From Desulfobacteraceae bacterium (lineage in GTDB: Bacteria; Desulfobacterota; Desulfobacteria; Desulfobacterales; Desulfosalsimonadaceae), in the NCBI GenBank assembly GCA_011390465.1, contig JAABSH010000018.1, positions 1 to 59,830 of the forward strand: a DNA stretch of 59,830 nucleotides, read 5' to 3'. Under the pieces are notes generated by a model. That model did not search any database and had not been told where the DNA came from. It was given only the letters and a program-made list of their open reading frames with translations. This document shows positions 1-59,830 of this stretch, piece after piece (positions within the stretch are counted from its first letter, which is position 1; each line of letters begins with the position of its first letter). The position numbers and the translations under genes were made by a program.

Positions 1-684
1 GGCAAAGACCGGGCGCGGTTTGACGTGTTGGTGGGGATGAAAAATGTCCGGGTGGCATACGGGGATGCGGTGATTTTTGACAATATCAACTGGGAAATCC
101 GGCCCGGGGATCGCTGGGCCCTGTCCGGGCCCAATGGATCGGGCAAATCCACGCTTCTGTCCCTCATTAACGGGGATCATCCCCAGGCCTATGCCAATGA
201 CATGGTGCTGTTTGACGTTAAACGCGGCAGCGGGGAGAGTATCTGGGACATAAAAAAGAAAATCGGATTCATGTCGCCGGAGCTGTTTCAGTATTTTCCG
301 TATCATTTTACCGGCATTCAGGTGGTGGAATCCGGGTTTTACGACACCATCGGGCTGTTCGGGCGCAGCCGGCCGGAAAATCGAGAGATTGCCGAACAGT
401 GGATGGCGGTCATGGGGTTATCGCAGGTCAAAGACACGCATCTTGCGGACATGTCTGCCACCCGTCAGCGGCTGTGCCTTCTGGCCCGGGCCATGGTGAA
501 AAATCCCTGCCTTCTGCTGCTGGATGAGCCCTGTCTGGGGTTTGATCGGCATCAGCAGCAGGAGGTTAAAAATCTGGTGGATGCCATGGCAAAAATGGCT
601 GATTTTGGCCTTGTGTATGTAACCCACCACCACGAAACCCTGCCGGACTGCATCACAAATACGTATGTTCTGGAGGAGCGGTGA
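1..684 (+). CDS. ABC ATPase domain, ModF/PhrA-like, 5' end outside window
   Basis: The frame is open from base 1, so this is the C-terminal part of a longer gene; a GTG at 25 and an ATG at 37 are internal codons. One ABC domain is visible: Walker A GPNGSGKST near residue 44 of the fragment, and Walker B LLLLDEP followed by a His-rich switch (YVTHHHE). The signature motif is degenerate (MSATRQR instead of LSGGQ). The layout resembles the second ATPase half of ModF/PhrA proteins, which carry two ABC domains and no membrane domain. The cellular role of that family is poorly settled. The gene converges on the M16 protease, with 12 bases between the two stop codons. ABC fold is certain; the ModF/PhrA label is an inference from the fragment only. 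Confidence 0.75.
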   Translation, partial: GKDRARFDVLVGMKNVRVAYGDAVIFDNINWEIRPGDRWALSGPNGSGKSTLLSLINGDHPQAYANDMVLFDVKRGSGESIWDIKKKIGFMSPELFQYFPYHFTGIQVVESGFYDTIGLFGRSRPENREIAEQWMAVMGLSQVKDTHLADMSATRQRLCLLARAMVKNPCLLLLDEPCLGFDRHQQQEVKNLVDAMAKMADFGLVYVTHHHETLPDCITNTYVLEER

Positions 685-696
685 TTGAATGGCGCC

Positions 697-3600
697 TTAT
701 TTTTCTGTTCCCTCGGGTTCAGCCGCCGGCTGATTTTTTTTGTCCGGCAGCACCACCACGGTGGCGGCATTGTCGTTGACCAGATATTTTTTGGCCAGAT
801 CATGAAGGTCCTGCCGGGTGATGGCGGCATAATCATCATAAAATGAGCGGCACCAGTCCAGCTGGGCCGGATGGCGGGTGAGGTTTTTCAGCACGCTGCC
901 CAGCCAGTAATCATTGGTTTTGACCCGCTCTTTAATGGATGCCAGAATCGGATTCAGTGCCCTTGACAATTCGTCGTCACTCACCCCGTGGTCGGTCAGA
1001 TCGTCCGCGATCCGGTAAAGTTCCGTGGTGACTTTATCCGTGTCTGCCGGATCCGCCTGGACCACGGCGCTGAACCGTCCGTAGCCCTCATAGGCCCGGC
1101 TCGGGTCGTTGTAGGCATAGGCAGAGTAGCTGGCCCCCATTTCTTCCCGGATGCGAATGCGCATGCGGTCGTTGAAAATTTCCGAAAGCACGGACAGGCG
1201 GCGGTTTTTGTAAATATCCCGGAAGTCATCCGTGCCAAAAGCGAGGGTCACCAGGGCCTTGGGGATTTTGGTGGGAACATAGACCGTTAACGCGGCTGAT
1301 CCTGGAAATTTCGGATGCCGGTTATCGCCGGCAGAGGAGAAGGCGTTGCCGGTATTGCCGGTGTGCTGTTCGGCCGGAAGGCTGCCAAGATAAACCCCTG
1401 CCAGATCAATAACCTTTTCCACATCCAGATCCCCGACAATGGAAATCTCAACTTCATCCCGGGAAAACGCGGGTTTAAGCCAGTTTTTGATGTCTTCAAG
1501 GGAATTCTGCTTAAAGGTGTCAAATTTCGGAAGTCCGAACCGGGTGTCCCCGCCGGCCAGAAACCGGTATCCGTCAAACACCATGCCGCCCTGGATGGAA
1601 TGGGTCAGGGATTCGTATTTTTGTTCATACTGATCCAGGGCCAGGGCATAGGCGTCTTCCCTGAATTCCGGGTCCGTCAGATAATGCTGATACAACTGGA
1701 ACAGCAGTTCGATTTCATCTGTTAGACTGTCGCCGGCCAGGCCGAAATGATCTTCTCCTACCTCAAACCGGACCTGGGTGTTTTTGCCGGTCAGGGCCCG
1801 TTTCAGTTCGTCCCGGGTCAGGCCCCCAAGACCGGAAAGCTGCACCACTTTTTCTGAAAGGGCGGCCAGGCCGGGGTGATCTGCTGGTTCTGATTTTTTA
1901 CCGTTACCGAAAATCAGAGCGGCCGTTACCGCATTGGCTTTAAAATCCGTGGATTTAATGTTTAAGCGGACCCCGTTTTCAAAGGCAATCCGGGTGATAT
2001 CCAGATCCGCGATATGTTCCCGGCTGGCAATACCGCTGTTGCCCGAGGGCTGGGGCAGGTAAGGAAACCGGACCGTTGTTTTTTCTTCCGGCGGGGTCAC
2101 GGCAATATTTGTGCTGGCTGCATAGGTGGCGTGGATACGGTTTTCCGGCGTGGCGGCAGACGCGTCTGTTGCGTCGGCAAGGCTGGCATTGCCGGTTACC
2201 AGAATCAGCCGGTGGTCCGGGGCCCAGTCGTTTTTAAGGGCTGTGTGCAGTGTTTTAGCATCCACGGCGGCGATCATCGGGGCTTTGAGGGCCTGCACCT
2301 GGGCCGGTGACATGACGACATGGCGGGCGTTCAGGCTGTGCAGAATCTGCCGGGCAAGATGCCGGCTTTCCCGGGTTGGCGCGGCTTTTACCGACTTGTC
2401 AAGGGCGGCGGTGTAAGTTTGCTGTGCCAGTTTTACTTCTTCGTGTGTAAACCCGAAGAAGAGCGCCTGGCGCAGAACCTGTTCAATGGCGGTAAGGGTC
2501 TGGTCCCAGTTGTCCGGCGGGCAGTCCGCGGTGATTTCCGCGCCTTTGAGGTAATTGAGATAATATCCCGAGCTGATGCTTGCGCTGGTGAACGGACTTT
2601 CCGGATCATCGAGCATTTCCGCCAGCCGCTTGTTGATAATATGGTTGGCCATGCTGCTGTGGAGCCGGGCTTCCTGGAATTCAGCAGTGTCCGGCGGCGC
2701 AATGGCCTGGGTGATGGTTTCAATGGAAATGCTGGTATTTCCGGCTTCGGGTTCAAAATGGTAAAACGGTTTCACGCCGGAATGAGTTACAAATCCAGGA
2801 TCCGGGTAATCAGCGGCCGGGGCCCGGGGCGCAAGAGAATTGAATTGACCGGTGATCATGCTCTCCACGGCAGGGGCGTCAAAATCTCCTGCCATGACCA
2901 GAATCATCCGCTCAGGCCGGTACCAGGTATCATAAAATGTTTTGAGCAGCTCCCGGTCCGCGTTTTGGATGACGGCTTCCGTGCCGATGGGCAGGCGGCT
3001 GGAGAGCAGGGCATGGGGCAGTTCGAATTGAAACGTCTGTTCAAAGGTTCGGTAATTCACGGAATCCCGGGTCCTTTTTTCCGCAAGAATAATGGGCCGC
3101 TCTTTTTCCACTTCTTTTTCCGGAATCAGGGCCCCGGCTGCATAGTCCGCCATCACGGTAAGCCCGTCTGCAATGCTTTGCGGGTCATTTTCCGGCAGGT
3201 CAATATCATAGATTGTGCTGTAAAAACCGGTGCGCGCATTGGCGTCCGGCCCGAATTTCATGCCGATGCTCTGGAAATATTTTACCAGTTCCCCGGGTGG
3301 AAAATTTTCAGATCCGTTGAACAGCATATGTTCCAGGTAGTGGGCAATACCACGTTCTGGGGCTTTTTCATGCATGGACCCGGCCTGGACGAACAAATGC
3401 ATGCTGATTCGGTTTTCCGGTCGAAAATTGGGCATCAGAACGTACCGGAACCCGTTGGGCAGGGTTTTGAACATAATATCCGGATCCGGCGTGAGGTCAC
3501 TGGCTTCATGGGCCCAGTGCCGCGCCGGGAAAAAGATGGGGTCCAGGTTTTGGTTTATGGCGGTATCTTTTTTTTCAGGTGCCGGCGGCATTGCGGGGGT

Positions 3601-3798
3601 GTCTGCACTGCTTATGGCACTGTCTGCGGGTGCCGGCATTTCAGGAACGGCTGCACCTGATGCCGGCGGCAGGGGGGCTGTGGCCGGAGGGGCCGGGGAT
3701 GTGCTGCATCCAGTGAATACAGACCCAATGAACAGGAAAAAAGAAATTAACAGGATAAAAATCTGGAAGCGCAGTTTATCAGATGAGGTATTTTGCAT
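697..3798 (-). CDS. M16-family zinc metalloprotease, lipoprotein
   Basis: This is a 1033-residue pitrilysin/insulinase-type protease. A signal peptide ends in the lipobox FTGC near residue 30, so the mature protein should be lipid-anchored in the envelope. A Pro/Ala-rich linker follows, and then the inverted zinc motif HYLEH at about residues 153-157, with the downstream glutamate in EVEKERPIILAEKR. The length fits two M16/M16_C pairs, where the second pair lacks the zinc motif. Family members degrade peptides in the periplasm or at the membrane; the substrate here is unknown. It stands alone on its strand, with a 475-base non-coding stretch upstream. The HxxEH motif makes the enzyme class secure. 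Confidence 0.92.
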   Translation of the reverse strand: MQNTSSDKLRFQIFILLISFFLFIGSVFTGCSTSPAPPATAPLPPASGAAVPEMPAPADSAISSADTPAMPPAPEKKDTAINQNLDPIFFPARHWAHEASDLTPDPDIMFKTLPNGFRYVLMPNFRPENRISMHLFVQAGSMHEKAPERGIAHYLEHMLFNGSENFPPGELVKYFQSIGMKFGPDANARTGFYSTIYDIDLPENDPQSIADGLTVMADYAAGALIPEKEVEKERPIILAEKRTRDSVNYRTFEQTFQFELPHALLSSRLPIGTEAVIQNADRELLKTFYDTWYRPERMILVMAGDFDAPAVESMITGQFNSLAPRAPAADYPDPGFVTHSGVKPFYHFEPEAGNTSISIETITQAIAPPDTAEFQEARLHSSMANHIINKRLAEMLDDPESPFTSASISSGYYLNYLKGAEITADCPPDNWDQTLTAIEQVLRQALFFGFTHEEVKLAQQTYTAALDKSVKAAPTRESRHLARQILHSLNARHVVMSPAQVQALKAPMIAAVDAKTLHTALKNDWAPDHRLILVTGNASLADATDASAATPENRIHATYAASTNIAVTPPEEKTTVRFPYLPQPSGNSGIASREHIADLDITRIAFENGVRLNIKSTDFKANAVTAALIFGNGKKSEPADHPGLAALSEKVVQLSGLGGLTRDELKRALTGKNTQVRFEVGEDHFGLAGDSLTDEIELLFQLYQHYLTDPEFREDAYALALDQYEQKYESLTHSIQGGMVFDGYRFLAGGDTRFGLPKFDTFKQNSLEDIKNWLKPAFSRDEVEISIVGDLDVEKVIDLAGVYLGSLPAEQHTGNTGNAFSSAGDNRHPKFPGSAALTVYVPTKIPKALVTLAFGTDDFRDIYKNRRLSVLSEIFNDRMRIRIREEMGASYSAYAYNDPSRAYEGYGRFSAVVQADPADTDKVTTELYRIADDLTDHGVSDDELSRALNPILASIKERVKTNDYWLGSVLKNLTRHPAQLDWCRSFYDDYAAITRQDLHDLAKKYLVNDNAATVVVLPDKKNQPAAEPEGTEK

Positions 3799-4273
3799 AA
3801 TGATCGCTGTAACCTTGTTGAATGCGTTGTTGATGCTTTGAGTGGGTGCCTGTTTGTGACTGTGGCCGGCGGCACAGCAAAAGCCGGTTTCGGCGTGGCA
3901 CGGTGAAAAATTAAAATAAAACGGAATATCGGGTCTGTCAAAAAAAGAAATATCTGATTATCCGGTTTGCTCAAGTTCAGCCATCGAAATCGGTATCGAA
4001 ATCGCTATCGAATCCGATCCCGATCCCGATTTCGATACCGATAAAAACACGGCAGCTTGAGGGAAAAAGATAACTATAAAAAAATAATATGCCGGGCCGG
4101 GAAAGTCAATATGGGGATCGGGCCAGGGACCGAGACTGATACTGATTCCAATTTCAATCAGTTTTTGAAATAGGGTTGATGTTATTTTGGCCCTGTGTTA
4201 ATACCCGCTCATCTTCAGAATGGAATAATGGAAAACGAAATAATGGGACAGTGCCCATAAAAGTGACAGGATT
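3799..4273. other. Intergenic region between divergent M16 protease and pit genes
   Basis: No plausible gene is seen in these 475 bases. They must hold the promoters of the two divergent genes, but no convincing -35/-10 pair was found. The stretch around 3980-4045 is built of CGAT-rich short repeats (separate entry). A weaker low-complexity run of ACTGAT/TTTCAAT type follows at about 4133-4170. Confidence 0.5.
3989..4042. repeat. 16-bp perfect inverted repeat in CGAT-rich low-complexity DNA
   Basis: The left arm ATCGGTATCGAAATCG (3989-4004) is the exact reverse complement of the right arm (4027-4042), with a 22-base spacer made of the same ATCGAT/CGATCC units. It could fold into a long hairpin or be a short interspersed repeat. 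It lies between two divergent genes, so it is not an obvious terminator. Confidence 0.7.
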
Positions 4274-5500
4274 ATGACAGCAGAGCTTCCTATATTGATT
4301 TTCGGTTTTATGATCGGTTTTTACATGTCCTGGAACATCGGTGCCAATGACGTTGCCAATTCCATGGCATCCGCGGTGGGCGCCAAAGCCATCACCCTGC
4401 GGCAGGCGATTTTTATTGCCGGTATATTAAATATTGTGGGCGCCACATTTATCGGTTCCCACGTTACCAACACCATCCGAAAGGGCATTATTGCACCTGA
4501 AGTGCTGAATGATCCGCACATGGCCCTGATCGGGGCCTTGGCCGCCCTTTTATCAGCAGCCCTGTGGGTATCTTTTGCCACCTGGAAATCACTTCCCGTC
4601 TCCACCACCCATTCCATTGTCGGCGCCATGGTCGGCTTTGGCATTGTGGCCGGCGGCTTTTCCGTGGTCAACTGGTGCAAACTGGGAGCGGTGGTGCTGA
4701 GCTGGGTGATTTCCCCGGTTTTCAGCCTGGTGATCGGCTTTTTCATGTTCAAGCTGATTGTAGCGCTGGTGCTGAAACGTTCCGAGGCCTATCAGGCGGC
4801 CCTGAACTGGTCTCCTTTTTTTATCGGGCTGGCGGTTTTTACCAGTGCCATGTCCTTTTTGTTTAAAACACCGCTGGGAAAATCCGTTCAGATGTCCACA
4901 TTGACCGCCATGGCGATTTCAACCGCCTTGGCCCTGGTGATCGGCTTTGCCTGCAAATATTTGATTAAAAAGCGGTTGGAGAAAAATCAGGACAACGGGC
5001 CGGAACAAATTTTTCGGCGCATCCAGATCGGTACTTCCTGTTATGTGGCCCTGGCCCAGGGCGCCAATGATGTGGCCAATGCCATCGGTCCCCTGGCGGT
5101 GATTTATTTTATCGTGAAAACCGGATCGGTGGGCGCCACGGTACCGGTGCCGCTGTTTTTGCTGCTTTTTGGCGGCGTCGGCATTGCCCTGGGCATTGCC
5201 ATGGGAGGGTCCAGGGTGATCCGAACGGTTGGGGAGCGCATTACCACCCTGAGCAACAGCCGGGGGTTTGCGGTGGATTTTTCCGCGGCCACCACTGTGC
5301 TGGTGGCGTCTAAAATGGGGCTGCCGGTCTCCACCACCCATGCCGCCATTGGTGGAGTGATGGGGGTTGGCATGGCCAGGGGCATTGAAGCGGTAAATTT
5401 TGGTATCATTTTTAAAATTATGGTATATTGGGTATTGACAGTACCGGTGGCCGCCCTGACCTGCATGGTGCTGTTTCACCTTTTTGAGTTTATTATTTAA
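4274..5500 (+). CDS. pit: Pit-type inorganic phosphate transporter
   Basis: A 408-residue integral membrane protein of the PiT family (PF01384), which imports phosphate (often as a metal-phosphate complex) using the ion gradient. Both copies of the family signature are present: GANDVANSMASAVG near residue 23 and GANDVANAIGP near residue 261. Each lies in one half of the internally duplicated protein, as does a paired PVSTTH motif. About ten hydrophobic segments can be read. The start is the ATG preceded by ACAGGA, a weak and close ribosome site. Twelve bases separate it from the DUF47 gene, which is the usual Pit partner, so the two are almost certainly one operon. Confidence 0.95.
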   Translation: MTAELPILIFGFMIGFYMSWNIGANDVANSMASAVGAKAITLRQAIFIAGILNIVGATFIGSHVTNTIRKGIIAPEVLNDPHMALIGALAALLSAALWVSFATWKSLPVSTTHSIVGAMVGFGIVAGGFSVVNWCKLGAVVLSWVISPVFSLVIGFFMFKLIVALVLKRSEAYQAALNWSPFFIGLAVFTSAMSFLFKTPLGKSVQMSTLTAMAISTALALVIGFACKYLIKKRLEKNQDNGPEQIFRRIQIGTSCYVALAQGANDVANAIGPLAVIYFIVKTGSVGATVPVPLFLLLFGGVGIALGIAMGGSRVIRTVGERITTLSNSRGFAVDFSAATTVLVASKMGLPVSTTHAAIGGVMGVGMARGIEAVNFGIIFKIMVYWVLTVPVAALTCMVLFHLFEFII

Positions 5501-5512
5501 AGGAGGCGTCAG

Positions 5513-6181
5513 ATGCGGATACCGTTTGCTTCGATTTTTATTACATCCCCTTTTGATGCGCTGCAGGAGCATGCGGAGAAAGTGAAAGAATGCTCATGGG
5601 CGTTTCAGCAGGCCATTGAATGTTATGCATCCACCCGGTGTGAAACCTTTGAAGAACTTCGGCAGGAAGTTTCCCGGTTTGAGAATGAAGCCGATGCCAT
5701 TAAACGCCGCATCCGGGGGCATCTGCCCAAGGGCGTGATGATGCCCATTGAAAAATTTCAGCTGTTCCGGTATCTGCGCGAACAGGATAATGTCCTGGAT
5801 TCGGTCAAGGAAGCCATTAACTGGCTGTCATTCCGGCCGGACGCCGGTATTCCGGAATACGCGGAAAAGGATTTGTTTCTTTTGGTGGACGCGGTTATCG
5901 AACCCATCGTGGAGCTGACCATTATGGTAAGCGAAGCCCGGGTCTATTTTAAGAATTTTTCTGAAAAACAGCGACAAAAGATCAAGGAAATCATTGCCAA
6001 TCTCCGGCAGATGGAACATGAGGCGGATAAGCGGGAATACACACTGATCAAGAAGATATTTAAATATGAAAAAGATGCCATTACCTTGCAGCATCTTGTA
6101 AAACTCACTGGAATTATAGGAAATATAGCTGATCATGCGGAAAATACCGCGGATATGATGCGGGCCATGCTGGCGAAGTAG
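5513..6181 (+). CDS. DUF47/PhoU-like Pit accessory protein
   Basis: A 222-residue, all-helical, soluble protein of the DUF47 (TIGR00153) family, distantly related to PhoU. It is rich in charged heptads (for example EEHAEKVKE-like and LRQMEHEADKRE stretches), as expected for the three-helix bundles of the family. Such proteins are found next to Pit transporters and are thought to regulate phosphate uptake. The start is well set by AAAGGAGG about eight bases upstream of the ATG. The gene follows pit directly and converges on a small minus-strand gene. Confidence 0.92.
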   Translation: MRIPFASIFITSPFDALQEHAEKVKECSWAFQQAIECYASTRCETFEELRQEVSRFENEADAIKRRIRGHLPKGVMMPIEKFQLFRYLREQDNVLDSVKEAINWLSFRPDAGIPEYAEKDLFLLVDAVIEPIVELTIMVSEARVYFKNFSEKQRQKIKEIIANLRQMEHEADKREYTLIKKIFKYEKDAITLQHLVKLTGIIGNIADHAENTADMMRAMLAK

Positions 6182-6206
6182 CCAAAAAAGGCGGCAGCAG
6201 CATAAA

Positions 6207-6485
6207 TCAGAACGCAAATGCCCATTTGAGATAAAAAAACAAAAAGGCCCAGGACAGGATGCAGATAATATAGGATAGCCAGTTGGTATTTTTTCGTGCT
6301 TTTCCGTATTTGTCAACTTTGCCCAGTTTGGCATGACAAGCGAAACATTCCTTGGCATCCAGGGGCAGATGGACAAAACATTCCGGACACCGTTTGACAA
6401 CGATTTCGTCTTTTGTCTCCGGTGTTTTTTGCGGCGTGTGTTTTTTTGTTTTTTTGAATACGCCCATTATTTTATTTTTTTTCAT
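6207..6485 (-). CDS. Small zinc-ribbon membrane protein, function unknown
   Basis: This is a 92-residue protein. A Lys-rich N-terminus is followed by a four-cysteine zinc-ribbon-like motif, CPECFVHLPLDAKECFAC, and one C-terminal hydrophobic segment (WLSYIICILSWAFLFFYL) that should anchor it in the inner membrane. The second ATG (codon 7) could also be the start. Nothing in the sequence names a function. It is convergent with the phosphate genes and does not share an operon with them. Confidence 0.65.
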   Translation of the reverse strand: MKKNKIMGVFKKTKKHTPQKTPETKDEIVVKRCPECFVHLPLDAKECFACHAKLGKVDKYGKARKNTNWLSYIICILSWAFLFFYLKWAFAF

Positions 6486-6688
6486 TTAAGGTGAAGTGCC
6501 GGAATGCCTTAGCAGCGGTTCCGGCTTTCGGCTGATGGGTATCCGGCCGATGGGCAGCGGGCGAATTTTTATACTAATCGGTCATTATCACGAATTCGTA
6601 TTTTTTAAAACAGTTTTAGTTAAAAAAAGTCAGTTTTCGGTGGACCGGTTTTGGGGGCCGGTGTCGGGATTTGGCGGCCCCGCGGTTT

Positions 6689-8587
6689 TCAGTTGTTTAA
6701 AAATTCCTGAGAGATTTTGATTTCACTGTTTTCCCGGAGGTTATCCACCCAGGCGGTGTAGATGGCATTCTGTTTCTGAGACAGAATGCGGTCGCGAACA
6801 GTGGCCACTTCGGTTTCCAGGTCTTTTTCCAGCGGGGCTTTTTTTTCTTTCAGGCTGATCACATACAGCCCGGTGGCCCCTTCAATAACCTGATCCGGCA
6901 GTTGACCGGCCTCGGTCAGTTCAAAAGCTGCTGATGCCAGTTTCTGATCGTTGCCAATGCCGGGAATGGCGCCTTTCCGATTGAACGGCCCTGTGGTTTT
7001 TACCGTGATTGCGGGTGTTTCATCCGCCGCTGTCTCGATAGAACCCGCAGATCTGGCTTTTTCAAGAAACTGATCCGCTGCCTGCCGGGCCGCAATTTTC
7101 TGCTGGTGCGTTTTTGCATCCGCCATGACCTTGTCTTTAACTTCCTCAAGGGCCGGTATCTGTTCCGGTTCTTTGTCAATTGCCTGAATCAGGTAATAGG
7201 AATCGCCGATTTCCGTGATATCGCTGATTTCCATCATGGGCAGGGCAAATGTGGTTTTGGCGAAAAGTGCGGCATCCGCTATTTTTGCCGGTCCTTTCTG
7301 CTGGGTGAAAAAATCCGTGGTCATCAGGTCCAAACCGCTGTCTTTGGCGTTTTTCTCGAGTTCTTCCCCGTCGAACGTGATGTCGTAAAGGGCCAGGGCC
7401 GCATCATAGGCCAGGTTTCTGGCTTTCTGATCTTTCAGTTTGTCGGTGATTTCTGTTGCGGCCGCCTCCAGGGGCAGGGTGGCTGCCGGGTTGTGGGCTT
7501 CTTTTTTGATGATATGCCATCCAAACTGGGTTTTTACGGGGTCGCTGATTTCTCCCACCGCCAGCGCAAAAGCGGCATCGGAAAACGGCGCTACCATGTC
7601 TTTGCGCTGGAACTCGCCAAGCTGTCCGCCTTTGTCTTTGGAAGGACCTTCTGAATAGGTTTTCGCCAGTTCGGCAAAATCTTCCCCGGCCCTGGCCTTC
7701 TCCATTACCTCCACTGCTTTCTGCCGCGCTGCTTCCACGGTCTCCGCGTCCGCATCTTGCTTCACTTTAAAAAGAATGTGGCGGGCGGAGACGGTTTCCG
7801 GCTGTTGAAAGGCTTCCGGATTGTCATCATAATACTGTTTTATTTCTTCAGGGGTTACTGCTGTGGCTTCCCGGTAGGCCGCCGGATCAAATCGGATGTA
7901 GCGGGCTTTTCGCCGGGGCTGGGTTTTATAGGCTTCCTTGTTTTCATTGTAATATGCTTCAAGAATCTGGTCCGTGACATCAACATTTTCAAAATCCGCG
8001 GGTTTAAACAGCGCATACGCGATATCCACAGTGGTGTTTTCCCATTCATACCACTGGCGGATTTCATCTTCAGACACTTTTGCGCTTTTGGTGACCATGG
8101 TCCGCAACCGGTCCATGAGCATGGCTTCTTTTTGCATGGTTTCAAAGGATTCCGGGGTCAGCCGGTTCTGGCTCAGGAGAATTTTGTAGCGCTCCGGATC
8201 AAAGGCACCGTTTTTCTGAAACGCCGGAATCCGAGTGATGGATTTTGCCAGTTCCGCGTCCGGCACCTGAAGACCGATTTTTTCAGCGGTCTGGTGCAGC
8301 AGGGTGGTTTCAATCAGACCGTCCAGGGCCTGTTGACGCACGTTGAACATTTTGATCATTTCATCATTGAGCCGGTTGCCGAACTGGGCGCGAAGATTTT
8401 CCAGCATATTGTAATAGGCCCGCTGATACTGGGTAATATCAATTATATCGCCATTTACCGTGGCTACCTTTGCGCTCTGGCGGGCGTTGAAGGACCCCAC
8501 GCCCATGAAGGTAAACGCCACTACGATGATTCCCAGAAGTACTTTAATGATCCAGGAGCCGGCACTTTCTCGCATTGCATTCAGCAT
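6689..8587 (-). CDS. ppiD: PpiD-like periplasmic folding factor (SurA_N / parvulin)
   Basis: This 632-residue protein has the PpiD layout. The N-terminus MLNAMRESAGSWIIK leads into one membrane anchor (VLLGIIVVAFTFMGVG). A SurA_N-type helical region follows, then a parvulin prolyl isomerase domain at about residues 262-365 (SARHILFK, GGQLGEF, FGWHIIK), and a helical C-terminal part. PpiD faces the periplasm at the Sec translocon and helps newly exported proteins fold. The start was placed at 8587 because AAAAGGGG lies nine bases upstream and the family begins there; the frame is open 15 codons further without support. A tRNA gene lies divergently upstream. Confidence 0.93.
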   Translation of the reverse strand: MLNAMRESAGSWIIKVLLGIIVVAFTFMGVGSFNARQSAKVATVNGDIIDITQYQRAYYNMLENLRAQFGNRLNDEMIKMFNVRQQALDGLIETTLLHQTAEKIGLQVPDAELAKSITRIPAFQKNGAFDPERYKILLSQNRLTPESFETMQKEAMLMDRLRTMVTKSAKVSEDEIRQWYEWENTTVDIAYALFKPADFENVDVTDQILEAYYNENKEAYKTQPRRKARYIRFDPAAYREATAVTPEEIKQYYDDNPEAFQQPETVSARHILFKVKQDADAETVEAARQKAVEVMEKARAGEDFAELAKTYSEGPSKDKGGQLGEFQRKDMVAPFSDAAFALAVGEISDPVKTQFGWHIIKKEAHNPAATLPLEAAATEITDKLKDQKARNLAYDAALALYDITFDGEELEKNAKDSGLDLMTTDFFTQQKGPAKIADAALFAKTTFALPMMEISDITEIGDSYYLIQAIDKEPEQIPALEEVKDKVMADAKTHQQKIAARQAADQFLEKARSAGSIETAADETPAITVKTTGPFNRKGAIPGIGNDQKLASAAFELTEAGQLPDQVIEGATGLYVISLKEKKAPLEKDLETEVATVRDRILSQKQNAIYTAWVDNLRENSEIKISQEFLNN

Positions 8588-8699
8588 TGAATAATTCCCC
8601 TTTTGAAATCCAAGAGACAGTTTTTTTGTCATCAGCGGAACACGCTATATGTTCCGGTTTAAAATTTCGCCTGTTGTCACAGGCGTCTGCGATGGTATG

Positions 8700-8728
8700 T
8701 TTTTATTATTTGGCAGGGTTATTGTCAA
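8700..8728 (-). promoter_or_regulatory. Candidate sigma-70 promoter for ppiD
   Basis: On the minus strand a perfect TTGACA (8723-8728) is followed after 17 bases by TAAAAA (8700-8705), which matches the -10 consensus at four of six positions. It lies about 115 bases upstream of the ppiD start. Confidence 0.4.
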
Positions 8729-8830
8729 TAGATTATCTGGCAGAATTTCAGCGATAATGGCCGGCAGTGAAGCCTCCGGGCCGTCAGCAGGATTTTTTTA
8801 TCAGGAGCCGGTTGATGAATAAAATATTTA

Positions 8831-8859
8831 TTGACACACAGAGCGCATTTTATTAGGTT
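8831..8859 (+). promoter_or_regulatory. Candidate promoter for tRNA-Ala
   Basis: TTGACA at 8831-8836 is perfect; 17 bases later TAGGTT (8854-8859) is a weak -10. The predicted start would be a few bases before the tRNA 5' end at 8875. Confidence 0.4.
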
Positions 8860-8874
8860 GCATTTTGTTCAAAC

Positions 8875-8950
8875 GGGGCTGTAGCTCAGCTGGGAGAGCG
8901 CATGACTGGCAGTCATGAGGTCAGGGGTTCGAGCCCCCTCAGCTCCACCA
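8875..8950 (+). tRNA. tRNA-Ala (anticodon GGC)
   Basis: All arms can be folded by eye. The acceptor GGGGCTG pairs with CAGCTCC, the D arm is GCTC...GAGC, and the anticodon stem CATGA/TCATG closes the loop CTGGCAG with anticodon GGC. The T arm is GGGGTTCGAGCCCC, and the CCA end is encoded. The gene is 76 bases including CCA. Confidence 0.97.
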
Positions 8951-8967
8951 ATAAAATCAAGGGTTTA

Positions 8968-8994
8968 GGCGGTTTTTTTTAAAGCCGCCTTTTT
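8968..8994 (+). terminator. Rho-independent terminator after tRNA-Ala
   Basis: A GGCGG...CCGCC stem extended by T/A pairs (8968-8989) is followed by a T run (8990-8994), starting 18 bases after the tRNA. Confidence 0.75.
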
Positions 8995-9254
8995 CTTTGA
9001 AACAAAAGACCACCAAAAAACCACCATTTCAAACCTCAAGCAAAATATTTTCCATGTTCCGGTAGTGATTTCTGACCAGTAATCTAAAATTAAAATTGAC
9101 ACCCTGCATTGTGTCCAAATATAATGAAACAAAATCATTATCCATTTTTGGATCACGCCCGGAATAATTACCGGCGTGTTTCCCTGCCAGCGAAAAACCG
9201 GCATCCCATAATCATAATGGTATCTCGAAAATAATCATTTGCAGATGATAAAAA

Positions 9255-9285
9255 TAAAAAAACGGGTGGCGTTTCCATCAACCCG
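9255..9285 (-). terminator. Terminator downstream of higA
   Basis: On the minus strand a CGGGT...ACCCG hairpin (9285-9263) is followed by a run of T (9262-9255). It lies about 30 bases after the higA stop. Confidence 0.6.
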
Positions 9286-9313
9286 GTGTTGGCTTTAGGT
9301 TTTTATATCTGAA

Positions 9314-9622
9314 TCAGCAGGCGCTAAACCCCGCCATTGTCCGTATATCCTTCAGCTTTCTCTTGATCGTGCGCCCGGTGACTTTAAGGTCATAGTCCAT
9401 TTGCAGATTAAGCCAGTATTCCGGCGTTTGCCCGGTCGCTTTTCCGATCAGGAAAGCCATTTCAGCCGTGACAGGCCGACGGCCATGGATGATATGGGAT
9501 ATTCGCATGGGGGAGACATTCAGATTTTTTGCAAAAGCGGCTTGAGAAATGCCTTTTTCTTGCAAAATTTCTTTGATAAATTCTCCAGGATGAATAGGGG
9601 AAAGTCCGTTTATTGAATACAT
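9314..9622 (-). CDS. higA: HigA-family antitoxin (XRE helix-turn-helix)
   Basis: A 102-residue protein with the HigA opening IHPGEFIKEILQEKGIS and a Cro/C1-type helix-turn-helix (QAAFAKNLNVSPMRISHIIHG), followed by the conserved TGQTPEYWLNLQ segment. Antitoxins of this family bind the toxin and repress the operon through DNA binding. It lies 10 bases after the toxin gene; toxin first, antitoxin second is the normal higBA order. Confidence 0.92.
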   Translation of the reverse strand: MYSINGLSPIHPGEFIKEILQEKGISQAAFAKNLNVSPMRISHIIHGRRPVTAEMAFLIGKATGQTPEYWLNLQMDYDLKVTGRTIKRKLKDIRTMAGFSAC

Positions 9623-9632
9623 AATTCACCAT

Positions 9633-9914
9633 TTAATGATAATCGGTTATTTCCACACCAAACGCATTGCCGTTTTCAAAACGGAAACAGATTCGCCATT
9701 GATTATTAACGCGAATACTCCATTGACCGTTCCGGTCATCTTTCAATGCTTCAAGGCGGTTTGACGGTGGCTGTCTGAGGTCATTCAACACTGTCGCCGC
9801 ATTAATTTGAATCAAACGCATCGCCGCCCTTGAGAGAATGTCCGCCGGAAACCGTCTTGACTTGCCGGAATAAAAAAAGCGTTCCGTTTCCTTACAGGCG
9901 AATGATTGAATCAT
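9633..9914 (-). CDS. higB: HigB toxin (RelE/ParE superfamily mRNA interferase)
   Basis: This 93-residue protein matches the short HigB pattern: MIQSFACKETERFF at the N-terminus, then ALKDDRNGQWSIRVNNQWRICFRF and a C-terminal DYH. Relatives cleave mRNA on the ribosome. The ATG at 9914 is the only start that fits the family. It has no ribosome site and lies about where transcription should start, given the -10 at 9921-9926, so the message may be leaderless. It is co-transcribed with higA. Confidence 0.9.
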   Translation of the reverse strand: MIQSFACKETERFFYSGKSRRFPADILSRAAMRLIQINAATVLNDLRQPPSNRLEALKDDRNGQWSIRVNNQWRICFRFENGNAFGVEITDYH

Positions 9915-9920
9915 GGCATA

Positions 9921-9949
9921 AATATAAACAAATTGTTTATGATGGTCAA
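9921..9949 (-). promoter_or_regulatory. higBA promoter with overlapping palindromic operator
   Basis: On the minus strand TTGACC (9949-9944) and TATATT (9926-9921) are separated by 17 bases. A perfect palindrome with arms ATAAACAA/TTGTTTAT (9924-9940, one central base) covers the spacer and -10. This is a natural site for HigA autorepression; the HigA link is inferred. Confidence 0.65.
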
Positions 9950-9950
9950 T

Positions 9951-10262
9951 GAAAAAAACTGGATCATTTTTTTGTTCAAGGTATTATAGAAATCAAAACG
10001 CTTGCCTCCTATTTTATAAAGTATTACCGATAATCGCACTTTTAAAAAGAACATGGATACAATCTTATATGTTCCGTTTTCGGTCCTTCATAGAATAAAA
10101 GTGAATATCCATCAGATATCCAATTTTTCATCATCCAGCCAGGGTTGTTTTACTTGAGATCAGGTGCGTTGTGATGTAGAGTAAAAATTTAAAAGCTGGC
10201 AGGCAGGGATTATTTTGGGTTCTACGCACTGAATATAGAAATTAAACCGGAAGGAAACGCAG
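9951..10262. other. AT-rich intergenic region before sppA
   Basis: No gene, RNA or repeat could be supported in these bases. The region should contain the sppA promoter; the only clear signal is AAGGAAA just before the GTG start at 10263. Confidence 0.4.
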
Positions 10263-11255
10263 GTGAAAGAAAGACAGTTTATTTCCATGGTTTTACTCGT
10301 GATGGTTTGTGGAGTGATGAACGGATGCATGTTTCCGACGGTCAAGCTGTTTACGGATGCATCGGATCCGCTGAAGGAATTTGTTCTTGAGGGCCGTGAA
10401 GACGGCAAGGTGCTGGTTATTCCGGTGCATGGCATTATTTCCGATATCCCGAAAAAAGGCGTGCTTGCGGATCAGCCCAGCATGCTGCAGGAGATTGTTT
10501 CCCGGCTGAAACTGGCGGAGGCCGATCCCGAGGTAAAAGCGGTTCTGTTTAAAATTGACTCCCCGGGCGGCGCGGTTACGGCCAGTGATATTCTGTATAA
10601 CGAGATCAAATCCTTTAAAGCCCGCACCGGCATTAAGGTCACGGCCATGATTATGAATATCGCGGCCTCCGGCGGCTATTACATTGCCCTGCCGGCGGAT
10701 TTGATCATGGCCCATCCCACTTCAATTACCGGTTCCGTGGGGGTTATTTTCCTGCAGCCGAAATTTTATGAACTCATGGATAAAATCGGTGTCGGGATAT
10801 CTGCCAATACATCCGGTGAAAACAAGGATATGGGATCGCCCTTCAGAAAAACCAGTGACGCGGAGGAGCGGATTTTTCAGCATCTGACGGACACCCTGGG
10901 CCAGCGGTTCATGGATCTGGTGAAACAGCACCGGAAAATTGATGAAGCCGCCGCCGCTGATATCCGCACTGCCCGTATCTACCTGGCGGAAGACGCCCGG
11001 CAACAGGGACTTATTGACGGTATTGGCTATCTTGATGAGGCCATTGACCGGACCCGGGCCCTTGCCGGTTTGGACGAGGACTGCCAGGTGGTGGTATACC
11101 GGCGGGTGGAATACCCGGAAGATAATGTGTATAATATTCAGTCCCGATATGGTGGAGGCACCCATGCGTTGGTGGATCTGGGACTGCCGGATGCGGATTT
11201 TCTGAACCGGGCCGGGTTTTATTATCTCTGGCCCGCCGGGATTAACGGAGAATAG
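10263..11255 (+). CDS. sppA: SppA-like signal peptide peptidase (S49), lipoprotein
   Basis: A 330-residue serine protease of the short S49 (SppA 36K) type, which degrades cleaved signal peptides and damaged membrane proteins. The N-terminus is a signal sequence ending in a lipobox-like VMNGC near residue 22, so it is probably lipid-anchored rather than spanning the membrane. Motifs in order are DSPGGAVTASD, the nucleophile region IAASGGYYIALP (Ser near 138), GSVGVI, and the general-base Lys in SGENKDMGSPF (near 188). The start is a GTG with AAGGAAA seven bases upstream. Two paralogous genes of unknown function follow 12 bases downstream and may be co-transcribed. Confidence 0.9.
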   Translation: MKERQFISMVLLVMVCGVMNGCMFPTVKLFTDASDPLKEFVLEGREDGKVLVIPVHGIISDIPKKGVLADQPSMLQEIVSRLKLAEADPEVKAVLFKIDSPGGAVTASDILYNEIKSFKARTGIKVTAMIMNIAASGGYYIALPADLIMAHPTSITGSVGVIFLQPKFYELMDKIGVGISANTSGENKDMGSPFRKTSDAEERIFQHLTDTLGQRFMDLVKQHRKIDEAAAADIRTARIYLAEDARQQGLIDGIGYLDEAIDRTRALAGLDEDCQVVVYRRVEYPEDNVYNIQSRYGGGTHALVDLGLPDADFLNRAGFYYLWPAGINGE

Positions 11256-11267
11256 CGGAAAGTTTTG

Positions 11268-12113
11268 ATGAAGCAGGATGCTGAAGATAAGATAAGTAGG
11301 GTCAGCGGATTCTTGAAGCGCGGTGGTCTTAAGGTGGCGCGAAAAGAAAACGTACTCCGGACCCGCGTGAATACCGGCGCCCTGGTGGATGTTTTTTCAT
11401 TAAAAAACAATCCGGATCGCATTCGCGCACGGATCAAAACAAAAGAAGCTGATTCCCTTAAAAGACAGATATTTGTGGAATCCACCCAAACCGCATTCTC
11501 CAAGGTGCTCCAAGATAAGGTGCGCGTGGACGTGTTTAATCTGTCCCGGGAGGTTGACGGCGCTTATATTTATCTGGCGGATATCGAGCTTGCGCCCGGC
11601 GGGGAAGATGACGAAGCTTTTGAGCTGCCGGAAGACGCCGTCGAAATCGTTGAAACACAAGCTTCTGAACAAAATGCCGGCCCGGATCAATCGGAAATGC
11701 CACTGGAAATGTCTTTGGAAATGTCAGATGCAGCAGTATCTAACGGCCCTGAATCCGACGGGAATCTGGCGGAATTTGCCTTGGATTTTACCCCTCCGGC
11801 GGAAAATCCGGAGCCGAAGAAAAAATCCCTGGCAGAACAGGCCTTTGAACATATAGAGACGGTTGATTCAAAAAGTCTTCGCCAGTGCCTGGATATGATG
11901 GCGCTTAAACGAACCGGCGCGGTGCGCCTGGCCATTACCCGTATTTTCCGAAATTCCCTTGAAGTGGCGGAGCTGGAAAAGACTGTTCACAGGGAAGCCA
12001 AAAAAATCCTGTCCGAGGCCGACCGGGCGGAGCTAAAGGCGGTAAAATCCGTCGGCGGCAACGGGTTTCTTGATCCGGTGATTACCATGCTGTGGAATGA
12101 AGTGTTCCAGTAA
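11268..12113 (+). CDS. Unknown protein, first of two tandem paralogues
   Basis: This 281-residue soluble protein was not recognised. Three parts can be seen: an N-terminal domain of about 105 residues rich in beta-like charged segments (DVFSLKNNPDRIRARIKTKEADSLKRQ), an acidic Met/Pro-rich linker, and a helical C-terminal domain of about 100 residues. The last contains SLAEQAFEHIE, LRQCLDMMALKR, VRLAITRIFRN and a charged helix. Both end domains recur in the next gene, in the same order, so the pair arose by duplication. The ATG at 11268 is chosen over an in-frame TTG one codon earlier. The pair lies between SppA and a divergent-type Hsp70 set and converges on the latter. Confidence 0.75.
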   Translation: MKQDAEDKISRVSGFLKRGGLKVARKENVLRTRVNTGALVDVFSLKNNPDRIRARIKTKEADSLKRQIFVESTQTAFSKVLQDKVRVDVFNLSREVDGAYIYLADIELAPGGEDDEAFELPEDAVEIVETQASEQNAGPDQSEMPLEMSLEMSDAAVSNGPESDGNLAEFALDFTPPAENPEPKKKSLAEQAFEHIETVDSKSLRQCLDMMALKRTGAVRLAITRIFRNSLEVAELEKTVHREAKKILSEADRAELKAVKSVGGNGFLDPVITMLWNEVFQ

Positions 12114-12152
12114 GTTTTGCGTCAATTCTTAGATAAGGGAAGGGGATGTCCA

Positions 12153-12935
12153 TTGGGCCACCAGTTAAATGACAAACTTGCCATTATCCGGGAAAATTTT
12201 CTGGCCGGCCGGGCCACGGTGATGGAAAACGCGGGAACATTCCGGGTGAGTTTCACATCAAATTTCACACCAGATTTCATATCAGGGGAATCTGTTTATA
12301 TTTATCCCGAGACCTATGATGATACCATTACCGCGCGCTATGATACCCGGGAGGCAGATTCGGTCAAACGGCATTTGAAGATCGAAGCCCTGCGCCGCAA
12401 CCTTGCAAGGGAAATTACCTTTGCTGCCATCAGTGACTTTGAAGAGATTTCCTCGGGTCCTCCCCGGTTTACCTATACAGCTGAAGTTGTGGTGGATGAA
12501 TCTGTATTTTTTCACGAAACCCTTCACTATGCGGCAAAAAATGCCGGAACTGAGCCGGCCGGGAGCGGGGGGCCCGCCAACACCGGTGACGCGGACATTG
12601 CCGCGGCACCGGTAGCGCCGGAAACATCCCTGTCCCTGGCAGAGCAGGCAATGGCGGGGCTGGAAGATATTGACATGAAAATGCTCCGCCAGAGCCTGGA
12701 TATGATGAATCTGCGGCGTTCCAGCACTGTCCGGCTGGCGCTGACCCGAATTTTCAGAAATACCGTGGATGTGGCATCCCTGGAAGCGGTCATTGCAGAC
12801 GAAGCCGGGAAACTGCGCACCGATATGGACCGGGAAGAGCTGGGCATTGTCAGGTTGATCAATATTGAAGCATCTCTTGCGCCGGTGATTGAACTGCTGT
12901 GTCGAGCGGTGCTGGGTGACGCGGCTGCCGGCTGA
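12153..12935 (+). CDS. Unknown protein, second tandem paralogue
   Basis: A 260-residue paralogue of the preceding gene. Shared blocks include READSVKRHLKIEALRRN in the N-terminal domain (compare KEADSLKRQIFVEST) and SLAEQAMAGLEDID, LRQSLDMMNLRRSSTVRLAL and TRIFRN in the C-terminal domain; the linkers differ. The start is set at TTG 12153, because AAGGGAAGGGG ends eight bases upstream and this aligns with the first paralogue; an upstream in-frame TTG at 12117 has no ribosome site. No signal peptide or membrane segment is seen. It is convergent with the J-like/DUF1566 gene, with 15 bases between stops. Function unknown. Confidence 0.72.
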   Translation: MGHQLNDKLAIIRENFLAGRATVMENAGTFRVSFTSNFTPDFISGESVYIYPETYDDTITARYDTREADSVKRHLKIEALRRNLAREITFAAISDFEEISSGPPRFTYTAEVVVDESVFFHETLHYAAKNAGTEPAGSGGPANTGDADIAAAPVAPETSLSLAEQAMAGLEDIDMKMLRQSLDMMNLRRSSTVRLALTRIFRNTVDVASLEAVIADEAGKLRTDMDREELGIVRLINIEASLAPVIELLCRAVLGDAAAG

Positions 12936-12950
12936 CCTTTATCTTGCGGA

Positions 12951-15299
12951 CTATGGATCTCGGACAGCCCGAACGGTGCCGCATTCCAGCGCATTCTTCC
13001 GGGCAGTGGCCCAGCGGTTTCCGCTCTCATTGTCTGCGGAAAGGGTGGTCACATGGGTCTGCCATCCATCGGAATAGGCAGAATAACTGTCTGCGGTCCA
13101 GTAAGTTTTTTTGCCGCTGACCGGAAACGCCGGCGTGGTTTCCAGGATTCCGGATAATTCTTCCGGCGTGGGCAGGCGCCAGTCTGTGAAGCCGCCGGTA
13201 TGCAGGTCCGCAACCCAGGCTTTTCCTTCCGCATAGGGCAGACAGGTGCCGGTGGTTTCAGCATCTGAATCCAGAAGGGACCACATCAGCCCGGTGCGGG
13301 TGTCCAGAACCACCCCTTCCTGCTTTTCAACAAATCGTCCACGGGTGGCGGCCAGTTTTTTCCGCAGGGCACTGGTGGTATCCATGGCTTTTTGCACGGC
13401 TATTTTTTTATTCAACAGCATTATCTGCCGGCGGATGTCTTCATTAAGGGGAGACTCCGGATACGCTGCCAGAAAATCTTCATAAATTCCTAAGGCGGCC
13501 TGATAATCAGGTTCCAGCTGGCCGGCTTTGTCCACCAGGGTGACATAGATTTTTTTGTTCCGTATGTTATCCTGAATTTCCGGGATCATCTGTTTCAGCT
13601 GATCTGAATGGCTGTTGTCGTAGATGTCGATGTATGCTTGGCAAAGCTGCAGGCAGTCTTCCCATTTTTCCTGTTTCGCATAAAAAGAGATCATTTTGCT
13701 GATATAGATGAAATATTCATTGCTGATGGCATCGATCAGGGACTGGACCTCGGCCTTGTGTTTCCCCTCGGGGTGATTCTTGAGATATTGCTGGTAAAGG
13801 GCGATTTTCTGGTCCGGCTCTCCGCTCATGGACACGTCACTTAAGGTTTCAAAATCCTGTTTTTCAATCATTTCCGATACAGCGGCAAGATGTTGCCGGA
13901 TCGCTTTCTGATGGCCGGCATCACGGGCGTTTTCCAGGGATTGTTTCAGAAAGACGGATGCTTTGTCCAGATTGTTTGTCTGGATCAGTTGATCAGCGGT
14001 TTTTAAAATTTCTGAGAGTTCGGCCGCGCGTTTTTCCGATTCAATCTGGTTGATCTGATCCCGGACCGTTTTTTCGTATTTGCTGTTGCCGTGCGCCGCA
14101 AGGTATTGTCTGAGAAGGGTTATTTTTTTATCCGGCGCAGCGGTTTTGACTTTCTGAGCGACCTGCTGATAGGCTTTTTCAACGGATTTTGTGTGCCGGA
14201 GGTGGGACAGTGCAAAATAACCGGCAACCAGCGCCACAAGGAGAATGCCGCACGCCGCCGTCAAAAAAAGAACACGGCGGCTGGTTTCCGGTTTTTTTTC
14301 AATGCGGTATTTTTTTGCCTGACAGAAGTCCTCAATATAGGTGATGGCCTCGTCTTTGTCCATGCCGAATTCAACGGCCCGGTTCACCAGGGCGTCAAAA
14401 TATTCATACCGGATTTTATTGTTGATGGCGGCAATTTGAATATCCGAATCCAGGGCGCTGAGCTTTGCCCTGGCCATGCAGATATCATAGGAAAGCCGGG
14501 TTTCATTTTTTTTAAACAGGATCAGGCACTGGCCGGCCAGGGTCTGACCGGCTGTTACCACGGCATCTTTTTTGCCGATGGCGGCAAGGCTTTTATTTTT
14601 TCGCGCGGCTTTTTCCTGAACTTGTTTCAGATCCGCATTTTCGCCGACCCCGAGAAAATCATACAGGTTTTTGCTGCCGACAATTTTCAGGTTTTCAGCG
14701 ATGGCTTTTTCAAGGGATTTATCCAGGGGCCGGATGGAAAGGGCGCCGGCTTCTTTTTCGTCTTTGAGTATCGGACACCGGACCCGTTTTCGGATTTCTT
14801 GCGGTTCCATGGCATGTTTTTTGGCAATTTTTGCCAGTTCGCTTTCCAGAAGATAGCCCTTGGCCATGCGCAGACTGATAAACTGGTCGATCCGGGAGTA
14901 GCGGGCGTCTTTCTTGGCCGCGATCCGGTCGTTGATTTCCGCCTGTGACAGGCCGTGAATGTCGGCCAGCCGGACAATGTCTTCTTTGGCAATGTAGCCT
15001 TTGCCCATGAGGATGTCGATGTGGCTGTCAATTTCGGAAATTTTGCTTTCCCGGCCCTGTTCCAGAAGTTCTGCTGCAGCGTCTGCTTCCTGTTTTCGCA
15101 ATTCTTCATCCAGCATGACCTTCTGGATATCCGGAATCATGTTGATGTATTTCTGGGCCTGAAGTCCTTTGGTGGGATGATTGCGCAGTCGGCTCCACTG
15201 CACTTTTTTATTCTGGATGGCTCGTTCAATGACGCTGGAATCGTTTTCCGGCGGATCAACCGTGAGTTCAAGAATGATATAATAGTTTTCTCTGTCCAT
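12951..15299 (-). CDS. Transmembrane protein with two J-like domains and C-terminal DUF1566
   Basis: The 782-residue protein combines unusual parts. Residues 5-72 look like a J domain (YYIILELTVDPP, AIQNKKVQW, then HPT where HPD is expected, then MLDEELRKQ). Residues 211-280 look like a second one (LYDFLGVGENADLKQVQEKA to RLSYD) with no HPD. One membrane helix spans about 353-374, preceded by basic residues, so the J-like part should be cytoplasmic. The region after it is helical and TPR-like. The last 125 residues are a DUF1566/Lcl C-terminal domain (DTRTGLMWS, WRLPTPEEL, YWTADSYS), which would be periplasmic. It is encoded after the Hsp70 and GrpE genes on the same strand, suggesting an Hsp70 partner that senses the envelope. 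That role is inference. Confidence 0.75.
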   Translation of the reverse strand: MDRENYYIILELTVDPPENDSSVIERAIQNKKVQWSRLRNHPTKGLQAQKYINMIPDIQKVMLDEELRKQEADAAAELLEQGRESKISEIDSHIDILMGKGYIAKEDIVRLADIHGLSQAEINDRIAAKKDARYSRIDQFISLRMAKGYLLESELAKIAKKHAMEPQEIRKRVRCPILKDEKEAGALSIRPLDKSLEKAIAENLKIVGSKNLYDFLGVGENADLKQVQEKAARKNKSLAAIGKKDAVVTAGQTLAGQCLILFKKNETRLSYDICMARAKLSALDSDIQIAAINNKIRYEYFDALVNRAVEFGMDKDEAITYIEDFCQAKKYRIEKKPETSRRVLFLTAACGILLVALVAGYFALSHLRHTKSVEKAYQQVAQKVKTAAPDKKITLLRQYLAAHGNSKYEKTVRDQINQIESEKRAAELSEILKTADQLIQTNNLDKASVFLKQSLENARDAGHQKAIRQHLAAVSEMIEKQDFETLSDVSMSGEPDQKIALYQQYLKNHPEGKHKAEVQSLIDAISNEYFIYISKMISFYAKQEKWEDCLQLCQAYIDIYDNSHSDQLKQMIPEIQDNIRNKKIYVTLVDKAGQLEPDYQAALGIYEDFLAAYPESPLNEDIRRQIMLLNKKIAVQKAMDTTSALRKKLAATRGRFVEKQEGVVLDTRTGLMWSLLDSDAETTGTCLPYAEGKAWVADLHTGGFTDWRLPTPEELSGILETTPAFPVSGKKTYWTADSYSAYSDGWQTHVTTLSADNESGNRWATARKNALECGTVRAVRDP

Positions 15300-15479
15300 G
15301 AACCATGCTCAATTGTTTTTTGGGTGAAGGGGGGGGGTTACCATTACTCCAACTGCGGCATGATAGCCACACAGGCTTCGGGAACCTGGTAAAATTATCA
15401 GAATCAATAATGGAAATCAATGGGATGCGGAAAAAGCAGAAAAAAAGCTGGTGCAGGCCGCCGACAAGCCGCGGCCGGT

Positions 15480-17159
15480 TCAGTGCACAACCAGGTTCTG
15501 AGACCGGGTAATGGCCCGTTCCAGGTCTTCACCGGCAATGACCGAAGCCGTGTCCACCACCACCTCAATTTGCCGGGCCTGGGAGGTTTCCATGGCCATG
15601 ATATGCAGTTGGCCTTCCTCGTTTAAGGTGAAAGTGATTTCAATGGGCAGGTCCGCCGGCAGATTCGGGGGCAGGTTCAGTATGGCGGTTTTTATCTCCA
15701 CGGCATGTTCCGGCGGGACTTCCACCCGGCTGGTTTCACTTTCCATAATGCGGATTAAAACGGTCTTCTGATTTTCCACGGCAGTGTAAAAGTTCTTTTT
15801 CAGGGTAATGGGAACAGTGGTGTTCCGCAGCACAATATTAAAAACGATTTCCTCGTTTTTGGGGGTGTGAGCCACCACCCCGAAGCTTTTGCTGGTAACG
15901 TTGCGGACTTTAAGCATGGACCGCTCAATACTGGGCAGGGTATAGCCGGTAACGTCCGCCACCTCCTGGGCTGCGGCTTTGAAATCATTGTCTGAGAGGG
16001 TGTTTGTTTCCAGCATTTCGGAAATTTCATCCATATGAGCGATGGGCCGGTTGGTTTTCTGGGACAGGCGCTGAATCAGCCCGTCATTGAGGGTCAGTTT
16101 CCAGCCGTAAATGGCGGCCCCTTTGGCAACGGCTTCATCCGGGTCAAACACTTTCGGGGTAATGGAAAAATTTTCTTCGATCCGGGTTTTAATCTGGGGC
16201 ATGCGGGTGGCGCCGCCCACGAGAATGATTTCGTCAAAGGATTGATATCCCTTGTTTTTGGCCTCTCCCAGCATTTCCCGGGTAAATTCAATGGTTCGTT
16301 CCAGGAGATCTTCCGTGATTTCTTCGAATTTTTCCCGGTCAATGAGCATTTTTACCCGTTCCCCGCCATGGGTAATGGAAATGGGGGTTTTGGGACGCTG
16401 GCTCAGAATTTTTTTGGCCTTTTCCGCGGAAAGCTGAAGATCCTGCCAGGTGTCCGGATCATCCAGAATATCCTCGTCCGTGCCGGTTTCATTCTGAAAC
16501 ACCTCCACCATGTGGGCCACCACCCGGTCATCCCAGTCTTTTCCGCCCAGATTGTGATCCCCGCCGGTGCAGATGACTTCCACGGAATCCTTGCGGATGT
16601 CGATCATGGTGACATCAAAGGTGCCCCCGCCCAGGTCGTAAACCAGCACCACCCGGTCTTCGCTGGAATCCAAGGAACCGTAAGCAATGGCGGCGGCCGT
16701 GGGTTCATTGATGATGTGCCGGACGTTGAACCCTGCGATTTCCCCGGCTTTGCGGGTGGCTTCCCGTTCATTGATGCCGAAATAGGCCGGGCAGGTGATC
16801 ACCACGTCAGTGACGGGTTCGCCCAGAAACTGTTCCGCGTCCTGGGCAAGTTTTTTCAGGATATAAGCGGATATTTCCTCGGCGCGGTATTCTTCGGAGT
16901 TGTGCAGAAAAATAAAATTGGGCTCTCCCATGGACCGTTTGACAAAGCTGACCACTTCATTGGGGTACAGCTTGGAACTTTCCTTGGCCACATCCCCGAC
17001 CACGATGCTTTCATCGTCAAAAAAAACAACAGACGGGGTGACGCGCTCATTTTCCGCGTTCGGGATGATCACGGCCTTGCCGTATTCATCTACATAGGCA
17101 ATGGAAGAATAAGTGGTGCCGAGATCAATACCGAAAATGCGTTTGCTTTGTTCCGTCAT
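15480..17159 (-). CDS. Divergent, lidless Hsp70 (DnaK-like) chaperone
   Basis: This 559-residue Hsp70 has an intact ATPase domain: GIDLGTTYSSIAYV (phosphate 1), VYDLGGGTFDVTMID (phosphate 2) and ILVGGATRMPQIK (adenosine). It departs from DnaK in two ways. The interdomain linker (DVLLLD in DnaK) is missing and replaced by about 50 extra residues between GAAIYGWKL and KVRNVTSKSFG. The protein also stops soon after the beta substrate domain, at LERAITRSQNLVVH, so the helical lid of roughly 100 residues is absent. It overlaps grpE by ATGA and is followed by the J-like/DUF1566 gene, so it probably works with both. It is not the housekeeping DnaK by sequence. Confidence 0.9.
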   Translation of the reverse strand: MTEQSKRIFGIDLGTTYSSIAYVDEYGKAVIIPNAENERVTPSVVFFDDESIVVGDVAKESSKLYPNEVVSFVKRSMGEPNFIFLHNSEEYRAEEISAYILKKLAQDAEQFLGEPVTDVVITCPAYFGINEREATRKAGEIAGFNVRHIINEPTAAAIAYGSLDSSEDRVVLVYDLGGGTFDVTMIDIRKDSVEVICTGGDHNLGGKDWDDRVVAHMVEVFQNETGTDEDILDDPDTWQDLQLSAEKAKKILSQRPKTPISITHGGERVKMLIDREKFEEITEDLLERTIEFTREMLGEAKNKGYQSFDEIILVGGATRMPQIKTRIEENFSITPKVFDPDEAVAKGAAIYGWKLTLNDGLIQRLSQKTNRPIAHMDEISEMLETNTLSDNDFKAAAQEVADVTGYTLPSIERSMLKVRNVTSKSFGVVAHTPKNEEIVFNIVLRNTTVPITLKKNFYTAVENQKTVLIRIMESETSRVEVPPEHAVEIKTAILNLPPNLPADLPIEITFTLNEEGQLHIMAMETSQARQIEVVVDTASVIAGEDLERAITRSQNLVVH

Positions 17160-17947
17160 GAGTTGTTGTTATCCTCCGAGGTGGACTCAATATGGTAGGC
17201 ATAGGCAGATACCATTTCCGGCCGGACGACTTTGCCGTCCCATTCATAACCCGGCCGCAACCGTTCCGCAACGATTTTATCCTTTTCCGGATCATCGGTA
17301 TCAATTTTTTTCAAAACCCGCTGACGGGCGGGATCAAACACATCTCCCTCACAGGAAAATGGCACAACCCCTTCCCAGGAAAACAGGTCTTCCAGGTCAG
17401 ATGCAGTGTTTTCAATATATTTCAGGAGTTTTTCCGTTTTTTCATCTGTCGGTGCATCCGTATCCGCCTGGTTTTTATAATGAATTGTAAATTTGCGCAT
17501 ATCATCCACAACCTTGATGATATCCATGATAATGCGGTGGATGTATTTTTTTACCAGGCCTTCCCGAAAATCCTGAAGGTTCCGGTGCAGATCGTCAATA
17601 ATTTTATTTTTGTGCGCATCATATTTTAATTTGCTTTCAAAGGCATTTGAAAGCTCGTCAATCTGATTTTTAATGACGGTGATCATGGGCATATTCATGG
17701 GGATATCCGGGGGCATATCCATCGACATATTCACTGCGGATTCTGTTGCCGGCCCTGATTCTATAGCGCTGTCAGCGGCGGTCTCACCGTCGGGACGGTC
17801 ATCTAAATCATCGTCTTTGGTTCTGCCGGCGGCCAATGGGGTAAGGGCTTCATCAACAGGGATGCCGATTTCAAAAGCGTCATCATCAAAGTCATTTTCA
17901 TAGACGGGATCGGGATTTTCATCATAGCTGTTGTTTTTATCATCCAT
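17156..17947 (-). CDS. GrpE-like nucleotide exchange factor
   Basis: A 263-residue protein with a long acidic, Met/Pro-rich N-terminus, then a coiled-coil (VIKNQIDELSNAFESKLKYD and following heptads) and a GrpE-like C-terminal beta region (VFDPARQRVLKKIDTDDP...VVRPEMVSAY). GrpE dimers release ADP from Hsp70. The ATG at 17947 lies six bases after AGG; an upstream in-frame TTG at 17953 is less likely. It is the first gene of the Hsp70 operon, its stop overlaps the Hsp70 start (ATGA), and a good sigma-70 promoter lies upstream. The weak match to standard GrpE suits a dedicated partner for the divergent Hsp70. Confidence 0.82.
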   Translation of the reverse strand: MDDKNNSYDENPDPVYENDFDDDAFEIGIPVDEALTPLAAGRTKDDDLDDRPDGETAADSAIESGPATESAVNMSMDMPPDIPMNMPMITVIKNQIDELSNAFESKLKYDAHKNKIIDDLHRNLQDFREGLVKKYIHRIIMDIIKVVDDMRKFTIHYKNQADTDAPTDEKTEKLLKYIENTASDLEDLFSWEGVVPFSCEGDVFDPARQRVLKKIDTDDPEKDKIVAERLRPGYEWDGKVVRPEMVSAYAYHIESTSEDNNNS

Positions 17948-18019
17948 GATCAACCTGTTTTTTTGTCTTGAAATAAAGGGGGATCGTATCAGCCTTGAAA
18001 TCTTTAATTATTTCTATAT

Positions 18020-18048
18020 ATTAAATTTAAAATCCGTCTTTTTGTCAA
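18020..18048 (-). promoter_or_regulatory. Sigma-70 promoter of the grpE-Hsp70 operon
   Basis: On the minus strand TTGACA (18048-18043) is followed after exactly 17 bases by TTTAAT (18025-18020), a five-of-six -10. The predicted start near 18013 leaves a leader of about 65 bases before grpE. No heat-shock CIRCE repeat or sigma-32-type site was seen. Confidence 0.65.
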
Positions 18049-18100
18049 GCAAAAATTTAAAAGCCTGCCGAAAACCGGTATTTTAGTATTAAAATTGTTC

Positions 18101-20026
18101 CTACCGGCTGCTTTTTCCCCGGGCCATGGCTATCGGGGGCACCGGCAGATCAAGGGTGTAGGCAACGGCCCGCAACAGTTCTGCTTCTTTGGCAGTGACC
18201 CGCTGATCAAACAACACACAAAAGGCGCAGGCATCCAGAATGGTTTTTTTAATCCCTGAAGAGGATGCGGCAAAGTTGGAAAGGGCATCTCCCACCTGCT
18301 TAAAATCGTAGTTTCCCATTCGGGGAAACTCCGGGCTGTCTTTGGGAATGTTTTCCAGTACAGGAATGCGACGGATGGCCGATAAAAAAGCGTTTTCCGC
18401 ATCTGCAAAATGACGGTGGCCGTCTATGGCAAGTCTGGAAAGCAGGATCACGGCATCATCCGTCAGCCGGTCAATGTTTTTAAATCTGGGTTTTCCGGCC
18501 CCCGGATGTAGCGCGGCCTCAACACGGCTGGCGATGATAAGCTGGAGGATGTATTCAAACAGACTGAGCCGGCCGTCGGATACCGCCAGTGCGGAAACGG
18601 CTTGTTTAAAAGTCTGCAACTGGGATACGGACATCTGCCGCAGCGCCGGCACGGACAGATCCACCAGCGGGAGCTTCAGGGCCGGATCTATTCGTTTTAC
18701 CGATTCATGCAGCCTGGCGGCATGCCGGATGAAATTTTCCGGTATTATCTGGTTTATGGCTGCCATCTGACGGTTTCGCTCGTCTGCGTTTGAATCCAGA
18801 AGCAGGGCAACCACCACGGCCGATGCCCCCATGGGGTCATTCAGTTCCCGGCGAAGGGCCGGCGGGATGTCCGCCAGCAGGTTGCGGCTGTGGGTTACCT
18901 GATCCGGATCAAGGATTCCCGTGTTCTGGACGATGGTTTCCGGCGGTACGGACGTTTGGGGAATCTCATTGGCAAATCCCATGCTGCTGTCCGGCCGGCT
19001 CGGGGTCTGGCTGGCCGGAGAACCGGGGAAAGCCGGTGTTTTGCTGAAATTGCCGTCAAAAGACGGGTCAATGCGCTTGATGCGGTTTTGAAGGGGCGGA
19101 TGGGTGGCAAAAATTGAGCCGATGGCCATGGAAAAAAACATGTGACTGGTTTCAGCGGCCTGAGGGCTTTTTAACCGGGAGCCGCCGGTGAACCCCCCGA
19201 TTTTTTTCAATGCCCCGGCAATTCCTTTCGGGTTGCGGGTAAACTGAACAGCCGAAGCATCTGCCAGATATTCCCGCTGGCGGGATACGGCACTTTGAAT
19301 AATCCGTGAAACAAAAACGCCGATATAACCGATTGCCACCAGGGCCAGTCCGGCAAGTATGATGGGCATATCGTTTTTCCGGGTGCGGTAGCCGGGCCGG
19401 ATCGCGATTTTTCCAAGGGAGGCAATAATCAAAATACCGCTGATCATGGCAATAAGCCGGATATTGAGGCGCATGTCGCCGTTTAAAATGTGGCTGAATT
19501 CATGGGCCACCACGCCCTGAAGTTCATCCCGGGTCAGCCGGCCCAGACATCCTTGTGTAACTGCCACAACCGCATCGTCCGGCGTGTATCCGGCCGCAAA
19601 GGCGTTGATGCCGGTTTCTTTTTCCAGCAGATAGGCCACCGGCACCGGGATGCCGGCGGCAATGGCGATTTCTTCCACCACATTGATGAATTTTTTTTCA
19701 TCCGGATCGGTGGTGGCGGGATTGATCCGCCGGCCCCCCAAGCTTTCCGCAATATACGGCCCGCCCCGGCGCAGGGCCATCATTTTAAATAAACTGCCGG
19801 CCATGACGATCATGAGTACCCCTGCCATCACGCCGAGAAAAACATCACTGTCAAACCAGCAGGAGGCCGGGGCACCGGTTTCTGCGCCGCCGGCAGGGGA
19901 AAAGAAAAAAAACATGACGACACTGTAGACGGCAAGAATAATGGCACCCACGGCCAGGGCAAAGAGCGCCACCAGAAAGGCGGTGTTGCGTCGGGACTGT
20001 TGCTGGTGGTCAAAAAAATTCATCAT
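18101..20026 (-). CDS. M48 (HtpX-like) membrane protease with TerB-like C-terminus
   Basis: A 641-residue protein. Two N-terminal membrane helices (residues about 16-40 and 55-80) precede an M48 protease domain with the zinc motif HEFSH at about residue 174. Two more hydrophobic segments follow (IAMISGILIIASLG, PIILAGLALVAIGYIG), then the SRQREYLADASAVQ motif that supplies the third zinc ligand. Beyond residue about 330 it has a Pro-rich linker and about 280 extra residues not present in HtpX. The last part (LFDQRVTAKEAELLRAVAYTL) resembles TerB-like helices. HtpX-type enzymes cleave misfolded membrane proteins. It follows lemA by seven bases, an association common for this subgroup. An ATG one codon later is equally possible. 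Confidence 0.87.
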   Translation of the reverse strand: MMNFFDHQQQSRRNTAFLVALFALAVGAIILAVYSVVMFFFFSPAGGAETGAPASCWFDSDVFLGVMAGVLMIVMAGSLFKMMALRRGGPYIAESLGGRRINPATTDPDEKKFINVVEEIAIAAGIPVPVAYLLEKETGINAFAAGYTPDDAVVAVTQGCLGRLTRDELQGVVAHEFSHILNGDMRLNIRLIAMISGILIIASLGKIAIRPGYRTRKNDMPIILAGLALVAIGYIGVFVSRIIQSAVSRQREYLADASAVQFTRNPKGIAGALKKIGGFTGGSRLKSPQAAETSHMFFSMAIGSIFATHPPLQNRIKRIDPSFDGNFSKTPAFPGSPASQTPSRPDSSMGFANEIPQTSVPPETIVQNTGILDPDQVTHSRNLLADIPPALRRELNDPMGASAVVVALLLDSNADERNRQMAAINQIIPENFIRHAARLHESVKRIDPALKLPLVDLSVPALRQMSVSQLQTFKQAVSALAVSDGRLSLFEYILQLIIASRVEAALHPGAGKPRFKNIDRLTDDAVILLSRLAIDGHRHFADAENAFLSAIRRIPVLENIPKDSPEFPRMGNYDFKQVGDALSNFAASSSGIKKTILDACAFCVLFDQRVTAKEAELLRAVAYTLDLPVPPIAMARGKSSR

Positions 20027-20033
20027 TATTTTG

Positions 20034-20621
20034 TCAGAAGCTCACTTTGGGCGCTTTTCTTTCTTCCGGGGCTTCTGTTGCCTCCAGCAGTTCCGCGGGC
20101 GTGAAATTAAACATGCCGGCTACAAGATTGGCGGGAAATTTTTCCCTGGCAATGTTGTAGGTCATCACTGCGTCGTTAAAGGCCTGACGGGCAAAGGCGA
20201 TCCGGTTTTCCGTGGAGGAAAGCTCCTCCTGAAGCTCAGCCATATTCTGATTGGCTTTCAAGTCCGGATAACTTTCCGACAGGGCAAAAAGTCTGCCCAA
20301 TGCCCCGGAGAGCATGCCTTCGGAAGCGGACAGGTTTTTCATGGCCCCGGGGTCTCCGGGGTTTTTGGACGCCTGATCGCTTGCGGAGACGGCTGAATTT
20401 CTGGCCTGAATAACGGCTTCTAAGGTTTCGCGTTCATGCTGCATGTATTTTTTCACCACTTCCACCAGGTTGGGAATCAGGTCGTAGCGCCGTTTGAGCT
20501 GAACATCAATCTGGGCAAAGGCGTTTTTATACTGGTTTTTCCGGGTGACCAGGCTGTTGTAAATGACGGCAAGCGCAAGGATGCAGACAATGATAATGCC
20601 TAAGATGATAAGGGCTGTCAC
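20034..20621 (-). CDS. lemA: LemA family protein
   Basis: A 195-residue protein with one N-terminal membrane helix (ALIILGIIIVCILALAVIYN) followed by the LemA helical bundle: RKNQYKNAFAQIDVQLKRRYDLIPNLVEVVKKYM, then SESYPDLKAN and ENRIAFARQAFNDAVMTYN. The family is widespread and its role is unknown, but it is often paired with HtpX-like or TPM-domain proteins. The start is a GTG with a strong AGGAGG seven bases upstream. It is the first gene of a two-gene unit with the M48 protease. Confidence 0.93.
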   Translation of the reverse strand: MTALIILGIIIVCILALAVIYNSLVTRKNQYKNAFAQIDVQLKRRYDLIPNLVEVVKKYMQHERETLEAVIQARNSAVSASDQASKNPGDPGAMKNLSASEGMLSGALGRLFALSESYPDLKANQNMAELQEELSSTENRIAFARQAFNDAVMTYNIAREKFPANLVAGMFNFTPAELLEATEAPEERKAPKVSF

Positions 20622-20672
20622 GGTAAGTCCTCCTGTTTAAAAAAGTATTTTGCGGGGTGTGTTTTTAACGGG

Positions 20673-21098
20673 TTATTCTTTTTCGGGAACCACTTTGGCC
20701 CGGGTGCGTTTTTTTATGGCAATGTGTTTTTTGCCGTCAATACGGCGCTGGACAGCCTTTTTGGGTATTTTTGTCTGTTTCCGGGGCGGCAGGTCCGTAA
20801 GGGCCGTCCGGAGCAGATCAGCAAATTTTTCCATTGCCGCCTCCCGGTTGGCGGCCTGGCTGCGATGGCGCTGGGAAACGATCCGGAGCCGGTTGTCTTT
20901 GCTGATGCGGGTTTTCAGGCGGGAGAAGAGCCGTTCTTTCTGATCCGGCATCAGGCTGGGGGAATCGCCCACATCAAACCACAGGGTGATCCGGGTATTG
21001 ACTTTATTGACATGCTGCCCCCCCGGACCGCTGCTCCGGGTGGCGGAAAATTTCAGCTCATCTTTGGGAATAACAATGCTGTCTGTAATTTCTATCAT
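20673..21098 (-). CDS. arfB: ArfB/YaeJ-like ribosome rescue hydrolase
   Basis: A 141-residue protein, the usual ArfB length. It has the catalytic GGQ at residues 26-28 in SSGPGGQHVNK, within a class-I release-factor domain, and a basic, Lys/Arg-rich C-terminal tail that enters the empty mRNA channel. ArfB frees ribosomes stalled on messages without stop codons by hydrolysing peptidyl-tRNA. The start was moved to the ATG at 21098 because the family begins with this MIEIT-type segment; the frame is open 22 codons further upstream without a ribosome site. Confidence 0.92.
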   Translation of the reverse strand: MIEITDSIVIPKDELKFSATRSSGPGGQHVNKVNTRITLWFDVGDSPSLMPDQKERLFSRLKTRISKDNRLRIVSQRHRSQAANREAAMEKFADLLRTALTDLPPRKQTKIPKKAVQRRIDGKKHIAIKKRTRAKVVPEKE

Positions 21099-21345
21099 AA
21101 ACCATCCGTGGAGACGAAGGTCCCATGATTGCGGGCCGGATTGAAATTTCTTTTTCCATATCATTTTTTGTAAGTAAAAAAAACCTAAAAAACAGTTACC
21201 GCCGGTTCTCTGACTTTGGCTCAGTTTAACTATAGCGCAAAGACAGATGCGTGAGATGGATATTGTCTTCCCTGAAATTATCTTTTATAGATAGAGCACC
21301 AATTGTTGCACTTTTATTCAGAGACGAAAAAGGCAGACCCAGGTA

Positions 21346-23250
21346 ATGTATAATCAATTTTTCGGGTTCAGGGAATCCCCTTTTAAGCTGGTGCCGGACC
21401 CTGCGTATCTGTTTTTGGGCAAAACCCATGAAGAAGCACTGGCGTTTCTCCGGTATGCCGTGACAGCAGGGGAAGGGTTTGTGACCATCACCGGCGAAAT
21501 CGGCACCGGCAAAACCATGCTGTGCCGGACCTTTCTCGAGGGCCTGGATGAAAGCGTTGAATCCGCCTATATTTTTAATCCCCGCATGGACGGCCTGGAT
21601 CTGCTGAAAGCCATTAATGATGAATTCGGTATCAGTGGAAATCACGATTCCACCAAAGCCCTGATCGATGAACTGAACCGGTTTTTGATGGACCGGAAAG
21701 CTTCCGGCCGGACCGTGGTGCTGCTGATTGATGAAGCCCAGAATCTGAGCCGGGACGTGCTGGAGCAGGTCCGGCTGCTGTCCAACCTTGAAACCACCAA
21801 AGAAAAACTGCTGAACATTATTCTGGCGGGCCAGACGGAACTGGAGGATATGCTCAATACCCGGGAGCTCCGGCAACTGCGGCAGCGCATTGCCCTCAGC
21901 TGCAGGCTGGCGCCCCTTACCCGTGCTGAAACCAAAGCCTATATCGCCCACCGGGTGCAGGTGGCGGCGAAAAAACCGCTGCCGGTTTTTTCTTCCGGGG
22001 CAATGAACCGGATCTATCGGTTTTCCGGCGGGATTCCCCGGCTGATCAATATGGCGTGCGACCGGTCGCTGATTACGGCTTTTGGCTGCCATGGGCTGAA
22101 AGTTTCCCCTGCCATAGCAAAATCAGCCATTCGGGAACTTTCCATGCACAACAGTGCGCCGCACACGGGTTTTCGGAAAATGATCCTGGCCGCGGGATTG
22201 GCCGCAGTCGTGATCGTCTCTGGATGGTGGGCGTGGAATGACGGTTTTTCAGTTTTACCGTTTTCTGCTCTGCCGCCGCAAGGGACAGAATCTGCCGGAG
22301 ACGCTGGACAAAAGGTTTTAAGACCGGTTTCTGAAACAGATGCTTTTGCCTATTCCCAGCAGAAACCATCCCGTGGTGTTGTTTCCGATCAGGCGGTTGA
22401 TCAAGGGATTTTATCTGAGCCTGAGATTCAACAGCCTGGAGTTCAGCACTCTGAAATTCAAGAACCTGAAATTCAGGAACCAGAAATTCAGGAACCAGAA
22501 ATTCAGGAAAATGATCCGGTGCAATCTTTTTCTCAAATATTAACCGCCCACGGGGCGCTTTTTTCCAGGGAAACAGCCGCTGGCTGCCTTTTAAATAAAT
22601 GGCAGCCAGAAGAAACTGCCATGGATTCGCTTTCACTGCTGCCAGGCACAGCAGCGGATGCTGCATTTTTTTCCCATGCCGCCCGATCCAATGGATTGAA
22701 TGCCACGTCAATAGATCAGGGGCTCAAACAAATGCTTCGGTTGAATGTGCCGGCCGTGTTAATTTTCAGACATCCAGTTGCCGGATCATTTCAGTATCTC
22801 ACAGTGGTCAGGGCATTGAGGGATGCCCTTGTGTTGTCCGCCGGCGATCCATGCGCGCCGATCAGGATTCCCTATGATGAGATACGGAAGCACTGGACCG
22901 GCCGGGCCGTGGTTTTCTGGAAAGATTTTTACCATTACCAAAAAACCCTTACCCTGAATGCAGCGGGAGATCCCGTGATTACCCTGAAGCTGCACTTGCG
23001 GGAAATGGGATTTCAGCATATCTCCATCAGCGGTGTTTATGATCTCGAAACCCGGGCCGCGGTTCAGGCGATTCAGGCCCGGCACGGAATTCCGGTGGAC
23101 GGGCTGGTGGGACCGCTTACCAAAATTGTGCTGTACAATGAAACCCCGGCCCTGGCCGTGCCCCATCTGTGGAAAGCGGAAACAATACCGGACATCACTG
23201 GATCGCCGGCAAAGGCTGGCGGCGGCAGGGATCATCAGGGGAGTTTTTAA
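21346..23250 (+). CDS. exeA: ExeA/GspA-like AAA ATPase with peptidoglycan-binding domain
   Basis: A 634-residue inner-membrane protein. It opens with MYNQFFGFRESPFKLVPDP, the ExeA hallmark. Walker A is GEIGTGKT (about 46-53) and Walker B is VVLLIDEAQNL (about 127-137). A membrane helix lies at about 278-297, a repetitive EIQEP linker at about 360-390, a degenerate C39-like stretch follows, and a PG_binding_1 domain is at about 545-610 (LHLREMGF...GVYDLETRAAVQAIQARHGI). ExeA with ExeB opens the cell wall for assembly of the type II secretion secretin. The gspB-like gene follows directly with only two bases between, so the pair is one operon. No other secretion genes lie in the window. Confidence 0.92.
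   Translation: MYNQFFGFRESPFKLVPDPAYLFLGKTHEEALAFLRYAVTAGEGFVTITGEIGTGKTMLCRTFLEGLDESVESAYIFNPRMDGLDLLKAINDEFGISGNHDSTKALIDELNRFLMDRKASGRTVVLLIDEAQNLSRDVLEQVRLLSNLETTKEKLLNIILAGQTELEDMLNTRELRQLRQRIALSCRLAPLTRAETKAYIAHRVQVAAKKPLPVFSSGAMNRIYRFSGGIPRLINMACDRSLITAFGCHGLKVSPAIAKSAIRELSMHNSAPHTGFRKMILAAGLAAVVIVSGWWAWNDGFSVLPFSALPPQGTESAGDAGQKVLRPVSETDAFAYSQQKPSRGVVSDQAVDQGILSEPEIQQPGVQHSEIQEPEIQEPEIQEPEIQENDPVQSFSQILTAHGALFSRETAAGCLLNKWQPEETAMDSLSLLPGTAADAAFFSHAARSNGLNATSIDQGLKQMLRLNVPAVLIFRHPVAGSFQYLTVVRALRDALVLSAGDPCAPIRIPYDEIRKHWTGRAVVFWKDFYHYQKTLTLNAAGDPVITLKLHLREMGFQHISISGVYDLETRAAVQAIQARHGIPVDGLVGPLTKIVLYNETPALAVPHLWKAETIPDITGSPAKAGGGRDHQGSF
22453..22512 (+). repeat. Four 15-bp tandem repeats inside exeA
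   Basis: Units starting at 22453, 22468, 22483 and 22498 read GAAATTCAGGAACCA with few changes and encode EIQEP repeats in the linker between membrane helix and periplasmic domains. More diverged units lie just upstream. Copy number may vary between strains. Confidence 0.9.
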
Positions 23251-23252
23251 CG

Positions 23253-24158
23253 ATGAGTTCAATTTTAAAGGCGCTTAAAAAACTGGAACAGGATTCAGCC
23301 CTTCCGTCTACCTTGGTTCTGCCGGAAAATACCGGAAAATCGTCCCGGTCCGGGAGGCGAAAGGGATTGCTGCCCTTGGTGGCGGTTTTGGGGGTGTGCC
23401 TTTTTGCGGCAGGCAGTGTCAGTGTTTTTTATTTTTATGCCGCACAGGATAACGCACCGGTTTCAAGCCAATCGCAGCCGGCCCAATCGCAATTGCCCCA
23501 ACCACAATTGCCCCAACCGCAGCCGGCCCGCCCGCAAAAAACTTATACCCCAAAACCCCAGATCCCAGGGCCCCAGATCCCAGAACCCCGGATGAGGGGG
23601 ATGACGGCTGCGGACGCGATAAATTCCGGGGTCCGGCAGGCCAGGGAACCTTTGGAACGGTTGGCTCATACCATATCATCTGATGCCCCGCACTCTCCTG
23701 CTGCTGACATGCCGGAAGCAGATGTGACACCAGATCCGGCACCGGATCGCACGCTGCCCCCTGGTTCCCTGCCCGCGGGAGATATCAGCGCACTTTCCGA
23801 CACCCTGAAATCCGACATTCCGGCACCTGTTCGGCGAAGCGCTGGCAGTCAGGCGCCGGAGGGTGCTCAGATGCCTGAAGATCCGGCAACCGATGATCCT
23901 GACAAAGCGCGCTCGGTTAATGAGGCATCTGGTGATGCGATATCTCTTGCGGAATATGACCTGATTGAGGATCCAGGGATTGACCTTCAGGCCATTTCCT
24001 GGGCAGTGGACAGCAGCCGGCGCATGGCCATTATCAATGGCAAAATCTGCCGGGAAAAAGAACAGGTGAGCGGTTACCGGATTGAGGCCATTGGTTCAGA
24101 AGCCGTGATTTTGTCTAAAGGCGCGAAAACAGGAAAACTGTTATTTAATATCCGGTAA
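23253..24158 (+). CDS. gspB: GspB/ExeB-like protein
   Basis: This is a 301-residue bitopic protein. The start MSSILKALKKLEQ is the GspB hallmark. One membrane helix lies at about 35-57, then a long Pro/Gln-rich periplasmic linker with short DNA repeats (CAATTGCCCCAACC twice near 23490-23520), and a C-terminal GspB domain (LQAISWAVDSSRRMAIINGK to KTGKLLFNIR). It partners ExeA in localising the type II secretin. The ATG at 23253 is chosen from the family start; the same frame runs open 28 codons into exeA. Confidence 0.9.
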   Translation: MSSILKALKKLEQDSALPSTLVLPENTGKSSRSGRRKGLLPLVAVLGVCLFAAGSVSVFYFYAAQDNAPVSSQSQPAQSQLPQPQLPQPQPARPQKTYTPKPQIPGPQIPEPRMRGMTAADAINSGVRQAREPLERLAHTISSDAPHSPAADMPEADVTPDPAPDRTLPPGSLPAGDISALSDTLKSDIPAPVRRSAGSQAPEGAQMPEDPATDDPDKARSVNEASGDAISLAEYDLIEDPGIDLQAISWAVDSSRRMAIINGKICREKEQVSGYRIEAIGSEAVILSKGAKTGKLLFNIR

Positions 24159-24194
24159 TGTCGGGTAACATGGACCCGCCCCAAAATACCGGTT

Positions 24195-25271
24195 TCAAAA
24201 GACGTGCACCGCTGCCGGGGAGAAAGAAACCATTGTTTTTTTGCCGGTGCTGAGCGCACGATCAACCATAGCGGCTTTGCTCATATGGGATTTGAAAACC
24301 ACCTCACCTGCCTGGACATGCAGTTCATAAATAAATCCATGGTCAATGATGGCCGTGATTTGGCCCTGAAAGGCATTTTGTCCGGTTGCCGCCGAATCCG
24401 GACCGTCCGTTCCATCCGGATCGTCCAGGCCGGTTGGCGCGGGGCTGAGCATGATATCTTCCGGCCGGATGGCAATATGGCCCGTGGGGCATGACACCGG
24501 AGCTGCCAGAACCATTTTTAAATTTTCAATAACAGCGCTGCTGCCGGAAAATGTTGCCGGAAAAATATTTTTCATGCCCACGAAATCCGCCACAAACCGG
24601 GAGGCCGGTTTATGGAAAATATCCATCCCCTGCCCGGTCTGTTGTATCTGGCCGTTATGGATCACAGCGGCCCGGGTGGCAAGGGCCAGTGCTTCTGCAA
24701 AATCATGGGTGACCATCAAAAAGGTGACAGCTGAATGGGTGTGCAGCCGCTTGAGCAGCAGCCGGATTTCCTCCCGGAATCCCGGGTCAAGGGCGGAAAG
24801 GGGCTCATCCAGCAGAATGACCTGCGGCGCCACAATAAGGGCCCGGGCCAGGGCCACCCGCTGGCGCTCTCCGCCGCTCAGGGTGTCGGGATACCGCTTC
24901 AGCAGACCGGCTATGCCCAGTTCTGTTGTGAGGTTCTGAAAATCTGTCGCCGCCCGTTGCGGTTTGATTTTGTGATAGCGCAGGCCGAAGCGGATGTTCT
25001 GCGAAACCGTCATGTGGGGAAAGAGCGCGTAATCCTGATACATGATCCCCACCCCCCGCTTTTCCGGGGGTGAGGTTGTCATATCCCTGCCGGAAATCAC
25101 GATCGATCCCCCGCTGACGGGCACCAGACCGGCAATGGCATCCAGAAGAACGGTTTTGCCGGCCCCGGTGGGGCCCATGAGCACGAAAAAATCATGATCA
25201 TGAATGGTGAGGCTGAGATTGTTTAAGTGGAATTCTCCCAGGTCCACCGTGAGATTGCGTATTTGTATCAT
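24195..25271 (-). CDS. wtpC: Tungstate/molybdate ABC transporter ATPase
   Basis: A 358-residue ABC ATPase: Walker A MGPTGAGKT, Q-loop YQDYALFPHMTV, signature LSGGERQRVALARAL, Walker B VILLDEPLSALD, switch His in MVTHDF. The C-terminal 120 residues form a TOBE-like domain (GHIAIRPEDIMLS...). It drives uptake of molybdate or tungstate with the two genes before it. The start at 25271 overlaps the permease stop by ATGA and gives the family start MIQIRNLTV; 20 upstream in-frame codons lie inside the permease gene. Specificity is inferred from the WtpA-like binding protein. Confidence 0.92.
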   Translation of the reverse strand: MIQIRNLTVDLGEFHLNNLSLTIHDHDFFVLMGPTGAGKTVLLDAIAGLVPVSGGSIVISGRDMTTSPPEKRGVGIMYQDYALFPHMTVSQNIRFGLRYHKIKPQRAATDFQNLTTELGIAGLLKRYPDTLSGGERQRVALARALIVAPQVILLDEPLSALDPGFREEIRLLLKRLHTHSAVTFLMVTHDFAEALALATRAAVIHNGQIQQTGQGMDIFHKPASRFVADFVGMKNIFPATFSGSSAVIENLKMVLAAPVSCPTGHIAIRPEDIMLSPAPTGLDDPDGTDGPDSAATGQNAFQGQITAIIDHGFIYELHVQAGEVVFKSHMSKAAMVDRALSTGKKTMVSFSPAAVHVF

Positions 25272-26056
25272 GTGCGGTTTCCCGGAGCGGAAGGGGCCAG
25301 AATGCGCAGGGCCAGAAACAGCGTCAGGCACACAAGCACCAGCCAGACCGCCACTGGCTGGGAATATTCCAGGCCATAGCCTTCAAACCGTTCATAGATG
25401 AGCACCGGTGCTGTCATCGGGTGATAGCTGATGATAATAACAGCCCCGAATTCGCTGATGGCCCGGGCCGCGCACATGATCATGCCCACAAGGATACTGC
25501 GCCAGGCCAGGGGAAACGTAATCCTGAAAAACGCGCCGCTCATGGAAGCCCCCAGACTGCGGGCGACATTTTCCAGGCGCGGGGAAATGGCTTCAAAACC
25601 GTTTTTGACCGAATTGATGTAAAACGGCATGCCCACAAAGGTCAGCACCACGATAATACCGGAGACACTGCCCATGAGCCGGATGCTCAGGTCCGCCATA
25701 ATTTTTCCCAGCCAGTGATTCTTGCCGGCCACCCCCAGAATGGCGATGCCCACCACCGGATGGGGAATGACAATCGGCAGGTCAATAATGCTTTCCACCA
25801 GTTTTTTCCCGGGAAACCGGGTCCGGGCCAGAACAAACGCCAGCGGGGTGCCGATGAGAAAGGATATAACGGCTGCAGCGCCGGCCGTATACACACTCAG
25901 CCAGATTGCCCGGAGCACGGTCTTGTCGTGCAGTGTCTGTTTAAGCATGGCCACGGATGGGGCCGTGACCAGTTCCACAAGGGGCAGCAGAATAAACGCG
26001 AAGATCAGCATACCGCAGGAAACTGCCACCCAGAAAAAAGGGTCTTTTCGTGTCAT
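25268..26056 (-). CDS. wtpB: Tungstate/molybdate ABC transporter permease
   Basis: A 262-residue inner-membrane protein with about six helices and the ModB/WtpB-type EAA loop (NVARSLGASMSGAFFRITFPLAWRSI). The segment DLPIVIPHPVVGIAILG is typical of oxyanion permeases. It lies 13 bases after the binding-protein gene and overlaps the ATPase gene by four bases, so all three are translated from one message. Confidence 0.92.
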   Translation of the reverse strand: MTRKDPFFWVAVSCGMLIFAFILLPLVELVTAPSVAMLKQTLHDKTVLRAIWLSVYTAGAAAVISFLIGTPLAFVLARTRFPGKKLVESIIDLPIVIPHPVVGIAILGVAGKNHWLGKIMADLSIRLMGSVSGIIVVLTFVGMPFYINSVKNGFEAISPRLENVARSLGASMSGAFFRITFPLAWRSILVGMIMCAARAISEFGAVIIISYHPMTAPVLIYERFEGYGLEYSQPVAVWLVLVCLTLFLALRILAPSAPGNRT

Positions 26057-26069
26057 AAAATTGACTTTT

Positions 26070-27056
26070 TTAGTTTTTAACAGCTACCAAAGGCTGCAAG
26101 GCGTCCGGCAGCCTGGATTTCATTTCTTCGCTGGACACCCGGCAGGGGATGAACGGCGGCTGGCCCATATCCCTGAGTATCTTAAGACCCCCTTCAGGAT
26201 CAAGCATATATGCTAAAAACCGGATGGCCGCCTCTTGATTGGGCCCGTCTTTGATCAGGGTAATGCCGTAAGTAACGGATTCCCCGTGCATGTCCATGAA
26301 AACACCGGGGGATTTTCCAGTGACCCGGACCACGGCGTTGTTATAAAATTCATCGTGTTCATAACTGCTCAGGTTGATTTCAGCGGGCAGGGGGATGTAG
26401 TTCAGTCCATGCTGAACCCCTACGGAGAGATATTCCCAGGCATAATCCATATGTCCGGTTTGCAGCAGGGAAATCAGTTCCACGGATTTGGGCCGTACAT
26501 TTTCAATGGGCCGGTTGTTCAGCAGGCGCTGATAAAGCCCGGGCATTTCATAATATTTTTCCGCCAGCTGCAGGACCATGAGGGAGCGGTAGCCGCAGGG
26601 ATCCAGGTTCGGGTCGGAATGCCCCCAGACCACCCCTTTTTTTTGCAAAAGGGTATACCAGTTTTCCGGGGTAATGGTATCCGCGTATTTGCTTGAGTCG
26701 GTATAGCACAGCACCAGCTGATTGGTGGCAAAACGGATATTCCAGTCCGCGTAATCCGGTACGAGCAGTTTGTTGATGACTTTGTAGTCAGCTGATGCCA
26801 TGATGTCGCAGGGTTTGTGCAGCTCACTGATTTTTCTGGCCGCGTTCTGGCTGCCGCTGGCCTCCCGCTGCAAGTCCACGCCGGGATATTTTGCCTCAAA
26901 TGCCTTTTCCATGGCTTCAAAAGGCATGCTGAGGCTGCCGGCGTGAAACAGGGTGACAATGCCTTTGCATTGGCCGGCGGTTGCTGCCGGCACTGCTGCC
27001 AGCAGCAGAACAAAGATAAAACATAACAATCTGATGCAATAGTGTTTGGTATTCAT
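26070..27056 (-). CDS. wtpA: WtpA-like tungstate/molybdate-binding protein
   Basis: A 328-residue periplasmic binding protein with a cleavable signal peptide (cleavage likely after AATA near residue 27). The WtpA hallmarks are present: [49 protein letters not shown] and [17 protein letters not shown]. WtpA proteins bind tungstate and molybdate through six-fold coordination, unlike ModA. Which anion is preferred here cannot be read from sequence. It is followed by permease and ATPase genes. Confidence 0.92.
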
Positions 27057-27154
27057 TGTTTCCTCATCATTTGTGTTTTTGCGGTGTTGCCGTAGTCTGT
27101 TTGGGGTATGTTTTTACGGGTCCTCCGGAATATGTCAGAGATTCCGGCCGGCTG

Positions 27155-28240
27155 TTATTTTAAATGAAATTTTTCAATGGCTTCCACTGCCTTGACCCAG
27201 CGGTCCGCCATGAGATCGTCCGGCACAATGAGAAAATACCGGCCCCCCTGTTCAAGGGGAACCCCGCCGTCCTGGTCCGCCATCAGCATGCGTTTCCCAT
27301 CAGGATTTAAAAAAAGTTCTCCCCAGGAAAATACAGACCGATAGTTGTCCGGGGCAGATACCCGAAATACCGTTGCAAGATTATCCGAATGATTTTTTTC
27401 GTCCTTTTTTACAGCATTTTTCGCATTACAGGCCTGAGCGATCAGCCCGGTAAATGAAAAACCGCTGTAGCTGGGCCTGTTGTGAAATCCTTTGCCTTCG
27501 CCCACAGTATAGATATCTGCTTCAAGGGTTGAAAAACCGGATGTGGAAAGATCGGTAAAAACGGTTTTTTCAAGATTTGGCCCGGTGATGGTAAATTGTT
27601 TTGCGTGCAGCGGGTCTTCGGCAGGTTCCCGGTCCGTCCAGGTGAATTCCGTTACCTCGATTTCTGTAATTTTTTCCAGGCACCGGTCCGCGTAGCGGTC
27701 CGCCGTAAAGATGATCCGGGGATAGCTTACATCCCGGTGATAACGTTCCATCACCGGCTCAAACACCTCGGGCTGATGGCATTTCCGGCAGCTTTTGTGG
27801 GGAAGAATCGGCGTGCCGGCCCAGGCAACAAAGATTTCAGCAGGGTTGCGGTAAAAAATTTCTCCCCAGGAGACCGCCACGCGGGTATCTGCATTCCGCA
27901 CCACAACGGCCATGTCCACCCCTTTTTTAAATACTTTATCTTTTTTGGCAATGCCAGCGGTTTCCAGCAGGGTCCGCAGGGGCACGCCCCGGAACTGAAA
28001 AACCCCGTGGAATTTTTTTCCGGTGGTCACGTCATTTCGCTGGCACGTTACGGTCTGGAAGTTTTGAAGATCTTTCAGGGACAGGCTTAAGGGGGCGGCC
28101 ACTGATCCCGTGATGGTCAGCTCCGGGCCGTCGGCGGCCGGTACCGGGGCCGCGACAAGCAAAAGACAGCAGACGGCCGGCATCAAATACGGCAGCCGAT
28201 ACAGGAATTGTTTGATTGAATTAATGGTTATACAGGTCAT
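27155..28240 (-). CDS. Exported protein with two molybdopterin-oxidoreductase-like domains
   Basis: A 361-residue protein with a signal peptide (AAPVPAADG). Two repeats of about 150 residues resemble the oxidoreductase molybdopterin-binding (sulfite oxidase-like) fold. The first is LTITGSVAAPLSLSLKDLQNF ... FRGVPLRTLLETAG, ending in a CRKCHQPEVFEPVMERYHRDVSYPR segment. The second ends VFSWGELFLNPDGKRMLMADQDGGVPLEQGGRYFLIVPDD. The invariant cofactor cysteine of sulfite oxidases is not evident; CRKCH could bind metal or, less likely, haem. It sits between ResB/CcsA and WtpABC genes and overlaps resB by ATGA. A role in Mo/W handling or sensing is inference. Confidence 0.7.
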   Translation of the reverse strand: MTCITINSIKQFLYRLPYLMPAVCCLLLVAAPVPAADGPELTITGSVAAPLSLSLKDLQNFQTVTCQRNDVTTGKKFHGVFQFRGVPLRTLLETAGIAKKDKVFKKGVDMAVVVRNADTRVAVSWGEIFYRNPAEIFVAWAGTPILPHKSCRKCHQPEVFEPVMERYHRDVSYPRIIFTADRYADRCLEKITEIEVTEFTWTDREPAEDPLHAKQFTITGPNLEKTVFTDLSTSGFSTLEADIYTVGEGKGFHNRPSYSGFSFTGLIAQACNAKNAVKKDEKNHSDNLATVFRVSAPDNYRSVFSWGELFLNPDGKRMLMADQDGGVPLEQGGRYFLIVPDDLMADRWVKAVEAIEKFHLK

Positions 28241-29082
28241 GGGATTCTCCTTTTCAAGTTATGGCTTACCGCCAGAATATACAATAAAAGACAGAAAATC
28301 ATCAGCGCATAGGTGAGAAAAAAAACTTCATGAATGGGATTTTTTGCCGCCGTCACAATGGCGCCCACCGGCTGATCCGGATGGTTTTCCGCAAGAAAAA
28401 ACCGCCGCAGGGTAATGCGCAGGTCTCCGGTTTTCAACGGGGAAAGCAGGTGCACTGGCCCGTCAGCCACCGGCCGGCCGTGGCGGGTTAGGGTTATGCG
28501 GATGTAATTTTCCGCGATCTTGAACCGGTCTCGGTTCATTTCATGGCGTGCACTTTTTCCCTGTTTTTTTAAAATGGCCGTATCCGCGGTAAAATTCACG
28601 GAAGCCAGATGCAGACAATACCCTTCCGGCAGGTGGACGCTGGTGCCGGGCAACAGTTTGATGCCTTCCTGCTTGAAGCCGATCCCCATATTGGCCAGGT
28701 GGCCGGCCAGGATGCCGATAACCATGATGTGCAGCACAACCAACAGGCTGTTTTTCCATTTATCGTTAAGAAACAGGCGTTTCCAGAGCGTGACACCAAT
28801 GCAGCACACCAGATTTACCACCAGAAAAAAGTTGAGCAGGCAAAGCACCAGAAACCAGGCCGCAAGCCATGCGGGACGGTCTTTTGCGGTCAGCAGCCAG
28901 TCCAGGATCAGGCGGCGGTTCATTTGATAGATGGCGGTGTCGGTTTCCGGAAACAGGGTCAGGACAATGCCTGCGGCCAGCCACACCAGTAGCGCCCCGA
29001 TGAGCCAGAAACTGACGCGCATGGCGGCAAAACGGTGAATTAATCGGCTTTCAGGGTCATGAAATGGGGCAAAAGGTCGCAT
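28237..29082 (-). CDS. resB: ResB-like cytochrome c biogenesis protein
   Basis: A 281-residue membrane protein: an N-terminal helix (FWLIGALLVWLAAGIVLTLF), two central helices (AWFLVLCLLNFFLVVNLVC; LLVVLHIMVIGILAGHLANMG), a periplasmic beta-rich domain of about 90 residues, and a C-terminal helix (VFFLTYALMIFCLLLYILAV). This is the ResB/Ccs1 layout, though short. ResB with CcsA delivers haem to apocytochrome c outside the membrane. Three bases separate it from the CcsA-like gene. A divergent, operon-specific copy is likely rather than the main system II. Confidence 0.75.
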   Translation of the reverse strand: MRPFAPFHDPESRLIHRFAAMRVSFWLIGALLVWLAAGIVLTLFPETDTAIYQMNRRLILDWLLTAKDRPAWLAAWFLVLCLLNFFLVVNLVCCIGVTLWKRLFLNDKWKNSLLVVLHIMVIGILAGHLANMGIGFKQEGIKLLPGTSVHLPEGYCLHLASVNFTADTAILKKQGKSARHEMNRDRFKIAENYIRITLTRHGRPVADGPVHLLSPLKTGDLRITLRRFFLAENHPDQPVGAIVTAAKNPIHEVFFLTYALMIFCLLLYILAVSHNLKRRIP

Positions 29083-29085
29083 AAT

Positions 29086-29865
29086 TTAATAGAGAAAAAG
29101 AAAAACAATGGTAAAGCAGGAAAGGGTGCCCAGCAGCCGCCGTCCCTGAATGCGGCTGAAAAATCCCGGCGGCAGATGGAAATTCAGCATAAAAAGAAAA
29201 AAGATAGCGGTGGACTGGAAAAAATTGCCGCTCCATCGCCAGGAATCGCCCCATCCTTTAAGAGACCAGACGGATCCGGAAAATTCACTGATCAGGAAAA
29301 ACAGCATGCCCAGCATGAACAGAAGGTTCTGGCGGAGAATGAAATTTTTCCAGGACACTGGCGGGCCGCTGTTTTTCAGGGCCGCGGCAAAAAAAATGCC
29401 CACCGTCAGAATAATGCCGGCCGCTACCAGGCGGCAGAAGAAAAAACTTTTCACCCAGGGATTGGCATACATGAAAAAATCATGATTCAGGGTGACCGGC
29501 CCCGCAAAGACAAGCCCGCACAAAAAAACCATTGCTGCGCTGGCCGTCAACAGGGTGGCGGACTGGTTTTTTAGATTTTCCGGATCTTGCCACACCCTCC
29601 GGTGCCTGAAATAAGTTATTCCCGCCACGACCCCTATTGTGGTGACAGACTCAAACAAGCCGTATACCGGCGGGCGCCGTGCCGCCAGGAAAATCAGCGC
29701 AAGATTTGCGGCGGCCCACAGCACGCCCCCGGCAAACAGCCATCCGGCCGGGCCGTGATATTTAAAAACGGCCATTATCAGGGCCGCCAGAAAAAACACA
29801 AGGCAAAGGGTGTGTACGGCAAAAAAAGCTGCCGGCAGGAGCTCGCTTATATCAGATTCCAACAT
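29086..29865 (-). CDS. ccsA: CcsA-like cytochrome c assembly protein
   Basis: A 259-residue protein with about seven to eight membrane helices. The segment PVYGLFESV matches the CcsA motif before helix three. GWGDSWRWSGNFFQSTAIF occupies the place of the tryptophan-rich WWD haem-handling loop but is degenerate. It is encoded just before resB, the normal partner. Family membership is likely; haem-handling ability is uncertain because the WWD motif departs from consensus. Confidence 0.75.
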   Translation of the reverse strand: MLESDISELLPAAFFAVHTLCLVFFLAALIMAVFKYHGPAGWLFAGGVLWAAANLALIFLAARRPPVYGLFESVTTIGVVAGITYFRHRRVWQDPENLKNQSATLLTASAAMVFLCGLVFAGPVTLNHDFFMYANPWVKSFFFCRLVAAGIILTVGIFFAAALKNSGPPVSWKNFILRQNLLFMLGMLFFLISEFSGSVWSLKGWGDSWRWSGNFFQSTAIFFLFMLNFHLPPGFFSRIQGRRLLGTLSCFTIVFLFLY

Positions 29866-30032
29866 GTTCGTCAGGTTTCAAATTTCAGGAATCGGGCACC
29901 GGCCTGGTGTTGCAAAAAATCCGCCGCCGGCACCCGATGATGTTTTTTCAGGTTACGGGTGAATCATTGACGCAACCGATTCTGTCTTTGGGTTTTAACA
30001 ACTGAACCCGGGTAAATAGAAAAACCGGATCA

Positions 30033-32120
30033 TTAAAATGTCAGATCAAATCCAGCCCGGAAATTGCGTCCCCGGCTGGGAAATCCGATTTCTTCTTCAT
30101 AGTCTTCATCAAAAATATTGTCCACTTCCACATGGGCGCTGAACTGGTCGTTGTATTTTTTGGTGCTCAACCGGGCGTTGACAATAAAATAATCCTCCGT
30201 GCGCACGGCCGGGTCATCCGGATAGTCGACAGTGGGCAGGGCGTCATACATTTCATCCACGTAAATACCCCGCAGGTTCAGGTTGGCCAGAATCTTGGGA
30301 ATGGTAATATCACAACCGATGCCGTATTTGTTTTCCGGCACCCCGATGACCCGGTCCGTCACCCGGTTGTCGCTTTCATTGTCCGCGTCATTGTAGGTAT
30401 AATCAAGTTTCAGGCCGAAATAATCACAGGGCCGGATATGAACGGCGGTTTCAAATCCGCGCATGGAAATTTCTTCCATATTGTCATACAGGGCGTCTCC
30501 GGTATAGTCGTCTTCATAATAATCTCTGGAAATCCAGTCTGAAATGTCATGATAATACCCGGCCAGTTCAAACCGCACCCATTTCGAAACATCATATGAA
30601 AATCCCAGGGTGTAGTTGATGCTTTCCTCGGATTCCAGCTCAGGATTGCCGCCTTTGGAGGAATACAGCTGGAAAAGATTGGGGAATTTGGTTTTTTTGG
30701 CCACAGACCCGAAAATTTGGCTTTTGTCCAGGTTCCAGTTGAAACCGATCATGGGGTTGAATTCCGATTCCGTGTCCGCGGTTTCCGCGTCCGCCTGGCC
30801 CAGCAGGTTGTCATCCTTGTCAAGCACATAGTCTTCGGCATCATCCACTTTGAACCAGTCAAAGCTCACCCCGGCAAACACGGACAGGCCGCCTTTGCTG
30901 AGCCATTCCTGTTCCGTGGCCACGGAGCCGGTGCGGGAAAAATAGTCATTAAAGGGCAGATAGGTGTCATCGCGTGCTTCATGGGAATCTCCCCGGTACT
31001 GAAGGGAAACATGGCCCCGGTGCCAGTCCGCCAGGGTGAAATCGGCAATCACGTTGCCGCCCAGGACATAATCCTTGTATTCGCTCACCGCGATGGCAGT
31101 GTCGTATTCCGGGCTGTCGAAACTGGCATATTCATCCTGATGATCATGATAAAAAAGCTTGCCCCGGAAGCTGAGGGTTTTGGAAACATCCTGGCGGCCG
31201 CTCAGGTCAATACCGTAATCATCATACTTGTCATACCGGGAAAACGTGGAAAACCCGGGTGAGTCATTGGATCGCGTGAAAATCCGGTATTCATTGGTGG
31301 CGGGCGGGTGGCCGAAATCAGACTGAATGCTGTGAAACGTCAAAAAGTATTCGCTTTTTTCCGTGGGGTTGAGCCCGATCCGGGCCCACAATTTGTCTGT
31401 GTCATAATCTGAATTTTTGCGAAATCCCCCATCTTCATGAATGCCGTCCATATCCGGCATGAATTTTTTGGCCCGTTTGGCGGTTTCCGGTTCAAAATCA
31501 TCAGACATGCGCCAGCCGTCGGACTGGCGGTGCACATAGGTGAGCCAGTAATTGACATTGCCCACCTGATTGCCGTGGGACAGGGACATGTCAAGGGTGT
31601 CATGCTCTCCCATATCACTCCGGAAGGTAAAGCTGGGATCCGGGGTGCCTTTTTTGGTGACCACGTTGACCACTGCAATCTGGGCGTTGGGGCCGTAAAG
31701 CACGGAGGGGGCGTTTTTGGTAATTTCAATTTTGGAAATGATTTCCACCGGGATCTGGTCCAGGTTGAGTTTGCCGTAATAGGTTTCGTAATACGGAATG
31801 CCGTCGATGAGAAAAAGGGTTTTTTCCTGACCAAATCCATGCACCGATACCTCGGCTTCCCCTTTCCGGCCCCGGGTGACCACCACGCCAGGGGCAAAAC
31901 TCAGGGCTTCGGCCACGGTGTTGCTGTTGGTGGCCATGATATCCTGGACCGTCAGGGTGTCTGAAATGGCGATGCTCTCCACGGAGGTTTTCTCTCCGGT
32001 TACCACGATCTCTCCAAGTTTGTAAAGGTCATTTTGGGTTGCTTCCGGTTTATCTGTTTCCGCTCCCGCAGGGACAGCCAGAAAGCACCCTAAAGCTAAA
32101 AAAAGTAATATTTTTTTCAT
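30033..32120 (-). CDS. TonB-dependent outer membrane receptor
   Basis: A 695-residue receptor: signal peptide (cleavage after PAGA near residue 20), a TonB-box-like GEIVVTGEK, a plug domain (SVESIAISDTL through IEITKNAPSVLYGPNAQIAVVNVVTKKG), then a 22-strand-type barrel with alternating aromatic strands ending in RAGFDLTF with the terminal Phe. Such receptors import scarce compounds across the outer membrane. Its position as first gene of the run ending in wtpABC suggests a tungstate or molybdate compound; a haem or siderophore ligand is an alternative, given CcsA/ResB nearby. The 167-base gap to the CcsA-like gene leaves room for a separate promoter. Confidence 0.92.
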   Translation of the reverse strand: MKKILLFLALGCFLAVPAGAETDKPEATQNDLYKLGEIVVTGEKTSVESIAISDTLTVQDIMATNSNTVAEALSFAPGVVVTRGRKGEAEVSVHGFGQEKTLFLIDGIPYYETYYGKLNLDQIPVEIISKIEITKNAPSVLYGPNAQIAVVNVVTKKGTPDPSFTFRSDMGEHDTLDMSLSHGNQVGNVNYWLTYVHRQSDGWRMSDDFEPETAKRAKKFMPDMDGIHEDGGFRKNSDYDTDKLWARIGLNPTEKSEYFLTFHSIQSDFGHPPATNEYRIFTRSNDSPGFSTFSRYDKYDDYGIDLSGRQDVSKTLSFRGKLFYHDHQDEYASFDSPEYDTAIAVSEYKDYVLGGNVIADFTLADWHRGHVSLQYRGDSHEARDDTYLPFNDYFSRTGSVATEQEWLSKGGLSVFAGVSFDWFKVDDAEDYVLDKDDNLLGQADAETADTESEFNPMIGFNWNLDKSQIFGSVAKKTKFPNLFQLYSSKGGNPELESEESINYTLGFSYDVSKWVRFELAGYYHDISDWISRDYYEDDYTGDALYDNMEEISMRGFETAVHIRPCDYFGLKLDYTYNDADNESDNRVTDRVIGVPENKYGIGCDITIPKILANLNLRGIYVDEMYDALPTVDYPDDPAVRTEDYFIVNARLSTKKYNDQFSAHVEVDNIFDEDYEEEIGFPSRGRNFRAGFDLTF

Positions 32121-32216
32121 TGTCTCAATTCCCCCTTTTGCACAAGCCGGTCAGTATTAAAATAAGTGATTGTAAAGTAGGCAAATAATACAGATGCCAG
32201 GTAAAAAGAAATTTTA

Positions 32217-32246
32217 TTAATAGCGCCATGCATCAATTCCAGTCAA
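32217..32246 (-). promoter_or_regulatory. Candidate promoter of the TonB receptor
   Basis: On the minus strand TTGACT (32246-32241) and TATTAA (32222-32217) are 18 bases apart. The implied leader is about 90 bases. Confidence 0.4.
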
Positions 32247-32270
32247 TTCTTTTTTTAATAATCTTAAAAT

Positions 32271-32307
32271 AGGTAATTTAATAACTATAAATAACTTATA
32301 ATTACCT
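32271..32307. promoter_or_regulatory. Inverted repeat upstream of the TonB receptor promoter
   Basis: AGGTAATT (32271-32278) and AATTACCT (32300-32307) are perfect inverted arms around a very AT-rich core. The site ends about 25 bases upstream of the candidate -35. It could bind a dimeric metal- or oxyanion-responsive regulator; none is encoded nearby and no known consensus was matched. Confidence 0.4.
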
Positions 32308-32358
32308 TTTAAGACCTGTTTCTTTTTATGCATTGAGAAGATGGGGCATTCATAATAT

Positions 32359-32413
32359 AGAAGTTTCGGAACCTGAAGAATCACAAGGGGCTGGCAATTT
32401 TACCGAAACTTCT
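32359..32413. repeat. 11-bp perfect inverted repeat
   Basis: AGAAGTTTCGG (32359-32369) pairs with CCGAAACTTCT (32403-32413) across a 33-base loop. No T-run follows, so it is not a classic terminator. Confidence 0.55.
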
Positions 32414-32680
32414 TTTCAGGAGTGATTGGGGCATTTCTGAAAGCGAATTTTCTTTTTGGTCTTGATACTTTTTGATGCAGAGCACGGAGACGGGGTTGCT
32501 TCCCGCGTGAATACCACGTAAAAGGCTTTGCCAACTCGCGTCTGAAAGCAGCATTTCGCCAATATTGTCATAAACCTGTCGTAAACCGTGTCGCGAAATT
32601 GTGGCAAACATTCAGGCAAGCAAGTATTCTGATGATGAGTTTCAAACAAAGGGTTTTAAGGCCATTCGCGAACGATTCAT

Positions 32681-35350
32681 TTAGGTTTCCTCAATTCTTT
32701 TTATCAGCTCATTTGCAATATTGGGGCTCTCGATTCGCATCATGCTTTCCTGTGCATTGCCATAACTCAGGAGATTAATGCTGCCATACCAGACAATTTT
32801 TTGATCCATCACGGCAAATTTTTGATGGATGTTTGACTTCAAAACAATACTGATATCTTGGCTCCTCAGCAATTCCAGTGCGTTGTCCATAGCAATCTGG
32901 TCTTTTTCCTTGAAGTCTTCCTTGGGTCTTGTCACAACAATCACCCTGGCTTTTTTGTTGGATGCAATTTTTAGATATTGGAGCATCCGCAGCGTTCTTT
33001 TTTGGCGGACAAAGGGGCTGACAATCAAAACTTCCTTTTTGGCATTAACGATGTCGTTGCTGAAAACCGGCAGGAAATTATCTTTATCAAATATGATATC
33101 AAGGGTTTCTGACTGAAGGTTTTCGCCCTTTGCCTTATATCCCATTGACGCATAACCGGTGAGTCGTTTTTGGTACATCTTTTCAAGCATCTTCACGTGA
33201 ATGTCCACATAATCATAGATCTGGACTTCTTTTTTATTTTCAAACAATCTGTGGAGCCGACCGGCATATTGCTGCAATGTCCCTTTCCAGGATACGGGCA
33301 TGGCCAAAAACAAGGTGTCCAGGCGGGGTTCGTCAAAACCCTCACCAATAAAATGCCCTGTCGCCACCAGAATGAGATTTTTATCCGCGGGTGTGTCGGC
33401 AATTTGTTGAAATGCCGCTTTGATTGATTTTTTTCCCATTTTGCCGGTGAGTTTTATAACGTCAGGTATTTTTTCCCCTAATTTTTTCGTCAAAAACTCA
33501 ACATGTGCCGTTCTCAATGTCAAAACAATACAGTTCCTGCCTTGTTGGTAGCTATTCAGCACATCTTCGACAATGAACTGATTACGAATTTCATTATCAA
33601 CAATTTCAGCATAGAGTTCTTGTATGGATAAATCGTTTTCATCAGTGCCCAATAGGCATCGCATCGATGTGAACCGTGGGACAATGAAATGCTCGAACGG
33701 TCTTTTCCGGGCCTGCTTTTTGGCATCATCCCGAAACCGGATGGGACCGCATTGCATAAACAAAATCGGATGGTGGCCATCCTTCCGGGTGGGCGTCGCT
33801 GTGAGGCCATAGATGTATTTTGCATTCGTTGTCTTCAGAATTTTTTCATAAGTAAAGGCTGAAGCGTGATGGCATTCATCGGCAATGATCATTCCATAAT
33901 TTTTGACACAATCATGCACCTTTTCCGGCCGGCTGACCGATTGCATGACGGCAATATCCACGATTCCGGTTAGTGAATTTTTACCGCCGCCCAGCTTCCC
34001 GATGATGCTTCTTTTTTTCTTTTCAGAAGGCTCCGGTTCCGGCAAAGGTTCATTTATGGTCAAAAATTCTGATAACCGCTTCTCCCATTGCGCCAGCAAA
34101 TTGATTTTATCAACCAGGATCAGGGTATTGACTTTTTTCTCAGCAATCAGCTTGATCGCCACGACAGTTTTGCCAAAGGCCGTTGTCCCGGACAGGATGC
34201 CCATATCAAAATTCATCAATTGATGGGTGGCCAGGGACTGTTCATCTCTCAGTAGGCCTTTGAAAACCACATCAATCGGTCTGCCACTGGTTGTCTTGTC
34301 GGTCAGGTGAACATCAACATTATAGTCATCAAACACCGCGCTTAATTCTGTTTCACAGCCCCGCGGCAGGCAGAGATATTCCGGGATCTCCTCCGCGCAG
34401 GAAATAACACGGGCGAGCCCATAAGTTGACAGCCTCATGGCCTGTTTCTTAAAAAACTCCGGATTTTTGAAAGATGCCAGGCGCTTCAGTCGGTTCAGGG
34501 CGCGCTGGGACATTCCTGCCTTGGGTATAAACAGCATGTTGGCGCGCACAATTTTGATCCGCCGGGGAAAATCAATTTTACGCAGCGTGACCTTGACGGT
34601 TTCCCACGGTTTAGGCATTTCTTCTTCGTCGACTTTCAGAACCCCCAGTTCATGGCCATGACAGAGTTCTGAAATAAGATTTTCAACGCGTTCCTGCGAT
34701 AATCGTTGAATGCCGGACAAAAATGCCCATTGGTCATCATAGGATTGAAAATGCTCATCGACAAACACACTGTTTAGATTTTTCCTGGCCGTTTTTTGAA
34801 ACGGAAGCGCTATCAAATTTCCCAAACCGCCCTTGGGCAGGGTATCCTGGCTGGGGAAAAACCGGTCATAGGATTTGAATGTGATTTCGTGGCGCTTGTT
34901 CATGGAATGGGTGAGCAGGGCGGTACCGAATTTCCGTGCCAAAGCGGCAAGCAGTCGGTCTTCAAAAAAGAACCACATATGCCCGCCATTACCGGATCGG
35001 GATCGTTCTACGGCAACAGGAATATCATGTTCCACGCAAACTGCCCTTACAGCGGAAATATCTTTTTGCCAGTCCCCTGCATCAAAGTCGATCGCCAAAA
35101 AATGGCATGTTTCATCCTCACGTATGGGATATATCCCGGCGATAAGGTGGCCTCTCAAGTGGTTTTCAATGACACGTTCATCCAGCCGTGCATAGGACCG
35201 GTTGGTGCATTTTGAGCAGGGTATTTTGGGTTTGCCGCACAACCCGGGCTGCCAAAGGTTTAAGCAGACGGGCGAATATCCGGATGTTCCTTTATTTTTA
35301 TTCTCCCATCTTTTGGCATAGACATCCTCCCGTCCTTTGAATACAGACAT
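32681..35350 (-). CDS. TOTE-type primase-helicase-PLD conflict protein (main frame)
   Basis: This 889-residue frame holds three modules. The first is a TOTE-type archaeo-eukaryotic primase domain with a zinc cluster (CLNLWQPGLCGKPKIPCSKC), the acidic FLAIDFD and SGNGGHMWFFF. The second is an SF2 helicase with Walker A-like SGTTAFGKT, Walker B DECHHA and ATGHFIGEGFDEPR. The third is a C-terminal phospholipase-D-type nuclease with HQKFAVMD and GSINLLSYG. TOTE proteins are linked to conflict or defence systems. The ATG at 35350 has no ribosome site and falls inside a conserved segment (KIQLFMSVFKGREDVYA), so it is probably not the natural start. The missing N-terminus lies in another frame just upstream. 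It borders the BREX locus, divergently. Confidence 0.85.
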   Translation of the reverse strand: MSVFKGREDVYAKRWENKNKGTSGYSPVCLNLWQPGLCGKPKIPCSKCTNRSYARLDERVIENHLRGHLIAGIYPIREDETCHFLAIDFDAGDWQKDISAVRAVCVEHDIPVAVERSRSGNGGHMWFFFEDRLLAALARKFGTALLTHSMNKRHEITFKSYDRFFPSQDTLPKGGLGNLIALPFQKTARKNLNSVFVDEHFQSYDDQWAFLSGIQRLSQERVENLISELCHGHELGVLKVDEEEMPKPWETVKVTLRKIDFPRRIKIVRANMLFIPKAGMSQRALNRLKRLASFKNPEFFKKQAMRLSTYGLARVISCAEEIPEYLCLPRGCETELSAVFDDYNVDVHLTDKTTSGRPIDVVFKGLLRDEQSLATHQLMNFDMGILSGTTAFGKTVVAIKLIAEKKVNTLILVDKINLLAQWEKRLSEFLTINEPLPEPEPSEKKKRSIIGKLGGGKNSLTGIVDIAVMQSVSRPEKVHDCVKNYGMIIADECHHASAFTYEKILKTTNAKYIYGLTATPTRKDGHHPILFMQCGPIRFRDDAKKQARKRPFEHFIVPRFTSMRCLLGTDENDLSIQELYAEIVDNEIRNQFIVEDVLNSYQQGRNCIVLTLRTAHVEFLTKKLGEKIPDVIKLTGKMGKKSIKAAFQQIADTPADKNLILVATGHFIGEGFDEPRLDTLFLAMPVSWKGTLQQYAGRLHRLFENKKEVQIYDYVDIHVKMLEKMYQKRLTGYASMGYKAKGENLQSETLDIIFDKDNFLPVFSNDIVNAKKEVLIVSPFVRQKRTLRMLQYLKIASNKKARVIVVTRPKEDFKEKDQIAMDNALELLRSQDISIVLKSNIHQKFAVMDQKIVWYGSINLLSYGNAQESMMRIESPNIANELIKRIEET

Positions 35351-35577
35351 GAAAAGTTGTATTTTAGTGAAGGTATCGGCGTGTTTGGTGATGGACGGGG
35401 TCGAAACAATATTTTCGAATTTTTGCTCTGAAGCCAGTTGGCTGCCAGTCTTACACGGTTGACTTTCAGGCGATATGCCGGCAGTTGCATGAACCAGGCT
35501 TTTTGATTTTCAACTTTTAAAAGCTGGTTTTCTTTCAGCAGGTTCTTGTATTTTTCAAATAACTCCTCGGTGTTCAT
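35351..35577 (-). pseudogene. Out-of-frame N-terminus of the TOTE gene
   Basis: From the ATG at 35577 the sequence reads MNTEELFEKYKNLLKENQ, the coiled-coil start expected for TOTE primases. After about 25 codons the matching frame changes by -1 near the five-A run at 35504-35500 (minus strand). The other frame then continues without a stop through SQLASEQKFENIVSTP and FTKIQLF into the main gene. The junction is not a canonical X-XXY-YYZ slippery heptamer, so a one-base indel (mutation or sequencing error) is more likely than programmed frameshifting. If joined, the protein would be about 965 residues. Confidence 0.7.
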
Positions 35578-35718
35578 GTGCTGAAGATGCCTTTCGATAG
35601 ATATTCAGCTGTTTTTCTATCAAAATTTTAACCTAAACACAATCAAAGTCAAGGTGGACAATACTCAATCAAACGGCATTTCAGCCGGATAAAACCGGAT
35701 AGAAACGGAATCTGGCTG

Positions 35719-35746
35719 TTGACTTTTTCATCTTTTACTCCATAAT
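35719..35746 (+). promoter_or_regulatory. Candidate promoter of the BREX operon
   Basis: TTGACT (35719-35724) and CATAAT (35741-35746) are 16 bases apart, each five of six to consensus. This lies about 115 bases before the HTH gene that begins the BREX locus. Confidence 0.5.
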
Positions 35747-35860
35747 CATTTATTATTCATCAGGATCGTAGAACAGATAAATATGGAAACCAGCGGGCCG
35801 ATTGGTTTTCCGCCCACTTTATCCGCCGTCAAAAAACGGCAACCCCCTGGAGACAACGCA

Positions 35861-36061
35861 ATGGAAGACAGATGGCTGTCTGTGGATGAAATCGGGACCT
35901 ATCTCGGCGTCACCCGGGATACGGTTTATAAATGGATTAATGGAAAGGCAATGCCGGCCCATAAAATCGGGCGGCTGTGGAAGTTCAAAAAAGATGAAGT
36001 TGATAACTGGGTTCGAACAGGTGGGGCAGGAGATGGCAGGCGTGACCGTGGCGCAAAATAG
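35861..36061 (+). CDS. Excisionase-type HTH protein at head of BREX locus
   Basis: A 66-residue protein of the MerR/excisionase-like HTH_17 type: WLSVDEIGTYLGVTRDTVYKW, then KIGRLWKFKKDEVDNW, and a short basic tail. It probably binds DNA. The ATG at 35861 was chosen because the domain starts there; 26 upstream in-frame codons add nothing recognisable. Its 3' end overlaps the start of brxA by about 29 bases, so it belongs to the BREX transcript and may regulate it. Confidence 0.8.
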   Translation: MEDRWLSVDEIGTYLGVTRDTVYKWINGKAMPAHKIGRLWKFKKDEVDNWVRTGGAGDGRRDRGAK

Positions 36062-36836
36062 AGAACGTCTTTTGACCCGATTGGGCTTCTGTCTTGAAAA
36101 AGGCAGTACCCACACCTCCCGTACCATCATGTTGGAGGACCTGGCGGCCTTGTTTGCCTATGTGGAGCAGGCGGATGCGGATAAGGAGAAATTCCGCCAG
36201 GCAGTTGAAACGGAAAATTGTCTGGGCAAACGTTCCGTCAAAACCCGTCAGCTCACTTTCCGGCATCTGGTGGCGCTTTACGCCTTGGACCCCGCCATTC
36301 TCATGTTCCGGGCACTTCGCTTTTTCTGGGACCGGGACCCTGACGGCCGTCCCCTGCAGGCCATGCTGTGCGCTTATGCCCGGGACTCACTTCTGCGGAT
36401 GTCTGCATCATTTATTCTGAAACATTCCGAGGGTGCGGCCATTACCCGGGAGGCTCTTGAGGTCTATATCGAAGAAAACGCGCCGGACCGATTCAGTCCG
36501 GCCACCTTAAAATCCACGGCTCAGAATCTGAATTCCAGCTGGACCAAATCCGGTCACCTCAACGGCCGCCAGCGCAAGATTCGGTCCCGGGCCATTGCGA
36601 CCCCGGGAAGCGTCGCCTATGCTTTGTTGCTGGGATATCTCACCGGCGTTCGGGGGGAATCCCTTTTTCATACGGAATACGCGGCCCTTTTGGACTGCCC
36701 CCCGAATTATGCCATGGAACTGGCCGAAGACGCCTCCCGAAGGGGCTGGATGGTATTCAAGCGGATCGGCAATGTCATGGAAGCACTGTTCCCCAATCTC
36801 ATCACCAACGCGGAAATGGAGATGATGCATGAGTAA
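36033..36836 (+). CDS. brxA: BrxA (DUF1819)
   Basis: A 267-residue protein of the BrxA/DUF1819 family, a small helical DNA-binding component of BREX defence. Recognisable blocks are LLTRLGFCLEKGSTHTSRTIML, RHLVALYALDPAILMFRALRFFW, TARNLNSSW-like (TAQNLNSSWTKSGHL) and GYLTGVRGESLF. The start could be ATG 36033 or GTG 36042; AGGAG sits too close to the first and about nine bases before the second. Its last eight bases overlap brxB. Order and content (brxA-brxB-brxC-pglX-pglZ-brxL) define BREX type 1. Confidence 0.92.
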   Translation: MAGVTVAQNRERLLTRLGFCLEKGSTHTSRTIMLEDLAALFAYVEQADADKEKFRQAVETENCLGKRSVKTRQLTFRHLVALYALDPAILMFRALRFFWDRDPDGRPLQAMLCAYARDSLLRMSASFILKHSEGAAITREALEVYIEENAPDRFSPATLKSTAQNLNSSWTKSGHLNGRQRKIRSRAIATPGSVAYALLLGYLTGVRGESLFHTEYAALLDCPPNYAMELAEDASRRGWMVFKRIGNVMEALFPNLITNAEMEMMHE

Positions 36837-37377
36837 AATCAAACGCCTGATCAAGTCTTATGCCGGTTTTATCGCCATTCCCTGGCGGGGGGACGCAGCC
36901 CCCATGCAACGGGTCATGTTTTGCGTGTATAATGAGATGGATGAGTTGCGGCTGCGGGCCAGAATCGACGAATTTGAGCTGGCCACCAAAGCCGCCGGAC
37001 ACGACTGGCATGTTTTTGACCTAACGGATTCCTTTGGTGTATGGCTCTCCAAAGAGCCATACCGGAACAGCTATTTTAAAAAGCCCGATCTGCTGGCTAT
37101 CCGCCTGCCCGCGTACATGGAATTTATCAAAACCGGATTTCAGCAGTTTTTATCCGATACCGGCGCGGAGGCCAATACCGTTGTCGCTCTCAAGGGCGTC
37201 GGGTCGTTGTTTGGATTTTTAAAGGTCAAGGAAGTGGTGGATGAGCTGGCGCCCCTGGTTTCCGGAAAATTGCTTATTTTTTTTCCGGGAAGCTATGAAA
37301 ACAATAATTACCGGTTGCTCGACGGATATGACGGCTGGAATTATCATGCCGTGCCCATAACAGCGGAAAAGGAATAA
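36829..37377 (+). CDS. brxB: BrxB (DUF1788)
   Basis: This 182-residue BrxB/DUF1788 protein carries ARIDEFELATKAAGHDWHVFDLTDSF, VALKGVGSLFGFLKVKEVVDEL and GKLLIFFPGSYENNNYRLLDGYDGWNYHAVPI, all typical. BrxB is an essential BREX component of unclear biochemical role. The start overlaps the end of brxA. A REP pair occupies the 131-base gap before brxC. Confidence 0.95.
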   Translation: MSKIKRLIKSYAGFIAIPWRGDAAPMQRVMFCVYNEMDELRLRARIDEFELATKAAGHDWHVFDLTDSFGVWLSKEPYRNSYFKKPDLLAIRLPAYMEFIKTGFQQFLSDTGAEANTVVALKGVGSLFGFLKVKEVVDELAPLVSGKLLIFFPGSYENNNYRLLDGYDGWNYHAVPITAEKE

Positions 37378-37380
37378 AAA

Positions 37381-37431
37381 GTAGAAGCGGCTTCCAGCCG
37401 CTTTTTAAAAGTGGCAAGATGCCGCTTCCAC
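37381..37431. repeat. REP pair (BIME-like) between brxB and brxC
   Basis: A GTAG tetranucleotide followed by the 7-bp hairpin AAGCGGC/GCCGCTT with loop TTCCA (37381-37403) faces an inverted relative (37409-37431) that ends GTGG on the opposite strand. A GTAG/GTGG box before a hairpin is the mark of REPs used by RAYT transposases. The same family recurs inside pglX. Confidence 0.85.
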
Positions 37432-37508
37432 AGTATAGACCTACTGCCATCTGGCCGAAACGATGATCAAGGCCGAATTCTAAAAAGAATTCAAATCGGA
37501 GACGCGGA

Positions 37509-40500
37509 ATGAAAAACAGAGCAATATATCTGAAAGACCCTTCCACCCGCACCCTGATCAACCAGGGGGTGGCATTTGTCAATGAGGACATGTCCCATGA
37601 AGCCCAGGCCATTCTTCGCTACGAGCTGGAAACGTTTGTATGCGACGGCCAGTATGAAAAGGGGCTCGCCCATATCATCGAAACCTACCTGAAGAACATT
37701 GAGCGGGCGGATCAGCCAGGCGTCTGGGTCAGTGGTTTTTACGGCTCTGGAAAATCCCATCTGGTCAAAATGCTCCGGGCGCTGTGGACGGATATCCAGT
37801 TTGAAGACGGCGCATCCGCTCGGGGCATCACCATTCTGCCCACCCATGTCAAGGACGGTTTAAAGGAACTGACCATTCAGGCAAAACGTCACGGCGGCCT
37901 TCACGCGGCTTCCGGCACCCTGGGCGCTGGCGCCAGCGGCAGCGTCCGGCTTGCCCTTCTGCGCATTATTTTCAAATCCGCAAATCTGCCCCAGTCCTAT
38001 CCCGTGGCCCGTTTTGTCATGTGGCTGAAGGAAAACAATCTTTATGACAGCGTGCGGGATCATGTGGAAAAAAATGGTCATGACTGGGAATTTGAACTGT
38101 CTAATTTCCATGTGGCGGAAGGCCTTTACAATGCCCTGTGCGAGATCAAGCCCAGGGTATTTTCTCCTAATTTTGCCGCCGTTGAGATTTTGCCCCAGCT
38201 TTATCCCAATGTCACGGATGTGAGCAATGATGACATGATCGCTGCCATCCGGAAGGCCCTGACCCGTGAGGGTAAATTCCCCCTGACCCTGATTGCCTTG
38301 GATGAGGTCCAGCAGTATATGGCGGAAGATCTGGACCGGTCCGCCGCGGTTCAGCAGGTGGTGGAAACCTGCTGTAAGCAGATCGGCGGAAAATTATTAT
38401 TCGTGGGCACCGGCCAGACCGCGGTCACTGGCACACAAAATTTAAAAAAGCTCGAAGGCCGCTTTACCGTGCGCATTGAACTTTCGGATGCGGACGTGGA
38501 AACCGTCATCCGCAAGGTAGTTCTCACCAAAAATCCGGACGCCATTGATGCCATTGCAAAAATCATGGAAACCAATCTGGGAGAAATCTCCCGGCACCTT
38601 TCCGCCACCACCATCGGCCACCGCCAGGATGATGTGGCCTGGTTTTCCCAGGATTATCCCATTCTGCCGGTGCGCCGCCGGTTTTGGGAGAACGCCTTAC
38701 GCGTTCTGGATCAGACCGGCACTGAGAGCCAGCTCAGAAATCAGCTCAGCATGATCCACAAAGTCATCCAGACCAACCTGGAGGACCCCTTGGGAAATGT
38801 GGTCCCTGGCGATTACCTGTATATGGATGCAGCGGACAAAATGCTTCAGGCTCGCATTCTCCCCCGCAAGGTCCACGAAAAAACCATGCAGTGGCTTTCC
38901 GGCACCCCGGAGGAACGTCTGACTGCCCGGGCCTGCGGTCTGGTGTTTTTAATCAATAAACTGGGCGGCGCAAACAAGGAAATCGGCATCCGGGCCACGG
39001 TGGACGCCATTGCCGACCTTATGGTGATGGATCTTTCCAGGGGCAGCAGTGAACTGCGAAACAAACTGCCGAATCTTCTGGATGCCTGCGGCCTGCTCAT
39101 GAAAGTAGGAGATGAATACCGCATTCAGACCCAGGAAAGCGAAGCCTGGAACAATGAATTTTTAAATCAGCGCAGCCAACTGGCCAATGAAAGCCACCGC
39201 ATCGAGGCAGAGCGTGACGACCGTATCCGGAAGACATTTTCAGCCATGGTAAAAAAATTCTCCCTCAACCAGGGCCAGTCCCAGGTCACCCGGGAAATTT
39301 ATCCCCTGTTTGACGCCCAACTGCCGGCGGACAAAGACACGAAAATTTACGTATGGGTCCGCAGCGGCTGGGAGACGGATGAAGCCAATTTCAGGGCCGA
39401 CGCCCGCCAGGCCGGGAACAATGACCCCACCATTTATGTGTATATCCCCAAACGGTCCACGGATGAACTGCGCCACCAGATTATGGATTATAAAGCTGCC
39501 GCCACCACCCTGGATGTCCGGGGCGTTCCCAATTCTCCGGAAGGCGAGGAAGCCCTGGCTGCCATGGAAACCACCCGCCGGGTGGCGGACGGCAAAATCC
39601 GGGAATTTCTGGAAGAGGCGTTTTCCGGGGCGCGGGTGTTCCAGGGCGGGGGCAATGAAATCACGGGTTCTGATTTGCAGGAAACGATTCTGGAAGCGGC
39701 CCGGAATTCCTTAAAACGTCTCTATCATCAGTTTTCCGTGTCAGACCAAAAAGGCTGGGACAAGGTTTACGCCAAAGCCAGACAGGGTGCGCCCGATGCC
39801 CTGAAATCCATCGGTTTTACTGGAGAGGCATCGGCCCACCCGGTTTGCAAGCTCATTCAGGGGCATATCGGCGGCGGTAAAAAAGGAGCCGATATCCGCC
39901 AGCATTTTGAATCCCCACCCTATGGCTGGGGAGGAGATACTATTGATGGGAGCATTTTGGTTTTACTATCTGCCGGGCTCATCCGGGCCGCGGATGATCA
40001 TGGAAAAGCCATTGATCCCCGGGAACTGGAGCGCAAGGCCATTGGCAAGGCGGGCTTTAAAATCGAAGCCACCACCATCACCACGGCCCAACGCATCCAG
40101 ATCCGGAAAATCCTGCAAAAAATCAAATGCGCATCCAAAGCCGGGGAAGAGCACATGATGGCCCCCACGTTCGTGGAAAAGATCATGGATTTGTCCAAAC
40201 AGGCCGGGGGCGAACCGCCAAAACCCGCGCCGCCCCATGTCGATGCGTTGGAAGAGATCCGGCGCTTGTCCGGCAACGAACAATTGCTTGCCATTTACAA
40301 CCAGCGGGAATTTTTAAGCCAATCCATTGATAACTGGTCCACGCTGGCGGAGAAAATCAACGCCCGGCTTCCCTCATGGAATACCCTTTCGGCCCTTCTT
40401 GTGCATGCCAGAGGACTGAAGGACAATACCGCTTTTATGGCCCAGGCCGACAAAATCCGGGAGCAGCGGCTTTTGATTGCTGATCCGGACCCGGTCGCCC

Positions 40501-40946
40501 CGCTGCTTTCCAATGTGGTCCAGGCATTGCGGGAGGCATTGAATGACTTGAACGCCCAGTATGAAAAGGCGCATGAAAAGGGCATGAACCGGCTGCGCAA
40601 TGATGCCAACTGGCAGCAACTGGAGCCGGAACAGCGCAACGAACTCCTGGCAGAGCAGCATCTCACGGCAAATGCCAAGCCCGCCATCAAGGTTCAGACC
40701 ACGGACGATGTGCTGGCCACCTTGTCAAAATACCCCCTTTCCGCCCTTGCGGACCGGGTGGCGGCCATGTCCTCCCGGTTTTCCAGGGTCCTGGAAGGTG
40801 CGGCCCGGCTGCTGGAACCGGAAGTGCAGTTTATCAATCTTCCCCCCAGGCATCTGAAAACCGATGCAGACATCGATGCCTGGGCTGAAGATGTGAAAAA
40901 GGAACTCAAGGCGGCTTTGAAAAAAGGCCCGATTGCCATTCGATAG
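37509..40946 (+). CDS. brxC: BrxC (BREX ATPase)
   Basis: A 1145-residue ATPase, the usual BrxC length. It begins with KNRAIYLKDPSTRTLINQGVA and carries Walker A GFYGSGKSHLVK at about residues 76-87 and Walker B LTLIALDEVQQY near 260. The rest is helical with a C-terminal DUF6079-like region. BrxC is needed for both methylation and phage exclusion and assembles with other Brx proteins. The ATG has only a weak GGAG/GCGG site. The downstream regulator gene starts ten bases after the stop. Confidence 0.95.
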   Translation: MKNRAIYLKDPSTRTLINQGVAFVNEDMSHEAQAILRYELETFVCDGQYEKGLAHIIETYLKNIERADQPGVWVSGFYGSGKSHLVKMLRALWTDIQFEDGASARGITILPTHVKDGLKELTIQAKRHGGLHAASGTLGAGASGSVRLALLRIIFKSANLPQSYPVARFVMWLKENNLYDSVRDHVEKNGHDWEFELSNFHVAEGLYNALCEIKPRVFSPNFAAVEILPQLYPNVTDVSNDDMIAAIRKALTREGKFPLTLIALDEVQQYMAEDLDRSAAVQQVVETCCKQIGGKLLFVGTGQTAVTGTQNLKKLEGRFTVRIELSDADVETVIRKVVLTKNPDAIDAIAKIMETNLGEISRHLSATTIGHRQDDVAWFSQDYPILPVRRRFWENALRVLDQTGTESQLRNQLSMIHKVIQTNLEDPLGNVVPGDYLYMDAADKMLQARILPRKVHEKTMQWLSGTPEERLTARACGLVFLINKLGGANKEIGIRATVDAIADLMVMDLSRGSSELRNKLPNLLDACGLLMKVGDEYRIQTQESEAWNNEFLNQRSQLANESHRIEAERDDRIRKTFSAMVKKFSLNQGQSQVTREIYPLFDAQLPADKDTKIYVWVRSGWETDEANFRADARQAGNNDPTIYVYIPKRSTDELRHQIMDYKAAATTLDVRGVPNSPEGEEALAAMETTRRVADGKIREFLEEAFSGARVFQGGGNEITGSDLQETILEAARNSLKRLYHQFSVSDQKGWDKVYAKARQGAPDALKSIGFTGEASAHPVCKLIQGHIGGGKKGADIRQHFESPPYGWGGDTIDGSILVLLSAGLIRAADDHGKAIDPRELERKAIGKAGFKIEATTITTAQRIQIRKILQKIKCASKAGEEHMMAPTFVEKIMDLSKQAGGEPPKPAPPHVDALEEIRRLSGNEQLLAIYNQREFLSQSIDNWSTLAEKINARLPSWNTLSALLVHARGLKDNTAFMAQADKIREQRLLIADPDPVAPLLSNVVQALREALNDLNAQYEKAHEKGMNRLRNDANWQQLEPEQRNELLAEQHLTANAKPAIKVQTTDDVLATLSKYPLSALADRVAAMSSRFSRVLEGAARLLEPEVQFINLPPRHLKTDADIDAWAEDVKKELKAALKKGPIAIR

Positions 40947-40956
40947 GAATTTTGCC

Positions 40957-42687
40957 ATGCGAACCCTCCAGCAGATTGAGGAAATCCTCTCCCAGCTTGA
41001 TCAGCTCACAGCAGATGAACTGGAAGATCAGGACCTGGATTTTAAGCAATGGGACATGTCCAGCAGGGACAAGGCGGTTCAAACAATGGTGCGCATGGCG
41101 GTTTGTATGGCAAACAGCGGAGGCGGCACCGTGGTGTTCGGGGTGGCGGACCATATTAAAGGGCGTGATCAGGCCCTGCTGGGTGTCCCTCTGGAAATCG
41201 ACATCAATATTCTGAAAAAGGCGGTGTATGATCAGACAGATCCCAAAATCACGCCGGTTTTTGAAGAATTGCGAATCCCGGAGGGCACGGGCCGCCTGCT
41301 GGTGATGCAGATTTATCCGGGCATGCCGCCGTATACTGATACTTCCGGCAGAGGCACCATCCGCGTGGGCAAGGATTGTCAGCCCCTCACCGGCACCCTG
41401 CGCCGTAAGATCGCTGTTGAAACCGGGGAGACCGATTATACGGCGGAACCCGTAGCACCCGCGGACCCCTCCATTTTATCCGCCGTGGCCCTGGAATCGT
41501 TGCGGAATTTGGCCAAAGCAGAGCGCGCGCCGGATGATTTGCTGAAACTGGGGGATCTGGATCTGCTGGCCACCCTGGATCTGGTCAAAAACCGGCAATT
41601 GACCCGGGCCGCTATTCTTTTGGCCGGAAATGAAAAAGCCTTGCGCACCTATTTACCCGGTCATAACTGGACCTTTCTTCAAATGAAATCCGATACTGGG
41701 TACGGCATTCGGGAAGATCGGGTCAGTGCCCTGCCGGTTTCCGTTCAGCGGATCGAGGAACTGCTGCTCCCGTTTAATCCCATCACCACCCTGGAACAGG
41801 GGTTGTTTCATTTTGAATACCGCACCTGGCCGGCGGTGGCGGTTCGGGAAGCCCTGATGAATGCGTTTTGTCATGCCGATTTTCGCATCGCCGGACCAGT
41901 TATGGTCAAACTCTATGATAATCGGTTGGAAATCGCCAATAACGGCGGTTTTATCGGCGGCATCAATGAGCGCAATATTCTCCACCACCCGCCTGCCGCC
42001 CGCAATCCCCTGCTGGTGGAAGCCTTGACCCGCCTGCGCCTGGTCAACCGGAGCAATCTGGGGATCAGCCGCATGTTTTCCGCACTGCTGATGGAAGGAA
42101 AAGAGCCGCCCATGATCCAGGAAGTCGGTGAATCCGTTGTGGTGACGTTCATGAAGCGGGAACTTTCCGGGGCGTTTCGTCTGTTTGTGGCCGAAGAAAG
42201 CCAAAAGGACCGGGACCTGGGGGTAGACAGTCTTCTGGTGCTCCAATATCTTCTCCATCACCTGGAAATCGAAACCGCCGCCGCTGCTGCCCTGTGTCAG
42301 CGCAATGACACACAAATGCGCGAAGTCCTGGCCGCTATGGAAAAGGCCGGGTATATCGAGCACGGCGGAACCGGACGCGGGGCATACTGGACCATGCGGC
42401 CGGAGTTTCATCGGCGATTAACTGAAACCGGTCGGTCGGAACAAAATCGGCGTATCGACTGGGAAGCCGCCAAAACCCGTGTTTTAAGTATTCTTATGGA
42501 ACGCTCCCGCCGGGGAGAAGCCGGGTTAAGCAACAAAGAGATTCGGCAGATTACCCATTATGATCGAAATCAGGTGTTCCGTTTAATGAAAGAGTTGCGC
42601 AAGGAAAATCCAGAAATAAGTGCACCCGGAAAAGGCAAATTGGCCCATTATGATTTTAAAATTAATGATGATAATAATAGCGCGTGA
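40957..42687 (+). CDS. AlbA_2/RecG-like ATP-binding regulator with winged helix, BREX accessory
   Basis: A 576-residue protein with an N-terminal Schlafen AlbA_2 domain (MANSGGGTVVFGVADHIKG), a central GHKL-type ATPase_c_4 region (VREALMNAFCHADFR...DNRLEIANNGGF, NPLLVEALTRLRLVNRSNLGISRM) and C-terminal winged helices (NKEIRQITHYDRNQVFRLMKELRKE). Such proteins are frequent in BREX loci and annotated as putative transcriptional regulators. The ATG at 40957 follows TAGGAA; an in-frame TTG at 40933 overlaps brxC. A second, separately diverged member lies after pglX. Confidence 0.85.
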   Translation: MRTLQQIEEILSQLDQLTADELEDQDLDFKQWDMSSRDKAVQTMVRMAVCMANSGGGTVVFGVADHIKGRDQALLGVPLEIDINILKKAVYDQTDPKITPVFEELRIPEGTGRLLVMQIYPGMPPYTDTSGRGTIRVGKDCQPLTGTLRRKIAVETGETDYTAEPVAPADPSILSAVALESLRNLAKAERAPDDLLKLGDLDLLATLDLVKNRQLTRAAILLAGNEKALRTYLPGHNWTFLQMKSDTGYGIREDRVSALPVSVQRIEELLLPFNPITTLEQGLFHFEYRTWPAVAVREALMNAFCHADFRIAGPVMVKLYDNRLEIANNGGFIGGINERNILHHPPAARNPLLVEALTRLRLVNRSNLGISRMFSALLMEGKEPPMIQEVGESVVVTFMKRELSGAFRLFVAEESQKDRDLGVDSLLVLQYLLHHLEIETAAAAALCQRNDTQMREVLAAMEKAGYIEHGGTGRGAYWTMRPEFHRRLTETGRSEQNRRIDWEAAKTRVLSILMERSRRGEAGLSNKEIRQITHYDRNQVFRLMKELRKENPEISAPGKGKLAHYDFKINDDNNSA

Positions 42688-42850
42688 GCATTAAATCGAG
42701 CATTAAGCTCTGTTGAACGCTCACTTTAATGCTCGCGCGCATTGGATGCTGCAATCAATTAACAAAATTTTAATGCAGGTCAATGTCGGGAATGGAATCC
42801 CGACCTACCAAAAAAGAATTCGTCATCGTAGGCCGGGATTCTTTCCCGGC
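42681..42850. repeat. Inverted repeats and second REP family before pglX
   Basis: Two structures fill the gap. Arms at 42681-42695 and 42725-42739 (TTTAATGCTC type, 14 of 15 paired) flank the previous stop codon. Then a REP of another family (42785-42808, hairpin GTCGGGA/TCCCGAC followed by CTAC) faces an inverted relative (42828-42850, GTAG then GCCGGGA/TCCCGGC type). The outward GTAG boxes mark a BIME-like pair. Confidence 0.8.
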
Positions 42851-42864
42851 AACTCTGAGGTGTT

Positions 42865-45800
42865 ATGCAGCCACTGGAAAAAACACTCCGAAACCAACTG
42901 GAACGCACGGTAAAAGACGCCCGGGACATTGCCGAAGACGCGGCCAAAGCCTCCCTGGATCAGCTCGGCGTGGGGGAATCCGCCCCGTTTGCCCATTTAA
43001 GCGAAACCGACCGGGACCTGCGCCGGCGTCTGCGCATTCATGGCCGCCAACTGGGAGATACCTTAAACGGCGGCAAAATTCAGACCATGGACCGTTTGAT
43101 TGACGAAGTCGCCTACGAGCACTGGCACCGGATGCTGTTTGCCCGGTTTCTGGCGGAAAACAATCTGCTCATGTACCCGGACCCAATGGACCCGGTTCCC
43201 GTGACCCTGGAAGAATGTGAGGATCTGGCCATTGATGAAGGCGCAGCCAACGGCTGGGAACTGGCGGCCCGGTATGCGGCCCGCATGCTGCCCCAGATAT
43301 TTCGCAATGATTCACCGGTATTTGAGCTCACCCTGCCGCCGGAGCATCAGCAGAAGCTTGAAAAACGGATAGCGGATTTGCCGGTGGCGGTATTTACGGC
43401 CTCCGATTCCCTGGGGTGGGTGTACCAGTTCTGGCAGGCCAAACGAAAAGACGCGGTCAATGCATCCGAAGTAAAAATCGGCGCCCGGGAACTGCCTGCC
43501 GTGACCCAGCTCTTTACCGAGCCTTATATGGTGTCGTTCTTGCTGGATAATTCCCTGGGAGCCTGGTGGGCAGCAAGACGACTGACCGAGGTCGATCTCA
43601 AAAATGTTGGCAGTGAAGAAGAACTGCGCCAAAAAGCGTCAATCCCCGGCGTGCCGTTGGAATATCTCCGGTTTGTTAAAGTAGAAGCGGCTTCCAGCCG
43701 CTTTAAAAAAGAGGATGAGGCTTCCAGCCGCTTGAAAGAAATCGGTTATTTGAAAAAGGAAGATACTCTTTCCATTCTTTCGGGCAATCTCCCCCATTGG
43801 CGGCAGGAAAGTGTTACTTATTTTGTCACTTTCCGAACCGCAGACTCTATCCCGCAGGAAAAGCTGAAAGCATGGCAAGTTGAAAAAGAAGCGTGGTTGA
43901 AACAACATCCTGAGCCCCACGATGAAAAAACAAAAAAAGAATTCTATGAAAAATTCCCCAATCGTATCCAAAAATGGCTGGATCAGGGCTACGGCGAATG
44001 CCTGCTGAAAAAACCGGAATACAAAACCATTGTTGAGAACGCGATAGCGCATTTTGACGGGGAGCGCTATGATCTTGACGAATTTGTCGTCATGCCGAAT
44101 CATGTTCACGCCGTCCTAACCCCCAAAAACAGCCATGAATTATCGACGATTATACACTCGTGGAAATCATTTACAGCAACACAAATCAATAAAAGAGAAA
44201 AGAGATCGGGTGCTTTCTGGCAAAAGGAGTCTTTCGATCATATTGTCAGAAACCCTGAGCAACTGAAGCGAATCAGGGACTATATCCGGAATCATTCTGT
44301 ATATATGGAAAGTGGAAGCGGCTTCCAGCCTTTTGAGAAAAAGCGGCAGGATGCCGCTTCTACTGTCTGGACCCCGGCCGCCGGAACCTTTGACCCCTGG
44401 CCGGATCAGTTAAGCCAACTCAAAATCCTGGACCCCTGCTGCGGTTCCGGGCATTTCATCGTGGCTGTTTTTCAGATGCTGGTGCCCATGCGCATGGAAA
44501 TGGAAGGCTTGACCGCCCGTGAGGCTGTGGATGCGGTGCTGCGGGAAAATATTCACGGCCTGGAAATTGATAAACGGTGTGTGGAACTGGCCGCATTCGC
44601 CCTGGCCCTGGCTGCGTGGAAATACCCGGATGCAGGCGGTTACCGCGTGTTGCCGGAATTGAATATTGCCTGTTCCGGTTTGTCCGTGAGCGTTTCCCGA
44701 ACTGAATGGGAAAAACTGGCAGGTGACGATGGCAAGCTGCGCACGGCCCTGGTGGGTCTGTATGAAGAATTTAAAAACGCGCCGGTTCTGGGCAGCCTGA
44801 TTGATCCGGTGCGCACTGCCGTGGCAAAGCTGGTGGCGTGGGACGGACTGGCCGATGCCGTGGAAAAGGCTCTTAAAAAAAACAGCAGGGACGAGGCCCG
44901 GGAAGCCGGAGTCGTGGCGCATGGTTTGGCCAGGGCGGCGCGGATTCTGGCCGGGCGCTATCAATGGGTGATTACCAATGTGCCGTATCTGGCCCGGGGC
45001 AAGCAAAGCGAGGCCCTGCGCAATTTTTGCGGAAAAAATTACCCGGAAGCCAAAAATGATCTGGCTACCGTATTTCTGGATCGATGTCTGGAATTGTGCG
45101 GTAAAGTAGAAGCGGCTTCCAGCCGCTTTCACACTGGGACTGTCTCCGTTGTCCTGCCCCAGAACTGGCTGTTTTTGACAAGTTATAAGAAATTCCGGGA
45201 AAAACTGCTTACAAATGATACCTGGCATTTGATTGCAAGGTTGGGACCCCAGGCGTTTCAAACGCCGATGTGGGATTTTAATGTGCAACTCATCACCTTG
45301 AGTCGGGGGAGAGTAGAAGCGGCTTCCAGCCGCTTGCAAAGTAGAAGAGGCTTCCAGTCTCTTGATAAAAAGCGGCAGGATGCCGCTTCTACTTTGATCC
45401 GCGGCCTTGATGTCTCCGAGCCCCGCACTGCTGAAGAAAAAGCCGCCGGACTGCTGACAGGGGAAATCAAAAGCGTGGCGCAGGCAAGGCAGTTGGAGAA
45501 TCCGGATAACGCAATCATACTCAGTGAATCTTCAGAGCATAGTTTGCTAAAAGACTCGGCCGACGGTTTAGCTGGAATTCTAAATGGTGACTCTCCCCGT
45601 TTTCAGAGACAGTTTTGGGAGTTCGATGTAAAAGGTGAGTACTTCGTCTATCAACAAGGTACCGTCATAGAAACCATTCATTTTGGCGGCCTCGACAAGG
45701 TGATCGAATATGACGATGAAAATGGACACATACGGTTACCAGCCGACTTCAGGCGAGAGAGACTCCATGATTCAGATCAACGCGGGAATTCTGCTTGGGG

Positions 45801-47151
45801 AAAATGGGGGGTGGCTATAAGTGAAATGAGAGTTTTGCCATCAGCTCTGTATATTGGAAACAAATTTGATTCAAACATTGGCGTGGTTCTGCCGAAAAAA
45901 GCAGATACGCTTTCTGCATTGTGGTGCTATTGCTCAGATTCTTCGTATAACGATGATGTAAGACTCATCGACCAAAAACTGAATGTCACCAACGCCACCC
46001 TTGTCAAAGTCCCCTTTGACCTCGACCACTGGACCCGTGTCGCCGCCGAAAAATACCCCAACGGTCTGCCCAAGCCTTACACCGACGACCCCACCCAATG
46101 GATTTTCCATGGCCACCCCTGTGGTTCCGTGGTTTGGGATGAAGAGAAAAAACAACTGGAAATCGCTTCGACATTGCGCACGGATGCCACTGTTTTGCAA
46201 ATTGCGCTTACCCGCTTGCTCGGCTACCGCTGGCCTGCTGAACTGGAAAGTAGAAGCGGCTTCCAGCCGCTTGATAAAAAGCGGCAGGATGCCGCTTCTA
46301 CGCTTGAAAACAAGCGCCAGGATGGCGCTTCCACTATGGAGCTTTCCGATGAGCAGCAAGAATGGGTAAATCGTTGCGATGCCTTATTGCCGTATGCGGA
46401 TGAAGACGGCATTGTCTGCATCCCGCCGGTGCGGGGCGAGGCCGGGGCAAGTGACCGCCTGCTGAACCTTCTGGCCGCAGCCTATGGCGATGCCTGGTCC
46501 GGCGACATTCTGGCCGCGCTGCTCAAAAGCGCGGATCACGCGGGCAAACCCCTGGAAACCTGGCTCCGGGACAAATTTTTTATCCAGCATTGCAAGCTGT
46601 TTCATCACCGGCCCTTTATCTGGCACATCTGGGATGGTCTGCGCGACGGGTTTGCGGCCCTGGTCAACTACCACAAGCTCGACCATAAGCTTCTGGAAAC
46701 CCTGATCTACACCTACCTGGGGGACTGGATTTCCCGCCAGAAACAGGATATCGCAAGCCACGTGGACGGGGCACAAGAAAAACTGGATGCCGCCGAAACC
46801 CTCAAGAAAAAGCTGGAACTGATTTTAGAGGGAGAATCCCCCTATGATATCTTTGTCCGCTGGAAACCCATTGACCAGCAGCCCATGGGCTGGAACCCGG
46901 ACCTGAACGACGGCGTGCGCCTCAACATCCGGCCCTTTATGACCGTGCCCGATGTGGGCAAACGCGGCGCCGGGGTCCTGCGCGATAAACCCAATATCCA
47001 CTGGAAAAAAGACCGGGGCAAGGACGTGCCCTCCGCCCCCTGGTACCACCTCGGCCCCCAGTACGGCGGCAACAACGGCGACCGCATCAATGACCATCAT
47101 TTGACCCTGGCGGAAAAGCAACAGAGATCCAGGGAAAGCAAGGAAACATGA
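42865..47151 (+). CDS. pglX: PglX/BrxX DNA methyltransferase with in-frame RAYT and REP insertions
   Basis: A 1428-residue BREX type 1 adenine methyltransferase, about 230 residues longer than usual. The N-terminal helical part is normal up to PGVPLEYLRFVK (residue 272). Residues about 273-500 are then foreign: REP-encoded VEAASSRF, a complete RAYT domain (VVMPNHVHAVL), and KKRQDAAST. Normal sequence resumes at WTPAAGTFDPWP and the SAM motif DPCCGSGHF (near 522); catalytic motif IV reads TNVPY (near 702). Further in-frame REP inserts lie near residues 748-755, 817-843 and 1129-1157. The frame remains open throughout. PglX modifies host DNA so that BREX spares it; whether this version is active is unknown. 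RBS GAGG precedes the ATG. Confidence 0.9.
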   Translation: MQPLEKTLRNQLERTVKDARDIAEDAAKASLDQLGVGESAPFAHLSETDRDLRRRLRIHGRQLGDTLNGGKIQTMDRLIDEVAYEHWHRMLFARFLAENNLLMYPDPMDPVPVTLEECEDLAIDEGAANGWELAARYAARMLPQIFRNDSPVFELTLPPEHQQKLEKRIADLPVAVFTASDSLGWVYQFWQAKRKDAVNASEVKIGARELPAVTQLFTEPYMVSFLLDNSLGAWWAARRLTEVDLKNVGSEEELRQKASIPGVPLEYLRFVKVEAASSRFKKEDEASSRLKEIGYLKKEDTLSILSGNLPHWRQESVTYFVTFRTADSIPQEKLKAWQVEKEAWLKQHPEPHDEKTKKEFYEKFPNRIQKWLDQGYGECLLKKPEYKTIVENAIAHFDGERYDLDEFVVMPNHVHAVLTPKNSHELSTIIHSWKSFTATQINKREKRSGAFWQKESFDHIVRNPEQLKRIRDYIRNHSVYMESGSGFQPFEKKRQDAASTVWTPAAGTFDPWPDQLSQLKILDPCCGSGHFIVAVFQMLVPMRMEMEGLTAREAVDAVLRENIHGLEIDKRCVELAAFALALAAWKYPDAGGYRVLPELNIACSGLSVSVSRTEWEKLAGDDGKLRTALVGLYEEFKNAPVLGSLIDPVRTAVAKLVAWDGLADAVEKALKKNSRDEAREAGVVAHGLARAARILAGRYQWVITNVPYLARGKQSEALRNFCGKNYPEAKNDLATVFLDRCLELCGKVEAASSRFHTGTVSVVLPQNWLFLTSYKKFREKLLTNDTWHLIARLGPQAFQTPMWDFNVQLITLSRGRVEAASSRLQSRRGFQSLDKKRQDAASTLIRGLDVSEPRTAEEKAAGLLTGEIKSVAQARQLENPDNAIILSESSEHSLLKDSADGLAGILNGDSPRFQRQFWEFDVKGEYFVYQQGTVIETIHFGGLDKVIEYDDENGHIRLPADFRRERLHDSDQRGNSAWGKWGVAISEMRVLPSALYIGNKFDSNIGVVLPKKADTLSALWCYCSDSSYNDDVRLIDQKLNVTNATLVKVPFDLDHWTRVAAEKYPNGLPKPYTDDPTQWIFHGHPCGSVVWDEEKKQLEIASTLRTDATVLQIALTRLLGYRWPAELESRSGFQPLDKKRQDAASTLENKRQDGASTMELSDEQQEWVNRCDALLPYADEDGIVCIPPVRGEAGASDRLLNLLAAAYGDAWSGDILAALLKSADHAGKPLETWLRDKFFIQHCKLFHHRPFIWHIWDGLRDGFAALVNYHKLDHKLLETLIYTYLGDWISRQKQDIASHVDGAQEKLDAAETLKKKLELILEGESPYDIFVRWKPIDQQPMGWNPDLNDGVRLNIRPFMTVPDVGKRGAGVLRDKPNIHWKKDRGKDVPSAPWYHLGPQYGGNNGDRINDHHLTLAEKQQRSRESKET
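43681..44363 (+). mobile_element. REP-flanked RAYT (TnpA-REP, Y1 HUH transposase) inside pglX
   Basis: Left REP at 43681-43703 plus a degenerate copy at 43714-43733; right REP pair at 44312-44334 and (inverted) 44341-44363. Between them about 190 codons, in the same frame as pglX, match REP-associated tyrosine transposases: GNLPHWRQESVTYFVTFR at the start, the HUH motif MPNHVHAVL, the block ELSTIIHSWKSFTATQIN, the segment GAFWQKESFDHIVRN, and the catalytic Tyr region RIRDYIRNHS. All motifs look intact. No own ribosome site or ATG was found near its N-terminus, so it may be made only as part of PglX. Confidence 0.88.
45106..45128 (+). repeat. Single REP insertion in pglX
   Basis: GTAG plus the AAGCGGC/GCCGCTT hairpin, in frame, encoding VEAASSRF between CLELCG and the conserved TVSVVLPQNWLFL segment. 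Confidence 0.9.
45313..45392 (+). repeat. Three-REP cluster in pglX
   Basis: Two direct REPs (45313-45335, 45341-45363) and one inverted REP (45370-45392). The second has its stem changed to AAGAGGC/GTCTCTT, so pairing is kept by matched changes. All three are read without a stop. Confidence 0.9.
46250..46334 (+). repeat. Three-REP cluster in pglX
   Basis: One direct REP (46250-46272) and two inverted REPs (46279-46301, 46312-46334). The last has the stem AAGCGCC/GGCGCTT, a compensated change. The DNA is read as SRSGFQPLDKKRQDAAST and similar. Confidence 0.9.
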
Positions 47152-48665
47152 AAATCCAAGATATTCTCGATTTGATCGCCAATGGCGAGAATTCCGGTGT
47201 CGAGTTCAAGCGGGATGATATCCGGCCCGAGCAATTGGCCCGGGAAATTGTGGCCCTTGCCAATCTCAAGGGCGGTCGCATTCTCCTGGGCGTGGAGGAT
47301 AACGGAGCGATTTCCGGCATTTCCCGGAATAATTTAAGCGAATGGGTCGCGGATACCGTTTTTGGCCGGTATGTCCACCCACAAATTCTGCCCTATTATG
47401 AAGAAATCGCCATGGGCGAAGGCAAGCGGGTGGCCGTGATCACCATTGGGCCGGAAATCTTAAAACCTTATGTGGTAAGGGCCAATAACCGGGAAACCGC
47501 CTATATCCGGATCGGCAATGTGACCCGTCCGGCCACCCGTGAACAGCTTCTGATGCTTGGGGCCGCCTCCGGGGCGGTCCACACGGAAATCATGCCGGTC
47601 CATCGCACGTCCATTGATTCTCTGGACATGGCCCGGCTGGAAAACTATCTGCGCGATATTCTACGGGACCCGGACGTGCCTGCCGACAAAAATGCCTGGA
47701 TCATCCGTTTGAAAGCCCTTGGATTTATGACGGACGGCATCGGGGATACGCCGGTCTGCACCATCGCCGGTTTGGCGCTGTTTGGCGTCAAACCCCGGCA
47801 GTTATTAAAGCAATCGGGCGTCAGGCTCATGTTTTTTGATGCGCTTGACAAAGAATATCACGCCCGGCTGGATAAGGTGCTGGATGCGCCTCTGGTGGGC
47901 CGGTTTCAGACGGGTGGAAATCAAAAAACGCTTATTGACGCCGGTCTGATCGAAAAGACGCTGGAAGCCATGGAGCCCTTTGTGACGCTGGAGCCAGATA
48001 CGATTGATGCAAATTTTCGCCGTGAAAAAATCTGGTTATATCCCTATGAAGCATTGCGCGAACTGTTGGTCAATGCGCTGGCGCACCGGGACTGGTCAAG
48101 ATTTGTGGATGTTGAAATCGCTGGATACCGGGACCGTCTTGAAATCGTCAGCCCCGGCGCTTTGCCGAATGCCATGACCATTGATAAAATGCTTGCCGGA
48201 CAACGATCGGCCCGGAATCACATTATCGTTGAGGTGCTGCGGGATTATGGATATGTGGATGCCCGCGGCATGGGGGTACGGACAAAAGTTGTGCCGGCGC
48301 TGAAAGCGATGGGTGTAGAACCGGTTTTTAGGGGCACGGATGACTATTTGCAAACCATTATTCAACAGGCAAAAGGCCAACGTGACCTTTTAAAAAAGGC
48401 CGTTTTAACAGATTTCAAGCAAAAAAAAGCGTTAAAAGGTCATTTAAAAGGTCAGGATGACCTGATAAATGACCTTTTAAAAACTCATGCTGACCTGATA
48501 AATGTCGTCCTGGAAGATCCAAAGATCGATTATATTCAATTGGCGAACAAGGTGGGGGTTAGTGTCTCGACCATTAAACGGCATATTCAGAAGCTCAAAA
48601 AGGCCGGGATTTTGGATCGTATCGGATCACGGAAGACTGGTCGTTGGGAAGTCAAAAAACAATAG
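47148..48665 (+). CDS. Second AlbA_2/RecG-like regulator with C-terminal HTH, BREX accessory
   Basis: A 505-residue protein: AlbA_2 domain at the N-terminus (NSGVEFKRDDIRPEQLAREI, NLKGGRILLGVEDNG), an ATPase_c_4-like middle (YPYEALRELLVNALAHRDWS, YRDRLEIVSPGALPN, RNHIIVEVLRDYGYVDARGMG), a Lys-rich repetitive linker, and a C-terminal helix-turn-helix (IQLANKVGVSVSTIKRHIQKLKKAGIL). The ATG overlaps the pglX stop (ATGA), so translation is coupled. It probably acts as a DNA-binding regulator of the locus; the palindrome at 48794-48830 just downstream is a candidate target. Confidence 0.85.
   Translation: MKIQDILDLIANGENSGVEFKRDDIRPEQLAREIVALANLKGGRILLGVEDNGAISGISRNNLSEWVADTVFGRYVHPQILPYYEEIAMGEGKRVAVITIGPEILKPYVVRANNRETAYIRIGNVTRPATREQLLMLGAASGAVHTEIMPVHRTSIDSLDMARLENYLRDILRDPDVPADKNAWIIRLKALGFMTDGIGDTPVCTIAGLALFGVKPRQLLKQSGVRLMFFDALDKEYHARLDKVLDAPLVGRFQTGGNQKTLIDAGLIEKTLEAMEPFVTLEPDTIDANFRREKIWLYPYEALRELLVNALAHRDWSRFVDVEIAGYRDRLEIVSPGALPNAMTIDKMLAGQRSARNHIIVEVLRDYGYVDARGMGVRTKVVPALKAMGVEPVFRGTDDYLQTIIQQAKGQRDLLKKAVLTDFKQKKALKGHLKGQDDLINDLLKTHADLINVVLEDPKIDYIQLANKVGVSVSTIKRHIQKLKKAGILDRIGSRKTGRWEVKKQ
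48432..48504. repeat. Nested palindromes and direct repeat inside the second AlbA_2 gene
   Basis: A 14-bp perfect inverted repeat (TTAAAAGGTCATTT at 48432-48445, its complement at 48467-48480) encloses a smaller one (AGGTCA/TGACCT, 48449-48463). TGACCTGATAAATG occurs at 48458-48471 and again at 48491-48504. They encode the linker before the HTH. Confidence 0.8.
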
Positions 48666-48793
48666 AGTTTTGGAGTGTCGCCCAGATAGACACCCGCACA
48701 AAAAAACTGGTGGATCAGACGTTGGAACTTTTTCAGTTGGACAGCATTTGCAGCAGTTAAAGAAAATGGTGAGATGAGCGGATAGTAACTTAA

Positions 48794-48830
48794 TTTTGCA
48801 CGATAACATTGCTTTTGTTACCGTGCAAAA
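48794..48830. promoter_or_regulatory. Large palindrome upstream of pglZ, candidate operator
   Basis: TTTTGCACGATAACA (48794-48808) faces TGTTACCGTGCAAAA (48816-48830); 14 of 15 positions pair around a 7-base centre. It lies in the only sizeable gap of the BREX operon (48666-48877), 47 bases before pglZ, and lacks a trailing T-run. A protein-binding site is more likely than a terminator. Confidence 0.65.
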
Positions 48831-48877
48831 TCAGTGTTACCTGTCAAGCAGTTATTTTGCAGGATATTGAAATAATA

Positions 48878-51253
48878 ATGTGCATCCTTGAGAAATTAAA
48901 AGAAACCATCCGGGCGGCCGCTGCCTACAACCCAGAAGTTCAGACGGCCCCGGTCTGCATTTTGTGGCCGGATCATGACCGCCAGTGGGAGCCCGCCATT
49001 GCCCGGCTTCAGAATGAAATGCCGGACCTGCTGGTGCTGGGGGAATATGCGCCGGAAAAACGCATCGGCCCGGGTATCTGGCTGCGGTGCGTGCTCGCGG
49101 AATGGGGAAAAGACAGTGATGCTTCCACCGCTTCCCTTTCTTCAGCCGCCCCGTTGTCCCATCTTCCCGTTATTTATCTTCCCGGCGTCAGCCGTCAGGA
49201 TCTGCGGGCCGTGGAAACCTGCCCGGATCATTTGAAACCCATTGTTGAGCTTCAGTATCGCGGAGTGATCTGGTCTCAGATCAATGCCCGGGATTGGACC
49301 CTTCTGGCGTTTCTCAAGTCTGATCAGGGCGGCCTGGGCCTGGATGTGGCCCAGGACAAAGAAACCCGAAACGCCATGCAGCTGGCCCTTTATCATCTGC
49401 TGAATGAAGATGTGGGGTTGCTATCCGGAAAACACCTGGACAAAGTGTATTTCAATACTCTGCTGACGGGCGGGGATACGGTAAAGGAAGTGCTGTGCTG
49501 GATCGATCAGGGAGACGCCTTCCGGTCCGGGCGGGATGAAAACCAGTGGCAGGCTTTTGTGGCGCTCTGCAAGTCCCAGCTGGCCTATGATCCGGAAAAC
49601 GATGGCCTGCTGGCGGGAGCGGCGAAACTGGCCGGACGGGACGGCCCGTGGCGGCCGGTGTGGGAGCGGTTTTGTGAAGCCCCGGCCCTGTATCCCAGAA
49701 TTCCCCATCAATTGCGAAAATGCGGGATGCCGGCAAAAGACCTGTTTTCAGATGCTGATTCTCACGGGGCCTGGCCCCAATGGAATGATGCCGAAGAAAA
49801 CAGACTTTGCAAGGACCTGGCTCGGCTGGATCAGTTTCCGGCCCATAAGGCCCGGGAAGAGATCCTTCGCCTTGAAAAAAAACACGGCCCCAGAAGGACC
49901 CTGGTATGGGCGGCCCTGGGGGAATCGCCCCTGGCCGTGGCCCTGGAATGGCTTGCGGTGCTGGCGGAAACGACCAATGCATCCCTTACCGCCGGCACCA
50001 TTGATCATGTGGCGGATATGTATTGCCATTCCGGATGGCGGGCGGATGACGCCCTGATCCGGGCTTTGGCAACAGTGGAGCGGCCGGAAGCGGTTGCGGC
50101 CGTATCAACGGCCATCTGCGCGGTCTATTTGCCCTGGGCCGAGGCGTCCGCCCGGTATCTTCAGAAGTTGGCGGAACCATCCGGTTATCCCGGGGGTACG
50201 ATTGAAGAGTTGATGGCGCCGTTTTCTCCGGCAACCGAATGCATCCTTTTTGTGGACGGGCTGCGGTTTGATACGGCCCGGCGGCTGGCGGAAATGCTGA
50301 GGGAAGACGGGTTCCAGGTGGATGAAAAACGAACGTGGGCGGCCCTTCCCAGTGTAACGGCCACAGGAAAGCCGGCGGTCTCCCCGGTCCGGAAACAGAT
50401 TTACGGCAAGGATTCCAATACGGATTTTGAGCCGGAAGTCGCTGAAACCGGGAAATCTTTAAAAGGCGGGTATCACCTGTATAAATTGCTGAAAGAAGCC
50501 GGATGGACGGTGCAGGACAGTTCAGATACCGGAGATATGAAAGATTTTATTTGGTGCGAATTCGGCAATATTGACCATGAAGGCCACCAGAGAGGCTGGA
50601 AACTGGCCCGGCAGATGCCGGCACTGTTAAAGGAAATCCAGCAGCGGGTGCAGCAGCTTCAGCAGGCCGGGGCAAGTCATATCCGGATTGTCACGGATCA
50701 TGGATGGCTGCTCCTGCCCGGGGGCCTTCCAAAAGTTGATCTGCCGGCGGCCCTGGCGGATACCAAGTGGGGCCGGTGTGCTGTTATTAAACCCGGCGCT
50801 GTTACCCAGGAGCGATTGTATCCCTGGTTCTGGAATCATCAGATTCAATTTGCCCTGGCCGACGGCATCAGTTGTTTTCGAGACGGGCTTGAATATGCCC
50901 ACGGGGGCTTGAGTTTTCAGGAGTGCCTGACCCTGGAGTTGATTGTTGCGCCGGGGCAATCCCGTGCTTCCGCGGTTGCCGTTGAAATTACCGATGGGGT
51001 GTGGAAAGGGCTGCGCTGTACCGTGGCAATTGATGGGGAGGCAGCGGGTTTGTCCCTGGACATTCGAAGTCAGCCGGACAACAGCAACGCAAGTCTTGTG
51101 CTCAGCGTCAAACCCTTTAAAGCCAATGGGACGGCGTCCGTGGTGGTAGACAAGGATGAACTGGAAGGCACTGAGGCGTTCATTGTTATATTGGACTCAG
51201 ATAACCAGGTGGTGGCCCAGACCCCCACGGTGATCGGTGGAGAGGAACACTAA
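48878..51253 (+). CDS. pglZ: PglZ (BREX alkaline-phosphatase-superfamily protein)
   Basis: A 791-residue BREX-1 PglZ. It starts LEKLKETIRAAAAYNPEVQTAPVCILWPD, a pattern typical of the type 1 family, which fixes the ATG at 48878 (23 further upstream codons are unsupported). The PglZ domain shows ECILFVDGLRFDTARRL (metal-binding Asp near 459) and IRIVTDHGWLLLPGG (near 606). PglZ is a core BREX protein thought to be a metal-dependent phosphatase/nuclease-like enzyme. The stop codon overlaps the brxL start (TAATG). Confidence 0.93.
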   Translation: MCILEKLKETIRAAAAYNPEVQTAPVCILWPDHDRQWEPAIARLQNEMPDLLVLGEYAPEKRIGPGIWLRCVLAEWGKDSDASTASLSSAAPLSHLPVIYLPGVSRQDLRAVETCPDHLKPIVELQYRGVIWSQINARDWTLLAFLKSDQGGLGLDVAQDKETRNAMQLALYHLLNEDVGLLSGKHLDKVYFNTLLTGGDTVKEVLCWIDQGDAFRSGRDENQWQAFVALCKSQLAYDPENDGLLAGAAKLAGRDGPWRPVWERFCEAPALYPRIPHQLRKCGMPAKDLFSDADSHGAWPQWNDAEENRLCKDLARLDQFPAHKAREEILRLEKKHGPRRTLVWAALGESPLAVALEWLAVLAETTNASLTAGTIDHVADMYCHSGWRADDALIRALATVERPEAVAAVSTAICAVYLPWAEASARYLQKLAEPSGYPGGTIEELMAPFSPATECILFVDGLRFDTARRLAEMLREDGFQVDEKRTWAALPSVTATGKPAVSPVRKQIYGKDSNTDFEPEVAETGKSLKGGYHLYKLLKEAGWTVQDSSDTGDMKDFIWCEFGNIDHEGHQRGWKLARQMPALLKEIQQRVQQLQQAGASHIRIVTDHGWLLLPGGLPKVDLPAALADTKWGRCAVIKPGAVTQERLYPWFWNHQIQFALADGISCFRDGLEYAHGGLSFQECLTLELIVAPGQSRASAVAVEITDGVWKGLRCTVAIDGEAAGLSLDIRSQPDNSNASLVLSVKPFKANGTASVVVDKDELEGTEAFIVILDSDNQVVAQTPTVIGGEEH

Positions 51254-53298
51254 TGGAATTGGATCATATCGACGAACTGGCCGCTTCCGTTCTGGAAGGG
51301 TACCTGGTGCGCAAGGACCTGGTGCGGACCTTCAGCCGCCAGTTTCCGGTGCCCACCTATGTGGTGGAATTCATGCTGGGCCGGTACTGCGCCAGTGTTG
51401 ATCCGGAAGAGATCGCGGAAGGGCTGGAAATTGTCCAGCGCCAGCTGAAATCCCGGACCGTGAAAGCCGGGGAGGAGGAGCTGTTCAAGTCCCGGGCACG
51501 GGAACAGGGAGAAATCAAAATTATTGATTTGATTACCGCCCGCCTGGATTCGCACACGGATTCCTATGTGGCCGCGCTGCCCAGTCTTCAGTTGAATGGT
51601 GTCCGGATCAGCAGTGAACTGGTCAATAACCATGAACGCATGCTGACCGGTGGTTTTTATGCGGAAATCACCCTGACCTATGATGCGGCCATTTCCCAGG
51701 AGACCAAGGGACGGCCTTTTGGGGTGGAAGCTCTTCGGGAAATCCAGCTTTCCAAACGGGATGTGCTGGATACCATGGCAGCGGCCCGAAAGAAGTTCAC
51801 CACGGACGAATGGAAGGCCCTGCTGCTCAGAAGTATCGGCATTGAGCCGGATTCTTTGTCGGAAAGGGCTGTCAATGCCTTTTTTTTGCGAATGGTCCCG
51901 TTTGTGGAGCGCAATTACAACCTGGTGGAACTGGGACCGAGAGGAACCGGCAAAAGCCATCTTTTTCAGCAGGTTTCGCCCTATGCCCACCTGATTTCCG
52001 GGGGCAAGGCCACGGTGGCGAGGATGTTTGTCCATATGGGAACCGGCCAGCGCGGGCTGGTGTGTCAGTATGACGTGATCTGCTTTGATGAAATTTCCGG
52101 TATCTCCTTTGACCAGAAGGACGGGGTCAACATCATGAAGGGATACATGGAGTCCGGCGAATTCAGCCGGGGCCGGGAAAGTATCCGGGCGGACGGCAGT
52201 ATTGTGCTGGTGGGCAATTTTGAAGTGGATGTGGAACATCAGCAGCGGGTGGGGCATTTGTTCGGTCCCATGCCCCCGGAGATGAAGGATGACACCGCTT
52301 TTATGGACCGGATTCATGGGTATCTGCCGGGATGGGATGTACCCAAAATAGATAAAGCCAATCTTACGGATCATTTCGGCCTGGTGAGTGATTTCTTGTC
52401 CGAATGCTGGAGTCAGCTCAGGAATCAGAGTCGTATTTCCCATCTTCAGAACCGGGTGTTTTTTGGGGGCGCGTTGTCCGGCCGGGATGTCAATGCGGTG
52501 AACAAGACCGTCAGCGGGCTGCTGAAGCTGCTTTTCCCGGGAGAAGAAACGGTTGTTTCGGATGCGGAATTGGAATGGGCCGTGCGCATAGCCCTGGAGG
52601 CCCGGCGGCGGGTAAAGGAACAGCAGAAGCGCATCGGCGCGGCAGAATTTCGCAATACCCATTTCAGCTATGTATTGGGGGAAGACGGCGTTGAGAAATT
52701 TGTGTCCACCCCCGAGCTGCACAGCGAAAACAGCATCGGCGGGGACCCGCTGGAGCCGGGACAGGTATGGACCATCAGCCCGGGCGGTGCAGACGAGCAT
52801 GCAGGTCTTTTTCGGATTGAAATCAATGAAGGGCCGGGTTCCGGGGTGAAAATTTTGAATAAACCGGTGCCGCCGGCTTTCCGGGAAAGCATGGGGTATG
52901 CGGAGCAGAATCTTTACGCAAGGGCCATGCACCTGGTAGGGGACAAGGACCCGCGCCACCATGAATTTACAGCCCAGCTTCGGGCATTTGATGCGGCAAA
53001 AGGCGGGGCAAAACTGGGGGTGGCCGCCCTGGTGGCCCTGTGCACGGCCCTGCTGAAAAAAAGCGTGCGCGGCGGGCTGGTGGTTGTGGGGGAAATCAAC
53101 CTGGGCGGCTCCATTGAGCCGGTTCACAATCCGGTCTCCATTGCGGAAATCGCCGTGGAAAAGGGCGCCACTGTTCTGCTGATGCCTGTGGCCTGCCGCC
53201 GGCAGTTGTTCGATCTTTCCGATGACATGGCCACCAAAATCGATATTCAGTTTTATTCAGACGCCCGGGATGCATTGCTCAAGGCGATGGTGGAGTGA
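51253..53298 (+). CDS. brxL: BrxL (Lon-like AAA+ BREX protein)
   Basis: A 681-residue BrxL: N-terminal domain (KDLVRTFSRQFPVPTYVVEFML), AAA+ module with Walker A GPRGTGKSHLF near residue 228 and Walker B DVICFDEISG near 278, and a C-terminal Lon-protease-fold domain. In that fold the serine site is GGAKLGV (Lon has a GPSAG-type motif) and the usual Lys region reads PVHNPVSI, so both catalytic residues appear lost. This agrees with BrxL acting as a DNA-binding motor rather than a protease. It is the last gene of the BREX operon. Confidence 0.94.
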   Translation: MELDHIDELAASVLEGYLVRKDLVRTFSRQFPVPTYVVEFMLGRYCASVDPEEIAEGLEIVQRQLKSRTVKAGEEELFKSRAREQGEIKIIDLITARLDSHTDSYVAALPSLQLNGVRISSELVNNHERMLTGGFYAEITLTYDAAISQETKGRPFGVEALREIQLSKRDVLDTMAAARKKFTTDEWKALLLRSIGIEPDSLSERAVNAFFLRMVPFVERNYNLVELGPRGTGKSHLFQQVSPYAHLISGGKATVARMFVHMGTGQRGLVCQYDVICFDEISGISFDQKDGVNIMKGYMESGEFSRGRESIRADGSIVLVGNFEVDVEHQQRVGHLFGPMPPEMKDDTAFMDRIHGYLPGWDVPKIDKANLTDHFGLVSDFLSECWSQLRNQSRISHLQNRVFFGGALSGRDVNAVNKTVSGLLKLLFPGEETVVSDAELEWAVRIALEARRRVKEQQKRIGAAEFRNTHFSYVLGEDGVEKFVSTPELHSENSIGGDPLEPGQVWTISPGGADEHAGLFRIEINEGPGSGVKILNKPVPPAFRESMGYAEQNLYARAMHLVGDKDPRHHEFTAQLRAFDAAKGGAKLGVAALVALCTALLKKSVRGGLVVVGEINLGGSIEPVHNPVSIAEIAVEKGATVLLMPVACRRQLFDLSDDMATKIDIQFYSDARDALLKAMVE

Positions 53299-53612
53299 CG
53301 GGAAGAAGCCATTCGGGACGGGCCGGCCAGTCCGGCAGCACCCTGGCAAACTCCTCCTGAAAAGCCGGACCCCGGATATTCTCCTGTTTGACTTTGAGTG
53401 CAAGTTTTTCCCATCGCCCTTTGTCACCGATCACCTCGATCAGCAGCCGACGGACTTTTGCCATCAACTTTGCTTTTAAGAAAATCAAAGCATTCCCGGC
53501 GGACATCGGGCCATTCGTCCGCAAGTTCTAAAATCAGATCGGATAAAACCTTGGGCGTAGCAGCCGCCAGAAGTTCAGCCAATATCTTGTGTCCCTTTAA
53601 AATGAGGAACAT
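53279..53612 (-). pseudogene. Small gene split over two frames, unknown
   Basis: From ATG 53612 (AGGTGA site seven bases upstream) the frame reads FLILKGHKILAELLAAATP through ADEWPDVRRECFDFLKSK and stops at 53424. A second frame, overlapping from about 53480, continues in the same style (KVRRLLIEVIGDKGRWEKL, IRGPAFQEEFARVL) and ends at 53279 inside brxL. Joined they would make a helical protein of about 105 residues. It is either a frameshifted gene or two coupled ORFs (second start ATG 53464). No family was recognised. Confidence 0.45.
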
Positions 53613-53674
53613 TGAGGTCACCTATCTCCACCCCAAAAAAATTTGCAATCCTGTCGGTTTAACCTGATTCCATA

Positions 53675-53702
53675 TTGACAAATTGTATGGTGATTGTACA
53701 AT
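53675..53702 (+). promoter_or_regulatory. Promoter and imperfect operator of the PIN toxin-antitoxin pair
   Basis: TTGACA (53675-53680) and TACAAT (53697-53702) are 16 bases apart. GACAAATTGTA at the -35 and TACAATTGTC at the -10 form an imperfect inverted repeat, a likely autorepression site. Confidence 0.65.
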
Positions 53703-53729
53703 TGTCATAATAAAAATTCTGGAGGGGAA

Positions 53730-54122
53730 ATGGATATCGTTATAGATACGTCCGCATTAATTGCGGTGATTGTCGGTGAACCTGAACGCAAACGGATTAT
53801 CAAGGCGACGGCAGGAAATACATTGATCGGCCCCGGTTCGATTCCCTTGGAAATTTGCAATGCATTCTCAACAATGTTCAAACAAAAAAGATTAACGCTT
53901 GAAGAAGCCAAAAAGGGATTCTCAATCTTTGAAAGCATTCCTCTCCGGTATATCGAATCGAACTTTATGATGACCCTAAAATTATCAAAAGAGTCAAATA
54001 ATTATGCTTACGATGCCTGTTTCTTAGATTGTGCTATCCGGTATAAGGCGCCGTTATTAACATTGGACCGGAATTTAAAATTATCCGCCCAGAACTTAAA
54101 CATCGAAACCCTGGAGATTTAA
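53730..54122 (+). CDS. vapC: PIN-domain toxin (VapC-like)
   Basis: A 130-residue PIN-domain ribonuclease: MDIVIDTSALIAVIVGE at the N-terminus with the first Asp, a conserved Glu in IPLEICNAF, Asp in YAYDACFLDCA, and LLTLDRNL at the end. PIN toxins cut RNA using a magnesium site formed by these acids. The ATG at 53730 follows GGAGGGG. The antitoxin gene starts two bases after the stop; the toxin-first order is less common for this class. Confidence 0.9.
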   Translation: MDIVIDTSALIAVIVGEPERKRIIKATAGNTLIGPGSIPLEICNAFSTMFKQKRLTLEEAKKGFSIFESIPLRYIESNFMMTLKLSKESNNYAYDACFLDCAIRYKAPLLTLDRNLKLSAQNLNIETLEI

Positions 54123-54124
54123 AA

Positions 54125-54343
54125 ATGCAGGTTTATACATATTCAGAAGCCCGGCAAAAACTTGCTATGGTCCTTGAACAGGCAGAAAATACCGGCAAGG
54201 TTTTAATTCGAAGAAAAGATGGGCGAACGTTCTCCCTTGTTCCCGAAAAAATAGCGTCTTCTCCTTTAGATGTTCCGACCATTAAAGCGAAAGTCACCAC
54301 TCAAGAAATTGTCGACATTGTCAGAAAAGGCAGAGAAAGATAA
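54125..54343 (+). CDS. Phd/YefM-type antitoxin
   Basis: A 72-residue protein with the Phd-like opening MQVYTYSEARQKLAMVLEQAENTGKVLIRRKDGRTFSLVP, which folds as the DNA-binding half, and a short charged C-terminal tail that would wrap the toxin. It immediately follows the PIN toxin gene and should neutralise it and repress the promoter at 53675-53702. Confidence 0.85.
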   Translation: MQVYTYSEARQKLAMVLEQAENTGKVLIRRKDGRTFSLVPEKIASSPLDVPTIKAKVTTQEIVDIVRKGRER

Positions 54344-54848
54344 CCCTGGCTACTCATAAAGACAAAAAGAACAAAGTAAATCTGGTCAGTTACGGGATTT
54401 TTCCGACACATCCCAACGCCAACCAGAAAGTAAGCTCTCATAAAGCCAGCACTGAAAAAATTTCAGTCTCTGCTCGATACTTTCTCCGTCTCTCCGGTAA
54501 GTAAACAGGGAAGCAATCAGAATTCATAGCGAGGAGTCACCGACCATAGACATCAACGATCTGTTTGAAGGAGTCATGTGAAGTATCAACCAGTTTACCT
54601 TTGATTCTGCCGAGCGGCGGCTACAGGAAAAAATGCAGGGAACTGGACGAGGTCCGGAGAATGGGGGTAAGAATGCGGAGAATTTCGAGGCGAAAGAGAA
54701 CCGGGGTGTGACCAACTTCTTGAAATGGGAGTGATCGGGGCGATAACGCCGACACCTTTAAAGTGACTTAAGTATTTGACATTACGCATAAAAATAAAAC
54801 CCGCGCAGTAACCGGAGACGGTTAGTGGACGGGGCTGTCTTTTCTAAA
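54344..54848. other. Non-coding stretch next to the attachment site
   Basis: No gene with start signals or family features was found on either strand in these 505 bases. A small perfect hairpin, TAACCG/CGGTTA with a GAGA loop, lies at 54809-54824. The region appears to be the chromosomal flank downstream of the original ssrA gene, possibly decayed. Confidence 0.4.
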
Positions 54849-54875
54849 TGGTGGAGGCGGCGGGAGTCGAACCCG
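54849..54875 (-). other. ssrA 3'-end fragment, attachment half-site
   Basis: Read on the minus strand this 27-base stretch is a T-arm (CGGGTTCGACTCCCG) followed by GCCTCCACCA, the 3' end of tmRNA. The rest of tmRNA is not present: further sequence diverges and the integrase gene follows. A 3' fragment next to an integrase is what site-specific integration into ssrA leaves behind. Confidence 0.75.
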
Positions 54876-54956
54876 AGGCTATCCCTTTTAAGTTATTGAA
54901 AAAATATGTTAATAATAAATTCATTTTACCCATTACAGAACGAATACGGAACGAGT

Positions 54957-56024
54957 TCAAGTTTTGGCTTTATTCAAATCAATTACCTTGTGTCTTTTTT
55001 CAAGGGCATCACGCATCAAGGCCGGGTTTCGCCGGGCATATCGCCGGGTCATTTCGGTTTTGGTATGGCCTAAAATATCCCGCACAAGTTCAAGTTCTTC
55101 CCCCTGATCAAGCAATTGACACCCAAGAGAATGGCGTAAGGCGTTTTGCAATTTGATTGAGATCCCTGCTTTTTTGCAAGCGGCCCGCCAGATGGTATTC
55201 AGATTTTTATTTGTGTATGGCTTCCCGTCTTTCCGCACAAAAACAAAGGGGCTTAAATGCTTCGGCATTAATTCAAGAATCTGCTTTGCGTGCGTCGTCA
55301 ATGGCTCCTTTCTGATTTTTCCGGTCTTTGTTGTTTCCTTCAGCGTGTTGTCTGAAAAAGATCGCCGGATAATTACCAGGTCACCAGTGATGCAGTCCCT
55401 TTGCAATGCCCGGACTTCCTGAGTCCGCAGACCATATTCCATGCCGAATTCAAAAACAGGCCGGTGCACTTCCGGAATAAACGACAATATAAAATTTTGT
55501 TGCTCTATGGTTAAATATTCAATTTCCGGGAGTTCAAAGCCGAGTTTTGGAAAAGGCGGCATTGCCTTAATATCCTCCGACTGATAGGCCCACCGCAGCA
55601 TTGACTTTAAGGCACCCATGACATTGTATTTCCCCTTGGGTGATAAAGCCAGATCATTGTATAACTTTGACAAATGCTTAAACCGGATATGCCGGATATC
55701 CATGGCCCCGATTTTTGGGTTGATATGGTTTTTAAAATAACCCTGATAATCCCGGGCCGTTTTTGCGGAAACACTAATGCCGGAAAGCCACTCTTTAGAA
55801 TACACGGCAACGGTCAACGGGGATTCCGGCTTCCAGTATTTGGGGTTGAAGTCGCCCCGGTCAACTTCTGTTTGGATAACCCCCAAAAGTTTGATGGCTT
55901 GCCGCTCATCATAAAATTTTTCCCCGGTGTTTGGGTTCTGCCAAATTTTATGGTGCTTGCCGTCCCAATAAACCGCAATATAATGCCGGCGTGATTTCTT
56001 GTCATACTGAATTGAACCACCCAT
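54957..56024 (-). CDS. int: Tyrosine recombinase (phage-type integrase)
   Basis: A 355-residue integrase with an AP2-like/SAM-like N-terminal part (SAKTARDYQGYFKNHINPKIG) and catalytic motifs in order: Arg in YGLRTQEVRAL, HxxR as LRHSLGCQLL, LGHTKTEMTRRYAR with the nucleophilic Tyr. The start MGGSIQYDKKSRRHY at 56024 has GAGGGG nine bases upstream; an earlier ATG at 56063 lacks a site. Its gene ends about 80 bases from the ssrA fragment, so it is the enzyme expected to integrate the element extending to the right. Confidence 0.93.
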   Translation of the reverse strand: MGGSIQYDKKSRRHYIAVYWDGKHHKIWQNPNTGEKFYDERQAIKLLGVIQTEVDRGDFNPKYWKPESPLTVAVYSKEWLSGISVSAKTARDYQGYFKNHINPKIGAMDIRHIRFKHLSKLYNDLALSPKGKYNVMGALKSMLRWAYQSEDIKAMPPFPKLGFELPEIEYLTIEQQNFILSFIPEVHRPVFEFGMEYGLRTQEVRALQRDCITGDLVIIRRSFSDNTLKETTKTGKIRKEPLTTHAKQILELMPKHLSPFVFVRKDGKPYTNKNLNTIWRAACKKAGISIKLQNALRHSLGCQLLDQGEELELVRDILGHTKTEMTRRYARRNPALMRDALEKRHKVIDLNKAKT

Positions 56025-56099
56025 AAAGCCCACCCCTCGATTGTTTTTATCGTTGGAGGGCATTATATTTTTAAAATTGCGAATTGTCAATTTTGGGGC

Positions 56100-56783
56100 C
56101 TATACATAAACCGGTTTGCCGGTGAGCTGTTCAATTTCCGCTTTAAACCGTACCGGGTCCGCGTTGTCCCGGGATAAATGCAGCAGGTGGATATCCCGCA
56201 CCCGGTTTAAATCATTTGCCTTTAAAAATGCTTTTACGTTGGCCAGGGAAAAATGCGACTGGATCACCCGTTTTTTGTGCGGGGCCGGCAGGTCATTTTC
56301 CATTAAAATATCCAGGGCATAATTGCACTCAATCATGATGTGGGTGAGGCCCGGGAAGGTGTACCGGCAAAAATAGGAATCTGTCAGAAACAGCAGTTTT
56401 TCATTTCCGGATTTCATTAAAAAGCCCACCGGGTCCGCGGCATCGTGCTCGGTTTCAAAGGGCAAAACAGACCAGGCGCCCACAGAAAAAGGGGACCGGG
56501 CCTGAATGATCTTCACCCGGTGATGATCAATTTCAAGGGCCGCGGCAGTTCCGGCGGTCATGTAGCAGTCCACCCCGGCGGACAAAACATCATGAATTGC
56601 TTTGCAGTGGTCTTTGTGCTCGTGGCTGATCAGGCAGCCGGCCAGGCTGGAAATCCTGAAACCGGTTGCCCGCTGAATCCGCTTGAATGAGATCCCGCAT
56701 TCCACCAGCAGGGGGCAATGCCCATCCGAAATATGATAGGCATTGCCACTTGAACCGGAGGCAATTTGATTGATTTCAATCAT
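56100..56783 (-). CDS. Metallo-beta-lactamase-fold hydrolase, phage type
   Basis: This 227-residue MBL-fold protein begins INQIASGSSGNAYHI, has the metal motif SHEHKDH at about residues 53-59, and further metal ligands in LTDSYF and QSHFS. It resembles YycJ/WalJ-like phosphodiesterases carried by phages beside RecT. The reaction is probably nucleic-acid or phosphodiester hydrolysis; substrate unknown. It follows recT by 23 bases that contain a short tandem repeat (TTAATATCCCG-like, 56788-56812). Confidence 0.88.
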   Translation of the reverse strand: MIEINQIASGSSGNAYHISDGHCPLLVECGISFKRIQRATGFRISSLAGCLISHEHKDHCKAIHDVLSAGVDCYMTAGTAAALEIDHHRVKIIQARSPFSVGAWSVLPFETEHDAADPVGFLMKSGNEKLLFLTDSYFCRYTFPGLTHIMIECNYALDILMENDLPAPHKKRVIQSHFSLANVKAFLKANDLNRVRDIHLLHLSRDNADPVRFKAEIEQLTGKPVYV

Positions 56784-56806
56784 TTTAATATCCCGTTAAT
56801 ATCCCG

Positions 56807-57619
56807 TTAATAACCCGGGGCGTCGGCTTCTGCCTGTTCCGCTTCAATGGCGGCTGCTTTTTCCGCGTCCGACATCGGGGTAAAGTCCAGGGCCTGGGCG
56901 TTGGCGTTTTTGTCGATTTCGTGTTGAACATTTCCGGCAAAGTCTTCTGCCGGGTCAGACGCAAACGCCTGGGCAAGGTCAATACTCATAATCCCGTATT
57001 TTCCCAACAGGGCCTTGAGAACGGTCTTGATGGCCATGGCGTCAAAGTCGGTTTTCCACGGGGAGTGGCTGGAATTGAAAGACATTGAAAAGCGCTGGGC
57101 ATGTTCCGTGATCTGGTCCACGGTCCAGAAAATGGATTTTCGGAACCCGGCCACGGTTTCGATAAATGCAAAATACCCTATGACAGTTTTTCCGGCAGGC
57201 TCACCTAACACCAGCTCGCCGGTCAATTTATTGTAGGATGTGATTTCCCCTTCAAAAATTTTATCCGCATTGATAAATCTATATTGCCCGGTTCGCATGG
57301 CCAGTTGCAGCAAGCCCTTATAGCCAATCTGGAACTGGGGGATTTGCTGACCGGATTTATTTTTAAACGGGATGATGTACGCAAACCCTAAACTTTTGTT
57401 GATGGGAAGTTTCAGCGTTGCAGCCTTCAGGGCCTCCATGACCACGGCCCGGGGCTCGCACTTTTGCAGATACTGATCTGTTGAAAATAAATCAATCAAA
57501 CTGGAAACAAACAGCGGGGCATTATCCGCCAGGCAGTTTTTAAACTGCTCCTGAACCGTGGGGCTGGACATGATTTCTTTTAACCGGTTTACATTTGATG
57601 CAGCAGGGGCGTTATTCAT
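56807..57619 (-). CDS. recT: RecT single-strand annealing protein
   Basis: A 270-residue RecT-family annealing protein with typical blocks: EPRAVVMEALKAATLKLPINKSLGFAYIIPF, FQIGYKGLLQLAMRTGQY, FDAMAIKTVLKALLGKYG and a C-terminal Glu/Ala-rich tail. RecT pairs complementary strands during phage recombination, usually with a 5'-3' exonuclease; none is obvious in this window. The ATG at 57619 follows GGAAAGG; the open frame runs 18 codons further upstream without support. Confidence 0.95.
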   Translation of the reverse strand: MNNAPAASNVNRLKEIMSSPTVQEQFKNCLADNAPLFVSSLIDLFSTDQYLQKCEPRAVVMEALKAATLKLPINKSLGFAYIIPFKNKSGQQIPQFQIGYKGLLQLAMRTGQYRFINADKIFEGEITSYNKLTGELVLGEPAGKTVIGYFAFIETVAGFRKSIFWTVDQITEHAQRFSMSFNSSHSPWKTDFDAMAIKTVLKALLGKYGIMSIDLAQAFASDPAEDFAGNVQHEIDKNANAQALDFTPMSDAEKAAAIEAEQAEADAPGY

Positions 57620-57669
57620 TTTATTAACCTTTCCCGCGTGTTTTTTTGGATGCGCGGCCCCCGGAAAGA

Positions 57670-59622
57670 TCAAGCCGCTTTTGTTTTTTCTGCTTCTTCA
57701 ATATTTACAGTCAATTTTTTATGACCGGCGGAAACATACAATTTGATCAGCTGGGCCTGAACCGGGATAAATTCCGTGACAGCCTCGGCGTTGTCAATCC
57801 AGATGGGCGCGGAAAAATCACAGGCCCTGGAAAGGGTGTTGATGATATCCAGGCCAACATTGATTTTAGCGGCATTGTTTAGGCTGGAATAGGGCACCCC
57901 ACCCACCATAACTTCACAGCATTCTTCCAGGCCGCCATTGATCAGGGGCTTGAAAAGTTTAAAGCTTGCCAGTTCAAATTGAGAATTGATCAGGCTTTCG
58001 ACCAGGGCCACCTTGGATCTGACAAATTCTTCACAGAGAAAAAGTTCGTTTTCCAGATTTTCAAATTCTTTGGCCAGGGCTTTTTCCTGGGCTTCGAGTT
58101 CTTTTATCCGGGCCTCGGCAGCAGCCCGGCTATTGATCAGGGCCAAATTATTCCGGGCGGTCTCAGACAAAACTACAATTTCATCCAGTTCTTTTTGAGC
58201 GGCTGCGACCTGAGCGGCATTACCGGCTTTTAAGTCTTCCAACTGTTTTTTGATCTTTTCAATTTCCGGGTTTGGCGGTACCGGAATCGGGCCTTTTTTC
58301 TGCAGGGCGGCTTGTTCGGCTTTTAATTTTGTAAGATGATCTTCAACAGCCACCAGGCGCGTGGATTTTTCATCATAAGAATCTTGAAGATCAATCACAC
58401 CCTTTTTAAGGGCTTCCATATTTTTAGTGGAGTACTTACCGGCCTCCACATTATCCGCCAGGCGCCGGGCCTTGTCCTGGTTAAATTTTGCCAGGGCTTT
58501 TTCCCGGGCAGCAGCCACCTGATCAGGCGGCAGGGCCTGGCCGCAAGTGGGACACACAGAATCAACAGAGATTTCCAATTTTTCCGCGTTGATTTCCCGC
58601 CATTCTTCCCGCAGCACCTGCAGGGCCTGTTCGGATTTTTTGATGGTAGCCAGGCAGGTATCCATGGACGTATCCAGGGAACTCAATTTCGCCCTGATTT
58701 CCATCTTTTCAATTACCAGGGGGGCGATTTCCCGGGCCAGGGCATCAAGGGCGGCGTTGAATTCTTGCCGGGGCTGGGCGTTGCGCCCTATGTCTTCAGC
58801 TTCAACTTCCCGGAGCCGGCGTGTTAATTCTGCCACCTGCCCGCCATTTTCCAGGCGGGAGATTTCCGCGACTTTGTTTTTGCAAACTTCTGCCAGCTCA
58901 TTGACCTTGGCTTCGAGCGCGGCCTTGTCCATACCGGAAACATCCGGCAGGCTTCTTGAAAGCTCGTCAATCCGGACGGGGATTTTTTCCAGTTCTTTGT
59001 TGATAAGCACCGAGCGGCGGGAAATGATTTTATTATGATCTTCAATGGAGCGGTCCGCCAGAATCCGCGGAAGGTCCGCCAGGGCAGGATTGGACTTGAC
59101 AACGTCTTCATCAGCCACGGCCCCGAAAAGAGAAAACAACAAATCCCGCCGCTTTTGCCAGTGCAGCACATCCGGAAAATACCGGGGATCTGAAAGAAGG
59201 CGGAACAAATCCGCCGGGCACAACGCATCCACCGCAGCTTGAAACTCAGATTTCTTGACGGGCACCCGGTCAATAAAATGATCTGTCACATGGCCTTCGA
59301 AAACCCGGGAAGCATGACCTCGCTTTTTTGTCCATTTCTCCCGGAAAATTTTTCTAAGCGTGATTTCTTTTCCCGCCAGAAGTGTAGCAGACACGGAATG
59401 TTCCAAATTGTGGCGGGGTTCGCCGTCCGGCCCCAGGGACTTGATTTCAAAGTCCGACCGCCCCAGAGAATCCTTGCCAAACAAAAGCCAGGAGAAAGCG
59501 TCGAAAATTGTACTTTTGCCGGCAGCATTGTCACCGAAAATATCAGCGGAAGCCCCGGACGGAACAAAGCTGAAATTTTTAACCCCTTTGAAATTTACAA
59601 GACTCAATCGAATAAGTTGCAT
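57670..59622 (-). CDS. SMC/SbcC-like ATPase with zinc hook, phage-type
   Basis: A 650-residue protein. The N-terminal part has Walker A FGDNAAGKSTIFDAFSW, typical of Rad50/SbcC/RecN proteins. Coiled-coil arms meet at a zinc-hook-like CPTCG near residue 358, and the C-terminal half carries GGVPYSSLNNAAKINVGLDI and the Walker B-like APIWIDNAEAV. Such proteins are frequent in phages beside recT and are thought to help recombination or DNA processing. The start has a textbook AGGAGG upstream (TAGGAGGTTTTATC then ATG). Confidence 0.9.
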   Translation of the reverse strand: MQLIRLSLVNFKGVKNFSFVPSGASADIFGDNAAGKSTIFDAFSWLLFGKDSLGRSDFEIKSLGPDGEPRHNLEHSVSATLLAGKEITLRKIFREKWTKKRGHASRVFEGHVTDHFIDRVPVKKSEFQAAVDALCPADLFRLLSDPRYFPDVLHWQKRRDLLFSLFGAVADEDVVKSNPALADLPRILADRSIEDHNKIISRRSVLINKELEKIPVRIDELSRSLPDVSGMDKAALEAKVNELAEVCKNKVAEISRLENGGQVAELTRRLREVEAEDIGRNAQPRQEFNAALDALAREIAPLVIEKMEIRAKLSSLDTSMDTCLATIKKSEQALQVLREEWREINAEKLEISVDSVCPTCGQALPPDQVAAAREKALAKFNQDKARRLADNVEAGKYSTKNMEALKKGVIDLQDSYDEKSTRLVAVEDHLTKLKAEQAALQKKGPIPVPPNPEIEKIKKQLEDLKAGNAAQVAAAQKELDEIVVLSETARNNLALINSRAAAEARIKELEAQEKALAKEFENLENELFLCEEFVRSKVALVESLINSQFELASFKLFKPLINGGLEECCEVMVGGVPYSSLNNAAKINVGLDIINTLSRACDFSAPIWIDNAEAVTEFIPVQAQLIKLYVSAGHKKLTVNIEEAEKTKAA

Positions 59623-59640
59623 GATAAAACCTCCTATGGT

Positions 59641-59665
59641 GGCCGGGGCCCGGAAGGCCCCGGCC
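59641..59665. repeat. Perfect 10-bp GC hairpin between phage genes
   Basis: GGCCGGGGCC and GGCCCCGGCC flank the loop CGGAA. There is no T-run, and it sits about 18 bases before the start codon of the SMC-like gene, just ahead of its AGGAGG. It could act as an attenuator or RNA-processing stem. Confidence 0.7.
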
Positions 59666-59675
59666 GGAAAGCCAG

Positions 59676-59810
59676 TTAATATTTTCGAATCGTGAACACT
59701 TCGCCAGACAAGCCCCAATTAAGTTGAAGGACCCGGACCTTTGCAGCCGCCTCCGCAAATGATGAAGCGGAAGAAATCTGACCGTAAAAACTGCTAAAAA
59801 TTAAGAACAT
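59676..59810 (-). CDS. Small phage protein, unknown
   Basis: A 44-codon ORF begins MFLIFSSFYGQISSASSF and ends GEVFTIRKY. AAAGGAGG lies 8 bases before its ATG, as strong as the site of the next gene, so it is likely translated. Nothing else identifies it. Confidence 0.55.
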   Translation of the reverse strand: MFLIFSSFYGQISSASSFAEAAAKVRVLQLNWGLSGEVFTIRKY

Positions 59811-59830
59811 AGCAAAACCTCCTTTGCCGG

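Follow-up and report, generated by a model that had tools for sequence, protein, structure and literature searches.

How does an Hsp70 work with a J-domain partner when the charged residues through which such pairs normally meet are missing on both sides? The triggering of Hsp70 by the aspartate of the HPD motif is a central question, and so far mutants, DnaJ D35N and DnaK R167H among them, have been the means of studying it. A natural case is raised by a locus in a Desulfobacteraceae bacterium (assembly GCA_011390465.1, contig JAABSH010000018.1), of which a window of 59,830 nucleotides was analysed. Its minus strand, on which all features below lie, carries in order grpE, a divergent Hsp70 gene and a gene for a J-like/DUF1566 protein. 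This arrangement was proposed in an initial annotation made from sequence alone, and it agrees with the open reading frames and with Pfam. The GrpE-like nucleotide exchange factor is encoded at 17156..17953, with a likely ATG start at 17947 (Pfam GrpE, PF01025, 1e-16 over residues 91-249; 61.5 bits against a cut-off of 25.8). A promoter-like TTGACA-N17-TTTAAT was seen by eye ahead of grpE (18020..18048); it was not listed by a promoter scan in which the second hexamer had to have A as its second base. The Hsp70 of 559 residues (15480..17159) and the J-like protein of 782 residues (12951..15299) follow. An open frame of 1405 residues had been reported for the Hsp70, and a fusion with its neighbour was ruled out because in-frame TGA codons, noted by eye, separate the two genes.

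The three kinds of protein are those of the E. coli DnaK-DnaJ-GrpE system, and the window Hsp70 (Pfam HSP70, PF00012, 6.1e-111) has kept the catalytic residues equivalent to DnaK D8, T11, K70, E171, T199 and D201 in an alignment to E. coli K-12 DnaK. In contrast to DnaK, the alignment reveals neither R167 nor the LLLD linker nor the lid. H148 (16716..16718) occupies the R167 site, and K417-V418-R419-N420 (15900..15911) replaces the linker L390-L391-L392-D393. A segment of 64 residues (353-416; 15912..16103) separates the nucleotide-binding domain from this linker, compared to 10 residues in DnaK. The C-terminal end lies about 20 residues beyond SBD-beta; the absence of the lid was read from the alignment for the window Hsp70 and from length for the other Hsp70s.

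Does the partner protein have J domains at all? The initial annotation described two J-like regions, neither with HPD, and both the structure models and the sequence bear this out. J1 (residues 2-80; 15060..15296) was modelled with a mean pLDDT of 87.2 and has HPT (residues 41-43; 15171..15179) at the HPD site, the change that sets it apart from DnaJ. J2 (residues 205-290; 14430..14687) lacks HPD as well. In VIA comparisons, the J1 model was aligned to 6rzy (Z 8.5, 2.8 Å, 69 residues) and the J2 model to the J domain of Ydj1 (5vso; Z 7.2, 2.1 Å, 66 residues), while Z values of 7-8 can occur by chance for helical models. Among the first 39 VIA rows for the J model, 33 are titled as J, DnaJ or Hsp40 proteins, with middling Z values. 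Foldseek gave no match for the J model at E<=0.001, and Pfam DnaJ (PF00226) did not match the 782-residue protein at E<=1. A profile search against J domains in the PDB gave weak matches at J2 (best E 0.0087) and none for J1 alone, so that the fold of J1 is supported by the structure model only. Taken together, a J fold is supported for both regions by the models. J1 is also the best conserved part of the protein (mean column identity 0.72). Two tandem helical repeats (residues 85-175; 14775..15047) were identified by self-alignment, with a score of 76 compared to at most 39 in 500 shuffles.

A single membrane helix (residues 343-361; 14217..14273) was assigned from hydropathy and charge bias over 35 homologues. 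The net charge is higher on the N-terminal than on the C-terminal side of the helix in 33 of them, with ties in the other two. The protein is thus predicted to sit in the inner membrane with J1 and J2 inside and the DUF1566 domain outside, as the initial annotation had it, and with the TPR-like repeats outside as well. The TPR-like helical repeats (residues 366-650; 13350..14204) were recognized from the model and a Foldseek match to the BamA-BamD fusion 5efr (E 6.9e-4); a BamD-like identity was rejected in favour of a generic TPR. The DUF1566 domain, now Lcl_C (PF07603), spans residues 656-782 (12954..13334) and has a C-type lectin-like fold (Pfam 2e-12; 47.8 bits against a cut-off of 34.9). 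It holds two invariant cysteines; the sets A2 and A3 comprise 22 and 18 of the family proteins. The C-terminal domain of Legionella Lcl sits on a collagen-like stalk, whereas Lcl_C of the window protein is joined to a J module that is predicted to be cytoplasmic. The fold itself is shared: the model of residues 653-782 was aligned to the Legionella domain (8q4e) with a VIA Z of 11.4 over 112 residues at 2.8 Å. A further parallel, by general description, is found in the overall plan of the window protein. ZipN/Ftn2/ARC6 also have a J-like part without HPD inside, a membrane helix and an outer domain. We know of no Hsp70 linked to them, unlike the window protein, which has a linked Hsp70 and Lcl_C at its outer end.

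How widespread is this set? Full-length homologues of the J-like protein were found in 30 of 36 genomes of the family, and in every one of the 18 genomes with a completeness of at least 90% and a contamination of at most 5%. GrpE, Hsp70 and J-like genes lie in order on one strand at 29 of the 31 family loci examined, and the remaining two loci stop at contig ends. Lcl_C is missing from four distinct loci. A wide occurrence of the J-like protein was rejected on the phylum and order searches. In the order, 67 of 242 genomes had matches (two of them weak J2 matches only); a search of 297 genomes across the phylum gave 6, every one within the order. The phyla of three single genomes were searched as well: that of G555 gave 3 matches in 296 genomes (the centre genome and two ordinary DnaJ), that of G560 gave 8 in 398 (two J-like, G560 and G1127, four ordinary DnaJ and two weak matches with stops), and that of G554 gave 2 in 297, the centre included. 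The sequences show that GrpE, the J-like protein and the Hsp70 that belongs to it have been conserved together in one Desulfobacterales clade; no description of this trio was found among the open-licence papers listed. A viral origin was rejected, as the whole J-like protein had no match in viral_contigs.

The J-like protein and the window-type Hsp70 co-occur beyond linkage. In three genomes (G534, G479 and G346) the J gene lies away from Hsp70, yet a GrpE-Hsp70 pair of the window type is present elsewhere, and none of the ten genomes of the order that are at least 97% complete and lack the J-like protein has such an Hsp70. The close association anticipated by the initial annotation therefore stands on both the 29 of 31 loci and these remote pairs. 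Exceptions are G558 (L141) and G474 (L133, 66% complete), in which the J-like protein is present and the Hsp70 absent, and G031 (84% complete), in which the Hsp70 is present and the J-like protein was not found. G479 and G534 have three further relatives of the window Hsp70 without a J neighbour. The conventional machinery that the same annotation had suggested looking for is present in the genome of the window, as DnaK-GrpE and as HPD J domains at 6 of the 7 J loci found by search.

In E. coli, R167 of DnaK has been described as pairing with D393, D481 and the HPD aspartate, and DnaK R167H as suppressing DnaJ D35N (Suh 1998), in the available text of PMC7289447 and PMC5519331. What became of these two positions across the J-linked loci? 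The J rows number 106, or 92 distinct after removal of identical N-termini; identical Hsp70s were removed likewise. HPD occurs in none of the 91 readable distinct J N-termini, with the alignment at this site unsure in the most distant rows (DFK, TPR, NPR, NPK, NDH or a gap). An Hsp70 shorter than 650 residues lies upstream within 1.1 kb of J in 88 of the 106 rows and at 2.1 to 4.8 kb, with a second Hsp70 between, in ten. Eight rows have no such upstream Hsp70: L129 and L205 (contig edges), L139 (J on the opposite strand), L133, L141, L186, L189 and L207. Arginine is found at the R167 site in none of the 82 readable sequences among 84 distinct Hsp70s shorter than 650 residues upstream of the J-like gene, a count that excludes the second Hsp70s of at least 650 residues. 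These longer proteins, which are present at some loci and sit closer to J than the shorter ones, have R in 4 of 9 and H in two; K, T and Q each occur once. Glutamine is commoner than histidine at the site in J-linked Hsp70s, and Q or H is found in 72 of 72 readable sequences from 74 distinct Hsp70s labelled GTPase-less in a hand-made list (L140 is on the other list yet has no GTPase in its stretch, and L215 and L216 are unchecked). All 22 of the other Hsp70s in the comparison have kept arginine. Like the J-linked Hsp70s, three remote Hsp70-like proteins encoded in the genome lack it (T, T and F), and no J-like partner of the window type is known for them. As a single control (n=1), the C53 set of the same genome pairs a J protein with SPE, still acidic, with an Hsp70 that keeps R. 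Two patterns, the first built around REN(F/Y)Y and the second around RNHP(T/S)KG, served for the genome_contigs scan, which biases its motif counts towards HPT; neither pattern entered the searches of the family and the order. Many named loci duplicate loci from other genomes, and 36 of 60 loci of one neighbourhood survey are listed.

By alignment, then, the J-like helper and the Hsp70 have both lost the charged contact residues normally used by such pairs. The window set resembles a natural version of the D35N/R167H pair in that the HPD aspartate is lost and R167 has become H. It differs from the pair described in the available text of those two papers in being natural and known from sequence, and in having T instead of N and Q more often than H. 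Both losses may go back to a single old event, and the number of loci should therefore not be read as a number of independent changes. The initial annotation allowed for weak ATPase stimulation, a reading that leaves out of account that the partner Hsp70 has lost R167, the contact of the HPD aspartate, as well; with both partners altered, the interface looks rewired and not simply degenerate. A J-like part that has ceased to stimulate the ATPase would also account for the loss of the ion pair on its two sides.

Where might such a set come from? The available text of Kaur 2020 (PMC7159879) describes an HSP70 theme of GAP1-N2 GTPase systems, in which GrpE and Hsp70 are accompanied by a variable protein fused to a DnaJ-type domain, names TPR fusions as well, and proposes conflict roles for these systems. 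The window has the same combination, and an N-terminal module homologous to that of its J-like protein was found at L132, L134, L137 and other loci. The J-linked Hsp70s share the lost arginine and one tree: in a tree of 46 chosen rows, all 29 sampled clade members group together with 100/100 support and are placed among the Hsp70s of GAP1-N2 loci. A tree of 80 of the 94 distinct rows of at least 430 residues also speaks for this kinship, and the long outgroup branch calls for caution. On this sequence evidence, the trio is kin of the HSP70/GrpE/DnaJ theme. It is unlike the theme in that its variable protein has a membrane helix, TPR-like repeats and Lcl_C, lacks FNIII repeats (no fn3 match in the 782 residues at E<=1 in Pfam), and is syntenic in one family. 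GAP1-N2 had no match in the source genome, and no second Hsp70 lies within 6 kb upstream of the window J gene. As for DO-GTPase, the 10 window proteins scanned with Pfam included none. The terms HPD, DUF1566, Lcl and Desulf do not occur in the main text of PMC7159879.

What could the set do? A dedicated membrane-anchored Hsp70 switch is the best explanation and a reasonably probable one. J1 would dock on its private Hsp70 by a modified contact in which T43 and H/Q148 face each other in place of the D35-R167 ion pair, and this would separate the two proteins from the ordinary DnaK/DnaJ of the cell. The outer parts may sense a ligand or damage and change the state or clustering of the inner tails; these would recruit or release the ATP-driven Hsp70, which GrpE would reset. 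The absence of a lid makes a role of the window Hsp70 in switching or assembly more likely than one in general protein folding. The J-like domains might instead merely hold Hsp70 at the membrane, with ATP turnover driven by substrate, GrpE or a conventional DnaJ. This is rather unlikely, even though all 91 readable distinct J1 domains and the window J2 lack HPD, J1 is the best conserved part, and the genome encodes HPD J domains at other loci. Use of an ordinary DnaJ is argued against by the Hsp70, which has lost the arginine that a conventional HPD needs.

The kinship with HSP70 loci carrying GAP1-N2 and DO-GTPase, and the conflict roles proposed for GAP1-N2 systems in the available text of Kaur 2020 (PMC7159879), would suit a retained anti-phage or self/non-self system, in which the outer lectin-like domain would sense invaders and Hsp70 would act as assembly effector. 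We consider this improbable by comparison. That all 18 high-quality genomes of the family have retained the set in synteny looks like housekeeping, and 15 of 16 Desulfobacterales genomes checked lack GAP1-N2. A known defence system was rejected: PADLOC gave no J or GrpE model at E<=0.01, and its only match was that of Hsp70 to PDC-M61B (0.0019). DjlA-type proteins are membrane-bound, and an ordinary extra DnaK/DnaJ set for cytoplasmic folding might be so too. The joint presence of Hsp70, GrpE and J folds and the kept catalytic residues would agree with this, but with HPD, R167 and the lid absent and the linker changed it is very improbable. The dedicated switch can also be drawn more boldly, as an orthogonal signalling switch in which an HPD-independent J and an Hsp70 with the D35-R167-D393 latch neutralised on both sides act at the membrane, and an outer lectin-like sensor controls a lidless, ATP-driven Hsp70 that switches or assembles rather than folds. 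This version is offered tentatively.

A private chaperone set is thus present in some sulfate-reducing bacteria, and its helper protein is predicted to be anchored in the membrane and to face outward. A module of GTPase-linked conflict systems appears here reduced, syntenic and, by prediction, membrane-anchored, with its Hsp70 joined to an outward lectin-like domain. A whole clade with both contact sides changed offers a natural test of the J-Hsp70 contact, and since an R167 DnaK is present in the same genomes, the contact can be tested by single-residue swaps.

The initial annotation described a three-gene Hsp70 set on one strand, and this set was found to be real and unusual. The genes encoding GrpE (17156-17953; Pfam GrpE, 1e-16), a divergent Hsp70 (15480-17159; Pfam HSP70, 6.1e-111) and a 782-residue J-like protein ending in an Lcl_C domain, formerly DUF1566 (12951-15299; Pfam Lcl_C, 2e-12), all lie on the minus strand. 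The chief interest of the set is that both ends of the best-known contact between J proteins and Hsp70 have been lost together. The proposed search for the same three genes in other genomes was fruitful. Of 36 genomes in the family Desulfosalsimonadaceae, 30 encode a full-length homologue of the J-like protein and another three encode N-terminal parts of it; the genomes without a homologue, also three, are 71-87% complete. The order GrpE, Hsp70, J on a single strand is kept in 29 of the 31 family loci, and the remaining two stop at a contig end. Across the order Desulfobacterales, J-like matches were detected in 67 of 242 genomes (two of these weak and on the second J-like domain only), and the six matching genomes in a phylum sample of 297 all belong to the same order. 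An Hsp70 of the same type was found in none of the 10 order genomes that lack the J-like protein and are at least 97% complete, where the best Hsp70 scores were at most 285 bits versus 851 to 1167 in seven type-bearing genomes. Three genomes (G534, G479, G346) encode J apart, yet carry a same-type GrpE-Hsp70 pair elsewhere. The exceptions are J without a same-type Hsp70 in G474 (66% complete) and G558, and a same-type Hsp70 in G031 (84% complete), where J was not found.

Two regions of the J-like protein had been annotated as J-like domains (J1, residues 2-80; J2, residues 205-290). Both are modeled as J folds, and J2 also has weak sequence matches. Pfam DnaJ models gave no match to these regions at E<=1. 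The structure model of residues 1-335 (45 sequences) had a mean pLDDT of 87.2 and a pTM of 0.66. Foldseek returned nothing at E<=0.001 with this model, and its top rank was the J domain 2ctp (E 0.8, probability 0.99). With VIA-align 2, J, DnaJ or Hsp40 titles made up 33 of the first 39 rows, and J-protein rows were placed mostly at residues 2-80 and about 205-280. J1 was aligned with 6rzy (Z 8.5, 2.8 A, 69 aligned) and with 5nro_B, a J domain bound to DnaK (Z 7.4, 2.5 A, 62 aligned), and J2 with Ydj1 5vso (Z 7.2, 2.1 A, 66 aligned), Z values that fall short of proof for helical models. The recovery of one family by two separate stretches of the model is nevertheless telling. A profile of the J-like protein gave weak J-domain matches in the PDB (J proteins were 17 of 19 at E<=1), the best on J2 (E 0.0087), and in other phyla it matched ordinary HPD DnaJ proteins (E 3e-5 to 1e-3). 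For J1, it is structure prediction alone that suggests the fold. The interval between J1 and J2 holds two tandem helical repeats (self-alignment score 76 versus <=39 in 500 shuffles).

R167 of E. coli DnaK is described as pairing internally with D393 and D481 and with D35 of the DnaJ HPD motif, and DnaJ D35N as being suppressed by DnaK R167H (passages in PMC7289447, PMC5519331). Alignment with E. coli K-12 DnaK shows that residues equivalent to D8, T11, K70, E171, T199 and D201 are kept in the window Hsp70. R167 is replaced by H148, D481 by E515 and the linker L390-L391-L392-D393 by K417-V418-R419-N420; the pre-linker segment has 64 residues versus 10 in DnaK, and the protein lacks the lid, ending about 20 residues past SBD-beta. 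A set of 84 distinct Hsp70s shorter than 650 aa, each encoded upstream of a J-like gene and on its strand, has Q (61), H (13), S (4), A (3) or Y (1) at the R167 site and a gap in 2; arginine occurs in none of the 82 readable proteins. All nine Hsp70s scoring 591 to 1167 bits with the family profile have H or Q at this site; all 22 comparison Hsp70s, including E. coli DnaK, have R there and D at the D393 site. The D393-site change is not fixed, since of 74 members labeled GTPase-less by hand, 51 carry N and 23 carry D. Relatives of the window Hsp70 with no J neighbor were also observed (L251, 6211-7962; L252, 7325-9208; L253, 5990-7846), with H at the R167 site in L251 and Q in L252. On the J side, the lack of HPD noted earlier holds widely: of 92 distinct N-termini (from 106 rows), 77 have HPT and one is gapped, and HPD occurs in none of the 91 readable.

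The losses of the HPD aspartate and of R167 may be one ancient event, and what the sequences demonstrate is a fixed pairing rather than repeated co-change. J1 would dock on a private Hsp70, and the pair would be kept separate from DnaK/DnaJ. The main rival explanation is that the J-like part acts solely as a tether. Evidence against an altered J-Hsp70 contact comes from three remote Hsp70-like proteins of the same genome, whose R167 sites carry T, T and F, and from a second, longer Hsp70 (>=650 aa) that in some loci lies nearer J than the shorter one (R in 4/9, H in two, one each of K, T and Q); it is vWA-fused in both loci scanned (L132, L137). A single control is offered by a further GrpE-Hsp70 set of the same genome (contig C53), in which the J protein has an acidic SPE and the Hsp70 keeps R.

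The predicted topology, with the J-like parts inside and DUF1566 outside, agrees with the charge bias around the single hydrophobic helix (residues 343-361): the N-terminal flank carries more net positive charge than the C-terminal one in 33 of 35 homologues, and the two are equal in the others (mean charge +4.4 versus +0.66). An outer ligand could control a membrane-anchored Hsp70 set. The full-length model (mean pLDDT 85.9) places TPR-like helices at residues 366-650, followed by a mixed domain (656-782), in an arrangement that is unreliable because pTM is 0.41. The mixed domain has a predicted lectin-like fold: its structural match is to the C-terminal domain of Legionella Lcl (112 aligned at 2.8 A, Z 11.4), followed by C-type lectins. 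C686 and C773 are invariant (30 sequences), which is compatible with a disulfide outside the cytoplasm. The membrane helix and TPR-like region are present in all Desulfobacterales clade members uncut by a contig end. Lcl_C is missing from four distinct loci (L195, L197, L198 and L120, the last being on the same contig as L191) while the J module and Hsp70 are constant; the outer part is therefore partly exchangeable. Other Lcl_C-like stretches occur on contigs C35, C46 and C75 of the same genome and in family genomes (e.g., G035:C82); G035 has several inside one large open frame.

The set is a variation on an already described HSP70 theme of the GTPase-centric GAP1-N2 systems (Kaur et al., 2020). 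In Aminicenantes, locus L132 encodes, in order, GrpE, Hsp70, Hsp70-vWA, a J-like protein carrying fn3 and a double zinc ribbon, and GAP1-N2 (2.7e-39) between two GTPase-like proteins, with DO-GTPase matches under the cut-off. Such loci are the second theme of these systems, which is described there as making up about 14% of the GAP1-N2 neighborhoods; its FNIII protein usually carries a fused DnaJ domain or TPR repeats (passages in PMC7159879). GAP1-N2 is also above the cut-off in L134, L137, L139, L142 and L144, DO-GTPase2 in L134 and L142, and GAP1-N2 is present on the L131/L203 contig. In SAR324, GrpE-Hsp70 at L130 is accompanied by a J-like protein (8001-10103) that has PEGA and pentapeptide repeats in addition to J and a membrane helix, a different outer part on the same base; no other GAP1-N2-system partners are evident in the 16.9 kb of this locus. 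In a quick Hsp70 tree (80 rows), a single clade (SH-aLRT 99) unites the 57 Desulfobacterales members. In a careful tree (46 rows), all 29 group together (100/100) inside a larger group with the Hsp70s of L130, L131, L132, L134, L137, L139 and L140, and the fork joining the clade to L130-L132 has 93/89. GAP1-N2 was not found in 15 of 16 Desulfobacterales genomes checked; the exception, G335 (L202, L203), encodes an Lcl_C-type J protein and, at a separate locus, GAP1-N2 together with a second Hsp70. Given this absence and the tree placement, the best interpretation of the window set is a membrane-anchored branch that lacks GAP1 and, so far as observed, a GTPase, with a direction of change that depends on a long outgroup branch.

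A check for a conventional chaperone set elsewhere in the genome had also been proposed, and a conventional GrpE-DnaK is present on contig C31. HPD is kept in six of the seven J-domain loci, the seventh being the C53 set (L080, about 6690-9582), in which a small J protein with SPE at the HPD site accompanies GrpE and the R167-keeping Hsp70. Another DnaK-like gene on contig C83 (L082, 7224-9184) is broken into two overlapping frames, possibly by a frameshift or assembly error. Directly upstream of the trio on the same strand lie M48 peptidase and LemA genes (18101-20621, minus strand); M48 was seen in only 2 of 31 family loci within the stretches retrieved. A tandem paralogous pair on the plus strand (11265-12113 and 12117-12935), with no clear match in Pfam or NCBIfam, is convergent with the J-like gene. 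At least one of the two adjoins the J-like gene in 20 of 31 family loci, and an S49 peptidase gene (10263-11255 in the window) is often next after them.
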